NCBI GenBank assembly: GCA_006384855.1 | Contig: VCJN01002769.1 | Span: 661,125-725,124, forward strand | Direction of reading: 5' to 3' | DNA length: 64,000 bases | DNA from: Tetraselmis striata | Lineage: Eukaryota > Chlorophyta > Chlorodendrophyceae > Chlorodendrales > Chlorodendraceae | Shown here: one piece after another, positions 1-64,000 of the stretch | Position numbering within the stretch: position 1 is the first letter of the stretch | Layout: each line of letters begins with the position of its first letter | Program-made: the position numbers and the translations under genes | The notes under the pieces: generated by a model | Databases searched by the model: none | Seen by the model: the letters and a program-made list of their open reading frames with translations, nothing else | Told to the model about the DNA's origin: nothing

Positions 1-1
1 G

Positions 2-973
2 GTTAGACAGCATCGTCTCCAACTGCTTCCATGCTCGGGTGGTGCTGCAGATGTCCGCGTAAATTTTTATGGCATTCTCACGCCAGTGCTGCTCCATCAC
101 TCGCTTGGCTGCCTCCTCGGTCTGCCTGTCGTGGCCCTTGTCGTCGAGTATGCTGCGCAACAGGTGTCGGTACTTGGAGAAGAGGGAACGCAGGACCCAA
201 CGTCGAGGCATGTGGGTGTAGGAGCGGTGGGTCTTGCCGACGGGACTTGGGTTACATGTGCCGACATCAGCACCGCCTCCACTACTACTCTCGTCACCCT
301 CTACGCCTGCTGCTAGCTGCTCGCCCGTCCCGTTTTGCTTGTAGTACTCCTCCCACTTGCTGCCAAACATGCTTGTCAGCAAGTTCTCTAGGTCGTCTCG
401 CTTCTTGCGGATGTAGGTGTCGATGCTGTCCTTGGCTACCTGGCTGCCCTTGCGCAGCTTGTAGTGCAGCCCAGTCGGCCGATTCCGCTGCACGGGCGGC
501 TTTGGCTCGTCATCCGCGCTGCCCGGCTCCTCCTCCTCCCCGGAGCCCTCGCCGTCTGACTGCTGCCCATTTGACTCGCCGTCAGCGTCACCGCGCTTCC
601 GCTTGGTGACGTTGCACCGGTAGTGGTACAGCTTCTCTCTGGCGTCGTGGGCCGCGATGCGGCTTTGCAGCGCTGCCTCCTCGGCATGCACCAGCCGCGA
701 CCGCTATTCCCTCTCCGCCTCGCGGTGCCTCTCCGCCGCAGCCCTCAGCGCCTCCCCCTCCTCGGTCAGCCGCTTGATCTTCGCGGTCAACGCGTCGCGC
801 TCTGACGCACTTGTCGCCAGCTGCGTCGCTATGCGTGCCTGTCGCGTGTCATGAGCCCGCCCGCGCGCCGCGGCCCGCTCACCGGCATCCGCCACCCATG
901 CCGCCGCCGCAGCCGCCCGCCGCTGCTCCTCCCGCTTCCTAGACGCCTTCGCCCTCTTCCCCTTGTTCCCCAT
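2..973 (-). pseudogene. Partial ORF, charged coiled-coil protein, one in-frame TAG
   Basis: Reading from the ATG at 973, the frame starts MGNKGKRAKASRKREEQRR and is Lys/Arg/Ala/Glu-rich and probably coiled-coil. It meets TAG at 704-706, then stays open in the same frame to the window edge (about 230 more codons). The second part has a helical stretch, a Glu/Asp-rich linker, a segment reading GLHYKLRKGSQVAKDSIDTY, and a basic C-terminal part containing MPRRWVLRSLFSKYRHLLRS. Continuity across the stop suggests one protein with a nonsense codon or readthrough. I do not recognise the family. The highly charged N-terminus and the position next to a gypsy relic suggest a mobile-element ORF, which is inference. 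The 3' end lies outside the window. Confidence 0.5.
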
Positions 974-1059
974 GGTCCCGCACGTGCGTGTGGGGGGCGG
1001 TGGGTGGGTTATGGTGGCATTCTTGGCATGTTACAGTGACATGCCGGCGGCGGCGTGCT

Positions 1060-1711
1060 TAAAAAGTACGGGAAATGCCGTTTCCGTACGCTGTGCAGGA
1101 TATTCACATGTTGATTACTGAGCAATTGAAGCTTGCTGATGAATATCAAAAGGTCTATGACGACCGCAAAACCAGCCATGTCGAGTTCGCAGAAGGAGAT
1201 AAAGTGCTCTCGACGGAGCACTTGCTTATACGCAACCAGCCGGCACGCAAGTTCCGACAGCGCTACATCGGCCCGTACCCGGTCACGGCCAAGATCTCCA
1301 GCCAGGCGCATCGTATGCGCCTGCCGCCGACGTTCGACTGCCACAATGTGTTTCACATCAGTCGATTTCGCCGGTGCGTGCGTCAACCCAGACGCACAGC
1401 CCGATACGATTCCGTCCAGTGTGGAGCCCCCCGTCGACGAGTTCGTCGTTGAACGCGCGCTCGACTTCTTTATCGAGCGCCGCGAGGATATGTTCAAGCG
1501 GGGACTCTGCCTCGTCTTTAAGGTGCGTTAGCTGAACTACGACTCAAGTAACGGCAGCTGGGAGCCATACAGCGCGCTGCGACGTGTCGAGGCGCTACAC
1601 GACTTCGCGAGGTCGACCCAACATCTGCAAGACACGCTACGATCAAAGGAATACGCCCACCTGCGAGCGCGCCACCCGTCGCGTTTTCCAGAGTCCATCC
1701 CGGAGCGTTGA
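1060..1711 (+). pseudogene. Decayed Ty3/gypsy integrase C-terminus with chromodomain
   Basis: From 1075 the frame reads the end of a chromovirus integrase: an EGDKVLLSTEHL-like stretch followed by the GPY module (FRQRYIGPYPVTAKI) and HNVFHISRFRR. A frameshift near 1371-1385 moves the reading to the next frame, which continues VDEFVVERALDFF into a chromodomain. A TAG at 1529-1531 replaces the tryptophan expected before LNYDSSNGSWEPYSALRR. The true end is the TGA at 1709-1711. The 5' part (protease, RT, RNase H, catalytic integrase) is missing, so this is a 3' fragment with at least one frameshift and one nonsense change. Confidence 0.8.
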
Positions 1712-1817
1712 CACCTACTACTGCTGTTGATGTTGCTATATCACGCTTCCACCGCCAACCGACATCAGCGCCAGGCCTTCGGCGACGCGAACAGACACTT
1801 TCCAGTTCGTCATTTTT

Positions 1818-1900
1818 GAGAGGGATGGGAATGTTAGGGTTACGCCTAGCGACTACCCCAGTACCACCACAAACCTGCGACGCCGAGATTATGGCCAAGT
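1818..1900 (+). mobile_element. Polypurine tract and start of 3' LTR of the gypsy relic
   Basis: A purine run (gagagggatggga, 1818-1830) about 105 bases after the polyprotein stop is followed by TGTTAGGG at 1832. This is the usual arrangement of polypurine tract and LTR start in chromoviruses. No second LTR copy is in the window, so the far end of this LTR cannot be fixed. Confidence 0.5.
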
Positions 1901-2336
1901 AATCATGCTGATGTACTCATAATTCAGCATGCGTGTTATTACTGATACGGCCACAACTAGACGCCAGTAATACATATTCCTTGTAACACACGATACGCGC
2001 TAAAACTCCTTAATATAATTACATGACCTAGCAGCAGAAGGCGATATCAGGAGATCAACTTCTTAATCATCAGGATACTAGCTGCCTATCCGCGGTACCG
2101 AGTCGGACCGCAACAGGGTAGATATGTAATGCCACCGGCATATTGTAAGAGATTACATTCTCCAACCAACTTAATTCGCCAGATAACACTACGAGTAAAG
2201 CCATGTTTCATTAAGTACTGTCACGAGTACTTACAACAAGGGCATAGCTCGCCAAGAAAGAGGACAGGAGCCGCCGGAAGGCCAGATGGGCGGCAAGCGG
2301 CAACGCGGAACATGGAATCGTAGTACTCAGGGGGAC

Positions 2337-2378
2337 GCTCACGGACTTTACCAAGGCGCTCACGGACTTTACCAAGGC
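2337..2378 (+). repeat. 21-bp unit, two tandem copies
   Basis: The unit beginning gctcacggactttaccaag occurs twice head to tail. A second small repeat, TTGTTGATCTT three times, lies at about 2724-2768. No gene is seen between 1901 and 3232 apart from these repeats. Confidence 0.7.
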
Positions 2379-3232
2379 GACCCTCACTTGCTCGCTTGGA
2401 GGATCAGTCACCAAGGACCGCCGTCGCAGCGCGTAAGAGGCGGCCCCCGAAGCGGTTACTGTCAGGGCCGCTTGTAGGCATACGCGCTACAAGCTTTGCG
2501 AAGCGGACCGTGTGAATGCGGTGGCTCAGGGTTTCTTGGACTTTCCACATGGAGTGCAAGGGGAAGTCCGAGTAATGCGGGATAGCTTGGAGGTCGGCCG
2601 CCGAGCGCATCGCAGACGCCGGCTCGCTCGGCCCCAGCGGCCGAGCAGCCGGCACGGGAAACGTGAGAGCGCTTCGAGGGGAGCAACTATAGGTCAGAGG
2701 CCAACGGCCCCGCTAGATCTGTAGTTTTGTTGATCTTGTTGATCTTGAGATAGATTTGTTGATCTTGGCTGTAGTCGCTTGAATTTTGCAGCTGGCTCAT
2801 GTAATCATCTTGTGGTCGCTAGAGCATTGCTTTTAATAGCAGTAGGTGGATTTGTTACTGCCCTTTTTGTAAATATTCACACCAGTACTGCACCGGGCCG
2901 GGGGTCGTCTGCCCGACAGACACGTTAAAAAAACGGTTTATTTAAAAAGTGGACGGCCTTACCCGTAGTTTAGGATAGATGTAGCGCTATATAAATCCGA
3001 AGCCCCGCGAGCCCCGCGCCCGACTGTTCCATGCGCTAGGCTTTCCATATTCCATCCGCCTGGCACAGTGAAGGTTGGCCTTGTCACGGCGGAGCAGTTG
3101 AGCGAGCCTACAGTTGGCAGTCCGACGTCAGGTCGAGGCGCAGCGCGACGGACAGCTCGACTTGCCTCTCAGATATAATATCGGCTTGGGCATCTGGGTC
3201 GTCGACCACCTGGCGACGGCAGTCGAGCAGCG

Positions 3233-6200
3233 ATGTACAGTCCGTCGCCACCGCCCGGTGGGCCGGTGGGCGACAGGCCCGTGCCGCTGCTGGTGCTGCC
3301 CCCGGGCGCTGTCGCCCCCCCGGCGCACGCGCCACATGCCGCGCCGACGCCGGCATCTTCCGGGCACCACCTGTCACCCTCCTGCTCTCCCGCGGGGGTC
3401 GTCCGCCGGGCGCCGCACCCGGCCGAGGGGGTGGTCGCCTCCCTCATCACGCGGCTGGACCGGCTTTTCTCCCACCTGCACCCCGTCCTGCGCGCCTCGG
3501 GGCTGGCCGTGCTGCTGCTGGCCCCGGCGGACGAGGAGCGCGCGCGTGGGTGGTTCCGCGGCGTGCCGCCACCGCCGGCAGGGCCAGGGAAGGCGCCGGC
3601 AGGGCGCGACCTGTGGGAAGCTGTGCTTCACTCGAGCGAGCGGTCCGCGTTCTTGCAACTGGAGCAAGAGGGCAGCCTGGCCATCGCCTGCGTCGAGGCA
3701 GGCCTCAGGTTTGTGACCCCCCCCCCCCCCCCCCCCCTCTGCTCCTCCTGTAAGCCGCGTAAACCGTTTCAGAACAGACGGCGCAATTTGATGGCCGGCA
3801 ATCAGATGGAGTTCTTGCTGCCGTGCACAGGGCCCTGCTGGACAGCTACCTGCTGGGCAACGAGCTGCCGCCAGCGCCCGTGGTGCTGCATGTCTCCTGG
3901 CACGACAGCGCCCACCCCGGAACCACCGGCAAGTGGAAGCACCCCGCGGTGCAGGTGGACTTCCTGCACACCGTGCGCGAGCTGCTGCAGCTGCCGGTGC
4001 GGGGCGTGCGTCTCCTGCCGCCACGCCCTTTGTTGATGCATGAGGCGCCTCGCCCAGCACCATCATGGCAAGGCCCGACTGGGCGCGTGCGGCCGCTGCC
4101 GGACAACATCGCGCCAGCGGCCGTCGCTGTGGAGGCCGTCATTGACCGTGCCGGGAAGGACATGCAGCAGCTGATGGCGCCCAAGGCAGACATAGAGACG
4201 AGCCCAGGAGCGGACTTCGGCATCTGGCCCTGGAGGACCATCCAGCGCACGCTCTACCGACAGGTGGGCGCCCCAACACGCACCACCATCTGCTCACGGC
4301 AGGGCCGCACCAGAGAGAGTTATTGGATTAGGATTGAGAGGGGCAGCTCCTGACAGCGCTGCAACTCAAATGGGATTTACCACAGGTGTGGATTTGCAAC
4401 CGGGCTAAGGAGGCGCTTTGGCTGCTGGACATACGCATCCTACAGCCGGAGATGCAGGTGCATGCCACACCCTTTGCCCATACCCCACGCGCACAATCAA
4501 CGGTCACCATATAAGTATTATGACTCACCGGCGACGCAAGCTGATCCTGTGCGCTTTCTGGCCCAGGCATTCAGCCTGGACGACGACCACGGCCTCGTGG
4601 CACAGGTGCGCAGGACGTGGTTGGGCGCATGTGGGGCAGGCCATGCTGGCAACGTATCCACATCTAGCCACAGCGCGGACATTCAATCCACACATCTCGT
4701 GCATGGGATGGTTCTTCTATGCAGGGTGATGGGAGCACAAGGGCTTGCTTAGATACTGTGTGATCCACCGGACCACTGCCTGCAGGGCTTTGAGCTGCCG
4801 AGCACACTGGGGAGCTACTGTGGGGACGCGGCGGGCAGCAGCGGCGATGGGCAGGCGCTCAGCCTGAACAAGCGGGTGTGCCTGGAGCACGGCGAGTCAT
4901 ACTGCGTCACTGTGAAGCTCTCGGCACAGGTCTGCCTGTGGCCAATTTGGCATCGTTAAACCATTTACAGCCTTGCACCGCTCCTTAGCCCTCACTGCGA
5001 GCCCCTGTCTGTGATGCGGGTGGCAGGGGCTGCGGACCGGCATCATCGCCGCTGCTGTGGTGTTCACGCTGGTGCGGGACAAGGACGACGGCGCACAACA
5101 GCCGCAGGTGCGATGCCCCGCCGCTGCCTGTCTGGCTGCATCACCCCGCGAGCGCCTTGGCATCCTCAGCACCTGTGCGCTGACCCTGGTATTTGCACGG
5201 GCGCCCTGCGAATAGGAGGCCTTCTGCACGGGCGCGCGGGCGTGTGTCACCGTTGTGCCGTCCAAAATCATCGGGAAGCTGCGCCCCGAGGTCCGCGCCT
5301 GCAGCCCCCCTCTCCCACTGCCGCTGCCATCACTCATTGTAAGTCACCATGGGTGCTCGCGGCAGATGCAGTGAGGTCGGAGTCGCCAGCCATAGATCAG
5401 CTGGCAGGTGTGGACTGCCAACAGAGGTCACCAGATGCTGACGGCAGCCGGTGTCTGCGGCACCCGCCTCGCCCCAGGCGCCCCCATTTGTCCCGCACTG
5501 GCAGCAGGTGCTGTTTGACTCACCGGCAGAGCTGTACAACCTGCACCTGCAGCAGCTGCACCATCTGCTGTCCGCAAGCGGGCAGGACGGCAAGACCCTC
5601 CTATCGTGGGATGACCTCCCTCAGTACGTCGCGGGGCAGCAGGTGGGCCATGCGCGGCTTGGGGGCAACCCTGCCTGTTGGGTGGTTTGCACCGTCCGAG
5701 TAAGCAGGTGGTGTGCGCCTGCTTGGCTGGCAGGCATCGGGCTCGTGGGGGCAGAGGCTCACTGGCTTCACCTTCTGGCGCCATGTGGAGGGCGAGCTTC
5801 AGAGAAAGGTCAAGGCAAAGCAGTCATTCCCAGGTGCGAGGCTGAGACTACATGGCAAGGAGCTCCATTTCCTGTCGCCACCAGCTGGCTGGCTGAAATT
5901 CTTCACCTCGCAGCCCAAATATACTGTGTAATCCCGCCCATCAGCAAACGCCTGCTTACTGATCAATGTAGCGGGAGAGCAAGCATGCTGTATTATTAAT
6001 CTGCTTATCCATCTAGACAGGCCCTTCAACATATGGCAACAGGTCCCTAAACACCGCTCAGCCCCAAGCACACCCGGTCTGCTGTGCTGGCCCCTTGTCC
6101 GTGCTGGACAATGCCAATAAAGCGTGGTTTCGAGGTAGACATGTGGGGCTACTACGACTTCCGAAAGTCAGCATGCCTCCTCGTGCCATTGAGGCGCCCA

Positions 6201-9200
6201 TAAATTGCCTTTTGAATGCCACTTAGATTTGCTGGAGCACACGCCGAGCCCTGGGGACGCGTTCGCCTCGCTCATCCGCCTGGCACGTGCCTTGGAGGTG
6301 GAAGAACTCACAATGGAGTCGGACATCCGCAAGGTGCGGGCACCGCCTTTGAGTCACCTTAGCTGTGTGGCAGAAGTGTGCTATTCACTGGATCAGCCCA
6401 ACCAAAACCGTTCACTGAGTGTGTTTTCTGCAGTACGACATGTTCAGTGTCCGCCCGGCACTGGGGTACCACCGTGCAGGAGACCGCAAGTACGAGGTTG
6501 AACCCGCTACCAGTGCTTGACGTGTCCAACTGTTGGCGAAGCCTTGGCATTATCTCTGACTGCCTTGGAATCGTGGCGAGCAGGTGGTGTTTCCCTCAAA
6601 CGCGGCCTTCAGCGGGAACGCGTCTGGCAACTGGTTCGGTCTGAGCACATCGGCCCCGCCTATCATCAGTAGAAATGCTCCACGGCAGAGGTTCCTCGTC
6701 ATTGAGGTGCCCTGCCTCCCAACCCCCTTCCCCAATCAGTCTCCAGCCTGCTCGTGATGCTCTCAGGTATCACACAGTCATGCTCTCATCGCTCTATGTA
6801 TGTCTCGGAAGCACCGATCAAGAAGCCCTCTGCCGGAATGTATACCCCCGCGCACATGTCTGCCAAGTTTCATGTGGTCAGGATTACCCTGCTTCGCTTG
6901 TTTTGTTGGCCACCGTGGCCTGCTCCTGTGACTTTGGCGTGTGCCAGCTCCATGTCACTAGCAAGCGAGGGGCGGCACCTCCCATGCTTCCAGCAACCAC
7001 TGACTTTATGCTGCCTCGCCCCCCGGCGATCAGGTGAAGGGCTTGCCAGAGGGCCGGCCCTACCTCGACCGTGGCGACACCGTCTTCTTGAGGACGTGTC
7101 AACCGTCAAACTTCCCGCGGGAGTTCGCATGCCTGGTGCTGGCAACAGACTCTACCAGAGTGGCGATCCTGCCGCCCGAGGTGCCGTCCTGCTTCTCAAG
7201 AAGCCCATGCTCTGCCCCTTGCCTCAGAATCCCCACTGAGCCAGTGGGCATCGCATTTGTTAATAAGCGGCACCCATCTTGCAGCCACTATTTCCACGCA
7301 CTGCGGCCCAGCACGGCCAAGGATATGCTTGGACTCGGGCTGAGAACTGCCCTTCTCCAATTTATGGCAGAGCTGGTGGGAGCTGCTTCCCCAGCACAGC
7401 AGCCTCCACCCCGACCTCTTCCCGGCGGTGCACGTCCGGCTATCATTTGACCGCGTGCTGCTGCGAAGGATGGGCATGGCCCTGCTCCGGTGGGCTATCC
7501 TGCCTCGCCAAAGTGCCATCTTCCTGGCACCTCCCCGCCATACGGCGCATGCTGACGTGGCTGCCCTGAGACGCCTGCTGCTGTGCCTTTCTACATCGCA
7601 TAGGGCTGCGGACAGCCACCTGGTGCTTATGCCCCCAGCGGCATCGGAGGAGGCACTGATGACCTTCAACAGAGGCACCCTGCAGTGGCCGTCGTCGCCC
7701 ACTGATCCCGCTGCGGCATCAGTGGATACCAAAAGCGGCTCAGATTCCCTTTCGTTTCGGCAAGCTTTGGCCAAAGGCAAGGAGAGTGCTTCGGAGCAGG
7801 TACTCGCACCTAGCCGCCGGTTCGGCTGGAGCTGAACGCAATGTCAGCCGCAGCACCAACGCCTTCAGGCGCTGAGCACGCCATCTAGGCGTTCGCCTGC
7901 AACAGTTTTGCGATATACGCATGGGATCTACCAGCAACCTGAGCGTTGTTGCGCATCGACCTGTCCCCGTGGCGCAGCGAGCGGCCCCGGAGCGTGTTAA
8001 CCCCGCCATCAACGAGGAGCAGTGGGCGGCAGTGACGTCGGTGCTGTCGGGGCGAGGACGGCCGCAGCCGTATATTCTCTTCGGCCCCGCTGGCACCGGC
8101 AAGACACTGACTCTCACGGAGCTCATTCTGCAGGTGGCCCAACATGTGCAGTTGGGTCATTGTGAATGCCCACTGTTTCCACGTTTGAGCGCTAGCGAGC
8201 AGTAATGGCGGGTCAGGGGCAGCTCTCGTTTCAGCCGCAGGTTTTGTTGACTGTGGATTGACTTGGCGGCGGATGTTGTATACAGATTCTGAAGACGCGC
8301 GCGCAGCCGCAAACGAACGGCCAAGTGCTGGAGTTTGGCAGCATTCGGCCGCCTGTTCTGGCCTGCGCCCCGACGGCCTTTGCCGCAGACATCTTGTGCG
8401 GTGCTTTGGCAGCCGCGGGCGTGGGCAAAGGCGCAATGGTCCGTGTTGCCCCCCCAAAGTCCTGTGTGCCCTGGTACCTGGAGGTTTGCGCATGTGGTCT
8501 CCTGATGGGTGGATGATACCCCGCCAGGTTCGACTCAATGATATCCGAAGATCGCCGGCAACTGTGAAGCAGGACGTGCTGGGTTTCTGCATGACGCGGC
8601 CGCAGCCAGTCATGCAGTGCGTGCGCGACTCTTGCATTGCCCCCTTCCCCCTTCCCTCCCTCGCGGAAGGGACCTTTCCTGTGCGCAGCAGCTGTGTGTC
8701 TGCAGGCCACAGCTGCCATCAAGACGGTGATACATGTGCGCATGCGCTGCCTGCCAGGGGGAGAAACAACGCGGAGCGCCCGTCATTCTGCATCGACATG
8801 AACGCCTTGAGGCAGGCGCAGGTGGTCGTGGCGTCGTGCTCCGCCGCGGCCATCCTGGAGCCGCTCGCGCGTGAGGTTTCTGGCTATGATTACATCATCA
8901 TGGACGAGGCTGCGCAGGTCACCCCCCCCCCCCCTTTGTCCCCCGCTTACCCCCAAACCTCACCTGCAATGTCTCCTTGTGGACACCGCTGGTGGGAGTT
9001 TATGTTAGTGTGAATGTGTTGAGCACCCATGCCAATGCTTTACTGGCTTTTGACAGTGCCGCAGCACACCACTCGATTGTGTTTTCGGATTTAAAACAAA
9101 ACAAAACAAAACGAAACGATTTGCAACATCGAGTCGAAACTCCTTTGCAGTTTCCTCGCTGCATTCTGACAGATTCTCAAATCGTAAACTTTCCTCTCTT

Positions 9201-9483
9201 GTGGTGGGGGGGTCTACAAATAGTCATACATAGCGAGCCCATGTCCAGGTCATGGTAACCTCCTGCTGCTGAAGCGGCAGCTTCTGCCGTCTGCCGCGAC
9301 AGGCGCTTGTCCCGGAGGCTCTCATTCCGCTGAGCCTCGCCAGCCGGCAGGCCACCGTGGTGCTAGGCGGCGACCCGCGGCAGCTGGGCCCCACCGTGCG
9401 GTGCCGCTACACCGCCGCGTCGCGCATCCTGCAGCATAGCCTGCAGCTCGAGTGGCTGCTGTGGAATGGTGCCTCCCTCCCCC

Positions 9484-9516
<33 letters not shown>

Positions 9517-12500
9517 ACCGGGTCCCCCTTGTAGGCAGCCCTGTGCCTGTGCCTCACCCACCCCGTCCTGGCATCACGCAATGCGTGCACATGTAGATGG
9601 GCACAGTGATGGCCTGATAGCATGACGTATGCTGCCCCTCGATGTCAACTCTCAGTCGAGGCGGCGGCATCCAGGTTTGCTGTCGCCTCAGCACGTGAAT
9701 GACTTGGCATGCCGCGCCCGCAGGCTCCTCGCCGGCCACGATATGCATGCTGAGGCGCAACTACCGCAGCAGCGCCGCCCTGCTGCAGCTCCCGAGCCAG
9801 ATGTTCTACAACGACAGCCTCATCGCAGAGGCGGACGAAGCGCAGACCCGCCCCCCGGAATGGGTGCGCGCCGGCCCCGTGCCCGTCCATGCGGTTGCCT
9901 CTCAGCCTGCAGTTGTCAGCCAACCCTGGCAGCATGGCGGTTGGGGCGATGGCGCTGACTCCTGACTGCTGCCCCTGGCCAGGATGAGCTGGTTGGCGAG
10001 GAGGATCATATGGTGGGCGGGGGGGGGCGGCGCGAGATGCTCTTCTACGGCGTGATGGGGCAGCAGGTATGCCCACGGCATGGTGGCGCCCTTCGTGGGG
10101 ATCCCTCCGCGCCAGCGGCCTGTCCTGCCGCGATGCGCCGGTAGTGGCAAGAGAATGCTGGGGATCGCTCATCGCGTGGTTAGTGATCGGCGCTGCCTGT
10201 TGGGGCAGGTAGCGGTGGACCCCGTGGTGCCGTCGTGGTGCAACCCGCTGGAGGCCGTGCGGTGTGTGGAGCTGGTGGAGGGACTGCTGCAGTCGGCAAT
10301 GGCGTCGTATCGCCCATCCAGCGGTGAGAGCCCAGTCCGTTCGCTTTCCCAGTCCCGCAGCATTGGCTCGCCGCTGTGCTACCCGCCAGGGCAACAGGAC
10401 CTCAGCCCCCTGAATGCTGCCCCTCCAGGTGGCCCCAGGCAGGCGCCGCTGATGCAGGAAGACGTGGGCGTGATCGCGCCCTTCCGGAAGCAGGTGGGGC
10501 GCGCTGCCAGTTGGACAATTGCAGTAACTCGTTGCCAGAGTGCCGACACCCCGTTCTCCCACCCTGCACGCATACACTTGTGTAGCATACTTGGTGGTGC
10601 ATAAGAATGACTTGTGGCGGTTACGGTGGAACACGACTACAGGTATCTACGACATGGTGCAGAGTGCGTTGTGCCTTATGCATGACACGATTATGCCAAA
10701 CGGAGAGTAGCAAATGCTGTTGTTACTCCAACGGCAGAGGTTAATTCCATAAGCGTACAGGGAGGGGGATATATGCAGGGTTTCGAGTAAGGAGGTTCGA
10801 CACGCCATACGCACTTCGTACACTCGGTGTGACGTACCATCCGCTCACTCCCACCCATCCACATTCATATGTCCACCGCAAACCTTCGCATCCAACATAG
10901 ATAGCAACCCATCACACCACTCTTCCCAAATATGCTGTGCTACAGCGCACACTGCCAACGCCATTTCTGATGTGTACATGCCTTGTGCCCTAACTCTTAG
11001 CCAGCCCTCACGTGCTCGATACATTGTGCCCGACCGTGCTGTCAACCAGCCGCCATGGTCATGCCATGCCACTATGCCACTCGATCGCTGCGGAAAGCGC
11101 GAGCGTCAACAGAGCGGCTTTAGGAGATCTGACGCTGTCGTTGTACGTGCACCCCCCCCCCCCCCCCCCCCCCCCCCTTCAGGTGTACGAGATCCGGCGG
11201 CAGCTGCGCGCCGTCAACCTAGGGGGAGTGCGCTGCGGGACTGTCGACGACTTCCAGGTGATGGCTGTGTCGCAGCGCAAGTAGCATCCAGCGAGAAACC
11301 CCGTTGGATGCGGTGCTGTCGGCGCCGCTTGACGATGGCCTGGCTAAAGCTGGCGTGACTTGCCCGGCATCTGACGGCGCACTGCGCTCACAGGGTCAGG
11401 AGGCCCGCGTGATGTTCATCTCGACCACCCTCTCTCGCGTCGCGTCGCTGCGGGACGAGGAGGACCCCTCCAAGCGCGGCACCGCCATTGGCACGCTGCT
11501 GTCGGATGTGCAGCGATTCTGTGTGGCCATCACCCGGTGCGGCCCTGGCATGTCATGTCCCACGCAAATGGGCCGCCTGAACCCACAATGAATTCCGTCA
11601 GTCAGTAATGAAACGCTTTTGATTGAATTTTATTCATTGGCTTCATGATGAATCGAACTCAGGGTAGCCTAGATTTGTAAGTACATATCGTGGGTTCTGT
11701 AGTTCAGCTTCAGTTTCATCAGCAAGTGGGGCTGTCGCCACAGGAATTCACGTCATTTACAAACGTCTTGTTTATGATCGCAATACCAACGCCAGCTACC
11801 TGTAGCGCAATGATGTTCAGCCACATCCGCCGTGTACTCGTACAGTATCCCCAAATCGATCTGCTATAGCGCAGCAGCTTTTGAATAATGGTGTATATGT
11901 ATCGATAACGCGTCGGCATTGGTATTGCTGTGAAATACCGACTCACGGTATCGAGTGCGTACATTGATAACGGTGTCATGGGCGCCCCGTTATCAGTGTC
12001 ATCTAGAATGCAGACCCCCTAGTAGGACTTTCATGTAGCCAGCTTTCACCAACGCCGCTGACACAGATGCTGCTGTAGGGCCAACCTGGGATGGCACAGG
12101 TGCCCTTTGAACCCATGAACCACGCTTTGGGTTCGCGATGTATTCTCGTTTTCAGCTCCCCCCCCCCCCCCCCCCCCCCCCCCGGCCCCGCCCCTTCCCC
12201 GCGCACAGCGAAATACAAAATTCATCTGATTTATATCAGAAATGTACCCGAATACCACACGGATCTTCCGACTCATTGCTGCAAAACAATTCATTATGTT
12301 TTCGACCCGCGAACGAACGGCGAACCCGATTCAATGTTGCGGTAGTATAGCATTGGCGCTAGACAGTGGATGGGTTTCGACAACATTCATTTTTTAAGCC
12401 TGGGATAGAAGCACCACGAAAACGTCACGACGCGCTGGGTCATGCAGTTATCACACCCACGGCGGCGCCTTACCGCCTGCGCGGGTGTGGCTGTATGGCA

Positions 12501-13327
12501 CGCAGGGCGCAGGCACTCCTCGTGGTGGTCGGCCATCCGGTGCTGCTGCTGGAAGCGAACACCTGGCGCAACCTCATCCTGCACTGCGCCGCGCGGGGGG
12601 CGTATAAGGGCGCGGGCGCCAGCACCCTGGCCTCCCGCCTCGGCCGCGGGGACAGCCTTGCGCAGGGGCTGGAGAATGGGGTGAGCCCCATGCTCACCCC
12701 CTTGCCCCTCCTTGCATCCTCTTGACTATACACCCCCCCCCCCCCCCCAACCTGTTTCCGCCTTCCTTGCAGCACTCGATGATCCAGATAAGCCCATTAT
12801 TTGGATCGTACTAATCCGAATGATTATTAAGACCCAAGTGATCAGAATGATCTTGAGAAATGATCATAGATAATAATCTTTATGATCATTGTGATCACAC
12901 GTAATCCTTATTTGTGAATATACATAAGTAATCGCAACTAATCATTTTTGTTGATGCGGAGAGCAAGCTCTGTTTTGTTCCCGCAGCCCGAGCGAACCGG
13001 TGAATTGAGTCAATGCTGTGTGCTCTGCAGCTCCGCATCACCGGCGACAGCCAAGACGACCTGGAGAGCGCGGTGGAGCAAATATGCCAGATGGCCGTCC
13101 TGGGCTCGGGTGACGTGGACATGTGCGCAATCTCTGCAGTGGAGGCTGTTGTGGCGGCGGCGTTGGTCCCGCTGGGTGTGTTTGCCACGCGCGCCTTTAC
13201 CAGCTGCCACTGAGCGTCTCCCTTGTGCCCCTGGCTGCCCCTGCATAGGCTGTTTCCGGACATGGAGAGCGCCCAGGCGCTGGCGGCAGCGTACAGCGAG
13301 GAGATCCCCTGGAGGGTGGCTCTGTAA
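3233..13327 (+). CDS. MOV10/SDE3-like SF1 RNA helicase, about 25 exons
   Basis: Spliced reading gives a helicase of the MOV10/SDE3/Armitage branch of the Upf1 family. These unwind RNA and act with Argonaute in small-RNA silencing and transposon control (family knowledge). Seen: a MOV10-type region [16 protein letters not shown] across an intron (6283-6455); Walker A GPAGTGKT (8085-8108); motif Ia ([11 protein letters not shown], about 8360); motif II DEAAQ (8903-8917); motif [12 protein letters not shown] (9365-9391); motif IV region [15 protein letters not shown] (about 9755); GVIAPFRKQ (about 10465-10492); motif V region GTVDDFQ; motif VI VAITRAQ, split by the intron 11538-12509; and the end [11 protein letters not shown] at 13325. 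The start is the ATG at 3233 ([10 protein letters not shown]); the first junction (3708 to about 3778) does not keep phase cleanly and is uncertain. Several introns hold poly-C runs. No disabling lesion was seen, so it is probably functional. Confidence 0.9.
9492..9516 (+). repeat. Poly-C run in helicase intron (one of many)
   Basis: Twenty-five Cs inside the intron after motif III. Similar sense-strand C runs in the same gene lie at 3717-3737, 8922-8934, 11152-11177, 12158-12183 and 12733-12748. The 11152-11177 run sits directly before the acceptor ttcag at 11183 and probably serves as its polypyrimidine tract. Confidence 0.9.
12775..12960. other. AT-rich segment in a helicase intron
   Basis: About 180 bases much richer in AT than the surroundings, with repeated ATGATC/TGATCA words, lying between the exon ending near 12679 and the exon beginning at 13031. 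It looks like an inserted piece of different origin. I do not recognise it. Confidence 0.4.
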
Positions 13328-15896
13328 CAGGACTAGCAGCCGTTGAATTGGGAGAGGCTTCTCTTGCCAGCATGGACCCCAGGCAATGATAATATTATTG
13401 AGTGGAGATGGGGTTACATAGGGCGCCGGTGACATGTAGCTGCGCATGTCCCCCTTGGGACTTGTTAACAGCGGTATGCCGGCCAGTGTGTTGTTTTAAA
13501 AGATAAGAAATGTTCATCCTGATGACTCGCTGAGGTATTGACATGCATCAGTGTATTCAAAACCTTGCTGGCCTCAGTACTGCCCCGACAGCCTGCGCTA
13601 ATGCGATTGCCGCATTGGCTTCGCAGCTCATCACTCTAGGTGGTACTCGTCTACTAATGATCGACTGATATGTACTCCCTACCTACTATGTCATCGTGTG
13701 CCTGCCCGTACCTGCCGGTCGACATATTATTATGTGCAACCACCCAAGGGCTATCAATAAGTACTGCGAAGGATTTGCCGCTGTGGCATATTCGCAGGGT
13801 TTAGGGTTTAGGGCGCCTTCAAATCAAGGACTGTATATTTTTAGTATGACTGGATGTGCTGATGGTCCCCTGATATATATAGGCGCGGTGTCGTCCAGGG
13901 TTCGGGTAAAACTAGGTTATAAAACGCATTGCAAATTAGAGTTCGGTAGGTCTTACCAGGATTCCTGTTCAGGTTTCGGGGTTAGGTTTCCGAGGGTTGG
14001 CAAAAGGGGTTTCGGAGGGTCGACGAGAGGGTTTCAAATGGTCGACGGGCCGTCCGAAGGGTTCCGTTTGACTCCTCGCCACGACGCCTGCACTGCGCGG
14101 GGCGAGGATGAATGCTTTCGCAATTGGCGGTGGCGTATACGCACTCATTGTATGATACACATACAGGGAATGTGAAATAATATTGCTGATGATGACGGTA
14201 CTATCATCCATATACATAGATTCAAAACAAGTACATAAATAAAGGGAAATGCAGTTTTCCAGAAAAATTATTGGGATGTTTTATGGGTGTAATTCCCATT
14301 ACTTTCTCGTCGATAATAAACTCATCAGCACCACGCAAAATATACGCCGCTGGTGATGATGCTAACATGATGAGGAACATCCACTGAAGAATTGAACATG
14401 TAATTGGCGTGCGCATACGCATCGTGCATACGGGGCACACACTGACACATGGTTAGCTGGCGTGAAAAGTAGTGCGCAACATTGGCTGCAGTAGAACAGA
14501 CCTAATGCGGGTGGTGTGATCAAATGACGATATGGCAGTATTTTGAGTGTTGACACTGTATGTTGTGAAGGGGGCACTATCATTACTTTAGTGTCCCCTT
14601 GATTGCCAAGCAGATACATGAAAATTTCCCATCAATGGCCCACATGCTTGCTGCTCAACACGGTATGGGGCCTATTATGGCCAGCCGGCGAGCTGCATGT
14701 GCTGACATGCCGAACCGGCAGCATGTTTGCCTTGCAAAAAGTGGAAATGCCGCAATCGCACCGCTATCAAGAACTTTGCTTCGCCGTTTCATCATTGGAG
14801 TTGAACATTCGTGCCAGATCAGATAGACAATACATCTTTATTCACCAACGAATGCGAGATATTTTTCCAAAGATGACAGCTTGCTTACATATTTGGCTAA
14901 ATGCATTTAAATGGCAGAAAAGCGCCCGCATAATGGGTGCTAGGGGCCAGTCAGCGGAAGCTACGGTAGCCGCTGCGCGAGCCTCGGGTGGTGAGCAGAA
15001 GGTGGCTGTCTAGCCGGAGGATAGCCGCGGTATGGAAATAGCAGTCGGTGCGGCACGTCCCGCGTCGTCCTATAACGTCATTGATACGCCCGCGACCTCA
15101 ACAAAACTAGGGTTGTCAAACCCAAATGTTTTCAATGCAAGCATATATATAATATAACTGCAATATACCGGAGAGGGAGAGCGGGAGAGAGGGGGAGAGG
15201 GGGAGGGAAACCTTGTACGTGGTCTGAGGGCATCACGGCATCCCATTTGGTCAAACAGGTAAGCCCTTCATGTACTGGTTATGTAGTGAGCAAATATCTA
15301 TTTACTATTGTATATCCGCACAGCTGCAAGTACGCATGCGGATACGGGAACGAGTACTGGCTTCCTGCTTATGCGGGCGGCGCGCGCGTCGCTGATTACG
15401 GTGATATGATGGAGGCATTGAGCCGCGCCGGTAGCATGGGCGGCATGTCTCGATCGCCGTGGCTAAATTGGCTATATCGCGACTATTGTTTTGCTTAATG
15501 TAGGCTTGTTCCTTCCTCGGTTGTTTCCCGAGCACTATACAGACGCTATCCATGTAACTAAACCCAACACTATCGGCAGAGTCGTCGCGTTACGCTATAA
15601 ATTAGTTTGTTATGGCGTTTCGTAGTCTTCCCGTAGTTGTTTACGAGTTGCCCGCCCGGCAGGCGGCCGGCGCCGTAACGCACGTTGTTGCGTGCGCATG
15701 GTGAATACGTGGGGCCGGCCGGGATGACCACCTGCCTTCACGGCGGACGACCGGCCCACTCGCCTTTGCTGTGGCACGCTCCATCGAGCGCACCACAGCA
15801 AAGTCGCGAGGCAACTTTGCGGCGCGCAGCAGGGTACATGGTCTTCCGCCATCGTAGGATTCGTAGCATGTACGATGAGCGCACCCTTTTCGGGAG
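13328..15896. other. Gene-poor region after the helicase gene
   Basis: I see no supported gene. It begins with the helicase 3' UTR. Contents: a telomere-like block at 13798-13814, degenerate GGGTT/TTCGGG-rich sequence to about 14050, and a purine-rich GAGAGGG stretch at about 15171-15210. ORFs here are short and lack family motifs. Confidence 0.6.
13798..13814 (+). repeat. Interstitial telomere-like repeat
   Basis: Reads GGGTTTAGGGTTTAGGG, two TTTAGGG units. Other short telomere-like pieces lie at about 39383-39420, 59637-59662, 60988-61012 and 63810-63840. Confidence 0.8.
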
Positions 15897-15922
15897 CCCC
15901 CCCCCCCCCCCCCCCCCCCCCC
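15897..15922 (+). repeat. Poly-C run outside known genes
   Basis: Twenty-six Cs flanked by gggag on the left and ctccccggctccc on the right, so the flanks are partly complementary. Further intergenic C runs are at 17799-17824, 18481-18502 and 25247-25260. Confidence 0.9.
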
Positions 15923-16758
15923 TCTCCCCGGCTCCCGGACGAGCCCTGCAAGGGTTCGTTAACTGAGTTTTTTCACGGATAAGTCTATTGATGGAAGCCT
16001 GCCGCCTTGCAAGATGAACATGAACATGCGACATGAATCCTCCAACCCACGGACAAACCGGTGAGTACGCGCCGGCGAGGAGTGGACGAAGTCGCAGCAC
16101 TTCCCCGCTTCGCGGAGCAAGGCCAAGCCCTTTAGCCAGTGCCGACCAAGAGTAAGCCATGGCTGCCCTCTCTTGGGCATGGATCGATCGGTGCTAGCGC
16201 CCACTCGGCGGCGGTGCCGGGATGCCCTCCGTTTGGGGCGCATGCCGACACATGCGTGCAGATTGTTGTACATGGGAGCTATCAATGACACTACCATGCC
16301 GTTGGCCAAGGCAGCGCCGAGTGGAAAATGGCTTCTCCCACGCCGCGGCACTTCTATATCATGCCGCGCACCGTGGACCCCGACGCTGATTGGGACAGAG
16401 CAGGTACAACGACATGACACTCCGTCTACTTGAGCTCCATTTGATTCTCATCCCTGCGTACTCCTGTGGACAAACTGCGTGGTGACTGTCATCGCTCGCG
16501 ACACGAAGCGCCTGTGTGCTTCAGCGCGATACTCGCGATCGTCGGCGGCTGCGCGCTAGAGACTACGTGACCGGCTTCGCGGGATAATGCCAATTATTGC
16601 ACCTACCTATCACCCCGCTGACGGGCTAAAATCGCGCGACTATATCGGTCCGGCCTTTCAAACTCACCCACCAGCGCCAACGCGACCTACACACTCACAG
16701 TGCTGGGTGATGAGCGTGTCCGGTCAGCACAACGGCCACCCCATCCTCAGACAAGCCC

Positions 16759-17027
16759 GTCGGGACCATCTACTTACGCGTCGATAGCTCCTCGTTCGGT
16801 TGGGGCGCCGTGTTGAACGGCAACCACGAAGCGCGTGCGTGGTTCTTGGTACGACGACGATCGCAGCGTACACATAACATTAAGGAACTCAAAGCCGTGT
16901 GCATGGCTATTGAGTCCTTCCTCCCCATGCTTCGGAATCGCCCGGCTTCACGAGGACAATATTGTTGTTATCCGCGTGCTCTCCAACGTCGCCTCTCGGA
17001 CCCCGCGCCTCATGCGGCATGGCTGAC
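16759..17027 (+). pseudogene. RNase H relic of a DIRS-type retrotransposon
   Basis: From 16759 the frame reads YLRVDSSSFGWGAVLNG, then HNIKELKAVCMAIESFLP. This is the RNase H layout of DIRS/PAT-type elements (Asp in RVDSS, Glu in KELKAV). After a frameshift near 16940 the next frame continues ARLHEDNIVVIRVLSNVASR, where the Asp of HEDN is the third acidic position, then TPRLMRHG. No RT or tyrosine recombinase could be read around it, so only this fragment is supported. The flanks 15923-16758 and 17028-17200 probably belong to the same dead element but carry no motif I can name. Confidence 0.65.
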
Positions 17028-18284
17028 GTGTGAAGGGCTTGAAGTCGCGACGGGATGCATGAGCGGCCAATCATGCTCGAATGCGCCGCCACGGTGGCGC
17101 TCAACCCGTCGCGCTAGACACGGACAACCGCAATGGCGACCGTACTGCATTAGGATCGTCCAACGATGTCCCTACCAGCAGTGAGCATGACTAGGTGTTA
17201 AGTTGTATGCCTCCTCCCACGCACTCTGAGGATGTGCGACGGCGGAAGCTAGAATATTTACATGCCGGGCGATTGAAAGAAAGGCGTCGCGAGCCGGAGA
17301 TACTAGCGGCGGGCGGGTAGGGTATGTGCGGTACATGCACACCCACCACCGAAATGGCACCTTGTTGGCACCACAGCTGGCTCCTAATACATGCTCCTAA
17401 GCGACTACGCGACTTCGGGGCTAGCCCAATTTTTCGCGCTCTGCGTCGCTCCTCCTACGCTTACATAAGAAGTACCCGTGCCTCTTTCTCGCCTAATTTG
17501 CCCCCAATCACGTACCGCGCCTACGCTCCTACACACTACGCACCTACGCGGTGTAGAATAGACCACTGGGCCTTATTTAGTAATCTACCGGCACCGCGTC
17601 GCCGTGCGTCTTGACTTCACCTGTCGCCATCGCTGCAAATAATTATCCCGCGTGTCGCCGCGCTGATCATCCCGCCGCGCGGCTGTGGCCGTCCGATGGC
17701 CTCGGCCGCGGTCGGCCGATGTTGCCGCCATCGCCCGCCTATAGGTTGTTCTCGGTAGGGGCCCCAAGGAGGATTGAAGGGGAAAGGCGGGCATCGATCC
17801 CCCCCCCCCCCCCCCCCCCCCCCCGCATCCGAGGGTCGTGGCTCCGTGGCCGGCAGGCCGGTCCTGCATACCTTACTTTGCGCCCTTGTCGCCGCTATGC
17901 GCCTCGCCGTTGTAGTCGCTCGTCCAGGGTCAGATTGGGCCGTGCTCCAGTAGACTACTCCTCCCGTTGCATGGCCGCGACTCCCTATGAGCACTCCGGC
18001 TTCTGTCGTCTGGCCTCTGAGTCGCCGCAAGGCCCGGCCTCTCCGCCCCCGAACGCCCTCCCCGCCTTTGAGCGCCGGGCTCCTGTCTCCTCGCCGCTCG
18101 CCGCCCTCGGCGGCTCGGCCGTCGTCACGGGGCGGCAAAGGGTTCCCCGGGTGTTCAAAACCGGTCAACCGCCGGGCGCCGCCGAATACTCCGTCGTATT
18201 AAGCCATGTAGCTCGCAGCAAGTGGAACGCATAGGGGTCGGATGGTACGCCCGATATTCTGCAGTCGGTCGCGAGGTACGAGAA
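17028..18284. other. No recognisable gene
   Basis: GC-rich sequence with a 26-base poly-C run at 17799-17824. Open frames exist on both strands but none shows a domain, and several read through the poly-C run as polyproline or polyglycine, which is a composition effect. Confidence 0.55.
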
Positions 18285-18375
18285 CACGATTGTTCCGAAC
18301 AGCCCTCGCGAGTAGGTTGCCCCCGCCGTCGTCCGAGTCGTACAACCCTCCTCCCCACACGTAGGCGGGGTCGTA
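18285..18375 (+). repeat. Dispersed repeat, copy 1
   Basis: Shares CGAACAG-CTCGCGAGTAGG-TGCCCCC, CCGAGTCGTAC and CCTCCCCAC-CGTAGGCGG with 21524-21604 in the same order and strand, with scattered differences. The family is unknown. Confidence 0.65.
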
Positions 18376-20310
18376 TATTATGTTTCTTTTTTTACAACCC
18401 CCACTATAGGGCTGCTGCCCACCGGCGCCAGCAGTCGTTCAGGCAGCGTTCATAAAACCGGGACTACGCGCACTATTTGACCCCCCCCCCCCCCCCCCCC
18501 CCAGGGCTCCGTAGCGGCCGTCGCGAGATTCTAGGATCCGCCGATCCGTGACAACCGGCCACCCCGCTCAGGCCCCTATCGCACCCTGCCCGGTACGGGT
18601 CCGAGAGGTTACCAGCGACCACTACGTGGAGTGGGGGTGTTGCCGCCGGGTATGCCGCACCTATGATTCTCCGCTCCTAATGGGCCGCAGCCCGGCAGCG
18701 GGCGCCGTACGAGGTCGCATGCACGAGTACATGTAGAACGAATGAAGGTTGTTCTCGCAGCGGGACGGGCACTGCCGGTAGCCTCCGCCATATGCCCAGG
18801 ATTACGGCCGACGGCATGACGGCGGTTGTTCTCACTAGCAGCGGCCGCTGACCGCCATGCCACCACAACAAACTTCACATGTAGACATCGCAGACGAGAG
18901 GGCCAAGCGAGGACAACCCGGTGCGCGACCGCGCGTAGGACGCGGCACCCGGCGTGACTCGTCGCGCTTCGCGCGCGTACGCGCAGAACGAACGATAATG
19001 GGGGTACTCGTTGCGGAACTACGGGCACCGACACTCGCGCGGGTGGGTCCATGAGGCATGCCGGTGATATGCGGTTGATGTTCCCACAAACTGCGTCCGC
19101 CCGTCGCCGGGACGTCACACCGGCGCCACAAGTGGCAAGGGCAAGGTTACCACGCCAAACCAACACATGACCGTTTTCGAAGCGAGGACTTTGGATCTCG
19201 CCACACGTGTTTAATGCCGGCGTGTGTACTGCCTAAGTACTGCAACATATGAAAACGCGTTGGTGGGCCCTTCATATGTGCGGCCCTTGGAGGGGCCGAC
19301 GATCACCTCTACGGGTAACTGCCGCCCAACGCTGCCCCGGCAGCGAGAGAGCGCAGTAGTAACACAGAAGACCAGCAAGAACAACGAATGAGACCGAGCC
19401 GGCCGAGGAGTCGCGGCGCGAGCAGGAGGGGCGCACCGGCGCCCGCGCTCGCAAAACGATCCTAGGCACATCCGGCGACCGCCTAATTGCCGGTCTGCCG
19501 CCCCGCCGCAGCGTACGCGTGAATACGCGGATATCGTGAATGAAGCCACCAAGAACTATGACGACGACCGAATCCGCCCCGGACGCGCCGCGCGCGCAAA
19601 AGGTGGGCGGAGGCGCCCGCGCTCGTCTGCGAAAATACTTAACCAACCGGAGATCCCCGAACATCGACCGAAAAAATACATGAGCCCGTCATCGCATCCG
19701 AGACACTAGTCGTCGGTCAGTCCGATAGATGACATCGACGTGACTACGGTCCCGGCAGCCGATCCGGTACTGATGTGGACCGCGAGGTAGCAGGAGGCGG
19801 AGCTTGGGGCGAACCCTCGCGCGGCGTCACGGCCGGCGGCGTCGCCCCGAAATCGTGGTACGCGAAGGCGGCAACGCGATCTCAACGCTGAGACCCGCGG
19901 CAACGGTGTGAAAGACGAAGGAAGCAGCCATGGGCTCGGGCGCTAGCGTCACAATCGCCCGTGCGATAGTCAAAGGGAAGGCTTGTCGCAACATCGCGGC
20001 GGCAACCAAGTGGACAAGGACTCGAGTAGTCGGCGGTGGGCGGATCTGAGGCGGAGGCGCGAGCGGCCGGTACTGGTACCGGTAAGGGCGCGGCTTCGCC
20101 ATGCATGCGCTCGGCGGCGCGCACGGAGCAGGTGCATCCGCGACGGGCGCGGAAGTCACAATATGATACCCCAGTACCGACGATAGGATATCTCTATACA
20201 CTACGCCACAAAAATGGATATGAAGTAACTTGACAGTTGAATCAACGATGCGTCGTTTTTCCAGAAAATTTTAAAAAACGGGTTCTATATCACTGGCCTA
20301 CAGTTCCATG
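18376..20310. other. No recognisable gene
   Basis: Contains a 22-base poly-C run (18481-18502). ORFs of 60-185 codons on both strands carry no recognisable motif and are typical of chance frames in GC-rich DNA. Confidence 0.5.
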
Positions 20311-20545
20311 AATTGCATTGCCAGCGCTTTGAAGTACCAGTAGCGAGCGTCGTTTGCATTGCCAGCGCTTTGAAGTACCAGAGTCTTTTTTTCCATTACC
20401 AGCAGCGAGTAGCGAGTACCAGTACCAGTACCAGCAGTACCAGCAGCGAGTAGCGAGTACCAGTACCAGCAGCGAGCGTTCGCATTGCCAGCGCTTTGAA
20501 GTACCGGACTTTTTTTTTCATTACCAGCAGCGAGTAGCGAGTATA
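20311..20545 (+). repeat. Complex tandem repeat
   Basis: A 24-base unit beginning cattgccagcgctttgaag occurs at 20316, 20357 and 20483. Between and after the copies are runs of AGTACC/AGCAGCGAGTAGCG words and T-rich spacers that also repeat (20381-20400, 20509-20522). Confidence 0.85.
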
Positions 20546-21523
20546 TGTACTCATAGCCTCTCAACCGTGAGATCGTAATCGGACGGCTGTGTAATTAAGG
20601 ACCGTGGGCGGGCGGGCGGGTGGGTGGATTATAGTACTTAATAGTACATGCCACTAGATAAGCGCTTTAGTCATGCACCTATAGGCCCGATCCGCTGCAC
20701 TATACGGGTACCCGTACGGCAATAAAGCTCACCGCCGAAAAATCGACGCTTCGCTGGATAATTTGTCGCTGCTTCACTAGATGACGCTATGCAATTTGAA
20801 ATTTGTTACAATTGAATATAGTTTTCGTCCTGAAAAGTTGTCTCTACCCATCAAGATGTCTTGGCATCTGGGAAGGGCCCGCCTCTGACGCATAGGGTCC
20901 GCTAATCAAAGCGCGTACGGCGGGGCCTGCTCTGTATGCTACTGGCTATGTTGCAGTAGATGTAATAATGTTACATCTGTGGTACGGTACACTAAACGCG
21001 ATTCATTTGGGGTTTACTCGCGTACATGGGCGCCGGCTTGTACGCGCTAGCCGGGCCGTAGAAATCCGTGATACCGTGAATGCGCCGTATATGCTCATGG
21101 TCCCGCCGTTTAGTATCCCCCGAAGTCGCAGCATGTTGCCCTACTCCAATGTTGCGCTACATCGGCCATGGCCACGCGGCTAGGCCGCTCGGGCGCCGAG
21201 CTACTGAGATCAGCCCCCACCTTGAGTTGCTGCCGGCGGTGTCCCCAGACCTCCTCGGAGCTCGGAGATGAAGGCTGGGAAAATACGCCCCCCCTCCCCC
21301 CCGCACCGCTAGCCATATGCGCCTTTCTGATCGTGTGCGGCACACAAGAGCCGAATCTCTCGACGCGCGGCAGCCACCTGCCTACGCTCTTGGCCGAGGT
21401 CACTACCCGAGGGCGGCGTGACAGCCGTGTACGGTTGGATGTATTACAGCCGCCACCGTGCAAGGATGTACCGAGCGGGAGAACCCCCGTACTACGCGGG
21501 TCGCACCGAAGTCCAAAAACGCG

Positions 21524-21604
21524 ATTCGATTTCGAACAGCTCTCGCGAGTAGGCTGCCCCCGTCCGAGTCGTACGCACCCCCTCCCCACCCGTAGGCGGA
21601 TCTC
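21524..21604 (+). repeat. Dispersed repeat, copy 2
   Basis: Second copy of the repeat at 18285-18375. It lacks a few bases around gcccccg-tccgag relative to copy 1. Confidence 0.65.
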
Positions 21605-22700
21605 GGAGAGACCAATGCAAGGACAAGGTCGTGCAAAAAGTATGTTTGCCATCCCCCCGTACATGGCTGCTTCCCGGCGGCGTCAGGAGGCGCAACCGGG
21701 ACTACGAGTATTATTTGAACAGCCCCGCCCCCGTAGGGCTCCCCAGTCGAGCCCAACAGGACGTGCGTTGTGATTGCCATGAGCAAGACGTCGGGTACGC
21801 CAAGCAGTGGTAGAGCTGCCCCCCGGCCGGCAGCTCAAGGTTGTGGTCGTCGAGTTAAAGACGGCGTTGCAGTAGAAATCGCTAGATACGCGACGCAAAA
21901 GAAATCGCGCGACGCTTCACACTACTGCAGCCACAACAAGCGTTGTTGGGGCACGGTTAAGGCAAGGGCAGCGAGCCCTATCAAGACACCGTCACATGAA
22001 GGGCGCCATCCTCCTAATGGGCCAGTTGTGCGGGTAGTCCGAAGAGCTACCGCACATGCACACACTACAGTGACCGTTGACGTCGTTGTGCCTTGCTGTG
22101 AGGACCCTCGAAGCGAGTTTATGCAGTGTCTTGCAGGACGGCAAACGGCCGTCATGCAAGACACAAACGTTATCCTCCGCAGTCTCGGCTTGTTGCGATA
22201 GGCGGGTTTGTCGTCGTTGACAACCACGACGCGCAAGGCCATGCATGGTACCGAGCGCGTCCGCCAATCCACACCTATCCTAAAGAGTCGATCAATGCGA
22301 TAGTGCACCGTGAGAGGGTACTCCACCGCGGAAGCTCAGCGTACGATAGCCCGTACTGCGACTCGGCTTTAGGTGTTGAGGTTCAATCCCCCTCCAACGG
22401 GCGGGGACCCCCAACTCCAATTCCGTACCGTGCGCATTTATGCGCGTGGCCCGACGACTCACGTCGCGAAAGGCCCACGTTGTGGACTTTATCCGCCTCT
22501 GCGACCCTTGCGCGCATATAGGTAGATGGGAGGCGACCTCGCGGTGGTTGTCATAAGTAGCTGCATGGCGAGGAAAGTATGGGTCACGGGCAGTGGGGCA
22601 GCTAGTACAAAAACTTGGCGGTACTGGCAACTTAACCGGATGAAACACCACATCGTATATTCGCGGTGGGAATCACTACGCTAGGAACGTTTGGGAATGA
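21605..22700. other. No recognisable gene
   Basis: Two mid-sized plus-strand frames (about 21770-22201 and 22126-22521) were read and show no family motif. Treated as non-coding or relic sequence. Confidence 0.45.
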
Positions 22701-22704
22701 AAAT

Positions 22705-22935
22705 AATGTTACTAGGGCTTTCCGTATCTTAGGTCATCCAGAACTCTAAAATTTGATTTCATATACAAAGGATTCCGACAAAAGATCTCGTTTTTTGTAA
22801 TTTGGAAGATGACGAGGTTGCATCCGCCAATTTGGCAGCAGGGGGCGGTTGCATCCGGAAAATTCAAGCCCGGGCCTTGCCCGGGGCGGGCTTCGCAAAA
22901 CTTTTGCACAGCAGCACCTTTTAATTATCAGAATT
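22705..22935 (-). repeat. Possible dispersed repeat of mixed composition
   Basis: A half AT-rich, half GC-rich block unlike its surroundings, with GGTTGCATCCG twice (about 22826 and 22848) and a CCCGGGCCTTGCCCGGG palindrome. A 65-codon minus-strand frame spans it but has no known domain. The sharp composition change suggests inserted sequence; identity unknown. Confidence 0.35.
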
Positions 22936-23219
22936 ACACGTAAGGATCTTCAGACCCCCGTTGCATGAGTGTGGAATCCATAGAGCCGCAAGGATCAATC
23001 GTAGTATTAGCTACACAATACAGCCCCGCGTCCGCCAACCCGCCCCGACCCGGGGCCCGGCCTCTGTCGACGGATGGGCTGCGAGGCGGACAAGCGACAG
23101 TCGTCCGGCGTCCGGCGACGGACGAACGACAGCGTCCGGCGTCCGGGCCTGGTCCACGCGGCGGGCTCGGGGCTTCACGCCATGCCCGCCCCGTAGACCT
23201 GACGAACGATGACCATCGT

Positions 23220-23924
23220 CCTCATGACTGACTCGCCATAGTCTTTAGGTCCGGCCCGCACTCCCCGGTCAGTCCCGCCCTTCGCGTTGTGTCGGTACTG
23301 TCGAGGTTGACATGCTTAGTCTCGTCAAAGGAGACAATGCGCTATGGGCGAGTGATAAAAATGGGCTCGCTGTCCGGCACAGTCGGGTCGTAGTCAGGAT
23401 CAACCTCACCAACGCCAACCTTGACAAATATAGCTCGGCAGCAACATCTAAGTAATTCTCTAGGTTGCCCAGGGTCAGCCACTCGTGCCGAGTCATCTCG
23501 AGCGGCCGCTTAGTGCCAGTGAGCATGTTGGCCTTTTCAGGAACCCGCGGTACCAACCCTCCGAGGCATGCCCACCCTCAAAATTGATAGCATAGGGCGT
23601 GTTCTGAATGAGATGTGTCGCCCATGTCATGAAGCCATCAGGAAAGACGGGGAGCTTATGGCGGCGGATGCGGCGGACAGTAACAGCGGCGATGCGCTCC
23701 TCGATGGCAAGTGGGATGTAGGTACCCCCTATCTTCTAAGGTGTAGATATGGGATGGCTCCCTTCCATAGCTGCAGAAATCTTGCGGCGGCACCAGCTTA
23801 GGGAGATGGCGATGTTGTAATTCCTTGAGAGTCTTCTGTGCTCCGACTCGCCAGCTCCACAGCGGGGCGACAATACAGCATGGAGTGCAGTGCACGCGGA
23901 AGCGCGTCGCCCGGAAGCTATCAA
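23220..23924 (-). pseudogene. Decayed transposase, probably DDE type
   Basis: Three minus-strand frames join into one protein-like reading. Frame A (about 23924-23533) contains IPLAIEERIAAVTVRRIRR, KLPVFPDGFMTWATHLIQ and GWYRGFLKR, a DNA-binding-type N-terminal region, with TAG at 23736-23738. Frame B (about 23544-23440) continues TRHEWLTLGNLENYLDVAA. Frame C (about 23425-23225) continues VDPDYDPTVPDSEPIFITRP, TAG at 23342-23344, then RIVSFDETKHVNLDS. The SFDET Asp/Glu matches the first catalytic block of algal DDE-like transposases as I remember them. The later catalytic Asp and Glu were not found. Two frameshifts and two TAGs make it dead. Confidence 0.6.
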
Positions 23925-24297
23925 GGGTGTATAGAGTAGTCGCTTTTAATTACTGCTGCTATTAGCGCCATATTCCGACCATTGTTCCAATTGCACACCG
24001 CGGTCAAACGGAGATGACCCCCGTGTACAATTTAGGGGGGCTGCTGGAATCTGCCCGGCGATACCCTAGCACCGGCCGATACCCTAGCACATGTCCCGCG
24101 CGCCTTTGCGCGCGCGTGCCTGTGTCCAGGCCCGCCGGGCGCTCTGCTTTCGCTCTCTTCCTGTCCACAGTCCCCGCCGCTCGAGCCCGGCTCGCTGCTC
24201 CCACTGTAACATGCTCTGAGCACTCCCACTCACCATCACCTCCGGGGTTGAGCCGTTTAAGAGTACACGAGGGGGGGGGGGGGGGGGGGGGGGGGGG

Positions 24298-24846
24298 CTA
24301 TTGGCAGACGAGCCCCCCGAGCTGGTGTCGTTGGCGTTGACGGACGCAGCTGGGCCAGAGCTGTCATCTTCGGCGCGGTCGCAGATCCTTAGCACCTTAC
24401 TCATCGAGCTGGCTCGGCAGTAGACACCGTTTCGTCTTTCGCATGGCGTGCTGGTGACGAGCCTCGATCGCCATGACCGCATCGGCGGCCGATGCGACAG
24501 CGGCACCGTGGTAGGACAGAGTCGACGAGGCCTCCCAGATTTGGGCAGCGCGCTTGTAGAACTGCCCGAGCTGCTCGAGGTTCAAGTTGTCGAACGGCAC
24601 GGGGTGGGAGATGCGGCGAGGGCGTGGCGGATTGAACATGTCGTCGCTAGCTTGGGTCGCAGGGTCCGCGGCGGCGGCAATCCTGCGAGTCGAGACCGTA
24701 CGAGGCAGGTCAAAACACCGGTCACATGCTGGACATGGACTCGATAGAGGGCAGGGGGCGGGTGGTGCTACGGGGCAGCGGTCGGTGGGTGGCAGGCGAG
24801 TCAAGGACCAAACGAGAGTGTGAGGGTCGCGGGGCATCGTTCGCAA
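24298..24846 (-). pseudogene. Probable N-terminal part of the same decayed transposon protein
   Basis: The minus frame from 24846 has a Pro-rich lead, then NLNLEQLGQFYKRAAQIWE, and AADAVMAIEARHQHAMRKTK. A shift of frame gives MSKVLRICDRAEDDSSG. The segment ends at a 27-base poly-G run on the plus strand (24271-24297, poly-C in this orientation). Orientation and distance suggest it belongs to the relic at 23220-23924, with the poly-C in an intron or spacer. That link is inference. Confidence 0.4.
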
Positions 24847-25493
24847 TCCCGGCGCGTCGCGGGCATAAACTCACCGGGAGGACCTACAAACGGCTCGGCC
24901 GCAGGTCCGCGACGACGCGCGCGCGTAGTACCGGCACAACTCCGGACATAGTGGCGACGAAGAACACGAAGGGCTTAGATAGCAAGCCGTGGCTAGCCGG
25001 ATGGGCCCCAGTGGCGGTCTTGGTGGTTCTTGGCGGTGGGTGGGCCGGCTGATGATGGAAAGTTCGTGACAGCTCATGGGAATTTGAAAATGAACCCATC
25101 TCTCGGACCGTCCCACAACTTGACCAAGACAGTGCCAACTGACCAGTTTTCGGCCACTTCCACCGCCCCAGTCCTGTCCCATATGCCCTAGGGTTGGCCT
25201 CTAGGGTGTGTCCCCTGCTGTGTGCCCTAAGCATGACGCCATAGAGCCCCCCCCCCCCCCTTCTCAGGGTGATGGTAGCGGCTACTTGGTAGCGGGTGGC
25301 TACGTACACAAGGGACAGGTAGCGACGAACTGTTGTCGTTGGTCATCTCAGATATCGTCGCTCGACGAACCAACGTCACAGCTCTACGAGTACAGGTACG
25401 GCAGTATCGTACCTGCTTTCACAATATAGCTTTTGTAAGGATTTTATTCTGCTTTAATAAATGTAAGTGCGCACATGTTAATAAATGTTAACA
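24847..25493. other. No gene seen; AT-rich flank of the gypsy element
   Basis: Includes a 14-base poly-C run (25247-25260) and, from about 25460, TGTTAA/TTAACA-rich sequence with GTGCGCAC. The same words flank the other end of the gypsy element (37094-37155). Confidence 0.6.
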
Positions 25494-25550
25494 AATTGTC
25501 GCAGGAAAAAGAGAAATGGGGTGGTGATGGTAAACTGTCGGCGCCGCACT
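25494..25550 (-). repeat. Short repeat B2 of the gypsy element
   Basis: 57 bases identical to B1 (26605-26661). It lies at the outer 3' edge of the element, after A2. Confidence 0.9.
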
Positions 25551-26603
25551 GATCGCCTAACAGACTCTTAGGCATGTGGTCTTATGTACGTGTCCTGGCC
25601 TCTAAGTCTCTGTCTAAGACTTGCTGACTCTTGGCCTCGGTTCCTATGACTCCAGTAGAAGTACGTCTCACAGTGCCATCGGCCCTATTGGCCGGCACTA
25701 CACACGCGTGCGAGTTGCTTGGTTACTCGGCGTGACAGAGGTGTGTGTGTGTGTGGTCGATCGACGCGAAATACGTCAAGCACTCCTCACCCTGTGCCGC
25801 ACGACATGCCTCTCGCGAATGGACTACGAGTGCCCGCACGCGCGCATATGCGTACGCGTACGGTATCACGACTCGACTCGACGACGACGACGCGCAGTAC
25901 CGACTGCTCGCATATGGCAACAAGCAAGCCAGTGCTGATCAGGCACGATCGGTACGCTAATCGGTCGGTCGGTCGGTCGGTCGACAAGTCCAGGCAGTCG
26001 GTACGACGGGTTCACAGGAGGTAAAAGCAAGACGGGCGTCACGACGCAAACAACACAGGTGTAACCGCGACTCACCACCGTTGCTTGCTGCGCGATATCA
26101 CTCGCAGCTCGACAGCAGGTTGTACTGCCCTTGATGGACAGCAATAGACGAGGCACGTGCAGGTGTGATGTGCACAGAGTCGAGGTGTTTGTGGTGTAGT
26201 AGCGTGGTTACAAGATGGGTGGGATGAGACGTTTGGAAAGCCAAAGAGTGGGCGGGCAGCGCGCCGACAGGATGCTAAAGCATCCCGCGGGCGCGCGAGC
26301 CGACTAAGCCCCTAGGCCTTCCCACGCGCTATTGGTCTGCACGGGCGCCGTGGTTGGCGGCAGTTAGCCGTTGGTACGGGCCCTAGGTCTGTCGGTGGTT
26401 CTAGGTGTGAGAGCTGAGCGACAGACAGTTGGTCGTTGCGCCATGGGTGACTGCTCGCTTGGACATCAGGCATACACATACAACGCAGTACTGCAAGTAC
26501 TAAAATTGATACCCGTATGACAGGCGACGAGTATTCGCCGGTATGCCAAGTAAGCAAGTCCCCGTACGCGCGCATGCGTACGCTGAAACGTTGTACGCTG
26601 TGA
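25551..26603 (-). repeat. Long terminal repeat A2 (3' copy)
   Basis: 1053 bases matching A1. Contains a GT microsatellite, a run of TCGG units, and the site (26231-26251) complementary to the putative primer-binding site. Confidence 0.95.
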
Positions 26604-26604
26604 C

Positions 26605-26661
26605 AATTGTCGCAGGAAAAAGAGAAATGGGGTGGTGATGGTAAACTGTCGGCGCCGCACT
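26605..26661 (-). repeat. Short repeat B1 of the gypsy element
   Basis: 57 bases between the polypurine tract and A2. Its position next to the tract marks it as the first part of the 3' LTR. Confidence 0.9.
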
Positions 26662-26666
26662 GCATA

Positions 26667-26679
26667 CTCCCCCCCACTC
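26667..26679 (-). promoter_or_regulatory. Polypurine tract (plus-strand DNA primer)
   Basis: In sense direction reads GAGTGGGGGGGAG just before TATGC and the B1 repeat. This is the expected place for the polypurine tract that primes second-strand DNA synthesis. Confidence 0.65.
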
Positions 26680-26796
26680 AACTCCACAGGTGTTGAGTCC
26701 AAGACGGAAGTGCGCGGCTGACGACATGAAGAAAAGATGATGATGACTGATGATTTGAAGATGGCTTGTAGGGTGGCAGCATATTATGCTGCAGCG

Positions 26797-29700
26797 TCAG
26801 CGGCGTAGTGGCGGCGCGCAGTCCGGGCATAGCCACTCCTCGCCAGGATGTAACTCTGCCTTGGCGCACGCCACATGCCACATGGCTTGGCACTTGTCAC
26901 AGATGAGTCGTGGGGCTGCAATGCTGTCGCTGCCACAGCCTTTGCATGCTGGCATGCCGCGGCCGTACCGCGCCGGCACAAGGTTGGACAAGTGGCACGG
27001 CGCGCAGTTGTCCATGTGCACTTGAATCTCGTTGCCATCGGATCCGGACAAACGCAGCCATCCGGACTCCAAGATCTCCACAACACGCAGGATGGTGCGA
27101 GCGGTACGGACGTCCAGGGTGTTGAGCGGGGGCTGCGCCACGTAGACGTAGCTGCCGATCTCGAAGCGGTGGCGCCGAGGCTGCACATCGCCGCGCCGAA
27201 CCTTGCGGTAGCGTACCACATCGCGCTGTTGAGCTTGCAGCGCCCTCTCGAATGCCTTAGGCATGGCAGCCCTCAGCATATCAGCCCGCTGTGTGATTAG
27301 GTTGATGACTGCAATGTCGTTGTCCATGTCGACCGGCTCCTCCAGTAGCGCGCGAACCTGGTCCGGTGCCACATGATCACGGCCAAACAGAAGAAAGTAC
27401 GGGCTGTAGCCGGTTGTTGCTTGCTTGCTGACACGATAGCCAAACTCGATCACTGGCATCCACGAGTGCCAAGAGGCAGTGCCGAGGGTTGGCACAACTT
27501 TCCGAAGTGCCACCTTCAAGACTTGAACGATGCGCTCGGCCATGCCATTGGCTTGGGGATGCCCTGGCGGAATGTCCACGGGCTGAATGCCATGGCGCTC
27601 CAACTGCTCGCGGAACGCGCCTTGGTATTCAGTGCCATTGTCTGTGACGACCTCCACTGGTGCTCCATAACGGGCCAACACGCGCTCATGGAACGCTTTG
27701 GCAGTCGTAGTCGCCTCGAGGTCGCGGGCAGGCACCAGCTCGATCCACTTGCTGAAGTGCTCCACGATGACGATCACGTACTTGTGGCCCTCGCTGCTAG
27801 TCGGCAGCGGTCCGGCTGAGTCCACGCTGAAGCGATAGAAGAGCCCAAACAGTGGCATGGGCTTGAGACGATCGTGCTTCTGGTTGAACGACGCTTTGAC
27901 GCGATCGCAGGCGCGGCACTGCTTGACCATGGCGCCGACGTCTTTGTGCATGCCCGGCCATACAAAGTGGCGGGCCAACACTTGGTAAGTGCGGTCCCGG
28001 CCAAGGTGGCCGATGCTGGCGTGCACTCGGCGAATCGCGTCCGGTCGCTCTTCAGGCTTGGGCACCTCACGGGCAGTGTCTCCAGTGTGCAGCCACACCT
28101 TGTCGTTGTGCCAGCTGTACTTGGCGCAGCGGCGCACAAGCTGCTGCCACACCTCCACTGACACGTCGGCTGGCGTGGTCTCACCTCGCAGGTAAGAGAT
28201 AGCCACTGGGCTGCTCCACACGTCCCGGGTAGGCCAATGAAGCTCCTGGCTAGCGTAGACACCTGCCGTGAAGGCCATTGCGATACACTGTGTTGCAAAC
28301 GCTGCGTGTGCCGAGGGTAGCGCGGGCGTCCTTCCAAGGCACTTGCTGGGTGAGCAGCCACCAAACATAGCCGACGCATCCGCCATCGCGGCTGGCGACC
28401 TCCTCTGAGTGGCGATTGCAGTGGCGGTGCCGGCGGCTTCCGAGGTGGCCCTTACTGGCTCCGCTGGCATTGGACGCCGACTGAGCAAGTCCGGCACGGT
28501 GTTGTCCTTGCCCGGACGGTGCTTGATACTGAAGTCGTACTCCGCAAGGATGAGGCTCCACCTAGCAAGCTTGCCTCGCAGCCTTGCTGTAGTCCGCAGC
28601 CACTCCATGGCCTTGCAGTCAGTGATGAGCTGGAAGTGGTTGCCATACAGGTAGTAGCGGAAGCGTTGAACAGCCCACACGACTGCGCCGACCTCTCCCT
28701 CGTAGCTAGACAGGTCTGCCTCCACTGGGGTGTTCATGCGCGACGCAAAAGACACGGCATACTCCACGCCATTGTCGTCCACCTGCGAAAGGCACGCTCC
28801 TACTCCAGCTCGGGACCAATCGGTGTGCAGCACAAACGGGCGACGCCAATCAGGATGGCGCAGCACCGGCGCCGAAACCAGCATGGCCTTGATGGCGTCG
28901 AAGGATTGCTGCTCGGCTGCGCCCCATTTCCACGGCGCATCCTTCTTGGTCAACGCTGTCAAAGGTGCCTTCACAAGCGAGAAGCTCTCCAAGAAACGGC
29001 AGTAGTAGGTGGCCATCCCGAGGAAATGGCGCACATCACTGACATTCTTCGGCGCCGGAAGAGAGTTGATGGCCTCCACCTTGTCAGCCATAGGCTCCAC
29101 GCCTGCACCGCTGACAATATGACCAAGAAAGGTCACCCGTGACAGTCCGAGCCGTGTCTTGGGTGGAGAGACCTGCACTCCCCGGGCCTTGAGTCGATCA
29201 AACACAATGCGCACACGGCGCATGTGCTGCTGCTCATCGTCATGACTGAAAATCAGTACATCGTCCGCGAAGGCGACTGCGAAGTCCAAACCAGCGAGCG
29301 CTTGATCCACAACGCGCTGCCATGCTGCCACGCAGTTCTTGTGTCCGAAGGGCATGCGTTTGAAGGTTAGCAGCCGATTGCCTGCATGGAACGCGAGGCG
29401 TTGCTGCGCTGACAATCCATCGGGTCCGGACGGCTTATCCGACACTCGGCGCTGATGAAACGCCTTGGTGCAATCAGTCGCGGTGAATCGCGCAGCTCCC
29501 TCCATGCGCGTCATGAGCTCGTCCGCTGTCGGGCATGGGTATTGATCGCGGATGGTACGCTCGTTGAGCCCACGATAGTCCACCGCATAGCGAAGATCGG
29601 TCCAGGCGCCATGCTCGTCCTTCTTCGGCGCCACGATGACTGGTGCAGCATAAGGGCTCTCGATCTCGCCCACGATGCCTGCCTTCTCCAACTTCTTGAC

Positions 29701-30939
29701 CCAATCGTTAGCCCACTCTTGCTCTCGATGGGCAAGGTGATACTGGCGCTTGAAGACTGGGTTGTAGTCGACCAGCTGGAAGTCATAGGGCTCGGCGTCA
29801 ACGGCGCGCAAGTCGTCCAGACCCCACGCGTACCAACCCGGGTCTGAGTCCATAAGTGCTGCGAAGCCCTCCTTGTCCTTCCAATCTGCCGATATCGCCC
29901 AGTGATGAGGCTGCTTGGAGTCCTTGGGGTTGATGAGCTTGCTCGTTACCTTCACCGTTGGGGATTCCTTACCGAGATGCTTCTCGTTGGCGTATGCGGC
30001 ATAGCACTTCACGAGAGCTGCCTGGCTGCGTCGACTCCATCCGTCCGCTGCAGCTTTGTCGTCAACACCGTCCACATGTGATGTGGCCCACGCAGGACGC
30101 TCTTGCGCTCCACCAAAGACATCTGCCATCAGTCCAGCGCCAGCACGCGAACCGACGCCAGCGGCGACGAAGCACGCGGGGCCCAAAAGGGCTAGCCACA
30201 TCAGAAGTGTCAACGCCGCGCTGACAGTCTTGCGTCCGGTAGCAGCTCTACCACGACGGGGTCTTGGTTTGGCAGCCTTGTGATCGCCGGCAACAACTCG
30301 GGCTGTGTGGTCAGCTGCCAACACACGGCGCCGAGCCTTGGCGACCTCCCGCTCCGTCGCTCGAGTCGCTTGGCGCTGCTCCTCCAGCCAACGGCGCCCC
30401 GCCTTGGTCACTCGCGCTGCTGTGCGTGGGTTGTCAGGAGGTTTCACTCTAGTACCTTGTTTGAGGGTAGCCATGTTGATGGCATGCTCCATCTCTGCCT
30501 CCACGGCGGCAGCCGTTGAGCGGCGGAGCTCGTGCTGTGCGGCGCGCAGCTCTTGCGTGTCGACCAAATGATCTTCAACTGCTGCGCCGGCAGGGGCGTC
30601 CTTCTCAATCGTTGCTGCACAAACAGCTTGCAGCATATGTTGATGTCTGCGCTCATGCGCATAGGCGACAGCACACCGGTTCATGACCGACACCGACGTC
30701 GGCGCACAAACATTTCCGATGGCAATCACCATCTCCTCCTCAGAAAAGCCTAGCTCCTGCCGGGTGTAGAAGCCAGCATAGTCTCCGTCGAGAAGGCACG
30801 CCTCACGCATGACGGCTGATGACGGACGGTATTGCGGCGGGTCAATGCCGACAACCTCCACCATTCCTGAGCCGGGCGCCCCCCCCAGGTCGGAGGCGCT
30901 GCGTCCGCGTGTTGGGCGTGCTGACTGACTTGGGCGCAT
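26797..30939 (-). CDS. Gypsy Pol: RT, RNase H, integrase, C-terminal PHD finger (1380 aa)
   Basis: ATG at 30939, TGA at 26797. Residues 1-330 are charged and partly coiled-coil, with a hydrophobic stretch near 238-262 (TLLMWLALLGPACFVAAG). RT: YAVDYRGLNERT, FTATDCTKAFHQ, catalytic FADD near residue 555. RNase H begins near 700 with FVLHTDWS (Asp), then YEGE and TDCKA. Integrase: zinc-binding HHCC region, then catalytic Asp in VDSAGP (about 1037), Asp in TDNGTEY (about 1095) and Glu in NGMAERIVQ (about 1131). In place of a chromodomain the last 55 residues hold a C4HC3 PHD finger (CKGCG, CDKCQAMWHVAC, CPDC), a module that often reads histone H3 tails. The ORF overlaps the upstream ORF by 98 bases in the +1 frame, so +1 frameshifting or re-initiation is likely. 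Confidence 0.93.
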   Translation of the reverse strand: MRPSQSARPTRGRSASDLGGAPGSGMVEVVGIDPPQYRPSSAVMREACLLDGDYAGFYTRQELGFSEEEMVIAIGNVCAPTSVSVMNRCAVAYAHERRHQHMLQAVCAATIEKDAPAGAAVEDHLVDTQELRAAQHELRRSTAAAVEAEMEHAINMATLKQGTRVKPPDNPRTAARVTKAGRRWLEEQRQATRATEREVAKARRRVLAADHTARVVAGDHKAAKPRPRRGRAATGRKTVSAALTLLMWLALLGPACFVAAGVGSRAGAGLMADVFGGAQERPAWATSHVDGVDDKAAADGWSRRSQAALVKCYAAYANEKHLGKESPTVKVTSKLINPKDSKQPHHWAISADWKDKEGFAALMDSDPGWYAWGLDDLRAVDAEPYDFQLVDYNPVFKRQYHLAHREQEWANDWVKKLEKAGIVGEIESPYAAPVIVAPKKDEHGAWTDLRYAVDYRGLNERTIRDQYPCPTADELMTRMEGAARFTATDCTKAFHQRRVSDKPSGPDGLSAQQRLAFHAGNRLLTFKRMPFGHKNCVAAWQRVVDQALAGLDFAVAFADDVLIFSHDDEQQHMRRVRIVFDRLKARGVQVSPPKTRLGLSRVTFLGHIVSGAGVEPMADKVEAINSLPAPKNVSDVRHFLGMATYYCRFLESFSLVKAPLTALTKKDAPWKWGAAEQQSFDAIKAMLVSAPVLRHPDWRRPFVLHTDWSRAGVGACLSQVDDNGVEYAVSFASRMNTPVEADLSSYEGEVGAVVWAVQRFRYYLYGNHFQLITDCKAMEWLRTTARLRGKLARWSLILAEYDFSIKHRPGKDNTVPDLLSRRPMPAEPVRATSEAAGTATAIATQRRSPAAMADASAMFGGCSPSKCLGRTPALPSAHAAFATQCIAMAFTAGVYASQELHWPTRDVWSSPVAISYLRGETTPADVSVEVWQQLVRRCAKYSWHNDKVWLHTGDTAREVPKPEERPDAIRRVHASIGHLGRDRTYQVLARHFVWPGMHKDVGAMVKQCRACDRVKASFNQKHDRLKPMPLFGLFYRFSVDSAGPLPTSSEGHKYVIVIVEHFSKWIELVPARDLEATTTAKAFHERVLARYGAPVEVVTDNGTEYQGAFREQLERHGIQPVDIPPGHPQANGMAERIVQVLKVALRKVVPTLGTASWHSWMPVIEFGYRVSKQATTGYSPYFLLFGRDHVAPDQVRALLEEPVDMDNDIAVINLITQRADMLRAAMPKAFERALQAQQRDVVRYRKVRRGDVQPRRHRFEIGSYVYVAQPPLNTLDVRTARTILRVVEILESGWLRLSGSDGNEIQVHMDNCAPCHLSNLVPARYGRGMPACKGCGSDSIAAPRLICDKCQAMWHVACAKAELHPGEEWLCPDCAPPLRR

Positions 30940-33900
30940 AAATCATGCGCCGACCGGCAACGTTGAGCCCCCCCAGCAGTGTGCCTGGGCGTGTGGGCGT
31001 CGCCACTTGAGCGCGAAGCAGCCCACCGCCGCAACGCTCCACAATCTGCGCGTAGGTCTCGCGAGGCGGCCGCTCAAACTCGTGTTGCACAGCCTGGTAG
31101 TAGTGCTGAGTGAAGGTGTTGGTCCACCACAAAGCAGAGCGAAGAGAGGCGTCTCCGCATTTGTGGGCATGATGCGCGTTGGGCTCGCCAAAGACACGGG
31201 CCATGAAGTCGATGAACTCCTGCACCTCAGGGCTGCGCCGGCTCGGCGCAGCCGGTATCACGTTCTCGATAACGTATCCATACTGCGCGGGAGCAGCCCA
31301 GTACTCCTTGACGCCTCGTGCCTTGGCCAACATGCAGTTGAGCTCGCTCATCGCCTCTGCCAACGGGACTATCACTCCAGTACGCGCACCACGTAGTCCA
31401 TGCTGAGTGCCCATCGATGACACGTCCTGACAGGGCGGCTCAGCGCGTAGCTCGTCCAGCTCCGGCAGGTGCCTCAGGATGGCTGGTGCTGTGATGTGCT
31501 CCACGTCATGCTCCAACTCGTCGCTAAGAGTGAAGCACTTCTCGAACGCATTGCGGGGAAGTTGCACGGGCCACCGCTGATGCATCCACTCAAGCTGTCG
31601 CAGCAGGCGCTGCCGATGAGCCACGCTCCGGAGCATACGATCCACGATCTGTATCAGCTCATAGTGGTACCCGTCGACGAGGTTGGTGAACAACACTGAC
31701 AGCATGCCAGCGAACAAGAAGAGCCCTTGCTTGGCGCGTCCCTCCTTGCCTCCGGTCCGGTCGAGGTCGATGATGTAGGTCAGCTCCGGCGTCGAATGCG
31801 GCACGGCGCGCACGAGCGCCAAACGCTCCAGTGTGTGGCCGCTCAAGTGCAGCCGTCCGGCGGCTTGACGCAGCCTCCGGAGCTCCCTCCAGCCCGGTAT
31901 CTCGTCCTCATGTTCCTTCAATGGCATTGCAGTGCCATCCTCCAGCTCCTCATCGTCTGATGGGCAGTCATGCTCCTGCAGATTGTCGGCGCCGGGGCCC
32001 TCCGCGCGCAGGGCGTAACACGCGCCCGCGGCCAGTGGTTCGCTATCAAGCGTTGTTTCGACCTCCGGCTCCATCTGTGTCATGATGGTGAGCTCCACAT
32101 AGACATCGTCATCATCGCTGGAGTCCTCCATCAGGTCCGGCAGCTCCTCGTAGACATCGACATCATCGCTGGAGTCCTCCACCAGGCCCGGCAGCTCCTC
32201 ATCGCTATCAGAGTCGACGTCCATGGGACTGGCGCGCAGGGTGAAGCATGACGCAATGACGTTGGCAACATGGTCGGGCACTTCCTCTACCCAACATGGC
32301 ACAAAATCCTCCTCGCCATCTGAGTCGGCTACAAGCTCCGGTAGCTCAGCGTCGTCGTCCTGCTGCTCCAGCTGCACTGCAGCGTCGGCGCCCACGTTGT
32401 CCGGTTGCAGCTCGATCCGGCTGTTGAAGGAGAATGAAGAGGTCAGGTTGGCTGCGGCATCGGGCTCCTCCCCCCCCCCAACTCCTGACGGCAGTCCGGG
32501 AGATGGGCCGTCCGATGCCAACACGGCCAGCGTTGCGTGCGGCAGCCTGCGCGGGACTTGGAGCTTGGGCATGTTGTGATGCTTCAGCGGCACATCGACG
32601 TGGCGGCTGAGATCGTGGGGATCTGGGCGGTATGAGGCAGTATGCCCCCCCACATCGATGACCATGCCAAGGTGTGCCATGACGGATGTGCACAAGATGA
32701 CATCTGGAAGATGATCGCCTTCGAGAATGGCGAACGATGGCCACTCAAACTTGCGCTCCCAATCAGTGTCCGGGTTGATCACGTAGGAGATGCGCCCCAC
32801 AAGGCGCTGCATCTCCATCTTGCCGCCAATGCCTTGCATGGACATGGACTGCAGCGTGGCGTCCGCCTCGCCCGGCTTCATGCGATCCACCACGCGCCGG
32901 TGCACACCGCTGTAGTCACAGCCGGTGTCTAACAAGGCCATCAGGATGCGCACGCCGCCAATGACGATGACGGTCAACTTGCAGTCCACGTAGAAAGCAC
33001 TGTGGCGGTCATACTCCGGGTAGTCAGGGTATGCGCTGCGCTGCACCTCTCGCAACTGTTGAAGTTCCGAAGATGTCGCTGACAGTTGGCGTCGAGACTC
33101 CAGAGGCTTGACGCCATGTTGCACCACGTCCACTGGATGAATGTTGGCTTGGGGCTCCGCTGATGGCAAGGACAGTGGCGGGACACTGACGCGTGGGAGA
33201 GACAGACCATAGACGCTCTGCACGGCTGCGGCAAAGACGCGCGTCAAGTCGAGGTGCGTGTAGTCAACCCAGGTGAGCCGCGCTGTCGCCTCGAAGCGTC
33301 GGACGGCTTGCTGAAGCACCGTCTCCCATGCCACGGCCATGTGGTCACGAGTGTCAAGTCCTCCACGCAGTGCAGTGTTGCGTGCCTCCAACCACCTTGC
33401 AGCATGCTCGGGTGTCATGTCCGATACTACAGCAACGGGTAGACCAGGGAACTTGGCGTGTTGTAGCGCTGTGCGCAGGTGCTGCAGGAGCTGCTGATTG
33501 CGGATGTCCAACATGTCCGAGGTGATCGCTCCTCCTGCCCGGCGGCCCTCGTAGGACGCAGGAGCCTCCTGCTCGACTGCCGGCTCAAAGCCTTGGGGCC
33601 GCTGCTTGGTGAGTTGCTCGCGTTGGGCGTCCCATCCGGGTTGGCGCATGCGAAGTTCAGGGTTCCGCGCCGATCCTGGAGGCAGCACTGCCGGGCGTCC
33701 ACGCGGTCTTGGCACAGTCGACTCCGGCGTCCAGTCAGCTCCCACAGGCTGCGCACGACCTGGAGCTCCAAAGAAGACTTCACGCAGCTCACGCACGGGC
33801 AGCTCCACACACGAAGCTCCATGTAGCAAAGTGCCGTGATCTTCGGTGTCAACGCAATCCAGAAAGGGGTCTGGCACCTCCACGGCCAAGCGCATGGCAC

Positions 33901-35650
33901 CCGTAGCACCATGGGCAGCTTGAGACTTCTCGAGGACGCGAGAGAACATGGCCTCCAGGTCTGCCATTGTTGATGATGTCGCCGCTCCGTCAACATGGGC
34001 GTCGTGTCGCCCAGTGAGCATGTGTCCGGCTTTCCTCGCCAAGTCCATCTCGAGCTTGGACAGTCCGGTCTCCACGTCCATAGCCCATCCGCGTTGCTGT
34101 CCATAGGCAAGGCGGCGCTCTCGCTCCCGCTGGTTGCGCTTCAGTCGTGCGATGAGCGTAGGGTCAGTGATTGGCTTGTCGCACTCAGTAAAGTTATGAG
34201 CGCCGTCGCACCCAGCGTTCCAGCACGGTCCTCGTCCGCCTCCGGGTGCGCCTCCATCGCCGCGTCCACCGCCATGACCACCACGGCCACCTCGGCCTGC
34301 GCCTCGGCCGCCTCCACGGCCGCCACGGCCACCAGCGGCGTCGTTGACATACATGGTTGAGCCGAACTTGTTGACACAGTCTCGGTAGTTGGCTCCGTGA
34401 AAGATGTCACGTCCACGCGCCTTTGTGCATGCCTCGCACAACGGGCGGATCTGGTGGGTGTCCTTCACGACGACAAGCTGCGCTCGCACACGACGTCCGT
34501 TGACCATGGTCCATGTGATGACCGGTTCTGGAGTGCTGGTGCCGTGCTGCCGTCCTCCACCAGCTGCCTGCGCCGATGCTCCAGTCAGTTCTGCGAAGTG
34601 TTGGGCAGCCGTCAAGGCCTCCGCCATTCGAATCTCATCCTTCCTCACGATGTCCTCATAGCGCTCCACCTCCGCAGCTAGCTCGTCCAAGCGGTCCTCA
34701 TGAGACTGACGTAGAACAGCGATGTCCTTGAGCTGGTGGAAGCCAGCGTCGAGGGACTGCTTGAGCGCCGGAATAGAGCGCCACACAGAGGTCATGACGT
34801 CGAACGCTTTCTGGTTGACCTTGTCCCACGTGAGGTCTGGTAGATGCGCCTTGAGCTCGCGAAGAGTCATCGCCAAGCTGGCAGGGGTCTCGCGGAAGCC
34901 CTCACGGGTGTAGGCGTCGTACCTAGTGCGCATCTTCGGCGCCTCATTGAACTTGGTCTCAAAGAGCTCCACGTAGCGTCGATAGCGGAACTCATGAAAG
35001 GCGTCCGCATCCTCGCGCGATGGCACTCTAATGCGTCCGGATGCAGGGTCGAAGCGGAGAGTTCGTTGTTGATAGCGTAGAGTGTCCTTCTGCCATTGAT
35101 CGATGATGGGCCTGGTGACGGCGTTGATCTCGACATACTCTTGAAGAAGCTGAAGGGAGTCTGCTGGGCTGAACACCCACTCTGGTCCGGTGCTCTCGCC
35201 CTCCAATGAACCAGCTCCGTCAGCCCTCGGGGCTGATCTTGGTGGCGCCTTGTTAAGCGCGTATGGCACCAACACGTTGGCGTTGAATGAACTGAACCAC
35301 TCCGTCCATATTGAGGTAGCGCCGTCGAAGCGCTCATGGCGTGGTGTTGTCTCCTTGCGTAGACCACCGGCGATTGTCCGCGCGTCTTCTCGCTCCTCGT
35401 AGATGCGCTCCTCCGCTGCACTCAGGTCACCCATGATCTGATTGGGCGTGTAGTGCTGACTTCCGGGTGGTCGTCGTCTTGATGGTGTTCCAGATCCTAC
35501 TGCGCTGGGATCTCCACTGCGTTGCGCCATGGCGTCACGGAGCGCTTGACGCAAGACGCGCTCCGGCTCCAATAAGGGTGCTGCCACAGGTGCTCCGGTA
35601 CTCCTCGTGAAGCGTCGTCTGAGTTGGCGCGGGCTCTCTCCCTCTGACAT
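30842..35650 (-). CDS. Gypsy Gag-protease-C5 methyltransferase polyprotein (1602 aa)
   Basis: ATG at 35650, TGA at 30842. Residues 1-430 are Gag-like and rich in charge and helices. A Gly/Arg-rich stretch (about 435-470) precedes a zinc-knuckle variant C-x4-C-x3-H-x4-C (near 473). A retropepsin follows with ALLDTGCDYSGV near 902. An acidic linker has repeated ELPxL-EDSSDD units (about 1145-1185). The C-terminal part (about 1290-1560) resembles a cytosine-5 DNA methyltransferase: motif I-like LFLFAGMLSVLF (1307), catalytic PPCQ (1403) followed by GLRGARTG, motif VI YVIENV (1458), and SLRSALWWTN (1506) like motif VIII of DRM/DNMT3-type enzymes. If active it would methylate cytosines, possibly on the element's own DNA. 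The motif I third glycine is Leu, so activity is not certain. Confidence 0.85.
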   Translation of the reverse strand: MSEGESPRQLRRRFTRSTGAPVAAPLLEPERVLRQALRDAMAQRSGDPSAVGSGTPSRRRPPGSQHYTPNQIMGDLSAAEERIYEEREDARTIAGGLRKETTPRHERFDGATSIWTEWFSSFNANVLVPYALNKAPPRSAPRADGAGSLEGESTGPEWVFSPADSLQLLQEYVEINAVTRPIIDQWQKDTLRYQQRTLRFDPASGRIRVPSREDADAFHEFRYRRYVELFETKFNEAPKMRTRYDAYTREGFRETPASLAMTLRELKAHLPDLTWDKVNQKAFDVMTSVWRSIPALKQSLDAGFHQLKDIAVLRQSHEDRLDELAAEVERYEDIVRKDEIRMAEALTAAQHFAELTGASAQAAGGGRQHGTSTPEPVITWTMVNGRRVRAQLVVVKDTHQIRPLCEACTKARGRDIFHGANYRDCVNKFGSTMYVNDAAGGRGGRGGGRGAGRGGRGGHGGGRGDGGAPGGGRGPCWNAGCDGAHNFTECDKPITDPTLIARLKRNQRERERRLAYGQQRGWAMDVETGLSKLEMDLARKAGHMLTGRHDAHVDGAATSSTMADLEAMFSRVLEKSQAAHGATGAMRLAVEVPDPFLDCVDTEDHGTLLHGASCVELPVRELREVFFGAPGRAQPVGADWTPESTVPRPRGRPAVLPPGSARNPELRMRQPGWDAQREQLTKQRPQGFEPAVEQEAPASYEGRRAGGAITSDMLDIRNQQLLQHLRTALQHAKFPGLPVAVVSDMTPEHAARWLEARNTALRGGLDTRDHMAVAWETVLQQAVRRFEATARLTWVDYTHLDLTRVFAAAVQSVYGLSLPRVSVPPLSLPSAEPQANIHPVDVVQHGVKPLESRRQLSATSSELQQLREVQRSAYPDYPEYDRHSAFYVDCKLTVIVIGGVRILMALLDTGCDYSGVHRRVVDRMKPGEADATLQSMSMQGIGGKMEMQRLVGRISYVINPDTDWERKFEWPSFAILEGDHLPDVILCTSVMAHLGMVIDVGGHTASYRPDPHDLSRHVDVPLKHHNMPKLQVPRRLPHATLAVLASDGPSPGLPSGVGGGEEPDAAANLTSSFSFNSRIELQPDNVGADAAVQLEQQDDDAELPELVADSDGEEDFVPCWVEEVPDHVANVIASCFTLRASPMDVDSDSDEELPGLVEDSSDDVDVYEELPDLMEDSSDDDDVYVELTIMTQMEPEVETTLDSEPLAAGACYALRAEGPGADNLQEHDCPSDDEELEDGTAMPLKEHEDEIPGWRELRRLRQAAGRLHLSGHTLERLALVRAVPHSTPELTYIIDLDRTGGKEGRAKQGLFLFAGMLSVLFTNLVDGYHYELIQIVDRMLRSVAHRQRLLRQLEWMHQRWPVQLPRNAFEKCFTLSDELEHDVEHITAPAILRHLPELDELRAEPPCQDVSSMGTQHGLRGARTGVIVPLAEAMSELNCMLAKARGVKEYWAAPAQYGYVIENVIPAAPSRRSPEVQEFIDFMARVFGEPNAHHAHKCGDASLRSALWWTNTFTQHYYQAVQHEFERPPRETYAQIVERCGGGLLRAQVATPTRPGTLLGGLNVAGRRMIYAPKSVSTPNTRTQRLRPGGGARLRNGGGCRH
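32098..32215 (-). repeat. In-frame acidic repeat in the gypsy polyprotein
   Basis: Two near-copies of a unit encoding ELPxL-EDSSDD-DVY, with a third related unit nearby (about 32325-32345), between protease and methyltransferase. It looks like an expanded acidic linker. Confidence 0.75.
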
Positions 35651-36017
35651 GCGCCTTGCTCAGTGACCGCCCCCTCCCCAATTGGCGCGCAGAAGTCTGG
35701 ACTGAACAGGTTGATGAAGCGGTTGCCGACAAACGCGCTCCAGGCTGAGGTAACCACCACACGCGGCTCCTCTCAGCTCGTTGCACGCGTTGTAGGTGTA
35801 GGCGATGCCTCCTACGCGCGCCTTGCACAGTGCCTTGCCAACAATAGCGCAGAAGATCGGCGCCGATGAACGTTGCACTGTGATGACTTGCTCCCTCCAC
35901 TTGTGAAGACGTGGCTGACTGCAGGAGGTGAGGGCGTCCCCTGAACAACCTCGAGGTCAGCGTCTAAGTGGGGGTATTGGGATGTGGGCGTTCAGGACTA
36001 AGACCACTTAGGAATAG

Positions 36018-36038
36018 CCACTCTTTGGCTTTCCAAAC
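36018..36038 (-). promoter_or_regulatory. Candidate self-primer binding site
   Basis: Lies immediately after the 5' repeat A1, where a primer-binding site belongs. In sense direction it reads GTTTGGAAAGCC and onward, and over 21 bases it is the exact complement of 36741-36721 inside A1. No match to the usual initiator-tRNA site (TGGTA...) is seen. Confidence 0.6.
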
Positions 36039-37093
36039 GATCGCCTAACAGACTCTTAGGCATGTGGTCTTATGTACGTGTCCTGGCCTCTAAGTCTCTG
36101 TCTAAGACTTGCTGACTCTTGGCCTAGGTTCCTATGACTCCAGTAGAAGTACGTCTCACAGTGCCATCGGCCCTATTGGCCGGCACTACACACGCGTGCG
36201 AGTTGCTTGGTTACTCGGCGTGACAGAGGTGTGTGTGTGTGTGTGGTCGATCGACGCGAAATACGTCAAGCACTCCTCACCCTGTGCCGCACGACATGCC
36301 TCTCGCGAATGGACTACGAGTGCCCGCACGCGCGCATATGCGTACGCGTACGGTATCACGACTCGACTCGACGACGACGACGCGCAGTACCGACTGCTCG
36401 CATATGGCAACAAGCAAGCCAGTGCTGATCAGGCACGATCGGTACGCTAATCGGTCGGTCGGTCGGTCGGTCGACAAGTCCAGGCAGTCGGTACGACGGG
36501 TTCACAGGAGGTAAAAGCAAGACGGGCGTCACGACGCAAACAACACAGGTGTAACCGCGACTCACCACCGTTGCTTGCTGCGCGATATCACTCGCAGCTC
36601 GACAGCAGGTTGTACTGCCCTTGATGGACAGCAATAGACGAGGCACGTGCAGGTGTGATGTGCACAGAGTCGAGGTGTTTGTGGTGTAGTAGCGTGGTTA
36701 CAAGATGGGTGGGATGAGACGTTTGGAAAGCCAAAGAGTGGGCGGGCAGCGCGCCGACAGGATGCTAAAGCATCCCGCGGGCGCGCGAGCCGACTAAGCC
36801 CCTAGGCCTTCCCACGCGCTATTGGTCTGCACGGGCGCCGTGGTTGGCGGCAGTTAGCCGTTGGTACGGGCCCTAGGTCTGTCGGTGGTTCTAGGTGTGA
36901 GAGCTGAGCGACAGACAGTTGGTCGTTGCGCCATGGGTGACTGCTCGCTTGGACATCAGGCATACACATACAACGCAGTACTGCAAGTACTAAAATTGAT
37001 ACCCGTATGACAGGCGACGAGTATTCGCCGGTATGCCAAGTAAGCAAGTCCCCGTACGCGCGCATGCGTACGCTGAAACGTTGTACGCTGTGA
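36039..37093 (-). repeat. Long terminal repeat A1 (5' copy)
   Basis: 1055 bases, near-identical to A2. In sense direction a CCAAT motif (36825-36821) stands about 80 bases before the segment at 36741-36721. That segment may lie at or near the transcript 5' end if the element self-primes as Tf1 does. Start-site placement is inference. Confidence 0.9.
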
Positions 37094-37511
37094 AAAAATG
37101 TTAAAAATGTTAACAAATGTTAACAAATGTTAAGTGCGCACATGTTAACAAATGTAGTGCGCTTTTCTGAAAGCCCTGATGTAATTTAATTTATCTTAAC
37201 AAAGCACTGACGTAAGAAAAGTACGGTACCTGCTGTAAATCCCTAGGTCATCGCTGCGGCGGGCGGGTGCTACAGCAGGGGCGGGTACCGTACCGGTACC
37301 GTGTGTCGCTGCCGGTAGGCGTAAAACACTTATTCTTATCTGTCGCGACTCCCGTGGGATTCGTACCAGCAGCAGTAACTCGGCGACCACGACGCTTTTC
37401 TTCTCCTGAGCTACTTGTTTGGGCGGACCCTTCGTGCCAGCAGGCGGAAGCGGTCGTGTACCTGGAATAGCAGTCACCGACTCGCCGCCCCGGTGCGCCT
37501 CGACGGCCGCG

Positions 37512-40500
37512 ATGATGCCCTTCGCTGGCTTCGACGGGGGGCTGCCGTTGCCGTTGATGGAGGAGATACGGCAGCACCAGGCAGAGCTACGCGCGCATAA
37601 CCGCGCCGCGCTTCGTGGCGACGGCATGACGTTCGTGGACGACGGCAGCGCCGAGAGCCGGGGGGACGTGGCGGACTGGATGGCAGGGGAGAGCAAGAGC
37701 AAGTGGGAGCAGGTGCGCGCCGCGCGGGGTCGGGAAGGGCGCGGCGGGAGGGGCTGCCTGCTGGCCGCCACGGCGGATATCGCGCGAGGGCTGGGTTTGG
37801 GAAGAAACAGGAAAGGGTTAGGAGTGGAGGGATGGGGGGCGCTCACGGGATGAGGGTGCTGATTAGGTTTGTGGATAACATCATGGATTCGGGATGGCTA
37901 CTTACCTACTTCAGGGCGTCGCTCCCAGAGGTAGGTAAGTTTCTGTGCCATGGGTTGTTCATGGTTATGCTATCAGTTCCACTGGCACACTCGCATGTGT
38001 ACCTCTTACAACTCCTCTTGCAGGTGCAGGTAGGGGGGGCTATATGCAGGCGGGCTAGGCAGTGTCTGGGGGTGCACATGTTACGTGCATGCAGGTGGTC
38101 ATCAGGGACCCCATGCCCACATTCACACGTCCGCCACGAACACCCCGCGTAGCTAGAAGCCTCCCTCCAGCATCCCGGCGCCCCAAGCGCCCATGCCCTG
38201 ACCTTATTGGTGCCGTGGCCGCAGGGCGCTTTGCGTTGCGAGCAGCTGCTGGTGGAGGGCGTGCAGGCGTCCTCCACGGACGACGAATCGCAGAGCATCG
38301 GTACGCCCCGCCTCGCCCTGCAAAGCCCTCCTACGCGTGACCGTGTCATGCTCCCACCTGCCGGCGTCAGCGCGCCTCCCGTAGCCGCCGCCGCAGCAGC
38401 CTGCCTTCCCGCCCCTCACGCGCGCTCTGGCATCCGCATGCCCGCGGCAGGCAACACGCTGGACTACCGCAACCTGCCGGACTGGGCGGAGACCTTCTGG
38501 TCCTCCTCCGGGAGCTCCACGCCCAACGAGAAGGAGCACCTCACCTACCGGCTGCGCTACCCCCTCTCCGTCGTCCACTCCGTCAGGATCCAGGTGTACA
38601 GGCGAGTGCACGCCGCAGCCATGCCCCTCTTTCTTCCCTTGCAACCCCCTTCCCCCCCCCCCCCCCCCCCCCTCTCCCCCGCCACACACCCTCCCCCCCC
38701 TGCAACACCCCCCTCTATCGCCTACCGGCCAATGTCTCCCGCACCTCCGGCATGCCCATCCTCATGCAGGGCGCACTACCAGCGCGGCGACCCCATCTAC
38801 CCCGCCCGCCGAGTCATGTTTGAGGTACTCACGACCACGCTCCTCCGCTGGCCGCTGGCCGGGCCCAGAAGACCCTTTTAGATGCTTCATGCTGTTTGCT
38901 CCTCCCCTGGGCTGAACCCCCCCCCCCCCCCCCCCCCCCCGCCCCCCCCCGCCCACCTTGTTTGTGCTGCCCCCGTTGCGTGCGCAGCTGGGGCCGACGC
39001 CCGGCAGCATGCAGCCCGCCACCGGATGGATGCGGATGCGCGCCTCGAGCCAGCCGCAGACCTTCCATCTGCCCGTCAGTGCCTCGGCGGCGCACTACTT
39101 GCGCGTGGTCTTCTGGGGCAAGCCGCAGCCGCAGAAGGAGGACATGCGGTGAGCCCGGGGAAGAGGGGGGGGGGGGGGGACACGGGCCGCTATGTCTACA
39201 GTACCGGCACCACGCTGTGGCCTCGTGGTCTGGCCGCTAGGTAGAGCGGAGGTCTCTTGTATGGGATGTCCCTGGTTTGATTCCTGGCTCTGCCAGTGAG
39301 GGCAATATCGACCGGGCGTGTGCTTGGTTTAACACCTGGTTGATGCATCCGCTTTTCGGGTTTTGCATGAGGCAATGGTCTTAGGTTTTAGGTTTATAGG
39401 GTTTAAAACCCTAACCCCTTAAGGGCTATGCCGGACCTACGGCTGCAGTTGGCGCAGGAGGTCAAGTGCTGGGGCGGCTTCGGCCGATGACCGGGGGCGA
39501 ACTTTACTTTTACTTTTTCGACGCTTTGGGCTCGCCATATCCCCCCCCCCGCCCCCCTCCGCCCCCTCATCCCCTCCGCGCACCTGAGTTGAGAAAAGAA
39601 GCTCAAGATATCTGGAAACATGTCAGAATGAGCCACAAACGCTTCACATGTTTTGATGTTCCAACACGTTTATTTGTTTCGATCCGCGAAGGGAATTCAA
39701 TGCTGAGGTACATTCGATTCATGGCAGCCGGCCGGGACATTTCGCTACACAAACATGAGTGTCCATACGTACGTACACTTCCAACATCCGCCGAGTATGT
39801 CGGCATTTGTCTGTAGCGGGTTTGTTTCAAGATCTAGCGACTAGCAGTGCCAATGTCACACCACCGCCACAGCAGCTTCCGTGTGTTGCTGTACCTCCGC
39901 CCTGCAGTTGACCAAACCTCCTGGTAGTATAACACCCCTGTGACTTGCAGTGCAGCTGGCTGCGTGCCCTCCTGACCCAACCATGCGGCCGCGCCACCCA
40001 CCCCTGCGGCAGGTACTACCTTGCCATGGCGCGCGTGCAGGCCTTTGGCTGGCGCATCGACCCGCAGCACGTCGCCGGCTTCCGGCGCACCGCTCACGAC
40101 CGCCCCAACATGATGCCGGTGCGGACAGCGGCAGCAGATACACGGCCTTCCACCACATGCCATGTCCAGCCCCACCGTGCTACCATGCGAGCTTCCAGAC
40201 CAGCATGGTTATTGCGGGGCAGGTGCTGAAGGCGTGCTGACGACGCCCACCACCCCCGCCCCCTTCTGCCTGTGCCTGTAGATGTGCAACGGCGCGTACC
40301 TGCCCACGCACATGTTTGGCGCCACCCGGTGAGCCCCCCCCCTCCCCCCCACCCCACACACACCATCACCCCGGGGGTATACGCCCCGCAATGGCTCCTC
40401 TCCCGTGTGTTATCATTGCTATCTACCTGGCGTGCACTCGGCCCTGACGCCGCCCGCTTTGCGTGGCCAACAGGGTCATCAGGTGCGTGCGAAGCGCGCC

Positions 40501-40930
40501 AGCGGACGACTCCCGCGAGCCGCAGTGGGCGCTGTCGGAGACGCCGCCGGTCACTTCGCCCACCCGGGAGCCCACCCCGGAGTTCAACAGGCGGCGTCCA
40601 GGTACATGATGCGCACATGGGTGGACTTTATTTCAAAAGATACACGTACCCCCGATATCTGTCTACGTGTCTGTCCATGGATGTATGTAGACATGTATGC
40701 ACCTGTGCTATTCCAACTCGTGGACGGACATCGCTGTTTTTCTCCTAGGTATCAAAGGGGGCGCCGGGCAAGGGGGAGAGGGGGGGGGGGGGTGATGGCC
40801 GCCAGCGCTGTCATGTGTGTGACCAAGGCTGACGCGCCACGATGCCGACCCTCTGCTCGCAGATGTCAAGGTGTGGTACGTGCCACCCCTGGAAGCAACG
40901 GTGGAGGCGGCGGATGGAGGTACCTCGTGA
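37512..40930 (+). CDS. F-box At4g00755-like protein, about 9 exons
   Basis: Exons by frame: 37512-37712, 38225-38300, 38451-38601, 38770-38824, 38988-39148, 40013-40118, 40282-40328, 40474-40601, 40863-40930 (TGA at 40928). All phases agree. The core reads EGVQASSTDDESQSIGNTLD, then LTYRLRYPLSVVHSVRIQVY, AHYQRGDPIYPARRVMFE, and YYLAMARVQAFGW. This matches the order remembered for the C-terminal domain of plant F-box protein At4g00755 (SASSTDN..., NTL, YWSS, YKL, YFQ-G-PIY, VRF). The first exon (MMPFAGFDGGLPLPLMEEI) shows no clear F-box, so a role in an SCF ubiquitin ligase is not proven; another 5' exon may exist. One intron has a GC donor (38602). Introns hold poly-C (38652-38672, 38917-38940), poly-G, and a SINE copy. 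Confidence 0.75.
38602..38769 (+). other. GC-AG intron in the F-box-like gene
   Basis: Only an AG/GCGAGT donor at 38601/38602 keeps the frame (VYR-AHYQ) into the exon starting at 38770. The intron contains a 21-base poly-C run. Confidence 0.65.
39225..39515 (+). mobile_element. tRNA-derived SINE, copy 1 (within an intron)
   Basis: The head resembles a tRNA: an A-box-like GCCGCTAGGTAGAGCGG and a B-box GGTTTGATTCC near 39280-39290. The body (GGCAATATCGACCGGGC, then TAACACCTGGTTGATGCAT) and tail (GAGGTCAAGTGCTGGGGCGG to CGAACTTTACTTTTACTTTT) match the inverted copy at 45335-45600 in the same order. The element lies in the long intron 39149-40012. Confidence 0.75.
39383..39420 (+). repeat. Telomere-like insertion inside a SINE
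   Basis: About 38 bases (GGTTTTAGGTTTATAGGG then TTTAAAACCCTAACCCC) absent from the other SINE copy, where the flanking words GGCAA-GGTCT and AAGGGCTAT are nearly adjacent. It holds TTTAGG-like units in both orientations, giving a partial palindrome. Confidence 0.65.
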
Positions 40931-42320
40931 AATGACAATGGCACCAAGGGAGAGATGAGGGAGGAGACAAGGTCGGCATTCGACGCAGAAATGACAGTGT
41001 TCAAGCACCGCATGCTTGGAAGGAACCTCCCGCCCCCGCTCCTGTCTCCCAACACATGGCAGCGCTACAGCGTACAGAACAAGTCGCATATTGTAAACCA
41101 ACTTGAGAGCACGTCGTCCGACAGGCTCAAGCAAACTGACCAGTCTATAAGGATGCAAATTGGGTAAAAACAACGTGTTGATGATTTGTGTTGTTGAACT
41201 TGGAAGTGGCGAAGGGGCGCGATGTGACCGAAGAAGAGCCACGCGCCAGGTGAGGTGAGGATGTTCAGGTCGATTTAGTCCAAAACGACACCGGAGTAAG
41301 TGGCCCAGACGCCTTGATGGCGAATATGGGACAATTGAGCTCCGATGGCATTAGCAGCAGAGGTTGCTCCCTCCGAAGGCTGTGAGAGCTCTAGGAAGCG
41401 CCGTAACACACTATGGTACGCATTCCTGATATTACGTGTGTGAATCGATTTCTGATAGTACTTTTTTTTTCGCCCCCGGGACAGGACTGGCACCAGTGAA
41501 ACCCTTGCAGCGTCTCTACGACGGTCGTTTTGGCAGCAATCCAGTTACGGAAAGCCCTGGGTAGGCGACGCTCCGTTATAATCATCAAGCAAATTGCCGA
41601 AGCATTCTGCAAGACTAATTGAAGGCTAGTGATAGTACTAATGGCATTTTCCGTATTATTGTGTACTGTCCATATATTGTGAGAAATTACACATATATTC
41701 TCCAAAGTGGACAAGGTTACAGGAATGCGTACCGATGCACAACGATAAAATTGCGATTATTGTCATCAGGCATTCGATGACATAAGGATTATTAACGACG
41801 ATAAACCGAGGTCGTATTAGATGTCTGGTGCCAGCCGTACGGATAATCCTGCGCGTACAATATTATTTATCGCATACCGCGTGTATCTAGCATTGTTACA
41901 CTGCAAAACACGGTTTATCAACCCCCTCAGATACTCAGATGCTCGTACCTGTACCCCTACCAGCAGCAATCACTACGGGCGGTATATATACCTTGCGCAA
42001 TTGTGTATTCGTCGTCGTCAGCGGTACCCGCCGCGTCTTATGTGTCAAGGTCCGTTGTGGAATACAAAAGACCAGTAATAAATACAATTCCAAGCCGAAA
42101 GCAATAATAGAGGGGATAAACAGAAGACCAGCAGCCCATAACGTAGGTACCTGGTACTGGTACTGATTACAGGTGCAAGATGCAACATTCAAGAAATCCA
42201 TACCCACAGAAATCCAGAAGGAGATCCGGCTGTGGGCCACCATAGGCGGGAACCGCCATGGCAACCACCGACCATGCATCGCCACCCGCCACCCGCCGCT
42301 CCACGTAGTAGGGACGCTCT
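40931..42320. other. F-box gene 3' region and gene-free sequence
   Basis: A TGTAA at 41092-41096, about 160 bases after the stop, fits the usual green-algal polyadenylation signal. After about 41170 the sequence is AT-richer with no supported ORF. Confidence 0.45.
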
Positions 42321-42323
42321 CCC

Positions 42324-42621
42324 CAGCACACAATCCCGGGCCACTCCAATAGCGGCACTAGGCCGAATGAGAGGTGAAGGCGCCGACAGGAAAGGGGCTT
42401 CGACGAGTTTTCGCAGCAAGGAGCGAAAGTGGGGGGTTGAACCCAGAACGGGGCGCCACGGGCGGGTATATATCCGATGCGGGCCTCCCAACGCCGGATC
42501 GGCTGCCAGCTCGGTCGCGTCCCTTTTCCGCCGAACGTAGAACTCCCTCCCGAGCACAACATCCCGGGCCACTGCAATAGTGGCACTAGGCCGAATGTGA
42601 GGTGGAGGCGCCGACATGACA
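42324..42621 (+). repeat. Imperfect direct repeat, about 65 bp, two copies
   Basis: 42324-42390 and 42554-42621 share ATCCCGGGCCACT-CAATAG and GGC-ACTAGGCCGAATG-GAGGTG-AGGCGCCGACA. The spacing is about 230 bases. The family is unknown; possibly the two ends or two units of a larger repeat. Confidence 0.7.
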
Positions 42622-43107
42622 GAAAGGGAGAGGGTGCTCAACAAACAACGAACGAGAAGCTGACTGGAGTACCGGACTAGCAACGAGATAAGACGCCGGT
42701 GTCCAGCTCGCACTGCTCCTCCGCGGCAGTGACAGCACGGGAGGGTCCAAGGCTACCAAGATACCTCCCGTGCACTAGCCCCGCCCCCTTCCCCATCCGG
42801 GGGTGGAGGCGGACGGAGGGCTCGCGATTTAGAGGGCCGAGGACGGTCGTCGGGTCCACCCAGGCAGCGGGTGGGGGGTATACCTACGATGACTCCACCG
42901 GTACATGGTGCTAGTGCTCGTGATGTGTAATGTAGTGTATTGCAGATATATTTTGAAAATAATTCTAGAAGGGTGGCAAACACGTCTAGGCCGCTAGGGC
43001 TAGGACCCGCCATTTCAAGTTCTTGCCACACGTGCGCTGGCAAACAAGACAATCGCCGGGCTGATGATGTACTGGCAACTACTTCTCGATAGATAAAGTG
43101 AGACTTA
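42622..43107. other. No gene seen
   Basis: Mixed-composition spacer without motif-bearing frames. Confidence 0.5.
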
Positions 43108-43220
43108 CATCAGTGCTTTAACAATTGCGCACTACAAACAAAACTAAAAGCAACTATGAAAGGTTGCCAGCAAAAGAGAGACATAAGCCTGAAACCAAGG
43201 TCAAGCAGGAGGCCAGGGAG
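43108..43220 (-). repeat. Dispersed repeat, inverted copy of 55307-55412
   Basis: Its reverse complement shares CCCTGGCCTCCTGC, GACCTTGGTTTCAGGCTTA, CTTTTGCTGGCAACCTTTCA, TAGTTGCT and a GCGCA-TTGTTAA end with 55307-55412. Small gaps separate the blocks. Confidence 0.8.
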
Positions 43221-43415
43221 CCAAGAACCAATAAGGAAGGGCCAAGGGACCACGAAGTCGCCAAGCTGCCAAGGAACCAAAGGGTCAAGGGAAGCACTGA
43301 AGCCCAGGAACGATCAGAAAGACCGTAAGGGAAACATGAAACCAATGGGGACCATCGACCCGGGGTAGGCCATCAGCCGCGGCGAGTACGCTTGCAACCG
43401 AAGCGATGATCCGGG

Positions 43416-45005
43416 TCATAGCAACACAGGCCGACAAGCGACGCGACGCATGCGCAGAAGCACCATCACTTCTGCCGCCGCGACCCCGCCAAGAACGTTG
43501 TATGCATGTGCCATGTTGATGAGTAAGGAGAAACGGCGGCGCCACGCAGACAAGAGCTGGCCGATTTTCTAGCCAGTGTGCGTGTGGCTAGCTTTTGCGA
43601 GCTCCACCAATAAGGCCTCAGCGTGCGTGGCCAGCGAGACGAACTCGGAGACGGCGAAAGGAACAAAGCGAAGCATGCCGGCGGCGTTTCGGACACCCCC
43701 GTCGTACTTTTGGGTTTTGTGGCGCTCTGTGGCCCGCAATGCAGTCGTTGGATCGGAGCTTGACACGCCGAGGGAAGGGGCAATGGTGGTATCGACAGCA
43801 ACCGTGTTCCCGCGGATACCACCATACCCAAAAAGCCCAACATCGGCCGGCCGGCCGTCGCTGCCCTTCGGAAGATAAACAAGCACCGACGGGTCCGTGA
43901 GGATTTGGACATGCACGCCCAAGGCGGGCTTTACGTCGTGGCAAATGTCGGAAAGGCCATGTGCCGCCCACTCGTCTGCGGCGTGATTGGATTCGCCCCA
44001 AAAGCAACGTGCCACGTGGTCCAAATTTTAGGGCAGAGGTAGGCCAATGGCCCCGCTAGATCCTCGAGCACCCCGTCTCCACACTCGTCAACGACACGGG
44101 TATGAGCAGCACGAAGCTCGACAGCCCACATCGGCGCCGACATGTTGGCGTCGGGATCGGGCGCCAACACCGAGGTGGCGAAAGTTTGGTGAATCGAGGA
44201 CGCCCCAACAAGGTAGAGGCTATGAGGGCTGGATACGCCGGACGGGTCGGAAAGGAACGCGCCGGCGTCGTTCACGGTGGCATGTTGAGCACGGAGGAAA
44301 GTCACAGCTTGGCCAACCACAAGAGCCGCAGCGCCGATGTGGGAGGCACCTGCGATAACTACGTTATCGCCGATGCCGAGGTCGCCAAATTGGACCGGGA
44401 GGGACAGCTGCGTGCGCATGGAGGGCGTATCCTAAAGGTCGGGGCTAACACCCCACATGCCGGCGAGCGTTGTCTGCATCTTCGAGGAAGGACATAATAG
44501 TGTCGCCATACCCCTCAGAGCGACCCAAGCCCCGAGGCGTGGAGCGGAGGTGGTGGCCGAAACGGCGGCCGCAAACTTGCAGCAAACGAGTAGCGGTGTG
44601 CGTGGGAGTGCAAGTGGTCGGCCAAACCGATAAGCCGGGAGCCAAATTGGTGAATTTTTTCGACCGTTTTGTCCAACAGGTCCCGGGCGAAAGTGGCCGA
44701 GCCCACAGGGGCACCAAGCACCTTGATTCCGGACGAGGAGCGAGGCTGCAACACCATGCAACAAATGCCCAAAAGGAAGGGCGCCGAACGGGGACGAAGG
44801 ACCAAGCTGACAATACGCTTGACGTTTGCGAATGGTGACGCTTAAATAACCCAACGGCGGCAAAAGCGGACGGGGCCACCCACGTAGCAAGCGCAAGTCC
44901 GTCATCGATAGATAAAGTGCATCGCAAAACGTTGGCGGACTGAGCGGGCAAGGTCCACAGACTCGCACGACGAGACCGACCGGCTAGAGAGCGAGCCCGC
45001 GGGCG
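43416..45005 (-). pseudogene. Decayed LINE: C-terminal half of a non-LTR reverse transcriptase ORF
   Basis: Several minus frames combine. First, an RT thumb/connection region with GIKVLGAPVGSATFARDLLD and VEKIHQFGSRLIGLADHLH (about 44735-44640). Then HLRSTPRGLGRSEGYGDTIM (about 44555-44495), QLSLPVQFGDLGIGDN (about 44410), and a C-terminal part with RPADVGLFGYGG, AVDTTIAPSLG, and RFVPFAVSEFVSLATHAEAL. The frame passes TAG at 43569-43571 and goes on LLSAWRRRFSLLINMAHAYN to TGA at 43416-43418. That tail resembles the WRRRxSVALQ tails of such elements as I remember them. Several frameshifts are present. The catalytic RT core and N-terminus are missing, so it is 5' truncated. Confidence 0.65.
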
Positions 45006-45334
45006 AGCAGACTCGTGCACTTTATTCGGCGCCGGTTCCTATCGCGAATATAGCTCGATTGTAAAGCGACTTTTACTCAAAACTCCGAAAGCCTTTATTA
45101 AATCATTTCTGAGTTGTAAAGATCCTTAGATTAAATCCATTTCTGTTACGACTCTTGTTCCGCTCACACATCAATATCCCAAACACCGGTACCCATGGGA
45201 AACCCACAGGTTGATACATGCTACATACATGGTGTTGTGTACAAGTACAATCCAGCACCCGTACCATGCGGCAGGACCGTCGCATGACCCGTAGCGACTA
45301 TATCTGTGAAGTTGTTCCAGGCAGATAGGCGGAC
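45006..45334. other. No gene seen
   Basis: AT-richer spacer between the LINE relic and the second SINE copy. Confidence 0.5.
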
Positions 45335-45600
45335 AGATGAAAGTAAAAATAAAGTTCGCCCCGGGACATCGGCCGAAGCCGCCCCATCAGCACTTGACCT
45401 CTTGCGCCAACGACTGCAGTCGTAGGTCTGACATATATAGCCCTTAGACCGTTGCCTTATTTGAATCCCAAAGGGCTGCTAATGCACCAACCAGGTAAAT
45501 CCGGGACATGCCGGGCCGATATTGCCGAAATACATCGACCAAGAATCGAACCCGGGACCTCTCGCTTACGAGACGACCGCTCAACCGAGCGGACAAGGAA
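45335..45600 (-). mobile_element. tRNA-derived SINE, copy 2
   Basis: In minus sense it starts with a tRNA-like head: CGCTCGGTTGAGCGG (A-box region), an anticodon-arm-like TCGT-CTCGTAA-GCGA, and B-box GGTTCGATTC with a wobble-paired T stem. Body and tail match copy 1 (39225-39515). It lacks the telomere-like insertion. Confidence 0.75.
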
Positions 45601-45627
45601 TGTAACTTGTTAGGATTGCCGGTATTA

Positions 45628-46510
45628 GACCACACTCGGCATAGATTCCAAAACGCGATATCCAAAAGGCGGTTGCCTGATTAGGATACCAAAGCGGTAC
45701 GTTTTGGAGATTTGAGCCCTCAGACCCCGACTCGGCATAACCTCCATAATCCAAAATGGCCGAAATTTTGGGGATTTCGTTTTGGAGAGCGGCGCCACCT
45801 CCATAATCGGGCCCAATTATGGAGGTGCCGCCGCTCTCCAAAACGAAATCCCCAAAGGCGCGTGCGGTGTGCCCGCGCCTTCTGGGCTTCTGGCCCCGTC
45901 CCGCCGAGGCCCATCCGCACCCACCCGCGCCGGCCCGTGCCGGATCCCGCCACTCGTGCTCGATCTAGGGCCCTGTAGTCTGCCTCACGGGCAGTCAATG
46001 GCCTACACGGGCTGCGACCGCGCGTGAGTGGTAAGGCGGTGCCGCCATGGGGACCGTGGCGACTGCCACCGCGCCCGCCTCGAACGAGTCGCACCTACCT
46101 ATCGCCTTCACCCACAGCACGCGACGAGTGCACGACCAACGTGTGCACGAAAACAGTGTAGCCCGCAGCGTATAAAGAGCCCCACGAGGCTGTGGGTAGC
46201 TTTGACCGCGTGCCCATCCCACCGATCAGTAGCGAGCGAGTTGGGGTGCTACGGTGGTTTGCTACGCTATGGATTATGTAGCGGCAATGCGGCGGCCCGG
46301 GCCGCGGCCCGGCAGTCGCGGCGGCCCAAGCCGCGGCCCGGCATTTTGGAGAATAAATTTTGGAATCTATGCCGAGTCGCTCTTGCGGAGATGCCCAGTA
46401 TCTCTCCAAAAGGGCCGAAATTATGGAGTTACGGGTACGCGGCAGTACCCGTACAGATTATGGGGATTGCGTTTTGGAATCTATGCCGAGTGTGGTCTTA
46501 TGGGAACATG
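45628..46510. repeat. Cluster of short inverted and direct repeats
   Basis: TTTTGGAATCTATGCCGAGT and extensions occur at about 46468-46487 and near 46355-46380, and in reverse complement near 45636-45657. GCCGAAATT, ATTATGGAG and ATGGGGATT words recur around the palindrome at 45767-45856. It looks like a family of short foldback elements. Confidence 0.6.
45767..45856. repeat. Long near-perfect palindrome (41-bp arms)
   Basis: Left arm 45767-45807 and right arm 45816-45856 are reverse complements at 40 of 41 positions, around the 8-base loop CGGGCCCA. This would form a strong hairpin or cruciform. Confidence 0.95.
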
Positions 46511-46621
46511 TACCCGTAATCCGGACAGGCGGCCTATTAGGCGAGCTAGGACCAACCCATCTATCCGCGCGTCGGCCCATATTTATTTCAGATCCACATT
46601 CAAGTCGCGACGTACCCGGTG

Positions 46622-46630
46622 ATACCGAAT
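46622..46630 (+). repeat. 9-bp target site duplication, left
   Basis: ATACCGAAT, repeated at 54034-54042 on the other side of the 7.4-kb element. Confidence 0.8.
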
Positions 46631-46644
46631 GGGAATGGGACAAG

Positions 46645-46715
46645 ATACTAGCGTAAACGGTAGAGGCCACTATACTTCACTTATGACTCACTGAAAATGG
46701 GACAATTTACTAGCT
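46645..46715 (+). repeat. Terminal inverted repeat, left (71 bp)
   Basis: Identical to the reverse complement of 53949-54019. It starts ATACTAGCGTAAACGG and ends TTTACTAGCT. Confidence 0.95.
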
Positions 46716-46931
46716 TTAAACCCTGTGCAGGTTTTTAGGGTTCGCGTGTACTGGCACAAAGTACATGATCACTTGGTGGCGGCGGAACGAGGCAGAGGCG
46801 GCGGGTCGAGGCAGGTTCTCCGAAGGTAGGTAGGTAGGTAGGTTGCCGCGAAGTCGGGGCAGTTCTCCGTCTCCCACACCTGCCTAACCGTTCTCGCTGA
46901 AACAAGTAGGAAGTAGGGCTGAGGGGTCAGT

Positions 46932-47369
46932 ATGGGTTCCCCCTTGCGGGCTATCGACGAACTTGGCGCTGCACTTGACCGGGCGGAGACAATTCTTCAA
47001 GCGCATGAGGGAACGTTCGGTAGGGAAGTTCTTCTCCAGATGGCAACAAGTTGTATCGGGTCTGCCGTCGGCCGGCCCGTCTCCTCGCGTGGGGCAGCAT
47101 TGCGTGATGTTGCGACCTTCGAAGAGTCGTTAAGGGGGGGTGCCCAGCGCCCCACTGCGTCTTTGGCCGAAGTAGTGGCGTCGAAGAGGGTGCCGCAGGC
47201 AGCCCCGGCATGCAAGGCAGCGCTAGGCGTTCCGACGCGGCAGTTGCAGACGCCCCACGGCCCACCCCGGCTGAGGATGAGGTACAACCACACCATATCG
47301 GTTGTCACTGGCTTCCTGCCGAAGACGGCCACACTGAATATGCCGACTACAAAGCGGTCAAGTCGGTGA
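46932..47369 (+). CDS. Hypothetical 145-aa ORF in the DNA transposon
   Basis: ATG at 46932 (MGSPLRAIDELGAALDRAE), stop at 47367-47369, three bases from the stop of the convergent minus gene. The N-terminal 100 residues look helical and protein-like; the last 40 are less convincing, and a splice near 47217 into another frame is possible. No known domain. By analogy with MuDR it could be the second transposon gene, but nothing in the sequence shows its function. Confidence 0.4.
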   Translation: MGSPLRAIDELGAALDRAETILQAHEGTFGREVLLQMATSCIGSAVGRPVSSRGAALRDVATFEESLRGGAQRPTASLAEVVASKRVPQAAPACKAALGVPTRQLQTPHGPPRLRMRYNHTISVVTGFLPKTATLNMPTTKRSSR

Positions 47370-47371
47370 TC

Positions 47372-50300
47372 TCAGGCCTCCCTACTAAATGGCGGTTTTT
47401 GTATGCCTCGGCGCACGAGATGAAGAGGGCTACAGCATCCCCAGTAGAAGAGCAACACGATTGTGCCTCGGTGGGCGCTGACAGCGGGCAGGCCGATGTC
47501 CGCGCCGGAGGGCATGAACACCAACGACTGCGTGGCGGGCATCATCGACTCACCGAGTTGGAGGAAAGATTGAGCCTTCTGTATGATCTCGTTGAAGACG
47601 TGTTGGAGCTCCCTGTAGAGATGTAGGCCATCTTCCGTATCTAGCAGAACAATGCGCAGCGACTCCTCCAGGGAATTCGGCACTTGGCAGCGGGGGTCTT
47701 CAGGCCCTGAAATCAAGGACGGTCATCAATCGACTGAGGAATTTACCTGCATGTATTATTGGAGTGGGACCACGTTGGGGGGGGAGGGGGGGGGTTGGGG
47801 GGGGGGGTGGGGGGGGGGGGGGCTCGCCTAAAAGGTGCATGAGCATCTGGCTCCGGTCTCCAATTCGAATGAGAGGACTCCTCTCGCCGGCGAGGAAGAA
47901 GTCGGGGCAAGTGAGCAGCAAGTGAGTCTGCAACGTCGCCATCTTCGTGCCGAGTTCTTCGTCGACTACGAAGCTGAGTTGCTTCCTAGCTAAAAAATCG
48001 GCGTTCCCCACAGCGCGCTGCAGGAAAGGTTCTTGCCTGGGCGGCGCAGTCTTGGCACCCTGAGTAGCCGATCTGACACGACACCTGGGGTCGACGAGGT
48101 CTCGACGGTTAGCAGTTGAAACAGACAACCGAGGAGTAGTATTGTGTCGCGCGACGAGGTTGGCTGCCCTGAATGGAAACCGCGAGTCCTCGGCTCCTGT
48201 TGGCGTCGGCGCCCGCACAGTCGACGCACTCGCAAGCCCAATTGTGTGTGTCGCAGCCGCTTCGGCTGTACCCGGCTTTGCCGCGGTCCTGGGTTTACCC
48301 GCCGTCGCCTGTGCCCTAGGCAAGAGACGCTCACCCTGGGGACGGCTGCGTGCTCCTTTTTGGCCCCAACGCGGAGGAGCCGGTAAGCTTGTATGTAGAT
48401 CGGAAGAGCCCCCGGCGGGCCGAGGGACATGCGAAGAAGTGCGCACCGACGGCGTGTCACCCGCCATGCGGGTCCCACGGGCTCGAAGGCTCCGCGCCGG
48501 CGGGTCCTGTATAGGTTGAGACGCCTTACGCTTCGGCCGAGGCTGAAAGTCGTCCTCAGCGTCCTCGTTGGCTGAATTAGCGAGACGACGTGATGTAGTC
48601 CGAGCGCTCACAAATGCCGGGTTATGCTTGCACGGTTGCCTTTGCCCACCCTTCATGCCCTGACAAAGCGCGGAAGTCTTACATACAGCTTAAAATGATG
48701 AGTGACGGGCAACGGCACAAATCACGTACACACCTTTTGTTGTGTAAGTTTGGCGAGCATCTCTGCAGTTTTGCTCTGTTTCGGGCGACGGGGTGCGTCG
48801 CTCGGGGCAGCCTCTGCGCTCGGGGTCTGCGGGGGCAACGTGCGACGGCGACTAAATTAGCATGCCGTAAAAGTAACTCGTGCGCAGCGGCAACAAAGGT
48901 GCAGCGCGGGCATCTCACCTTGGCGACAGCCGGCGCCACTGTCGATGCGGGCTTCGGCTCGGCAGCAAACACGGGAGGGGGTGCGCCGCTCGGACCAGCT
49001 CCTGCGCTCGGGGTCTGCGGGGGGGCAACGTGCGATGGCGAATCATTAAGCATGCCGTAAAAGTAACTCGTGCGCAGCGGCAACAAAAGGTGCAGCGCGG
49101 GCATATCACCTTGGCGACAGCCGGCGCCACTGTCGATGCGGGCTTCGGATCGGCAGCAAACACGGGAGGGGGTGCGCCGCTCGGACCAGCACCTGCGCTC
49201 GGGGTCTGCGGGGGGGCAACGTGCGATGGCGACTCATTAAGCATGCCGTAAAAGTAACTCGTGCGCAGCGGCAACAAAAGGTGCAGCGCGGGCATCTCAC
49301 CTTGGCGACAGCCGGCGCCACTGTCGATGCGGGCTTCGGCTCGGCAGCAAACACGGGAGGGGGTGCGCCGCTCGGACCAGCTCCTGCGCTTGGGGTCTGC
49401 GGGGGGCAACGTGCGATGGCGACTCATTAAGCATGCCGTAAAAGTAACTCGTGCGCAGCGGCAACAAAAGGTGCAGCGCGGGCATCTCACCTTGGCGACA
49501 GCCGGCGCCACTGTCGATGCGGGCTTCGGATCGGCAGCAAACACGGGAGGGGGTGCGCCGCTCGGAGCAGCTCCTGCGCTCGGGGTCTGCGGGGGGCAAC
49601 GTGCGATGGCGACTCATTAAGCATGCCGTAAAAGTAACTCGTGCGCAGCGGCAACAAAAGGTGCAGCGCGGGCATCTCACCTTGGCGACAGCCGGCGCCA
49701 CTGTCGATGCGGGCTTCGGCTCGGCAGCAAACACGGGAGGGGGTGCGCCGCTCGGACCAGCACCTGCGCTTGGGGTCTGCGGGGGGCAACGTGCGATGGC
49801 GAATCATTTAGCATGCCGTAAAAGTAACTCGTGCGAAGCGGCAACAAAAGGTGCAGCGCGGGCATCTCACCTTGGCGACAGCCGGCGCCACTGTCGATGC
49901 GGGCTTCGGCTCGGCAGCAAACACGGGAGGGGGTGCGCCGCTCGGACCAGCACCTGCGCTTGGGGTCTGCGGGGGGCAACGTGCGATGGCGACTCATTAA
50001 GCATGCCGTAAAAGTAACTCGTGCGCAGCGGCAACAAAAGGTGCAGCGCGGGCATCTCACCTTGCCGACAGCCGGCGCCACTGTCGATGCGGGCTTCGGC
50101 TCGGCAGCAAACACGGGAGGGGGTGCGCCGCTCGGAGCAGCTCCTGCGCTCGGGGTCTGGGGGGGGCAACGTGCGATGGCGAGTAAATTAGCATGCCGTA
50201 AAAGTAAGTGGTGCGCAGCAGCAACAAAGGTGCACGCGAATAGATGCGTGTCGAGTTGTAAACACACCTGTTCAAGTCGAGGAGGCGTTGGTGATCGGGG

Positions 50301-53300
50301 TGGTTGCACTGGAAGCAAGACGGGCTACCAGTGGTGCTCCACCACCGCCCCGTCGAAATGAGGGACATGCCCTGCCGGGTGGTTGGGTCTGGGGTCGGCG
50401 TTGCCCAAGCACGTCGCGCAGCGGAGTATGCGGGCTTGCATAAGCTGCGCGGGCGTCCAGCGACCAGCACGCGGAGGCAGCCTCTGCAAGTCCCGGAACA
50501 GGCGGATATTGTGCCCTGTGTGGCGCGCGATTCCGTCGACGCCGTCACACTCGACCATAACAACGGCGTCCACGGCTCGGGACCACGTGATGTTATTCCA
50601 CGTGACGTTGTTCGGGGGTGCGTTCTGAAGCATCTGCCTGGCATGAGGGTTGTCCCGTTTCGGCACCACATATGCCCACCGCCAAGGACCTTGACTAGCC
50701 GTGAACTTCGTGCGCGCCAAGTCCAGGCTCCGGGAGATCTGCTCAGCGCTCCACCACGACATGCCCACTCCCGGCGGGAACACGTCCCACGGAACGCCGT
50801 CGATGAGGCAACGCAGAAAACTCATCTTCCCCCTCCTCACCGGGCCCTCGAAGGGGGTCAGGCCCAGACCAGTCACCATGAACCAAGGCATCCACACCAA
50901 CGCGAATCGCCGCAAGTCGGCGATCTCGACAAGAAGCGGCGGCGGCCTATCGAAGGCCCGTGCAACGCGGGCGCGCCAGAACTCTCGGCACACGACGAAC
51001 ACGAACGCGCGGCCTCCAAGTCCAGCGCGCATGCAGCACGAGTTCGCATATGTACCACCTTGTTGGCTGACACGACCACGAAGGACAGCGGGCATCCGTG
51101 CCGTGTCTGCGGTGCGCAGAATTTCCCACAAGGCATTCTCGAAACCAACGTATTGGCGCTGGTCGACATGTACACCACCCGATGGGACACAATACAAGCT
51201 GTCATATAGGAAAACCGGCGCAACTGCACGCCCGTCACGAGTTGTCCATACCGCGATGGCGAAGTGCCCGCCCGCTTCAGTGGTATTGGGAAACGGCAAC
51301 GACTCTGGCCGCTCCCATGCCCTCGAACCCCAGGGATACGTTATGTGGAACCAAAAAAAAAGTACGCCTTCGGGGGCCGGGTCTCGGCGGCCACATGACG
51401 ACTCATGCCTAGACACAAAATTCGGAAAGCCTCGCCTTGAGTAGTCCATGCTCGCACGACAGAAACGAAACTCCACGCCAGGCGGAGGTGGGCATAAGCG
51501 CAGGAAACCCTCCAGGAAGGCGTACTGATACTCGATGTCAAATTTATCGAACTCCCAATCTCGGAGCCACTTGCACATCGCATAGTGCAGGTCGGCGTAA
51601 TCCTCGCCGTACAACGACTCAGGCTCGGGCCATACCGAGAACCAGTCGTCGAAGTTCTCGTAATTGGGGTCCCAGCCGCGGCGTAGACGAGGATCAACTT
51701 GCAGAGGTGGTCGGCCAGGCTGGGCAACACGGGGCACCGCATAAGTACTTGCGGACAAGAAATTAAAGAAGATTAATGCTCACGCTTGCAAGAGGGCCAA
51801 AGCAAGGCAGTACCTCAGGCGTGGGTGAGTCGAGAAGCTCGATAGCCGGGGACGCAGGTGCCATTGGCGGAGCCGGCTCGTCATCTTCCGAAACCCCCCC
51901 GTCCGAACTGGGGTGATATTCGGGTTGGGTAGCGTCGTACAACGAGTCTTGAGAAACAGACACACCGCGTGCGGAAGAGTTGGTCACAGTCGATTGCGAG
52001 GCACGCGGCTCAGGCGATCTGTCCTCATGCCCAGGCAGGTCCGGCTACGCCCTCAGCCGGTTGTTGTACAGAGGGCTCCGCGCTGTCCTCGACTGCCCAC
52101 GAAGGGTGTAATCGTTTCTGGTAAACCGGAGAAGGGGTCTTTAGTACGCAGCAGTCCATGCAAGTCTTACCTACGAGGTCATACTGGAGACCATCAGGTT
52201 GGGAACACAGGTGGGCAAGGCATGGGTGGTAACCTGCATCAGCCGAGCCCCTCTGTTCACGAGGCGCGAGTACTCCGCCTCTGCTTCCTCGGCAAGTTGT
52301 TTCCCCACGTTTGCGGTTACCATGTAGTCCTCGAGGTAACCTCTGTGTTCCCCTGCGTCTTGCCACTCTTGAATGGCAAGTTGGACGTACTTCTGGTGCT
52401 CTATTTTTCTCAAATGCACTTTGTTGTTGGCGCGCTCGGTGAGCCAATCGTTTTCGACCTCTTCCTCAGTCTTTGGCGGAAATGCGCTGTGAAGTTCCTC
52501 TGGAATAGGCGACAGCATTTTGGCCTTGCCTTTCTCCACCTGTGGGTTAGATGGTAGTGGGTTAGCTGGTCCTTTGCCTTTCGCCGGGTCTCGGTGGATG
52601 GGGTTGACTGCCTACGCGGCAATGTTTTGTGTCAGTTTCACGCGCAAAGTAATTCGCCGGCCGGGACATGAAGCAATTACCACTCCATGCCTGACGAAAC
52701 AGAGACAACTAAGTAAAGGCGGGAGGGGGGGGGGGGGGGCGTACTGCCACATCCGGCAGTCCAAATGTTGCGGCCCTAGAGGTACTCGGGCCTGCCTCGT
52801 CGGGTGGGGGTACCTGTCGCACAAGGTTGACACGACGATATTTGTGTTTGGTTCCCGCCATTCCGTTCCGAAGGAGGACAGAACGCATCCGAGACTACCC
52901 AATAACAGCACGCGGGGTGTTTGTGGGGCGCACTGCCACGGGCGCAAAAATACTTCGCGCAGCCCTAGAGGTACTGGGTCCTGCGTCGTCGTTTGTTGGA
53001 ACCTGTGGCGGGGGAGATTATATGCAAGAGTGTTAATTCATGAACCACCATGCCCATCCCCCCCCCACCCCCCCCCCCCCCCCCAACCATTTCCCGTGTA
53101 TTCCACAGGTCTTACCGTGCGCATGGATGTCTCGCCTTTAGCCTCCGAGCCTGTGGTATCCGGTACGCCCTCACCCCGGCCTAGTACGGGCGCATGTCCT
53201 GAGGGTGTGACTGCCGACGCGCCGGCTACCTGCCCGCCGCTCTCGCCAGCGTTGCTATCGCCAGGCGTAGCAACCAAACCGGCTCCATCGCCAGTTGCAA

Positions 53301-53716
53301 CCAAGCTGCTCGGCAACCTTTCTGCCGCTGACGCGCCCTGACCATGACCCGCCACTGATTGCGTTTCGGCCTGGCTACGTCCAGCGGCCAGGGACGCCAC
53401 GCGACGGGAGCGTCGGGCAGGTCGAGCAGACACAGCCCTTGGCCGAGAGGGTCGGGCGGCCCGGATGGCGGACTCTGGTGAGGGTTGTCGCGTGCGGGGG
53501 GGGGCTGTGCTAGGCAGCTCCAGCGGGATGGGGCCTACACCAGCCTGCACGGCAGTGGGAGCAGGCGTGAGCTGCGACTCGCGATAGGTAGTAGGGCAGG
53601 AGGGATAGGGACGCAGGGACGTAAGAGGCGGCAGCATCCCTACTCACCAGCCGTGCAGACCTACGCCGAAGGTAGGCGGAGTCCATTCCTGTCACGGATC
53701 CGGGCGTCTCCGCCAT
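47372..53716 (-). CDS. Multi-exon transposon gene with Ulp1-like protease region and tandem exons
   Basis: Frame-consistent exons, in sense order: 53716-53648 (ATG, MAETPGSVTG), 53544-53116, 52539-52234 (charged, helical), unresolved exons to 51814, a protease exon (about 51747-50269), seven 96-nt repeat exons (50156-48919), 48826-48734, 48659-47828, 47706-47372 (TGA). The protease exon has GGHFAIAVW (His), LYDSLY (Asp), and QQGGTYANSCCMRAG (Gln, Cys), an order like Ulp1/C48 cysteine proteases, then a possible zinc site CATC...H. In-frame TAG at 50325-50327 follows HHW, yet the frame goes on 18 codons to a donor that splices in phase with the repeat exons. It could be a nonsense mutation, alternative splicing, or the end of one of two genes. 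The C-terminal part is basic and Pro-rich. No transposase domain was recognised. Confidence 0.6.
47776..47822 (-). repeat. Poly-C-rich intron segment (interrupted)
   Basis: G-rich on plus, C-rich in the sense of the minus gene, just inside the intron 47827-47707. That intron uses an AG/GCGAGC donor; phase only agrees with this GC site. Confidence 0.7.
48734..50230 (-). repeat. 190-bp tandem array of exon-plus-intron units
   Basis: Seven full units plus diverged ends, period 190-191. In minus sense each holds a 96-nt exon (48919-49014, 49110-49205, 49301-49396, 49491-49586, 49681-49776, 49871-49966, 50061-50156) between a GCAG or CCAG acceptor and an AAG/GTGA donor. Introns are 94-95 nt. Each exon encodes 32 residues, TPSAGAGPSGAPPPVF then AAEPKPASTVAPAVAK. 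The last exon (48734-48826, 93 nt) is a diverged relative with a basic end. Confidence 0.85.
52740..53008 (+). repeat. Diverged direct repeat in an intron of the transposon gene
   Basis: 52740-52818 and 52930-53008 share GC-CACTGCCAC, GCCCTAGAGGTACT-GG and CCTG-GTCG words at a spacing of 190 bases. They lie in the intron between 53116 and 52539. Confidence 0.55.
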
Positions 53717-53948
53717 TTTATGAAAGTTAAGACCCCGCAGGCCAGTGAGTGTCGCGTGGGAACCTATGAAGGGCTGCCGGCCACGGTTTGGGTTCTGGGG
53801 CGGCCTTGGCGGTGGTGGAAAGGTAGCGGTACTGCGCAGCCCCCCCCCCCCTCCACTCGAGTGGGCGGGATAAGGGATGGCGGCGGCGACGTCGAGTACA
53901 GTACTTTGCGCTGTATATGTATGTCTGTAGTACATTGTTTGGCGGGTG

Positions 53949-54019
53949 AGCTAGTAAATTGTCCCATTTTCAGTGAGTCATAAGTGAAGTATAGTGGCCT
54001 CTACCGTTTACGCTAGTAT
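53949..54019 (-). repeat. Terminal inverted repeat, right (71 bp)
   Basis: Exact inverted copy of 46645-46715. Confidence 0.95.
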
Positions 54020-54033
54020 ATTGCGCTTTTCTC

Positions 54034-54042
54034 ATACCGAAT
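54034..54042 (+). repeat. 9-bp target site duplication, right
   Basis: ATACCGAAT, as at 46622-46630. Confidence 0.8.
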
Positions 54043-55306
54043 CACTGCGTCTTTATTTACTACGAGAGGAGGCAGTACCGGTACGAATATGCAGTGACGA
54101 CCAAGCTCTCACGGCCCAGCCGGTCTTGAACCGCCGACTTACATATTCGTAGTCACTAGGGGGCCTTCGCAACTTTGGGTAGTCAAGGATTGAACCAAAC
54201 TTTGGTTCAACATATTATCGTGCCACGTCGTGCGCGGGTCTAGTCCGCATGTAATCGTTACGATCGCCTCAGTCCGTTCGATCTGCTTGCATCACCCGCC
54301 CCTCAGGAAGCTTCTCGTCCAAGGCCGGGGCGAGCTTCCGTCGTTTCCCCTAAACTTCTTCCTAAGCCCCCCATTGGCTCCGAACTTGTTCGCATGCTTC
54401 CAGAACTCGCAGATACGGGCAGCGTCTGTGACGTGCGGCATCGTTGAGATCCAACGTGGGTTCGAATCCCACCGTCGCTTCCACTCCGTGGGCGACACTT
54501 CTTTAGCTGCACATCCTCCCCAACCAAAGACTCGGAGCCCGTGTCCGACGTAGCGGGAGCGTTACCATGCGGCATGTCGTAGAGGTGTGGGCCAGTTTGG
54601 TGGACGCGGCTGCGGGCGGGCTGTGTGAGATGGCGCGAGCTGCGGCAGGCCGCAGCACGATGCACCCTCCACCGTCTCTGGCCCACACGTCGTAGCCTCA
54701 CCCGGAGCTGTACTCGCTCGTAGCCCCGCCACCGCCGCGACAGTACCAGTACCAGTACGACTATTTTGCCGCTGCGCTAAAAACACGGACGATTTCTTCC
54801 CTCAAATCTTTGATCCCAACTAACTTCATTTGTGGACCCAAGTTGGGGAAGATTGGACCAACATCTTCGTCCAATCTTTGCGTACGCGAGGGTGTACGGG
54901 CTGATGTGTACCGCAGATTCTGACGTGTCGATCCGAAGTGTTGGTTTAAAGGTCGCGAAAGCCCCCTACTAGCTCTACAACTGATGAGCGCCCCAGTCAG
55001 CTAAAGTTCCCGGGCCAGATGGTCGGATCGACCAGCAGGAAACTTTTAAAAACAAGCTGAGGTCCTTATTGTAATAGTCGCTAAATATTGCTGCGCGGCG
55101 CATCACAACTCAAAGCTCACCTTTGCTCTTTTGCGGTTTGATGCGCGCGCGTGTGGGGGTAGCACAAAAATCTCGTTTATGTGGTGAAGAGCTGGCTTGA
55201 AGATATTCACTTGGCCACCTAGGCTACGAGACAAATTCATGGCTGTAGGGAAAATATAATCCACGTTTTTTCTATCCTGCTACAATTTTTTGGTGTACGG
55301 CCTTCC
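54043..55306. other. Gene-free spacer, AT-richer from about 54780
   Basis: Contains a tRNA-like 3' half at about 54440-54480 (a hairpin like a long variable arm, then a T-arm with GGTTCGAATCC) without a matching 5' half, and a 10-bp hairpin AAGATTGGAC/GTCCAATCTT at 54849-54878. No protein gene seen. Confidence 0.5.
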
Positions 55307-55412
55307 CTGGCCTCCTGCTCGACCTTGGTTTCAGGCTTATTATGTCTCTTTTGCTGGCAACCTTTCATCATAGTTGCTGTTAGTTCTGTTTGTACTGCGC
55401 ATTTGTTAAGCC
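55307..55412 (+). repeat. Dispersed repeat, inverted copy of 43108-43220
   Basis: Same blocks as the copy at 43 kb, opposite strand. Unit function unknown. Confidence 0.8.
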
Positions 55413-55708
55413 CCGATTATGTAGAGATAATAATAATATTTTGAAAGACTTTTTGGTGTACGAGTACTATAGTAGTACTGGCCGATACCGCGATACGAAA
55501 GTAGGCGGATCATCCTGCATTTAAAACACATACATATATATGTCTGTAGTTCAAGAAATATCAGAATATGCATCATATATTTACGTCAGCAGCAGTTCCA
55601 CATGCCGACCATATGCTGTACTGACATGGGCACCGGGCGCAGTGGCTACCAGAAAAGGCAACTGCAAGCAAGGGACAGACGACAGCTGGCGACCCAACAA
55701 CAACTGCA

Positions 55709-56035
55709 GTGCCGCCCAAGGACGGCAGTGCTGGCTCAGGTCATGCTGCAGTCTATGCCAGTAGCCATCGCCTGACGGCGCCCCGGTGCGGTCGATACTT
55801 CCCGGGCGAGCCACGGCAGGAAGCGCAGCGGCTCGTATTCCACATGCCGACGGCTCGATGCGCGCCGAAGGGCGCCCACGTAGCCTGCTGCCCGTGTATC
55901 CTGTGTGTGCAGTCCACCAGGTGACCCAGCCCACGCTGCCGGCATTACGATTACGGGCGCGCCCACCACCCCACCGCCTGCAGCAACGCGGAGCCTCTAT
56001 GCGCTCTTTTGGTCACTGATGAGCGCCCCGTCCGG

Positions 56036-56069
<34 letters not shown>

Positions 56070-59000
56070 CCCAACACACACACTGGTGTGTTCGTCGTGT
56101 TGTAGAATCTACTGCTGCGGATGCCTGCAGGTGTCCGGGCAGATCTTTGCCAACCGCGTCCTCTGCGGCCTGTGCGTGGCATGCGGCTTTGTCTATAAGG
56201 TAGCGCCCTGCTCTGCCTCATGCCGCCTTGTGTCATGTTCCGCATCTGATTTGTCATCCAAGCGCTGCTTTCAAACAACAGCAGTGGCCACACAAGTGGG
56301 ATCTCGCTGGCCAACCACCACTGAACTGCCAATATTGGTTGGGGTAACGGCTGGCGTTCCCGGCTGATGTTGCTACTGTTGCTGCAAACTGCAGGACTCT
56401 GCCTTCCCGCCAGCCCCGCAGTCCATCGGCGCCGTCAAAAGCGGCGGCAAGAACGAGATTGAGTGGTGAAGCACCCACAGACAGACTGATAATTTGCCCC
56501 ATTTGAAAGCTATCCGCTAGCAGCGCTGCATGGGAATAGTCCATCGTGACCTTGGCATCCTAGAATGCCCGAGGATGCTCCCTCCATCCATTCGGGTTCC
56601 CTCCGTTGACGCGCCGTTGTGTGTCATGGCCCGCCACGCTCACCACCGCAGGCGCTCATGCGCGACGATGTGCGGGCAGGGAGGCAGCCTGCACCTGTTC
56701 CACGGTACAGTAACCCCCCCCCCCCCCCCTTCCCGGCCTCCAAGGACCACACCTGCGGGCATGCACCATGCAGTATGAATTGGGTGGAATGGAACACAAT
56801 GCAATTAGTCACAATGCGGCCGCATGTAACACTCACAATGTGGCTTGCGGCGCCCGTGCCTGTCTGTTGAGCGCACTTGATGGGACGACAGCCCCCATGA
56901 TTAAGGGTCTTGCAGTGTCTGAGCCTCACCCTGCGCTTGCCTGTTGCTCGGCCCGCGCAGATGACATCGACCCCTCCGACATCCGGCAGGGGTCGTTGGG
57001 GGACTGCTGGCTGCTGAGCGCGTTTGCCTGCCTCGCCAACTATCCGGGTGCGTGTCGCCAAGGAGGCCCTCTACACCAACAGCGGAACACCGTTGAACAC
57101 CGGCCGCACCGTCGCATGAGTCCGCTTTCTGCCAACAATAGCCGGCTTCCTGCCCGTCCCTGGCCCTACCATCAGAGGCCGCAAACCCCCACGCTCATCA
57201 CCCATCTCCGCAAAACCACACAGCCCCGAGCGGTAATCTCGGCGGCTGATGGCTCGGATTGCCGTTTGCATGCTTAGGGGCGATACAGCGTGTCTTCCGC
57301 AACAAGACAGCCAACAGCCGCGGGAAGTACACCTGCAAGATCTTCTGCCGGCCCAAAAACAAGTGGGTGCGCATAAGCATCGACGACAAGTACGCTGCCC
57401 CCGCTGCCTCTCCCGCCCCACAGCCCCGCCTGCTGCATGCCTGCACCTCCCACTCACCCGGCGCCTGCCCTAGCAGCATGCACCTCTGCAGCCTGCAAAC
57501 ATCCACCCACCCATACACGACTTACCCTCGGTGCTCCGAAACCATTCATGTCTACATCTGAATCCTGAAATCGCGCGGCTGGCCGCATCCCTGCCAGAAG
57601 TCAGAAAGAGCCCTGACGGTAACATTGCATTGCACCCGCCATAGTGCCTCAGTCCACCCCATTCTCTGCGTACTTCAGCTAGGCTCCGAAACCATGCCCC
57701 CCTCCCCAGTCCCACGGAGCGCCCATCACCAATGCTCGTCATCATTCTGCTGTGGTGTGTCTGCCAACGGGTGCCGACGCACCTACTAGAAATTAGCTAG
57801 AAGGCAACGCCTTGCCTCCTGCCACCCAAAGGGAAACGAATACATTACATACATATTACGAAATTGCCATCAGATATTTCCTCAAAATCAGGCTTTCCTA
57901 CAAGTGTGTCGGCACCCGTAGTGCTGCTGCATCTACAGGTACAGCTCCAGGGGTAAGCGGCCGGGTAACCAGTGTCCTCCCGCCATGACATGGCGGCAGG
58001 CAGAAATTCGAGATGGGTGTGACTGTAGCGGTGGGTGGTGAATGGATGGGTGGTGTGGCGGGCGGCGATGCGCCGAACACAGCGGCCCAACAAAGCCCCG
58101 GGGCGCGCCCCCCGCTGTATTTGTACGTCGCAGGATCCCGTGCAGCGGCTCGACGGGGAAGCCTCTGTTTGCTCAGCCCTGCGGCGACGAGGCGTGGGTG
58201 ATGCTGCTGGAGAAGGTGTTTGCCAAGTACTGCGGCAGCTACGCGGCCCTGGAGGGGGGCGACACGCTGTGGGCGCTCGAGGCGCTCACCGGTGCGACGC
58301 CCCGGTTCCCCCTTTGCGATCAACCCTGGGAGAGGGAGAGGGAGAGGGAGAGGGAGGGGGTTGCAGCCTGTGTGCGTACGGCATGAGAGCGGCACTGCGC
58401 CGAGAGCATTGCATTGCCGCCAGTTCTAGCAGCTTCTGCATTTTCTGTGACACTGGATCGACACAAATCGGCACATTGCAGGAACGGTACACTATAATGA
58501 TCGTCATATGCAGAAGATATACGTTGAGATCCCTAGTACTCGTAGGTCGCTCGCGCAATAAGGGAACCTGAGGTACGGGTAGCAAATCGGCAATAGTACG
58601 GTAGATCGCAGCACCACTGATGCCGTATCGGTGTGTGCGACATCATGCGACGAGGAGTGCCGCAGATGAATATCGGAATAATAGACGACCAGCGCGCAGG
58701 CGGTTGCAACACATCTAGAAGGCGGCGCCTGGCCGTGTTTTGCTGCCCTTCTAGTGTTTTTCCTTTTTCGATGCGATTCTGGTATTATTCTACCCTCACC
58801 TTGTTGTTATTGCTGGAGTTCCATCGTAATAGACTGTTTCGATGCGATAGAAAGGATTAAGTAGTCCTTCATGTCTGCAATACATAATGCACGTGTACGT
58901 TTCCTGAACAAATAGGCAAGACAACCTCAAACAATGAACTTAATGCTATCCGAATTCGATTTGCAATACCACTAAGATGTATCCGCCATCAGTCTTTAAA

Positions 59001-62000
59001 AAACTCTAAACCATCAAATTATCCAAAAAACACCCTTGTACTCTATTATGTTTCATTCTATTTCTGATTGCGCAACGGCCGTGCTAATAGACTGGTTCGT
59101 TTATAAGCGGGCGTGGCGGAACATCTTCGCGCGAGGTGGCGCCGTTATTTCGAATCTCCAGGTGACCCGCGCGTCTGCGGGGCGGCAGGTTACTGCCGCC
59201 CACTGCTTTTGCCCCCCCCCCCCCCCCCCCCCCCCGAATGAACGCCCAAGACGTCCCAAACTCACGTGACAGGTGACAGCTCCACTGCAGCTCCGATATA
59301 GTGGTGCCGGCCGTGGCATGTACTTCTAGGTCCAGTCTCCTCGGCAGGCAAGCATAGCTCCAGGGGTATGTATGATGTAGCCGCTGCATATGCGGTGCGG
59401 ACAAAGGCCCCTCGGGAGAACCGCCTAAACGGGAACACTTTGGACACTGAACTTCTGGAGGTGTGTTGCCGGATGCATGTTGCCCTCTTCTATCCCACCC
59501 AAACGTGCGCAGGCGACCACGTGTACAAGTTCACGAGGGACAAGGCGGACAGGCAGTGGAAGAAGTGGAAGCTGGTGCGCCGGCCCGCACGTGGGCTTTA
59601 GCGCGCCGGCGGTCGCGATGTGCGGGGGTGGGGGTTGTAGGGTTTATGTGTTTAGGGTTTTATGGGAATACCCGTAAACCCTGGGTGGGGGAGTCAGCCG
59701 TTACACAGCGGGGAAATTTGATGGACATCGTCCGGCTCCGCCTGCGCGTCAACTCTTATTGTGGTGCTCCGCCCATGTTGTTATTGTTTCGTCGGGGCCC
59801 CGGCAGGTGCACACCCCGGAGAAAGGCCCGCGCTCCTCCCACCTCACGTCCTCCAGCGCGGAGAAGCCGGTGCCTGACGCCCGGTTCTTCGCGCTGCTGA
59901 AGGAGCACTGCCGGAATGGCTCCGTTCTGGAGGTGCGCCGCCCGCCCGCCTGCCCCCCCCCCCCCCCCCCCCCCGCCTGCCTGCCTTGCAGATTCGGCAA
60001 ACACCATGGTAAGGGTGCCAACGCACCACCAGGAAAACGCTTCTACGAAAGTGCTGCTCCGCCGCCCCCAAAATACAACGAATACATGACAAAATACTGC
60101 AAAATCAACAAAGTTGCGCTAGGTTCCGCCACCCCCCAACAGCGTAACGTCCCGGGGGGCTTGTATGCGCGTCCTCCCGGTATCAAACTGCAGCGCACGA
60201 GGGCGTGCTGGATGCCGAGCGGGGCTGTGTGAGCGCAGGGAAGATAGCAAATGATGGCACAGGGGAGGCAGTGCCACGGAGGGGGCAAGGGGCTCACCGG
60301 GTGGTGCCAAACATGTGCACGGGCAGGATTGCGCCGTTGCACATCTGCAGGCGCAGGCAGATGGGGGCGGGGTGGTGGGCGCCGTCCGCATGCCTTCGTC
60401 AGCTGCCTGCCGGCCTGCATGCCGGGCGACTTGGCGTCACCGCCTGCGCCCCGCTGGCTCACCCCCTCCGCCGCCTGCGCAGTGCTCGATGGGCGCCGGA
60501 AGTGACAGCGAGAACTCGGACGGCATCGTGCACGGGCACGCCTACTCGCTGCTGCGCATCGTGGAGCACCGCGGCGTGCAGCTGGTGCAGCTCCGCAACC
60601 CGTGGGGCAACTTTGAGTGGACGGGTGACTTGGCCCCCGCCCGGCCCCAAGGCGCAACGGTAGCCGTGCCTAGTGTCCACTAGGCAAGCCAGACGCGCCC
60701 CACAACTAAAGGTACCGCACGGGCTGCCTCTCACGCCCCGTTGTCTCGCCGCAGGCATGTGGAGCGACACTTCCGACAGCTGGAGCAAGAGCCCAAAGGT
60801 GGGGCTGCCGGAACATCGAACCGCGGCTTCCCGCGAACGCGTACCGCCAGCGGGCATTGCCCTGCGATTATGCCCCATTGCAACCTACACGGGGTGACAT
60901 CCAATGCCCGGCATGTGAAGGATTTTGCTCCCTCTATCGTCCTCAAGGCAGATGTAGCTGTGGAAGGTCTCGTTTGTTCAATGTTGTAGGGTTTTCAGGG
61001 TTTAGGTTCCAAGGTTTGCCCTTTTGACGTCTACTCGACGCGCAATCTGCCGCTGCTGTTGTTTCACATGCGCCATCGAGGCCAAACCTGCCGAAGCAAC
61101 CCCGAGCTGTGCGCAGGCATTAGTCCGGCTGTCGCCTCCCTTGCACCGTCTGCGGTTCACGCATGAGGACGACACGCAGCAGGGAAGGCCTCCCACTGCA
61201 TACTATGGCGCCGGGCGGAGGCTTGCCTGGCTTGCGCAAGCCTCCGCCCGGCGCCATGGTATGTAGTCGATGGAGCGAACACCGAACACCCGGCACAGTT
61301 TTCCAGTGGCTGGTCCGGTGCATCCGGAACGGTTCCAGCAGCCCACACGAAAATGATCTGACAGTAGCAAGTCCCGCCGCAGTGCCGCACCGGACGCACC
61401 TTGTAAGCCTCTCCTTAGGGTAAGTGGCGGAGCGCTCCCCTGACGCGCGCGCCGGGTCCCCCCTTGCGCGCAGGTGGCCAAGATGTGCCACCGCGGGGAG
61501 GAGCCCGCCAACGACGGCAAGTTCTGGATGAGCTGGGCGGACTTTCTGCGCTACTTTTCCTCCGTCGGCCTGTGCTACCGCACCACAGGTAGGCGCTGCC
61601 ATTGCGCGAGTAGCTGCCCCTTATGCCAGGGAAGCGGGTGCCTGGCGCTGCTGCGCCCCTCCTGGGCGAGACATGTCGACAGCCCCTGACAGCCCCTCTG
61701 TTGCCGCACGCAGGTTTCCAGGACCTCTCCCTGGACTCCAACGAGGAGAAGGGCTGCTGCGGGGCGCTCACCGGATGCATGGCCGGGTGCTTCAGGTGAG
61801 TGCGCCCCCCAAAGGAACCGCGCCATCGGCACCGTGGTCTACCAGCTCACAACACGTACGGGGAGTTGGCGACGCTTCTCGGTGCCGGGAGGTTAACACA
61901 CGCCATGAAGGGCCGATCAGGGGGGGGGGGGGGGGGGGGGAGATGGCGCAATATCTCAATCACTCGTGCTGTTGAAGTGTACGGTAATCATGCTATGGGT

Positions 62001-62599
62001 TTGCTATGAATTACCCATTCTGGCCCAACCCCCACCCCGCAAAGAGCGAAAACTATCTTGACGGTTAGGTCCATCACAGAACACCGCGGCAACTGCGTGC
62101 ACACTCAAATATTGGAGCATCGATTAAATCGAGGGGTTAAACATCGGTGCACCAGTAAATGCCACCACCTAAATTTCGGTGCACCAGTAAATTCCACCAC
62201 GTAAATATTGGTGCACCAGTAAACTCCACCACCTAAATACCAATGCACCAGTAAAAGCCGCACAACCCACTGTCTACACCCAGACACCTACGGACCCAAC
62301 TAATCTGTAAAGTACATTAGGCTTGCCGCGTTGCCTTGGCGGCTTGTGGTCGAGGCACGGGCCGTATGGAGCGCAGTGCCGCGCTGCAGTCCCGCTGCAT
62401 GGCTTGAGTGGCGCGGCATGGGGTGCCGGCAGCCGGGCCCTTCGCGAATTCCCGCCTCTGACGAGACGTGCTGCTGTCGTGGCCGGCTCGCCGGCGGGCT
62501 CGCAGGTTCTGGTGCTGCTGCCAGGGCGTCAAGGCGCTGTGCTGCGCGCAGGCCACGCACGAGGAGCTCTACATGTCGGGCAAGGTGGCCGCGGGATAG
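55709..62599 (+). CDS. Calpain-family cysteine protease, about 14 exons
   Basis: Calpains are cytosolic, usually calcium-dependent Cys proteases. Catalytic Cys: QGSLGDCWLLSA (56990-57025). Catalytic His and Asn: GIVHGHAYSLL (60522-60554) and LRNPWG (60592-60609). Exons by frame: to 55920, 56106-56199, 56395-56465, 56652-56704, 56961-57047, 57278-57389, 58134-58291, 59513-59574, 59807-59932, 60483-60624, 60755-60798, 61474-61588, 61714-61795, 62525-62599. Other family marks: NKTANSRGKYTCKIF, LLEKVFAKYCGSYAALEGG, FWMSWADFLRYFS. The N-terminal exons are Cys-rich (CCPCILC, CCGC, CGLCVACG) and so is the C-terminus (CCGALTGCMAGCF, ALCCAQATHEELYMSG), outside the usual calpain plan. Start is uncertain; no good ATG was fixed. 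It ends in TAG at 62597. Intron contents: poly-C at 56037-56068, 56714-56729, 59212-59235, 59953-59974; poly-G at 61920-61940. Confidence 0.9.
56037..56068 (+). repeat. Poly-C run, longest in the window (32)
   Basis: Uninterrupted Cs in the first resolved calpain intron, 37 bases before its acceptor (tgtag at 56105). Confidence 0.9.
58323..58360 (+). repeat. GGGAGA microsatellite in a calpain intron
   Basis: Five to six GGGAGA units, purine-only. Confidence 0.9.
61199..61263. repeat. Palindrome in a calpain intron (28-bp arms)
   Basis: Arms 61199-61226 and 61236-61263 are reverse complements at 27 of 28 positions around a 9-base loop. It is very GC-rich and would form a stable RNA hairpin in the pre-mRNA, between the exons ending at 60798 and starting at 61474. 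Confidence 0.95.
62143..62262 (+). repeat. 33-bp minisatellite, about 4 copies
   Basis: GGTGCACCAGTAAAT and close variants at 62146, 62179, 62212 and 62245, each followed by CCACCAC-TAAAT. It lies in the last calpain intron. Confidence 0.85.
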
Positions 62600-63000
62600 C
62601 GACTAGTGCCCGTGGTAGATTGCGGCGCTGGCGGCGGGGCGGTTGGCGTAGCGGCAGGGGAACAGAGCGCAGCGGGACGGGGGATGCAGGTTGAGCGCGC
62701 GGTGTTCAACATCCGCAGCCGGTGGGGTATCCTAGTGGGCATTTAAAACAGCGACGGGGTCGCGCCTCGCAGCCGTCATTGCCTCGCCGACGCACTCGAC
62801 AAGCGGGCCATAAAGTGGACCAAATCCTCGGCCGCTTGATATCTCTCATTGTGAGTATAATGGGTGGCCTGTCGCACTTACGATTAAATTCCGATCGATA
62901 TTTAATGGCAATCTTCTATGAATTAAGTCGTTAGAAAACAGCAGAGCCTGAGGGTGAGTCCTTCCGGGTGGCATTGCGCCCGAGGAAGGCGGGCCCGGCG
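62600..63000. other. Spacer between convergent genes
   Basis: The calpain frame stays open about 50 codons past its TAG to a TAA, which is not unusual at this GC content. The rest is the 3' region of both genes. No TGTAA signal was found within 400 bases of the calpain stop. Confidence 0.45.
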
Positions 63001-63256
63001 TTACTGCGAGCGCAGGCTCTTCATGGCGGCAGCGGCGGCGCTGTTGCTCGCGCCGCCGCCAAGGCTGCCGACGAGGCCGGGCACCTTGCGGTAGAGCGGG
63101 ATTCCGTCTTGTAGGCGCTCCTCCGCAGCGCGCTGCCGATACTGCGAGTAGAACAGCGCGATGGTGAGCAGCGCGCTCACCACAAAGAGCGTGTTGAAGA
63201 GGGCGTGGAAAAAGGGGAACTCCAGCTCGCCGCCCAGCACGTCGGTGATGATCATC
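63001..63256 (-). CDS. Last exon of an unidentified membrane protein
   Basis: An acceptor (CCGGCAG) at 63257 starts an exon reading MIITDVLGGELEFPFFHALF, then a hydrophobic helix LFVVSALLTIALFYSQY, a charged stretch RQRAAEERLQDGIPL, and a Gly/Ala-rich end, TAA at 63001. The single transmembrane segment with a basic flank suggests the C-terminal cytosolic tail of a membrane protein. Upstream exons were not found in 63257-64000 and probably lie beyond the window. I do not recognise the family. Confidence 0.6.
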
Positions 63257-64000
63257 CTGCCGGCAGAGATGACATAGCGGGGTGAGTGTCGAGACATCCA
63301 TGCATTCATGAATACATTATATACACACATCCACACCCAGCGCGTATTCCGGAGGCGAGCATATGTTAGTATACTCGTACATAGGACGGAGGCGCAGCGC
63401 AGCGATGACGAATATAATAATATCAAAAACGATGTGATGTACGGCTCCCCGTGGTATATACTCCCCCACAAAATCCTTGCCCTGAACATATCTGCATGGG
63501 AACGACTATCACTAACAGATAGCATACAGCCAAACCCACACCAACTGAATTTCTCACTCTAAATCGAGGGCGCTTGCATGGCCTTGGTTGCAGTGCGCCC
63601 CCCAAAACGTCGCGCCAATGCATCGTTTTATGCAATGTTGTTTTCCTCGCGCACTGTTGGGAAATGGCGTTTTCCGACCAGAAAAGTGTAATGCGGTCGT
63701 ATGCAACTTCGTGGGGGCGCAAACGCTCTCAACCTTCCACACACCGCAAATATGATAATTCTGAAAAAATCGTGCAAAGTAGGTGATCTTGTGGCATAGT
63801 TCCCGTGCACGGGTTTTAGGGTTTTAGTCAGGTTTTAGGCATAATCCCTTCAAATTTGTCATCAGTGTTGAGAAGGCGTTAAAGTTGCACGGCATCGATA
63901 GCATAGTTTGGGCGTGACATGCTAGATGACGCCATAAGATATATATAAGATCTATATCTGATATATCTGATATCTTACATATCATATATATAAGATATGG
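63257..64000. other. Intron or spacer with telomere-like and AT repeats
   Basis: No exon identified. Includes (TTTTAGGG)-like sequence at 63810-63840 and a self-complementary AT block (GATATATATAAGATC and similar words) from about 63935 to the end. Confidence 0.5.
63810..63840 (+). repeat. Interstitial TTTTAGGG-type telomere repeat
   Basis: Reads GGGTTTTAGGGTTTTAG then GGTTTTAGG. The eight-base unit is that of Chlamydomonas telomeres, which supports the green-algal assignment. Confidence 0.75.

Follow-up and report, generated by a model that had tools for sequence, protein, structure and literature searches.

The window analyzed here is a 64,000-nucleotide stretch of Tetraselmis striata DNA (contig VCJN01002769.1), and it carries one copy of a Ty3/gypsy-type retrotransposon whose coding regions include a domain resembling cytosine-5 (C5) DNA methyltransferases (DNMTs). 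All features of this copy lie on the minus strand (Table 1).

Layout of the element

The computed order of the polyprotein parts is gag-protease-methyltransferase-RT-RNase H-integrase-PHD. Zinc-knuckle-like cysteines are present in the gag-like part of ORF1. The Asp_protease_2 model gives a weak match in protein P0003 (E=0.2) and one of E=1.3e-5 in the relative P0064, and the PHD finger exceeds its cut-off in seven of the nine relatives scanned. Neither ORF1 nor ORF2 has a Pfam match to a tyrosine recombinase, the mark of DIRS elements, and an rve integrase is found instead. Likewise, no match to an endonuclease, the mark of LINEs, occurs in either ORF, and long direct repeats are present.

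The repeats follow the order A1-coding-B1-A2-B2, as read from the single copy in the window, around which no target-site duplication is evident. The 22 nucleotides adjoining A1 have their complement inside A at 36720-36741 and 26230-26251, and the predicted RNA structure brings the two arms together by base pairing (z -6.3 versus 20 shuffles). From these letters we infer that the foldback is a putative primer site used for self-priming. The element exhibits no CpG depletion (observed/expected 1.00, versus 0.97 for the whole window), which neither proves nor excludes that it sets its own methylation state.

Table 1. Features of the T. striata element, in coordinates of the window
Feature	Position	Strand	Remarks
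Repeat A1 (5' LTR-like)	36039..37093	-	99.7% identity to A2 over 1055 columns
22 nt adjoining A1	36018..36039	-	exact reverse complement of a stretch within A; putative primer site
ORF1, 1602 aa	30842..35650	-	gag-like part, retropepsin motif, acidic linker, N-terminal portion of methyltransferase
Retropepsin motif LLDTGCD	32915..32935	-	from sequence
C5-methyltransferase-fold domain	30646..31831	-	across ORF1 and ORF2; approximate limits from profile matches
Motif I GLFLFAGMLSVLF	31688..31726	-	Gly retained in 106/110 rows among the matches listed
Motif IV PPCQ, catalytic Cys codon	31430..31432	-	Cys in 16/16 T. striata rows
Motif VI YVIENV	31259..31276	-	Glu in 16/16 T. striata rows
Motif VIII SLRSALWWTN	31118..31147	-	Ala in place of second Arg of RxR
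ORF1/ORF2 overlap	30842..30939	-	frame change within methyltransferase
Motif X AIGNVCAPTSV	30691..30723	-	in ORF2
ORF2, 1380 aa	26797..30939	-	methyltransferase end, RT, RNase H, integrase, PHD finger
Reverse transcriptase (RT) PF00078	29113..29628	-	E=3.3e-17
RNase H PF17917	28537..28851	-	E=9.7e-30
Integrase, H2C2 zinc domain and rve core	27556..28059	-	E=6.1e-17 and 1.2e-13
C-terminal PHD finger	26818..26946	-	18.9 bits, E=0.0016; under cut-off of 24
Polypurine tract GAGTGGGGGGGAG, putative	26667..26679	-	directly upstream of B1; from sequence
Repeat B1, 58 nt	26605..26662	-	between internal region and A2; 58/58 identity with B2
Repeat A2 (3' LTR-like)	25551..26603	-	counterpart of A1
Repeat B2	25494..25551	-	outer side of A2

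The methyltransferase-fold domain

Profile matches to the domain span residues 1266-1587 of P0001 and 18-212 of P0002, and the best reaches E=5e-68; the source rows of the 94-row profile had been aligned jointly with T. striata rows. Because the profile continues into ORF2, a domain limited to ORF1 is ruled out. The predicted structure of the counterpart in P0003 (residues 1234-1633) has a methyltransferase fold over the whole domain, with a pLDDT of 93.8 and a pTM of 0.91. By PF00145, the scores of 13.3 bits for ORF1 and 16.1 bits for the P0003 piece fall below the gathering score of 22, and whole ORF1 yields no relevant match among PDB sequences. A 14-row profile and the fold favor DNMT3A/B, whose catalytic domains share 12-13% identity in the matches and have an RxR that the T. 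striata domain does not keep. When built only from the Tetraselmis subclade (8 rows), the profile does not favor DNMT3A/B and matches solved structures poorly, with HhaI best at E=0.033. With a possible phage or giant-virus origin in view, a fold search against viral proteins gave 37 matches at E<=0.001 (best E=2.8e-10, 9-19% identity), which are mostly C5 methyltransferases where named.

The protein set comprised 152 rows, namely the two ORFs of the window, 17 and 22 matches to domain queries, and 111 new proteins from the best 120 of 208. Conservation was counted over the 111 rows with at least 150 profile columns (16 from T. striata, including ORF1 of the window), leaving 41 uncounted. Among the matches listed, the catalytic Cys occurs in 108 of 111 rows, and the three rows that have the domain without it belong to class B (described below). 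The T. striata rows keep the first Arg of motif VIII in 15 of 16 cases and have Ala for the second in all 16. Throughout the subclade (35 rows), this second Arg is Ala or Ser and a Trp fills the aromatic column ahead of the shared Trp, with Cys and Glu retained in 35 rows each and Asn and the first Arg in 34 each. Catalysis is perhaps altered or lost, given that the second Arg is replaced in every subclade row. The domain is missing from P0077, P0097, and P0103 by both Pfam and the profile, and from P0118 by the profile only. Since some relatives do without the domain and three keep it without the Cys, it is not indispensable. Judging by sequence and predicted fold, the domain is a divergent relative of C5 methyltransferases with an incomplete RxR and putative activity.

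An earlier note on this DNA described a chlorophyte gypsy element that carries a DNMT-like domain after its protease and ahead of RT and whose flanking repeats are nearly identical; this description stands, and the copy is young. The note also proposed that the domain may let the element set its own methylation state. Its assignment of the domain to the methyltransferases agrees with the predicted fold, although no PF00145 match exceeds the cut-off, and the Cys it took as catalytic is indeed conserved in other copies.

Some gene models imply introns within the domain; for example, about 53 residues before 'MVEVVG' are absent in P0012, P0020, and P0021. We take these as probable gene-model artefacts because sister polyproteins contain the absent residues and conserve them.

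Possible functions of the domain

We give about an even chance to the following explanation. The window would hold a recently moved Ty3/gypsy-type retrotransposon of a widespread methyltransferase-bearing lineage, whose DNMT is packaged and marks the element's own new DNA, and whose copies are self-primed and have circle-derived repeats. The computed evidence in its favor is the domain order, the homology and fold, the kept Cys and Glu, the retention over diverged relatives, and the A-coding-B-A-B arrangement of the one copy. That many related elements retain the domain suggests that it aids the copying or survival of the element in its host. In the proposed cycle, the protease would cleave the polyprotein, and the methyltransferase would be packaged together with RT and would mark the new element DNA, or an intermediate, ahead of integration. 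The pre-marked copy might then be treated as self or quietly silenced on entering the genome. Minus-strand synthesis would be self-primed from the 22-nt foldback, and the repeat order could derive from an LTR-LTR joined circle (LTR = B+A) opened at the B/A border. Several observations weigh against this explanation: the altered motif VIII of the subclade, the lack of CpG depletion, the relatives missing the domain or its Cys, the recovery of T. striata proteins alone by the domain query, the negative yeast result for the KnitGypsy DNMT (described below), and a repeat layout known from one copy with no evident target-site duplication. In the window, moreover, a frame change interrupts the methyltransferase.

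It is possible, but in our judgment doubtful, that the methyltransferase is catalytically dead or weak and is kept for binding DNA or hybrids, perhaps as a nucleic-acid chaperone or, with the PHD finger, as an integration guide. The rebuilt motif VIII with its extra Trp in all 35 subclade rows would fit such a role, as would the Pfam score under the cut-off and the three class-B rows without the Cys. However, a pure binder would not need the Cys, Glu, Asn, and first Arg that the subclade has kept almost without exception.

An active enzyme working in trans on host chromatin, where it would reshape the host methylome or silence competitors or viruses, is unlikely. The PHD finger seen in most relatives scanned could target products to chromatin, and an antiviral function has been proposed for accessory methylase domains (PMC6338049). 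Yet the location in pol between protease and RT leads one to expect the domain in the particle, and our data show no link to host loci.

A more elaborate version of the packaged-enzyme explanation strikes us as rather improbable. It posits a hybrid life cycle that combines gypsy enzymes and a DDE integrase with foldback self-priming and an LTR-LTR circle opened within the LTR. The active site (RxR to RxA/S plus the extra Trp) would have been rebuilt for a special substrate such as an RNA:DNA hybrid, single-stranded cDNA, or a circle. The methyltransferase would have been gained once, either before the chlorophyte/streptophyte split or with later spread between the two groups. If true, this would place the domain among the longest-kept retroelement DNMTs known. 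Finally, a chance motif match or degraded pseudo-domain, which the sub-threshold Pfam match and the frame change interrupting the window copy might suggest, is scarcely credible and is rejected on the strength of the profile match, the confident fold, and the conserved active site.

Relatives, origin, and known systems

Used alone as a query, the domain recovered T. striata proteins only (17/17 and 22/22, the latter with scoring limited to the 7997 candidates sharing most words), and the wider family was reached through an RT-integrase query. No DNA of related elements appeared in viral-contig scans or in one genome-contig scan. The RT tree holds 103 rows, with three T. striata copies kept and P0042 excluded, and the methyltransferase tree holds 89, with the degenerate P0066 excluded. 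RT stretches spanning <200 columns were left out, and thus P0059 and P0061 are absent from the trees. Because rows were sampled for the resemblance of their RT-integrase part to that of the T. striata element, the outgroup without the domain is small (8 rows).

Named members of the lineage come from Tetraselmis, Klebsormidium, Haematococcus, Tetrabaena, and Chlamydomonas eustigma. The K. nitens protein KFL_009030040 (P0102), which has the domain upstream of RT, falls within a 95-row group of the RT tree (SH-aLRT 100 against the 8 outgroup rows, quick tree); in the methyltransferase tree it sits on the class-A side (support 96, quick tree). Class-A rows, including K. nitens, share the domain position of the T. 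striata element. Class-B elements, found in Haematococcus lacustris, Tetrabaena socialis, and C. eustigma, belong to the same RT group and have the same methyltransferase, but carry it after RNase H and ahead of integrase (64 of 65 rows among the matches listed). Each tree requires one change of position when rows without the domain, which fall inside the lineage in the RT tree, are omitted.

The study by de Mendoza et al. 2018 (PMC5890265) reported that retroelements of dinoflagellates and of one charophyte acquired cytosine methyltransferases independently, and it counts K. nitens among these independent gains. The earlier note had expected a further acquisition in T. striata, which the trees do not support, as they show one lineage with K. 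nitens. Because both trees place T. striata, K. nitens, and green-algal proteins together, the sequences favor, over a thin outgroup, a single older acquisition that was then inherited, with one relocation and occasional loss, and suggest that the K. nitens case shares this acquisition. An origin in the Tetraselmis lineage independent of the others is very unlikely. The subclade by itself is too divergent for a good match to solved structures, and domain-free rows do occur within the lineage, but the two trees agree, the domain position equals that seen throughout class A, K. nitens included, and a single change per tree explains position with domain-free rows omitted.

The closest known system is KnitGypsy-Dnmt3 (PMC5890265), which has Gypsy domain composition, a DNMT within pol, and A-coding-B-A-B repeats; P0102, which we read as its protein, groups with the T. 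striata element. Unlike it, the T. striata element has a chlorophyte host, a methyltransferase under the Pfam cut-off, an RxA/S motif VIII, a frame-split window copy, and a C-terminal PHD finger, none being found in P0102 (annotated as partial). The KnitGypsy DNMT produced no methylation in yeast, a result that its authors deem inconclusive (PMC5890265). According to the same account, SymbioDIRS-Dnmt3 of Symbiodinium likewise has a Dnmt3-like domain in pol, A-coding-B-A-B repeats, and proposed cDNA methylation, but has a tyrosine recombinase rather than a DDE (rve) integrase. SymbioLINE-Dnmt, described there as well, is also a DNMT-bearing retroelement, but a LINE without LTRs and with an orphan DNMT lineage.

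The general idea is already in print, since PMC6338049 states broadly that green algae have retrotransposons with adenine or cytosine methylases. No report of a Tetraselmis or chlorophyte gypsy DNMT was found in the titles and abstracts searched, which lie mostly outside subscription journals and preprints. A gypsy lineage that carries a DNMT-like domain across green algae, with losses, active-site changes, and two domain positions, makes the gain that a retroelement draws from a DNMT testable by comparison. The survey of de Mendoza et al. counted PF00145 domains, according to the legend of Fig. 1a (PMC5890265), and a count of this kind would miss the Tetraselmis subclade.

A divergent methyltransferase domain across two reading frames

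The window carries a single retrotransposon whose two ORFs both lie between long repeats A1 and A2 and overlap by 98 nt in different frames. ORF1 includes a gag-like part, the retropepsin motif LLDTGCD and a methyltransferase-like region. ORF2 has strong Pfam support for reverse transcriptase (RT), RNase H and integrase, and weak support for a C-terminal PHD finger.

Features of the retrotransposon, in window coordinates
Feature	Position	Strand	Length
Retrotransposon (single, within the window)	37093 to 25494	minus	
ORF1	30842-35650	minus	1602 aa
ORF2	26797-30939	minus	1380 aa
A1 long repeat	36039-37093	minus	
A2 long repeat	25551-26603	minus	

The methyltransferase domain is real and divergent, and the element is of a known kind. 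A protein search with the ORF1 region gave 17 matches, at up to 99% identity over most of the region and all from jgi/Tetstr1, and a second search gave 22 more, all Tetstr1. We take this label to denote Tetraselmis striata, a chlorophyte (Chlorodendrophyceae). The PF00145 search by which the earlier note had proposed to verify a DNMT-like domain yields 13.3 bits for ORF1, and 16.1 bits for its T. striata counterpart P0003 (P-numbers denote rows of our 152-protein set), both under the cut-off of 22. Other curated profiles also see only a faint signal (TIGR00675, E=0.027; phrog_363, E=9.9e-5), and the identity of the domain was settled instead by profiles of its relatives. The RT-integrase part of P0005, another T. 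striata protein, retrieved 208 proteins at E<=1e-10, and among the best 120 listed of these, 29 have a precomputed PF00145 match in the same polyprotein. When eight domains from PF00145-bearing relatives were combined into a profile, it gave 67 bits against ORF1. A 94-domain profile that excludes T. striata rows matches ORF1 residues 1266-1587 (E=5e-68) and ORF2 residues 18-212 (E=3e-14; E-values scaled to the 152-protein set). Because these matches adjoin in the profile (positions 26-322 and 320-452), the domain spans the frame change, and motif X is encoded in ORF2. The earlier note was right that a DNMT-like domain is present; the domain is not confined to ORF1. P0003 (a 58-member cluster), P0004 and P0008, among others, continue in one frame through the point of the frame change, and so continuous-domain copies exist, as gene models. 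The frame change in the window copy may be genuine or an assembly error.

Active site and retention of the domain

Conservation was counted over the 111 of 152 rows that cover 150 or more profile columns. Of these rows, 108 keep the catalytic Cys, 107 the Glu of ENV, 108 the first motif VIII Arg and 109 the Trp following it; the motif X Gly is kept in 103/107. The element's subclade comprises 16 T. striata rows (window ORF1 included) and 19 sister rows picked by tree and RT-integrase likeness. Cys and Glu are present in all 35, and the PCQ Cys that the earlier note named as a test is therefore conserved both here and overall. In place of the second motif VIII Arg, 35/35 subclade rows have Ala or Ser, and each also has an extra Trp in the column preceding the shared one; outside the subclade this Arg is kept in 72/76 rows and the extra Trp occurs in 7/76. 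Both motif VIII arginines touch the target base in known enzymes. Judging from the aligned sequences, the substitution is systematic rather than random decay, and it is chiefly this change that calls for caution regarding enzyme activity.

Measured as protein conservation, which is different from Ka/Ks, the domain is 29-50% identical to nine sister polyproteins over 376-389 of 392 positions, second only to RT (49-65%) among the seven stretches measured. Values are lower for gag (15-21% against eight sister rows; P0047 has no gag), protease (16-39%), the acidic linker (13-21%) and the stretch downstream of the domain (16-34%). RNase H and integrase fall outside this comparison because P0003 ends upstream of both.

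Lineage and architecture

A quick IQ-TREE analysis of RT-RNase H in 103 rows (SH-aLRT only, support marks on quick trees being less trustworthy) unites 95 rows in one group (support 100) against 8 domain-less rows, six of them from Cordylochernes scorpioides. The domain occurs in 90 of the 95 and is absent or partial in 5, and T. striata lies inside a 20-row clade (support 100). The domain is upstream of RT (class A) in 31/90, as in the window element and Klebsormidium nitens KFL_009030040 (P0102, one of the odd-composition rows), and downstream (class B) in 59/90, including Haematococcus lacustris, Tetrabaena socialis and Chlamydomonas eustigma. All 111 rows divide into 41 of class A, 65 of class B and 5 RT-less; the domain lies between RNase H and integrase in 64/65 class B rows, with P0060 as the exception. 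Its position requires a single change on the RT or methyltransferase tree if domain-less rows are excluded, and six changes are required on the RT tree with 'none' as a third state. Tree agreement by Mantel correlation is 0.82 (89 rows), 0.88 within class A and 0.42 within class B, each exceeding all 999 permutations; on the methyltransferase tree the long branches P0108 and P0142 meet.

Although the outgroup is thin, these trees fit a single older acquisition, with a later move inside the polyprotein, better than the further, Tetraselmis-specific acquisition supposed by the earlier note. The K. nitens case, termed an 'independent acquisition' by De Mendoza et al. (PMC5890265), may be part of the same older event. 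Within the searches made, what is new is a chlorophyte subclade that has a motif VIII of its own and scores under the Pfam cut-off, together with evidence placing the K. nitens element in a wide lineage with two architectures.

Lineage members P0077, P0097 and P0103 have RT-RNase H-integrase-PHD and no methyltransferase. Class B rows P0089, P0096 and P0106 (the last from Tetrabaena socialis), which form one RT-tree clade, have the domain and lack the catalytic Cys, perhaps a natural loss of activity. These two sets indicate that loss occurs.

Repeats, proposed function and other features of the window

A1 and A2 differ by one mismatch and two gap columns over 1055 aligned columns, in agreement with the near-identity reported previously. 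A 58-nt sequence, B, flanks A2 on both sides, as B1 on its inner edge and B2 on its outer edge, giving the order A1-coding-B1-A2-B2. De Mendoza et al. (PMC5890265) describe this type of layout for SymbioDIRS-Dnmt3 and for KnitGypsy-Dnmt3, the latter with gypsy domains; the window element shares the layout with both and the gypsy domains with KnitGypsy-Dnmt3. Because a polypurine tract directly precedes B1, and not A2, the functional LTR is probably B+A, and on this reading the layout would correspond to an LTR-LTR joined circle that is opened where B meets A. A 22-nt sequence adjoining A1 exactly matches the reverse complement of part of A, and a predicted RNA fold (751 nt) pairs these arms (z -6.3 versus 20 shuffles). 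We read this predicted foldback as self-priming, a mechanism used by Tf1 and its relatives. Both flanks (window 25400-25493 and 37094-37180) carry the same TGTTAACATTT/ATGTGCGCACTTA repeat, and so the element seems to be located in a satellite-like array; no target-site duplication is evident at the flanks of the window copy. The layout, foldback and flank findings all come from this one copy.

The domain, its position, the kept Cys and Glu, and its retention are established. The putative enzyme would most likely be released from the polyprotein, or travel with RT, in the particle, where it would methylate new element DNA. In yeast assays (PMC5890265), both SymbioDIRS-Dnmt3 domains tried methylated CG; the KnitGypsy domain gave no methylation, a result that its authors considered inconclusive. 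There is no CpG depletion in the element (o/e 1.00 versus 0.97 window-wide). The ORFs have higher TpG and CpA values (1.32-1.38) than the flanks (1.12-1.19), and codon use may account for the difference.

Several other features were observed. ORF2 residues 243-253 (window 30181-30213) form a hydrophobic, membrane-helix-like stretch (LTLLMWLALLG...) with the methyltransferase on one side and RT on the other; the sister-alignment consensus has a similar stretch, an odd feature for a pol polyprotein. Zinc-knuckle-like cysteines of gag (window 34181-34225) have the unusual spacing C-x4-C-x3-H-x4-C, and the sister consensus is CWNCGxPxHxxxEC. The acidic linker of ORF1 contains a 59-nt tandem pair (window 32091-32200, 91.5% identical), and P0005 apparently has one more unit. 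Elsewhere, a 190-nt unit is present in seven tandem copies (window 48830-50270), beside which ORFs of 318 and 477 aa have no Pfam match at E<=0.01. Two 102-nt arms of an inverted repeat (window 46614-46715 and 53949-54050; 89% complementary, 7.2 kb apart) perhaps mark another mobile element.
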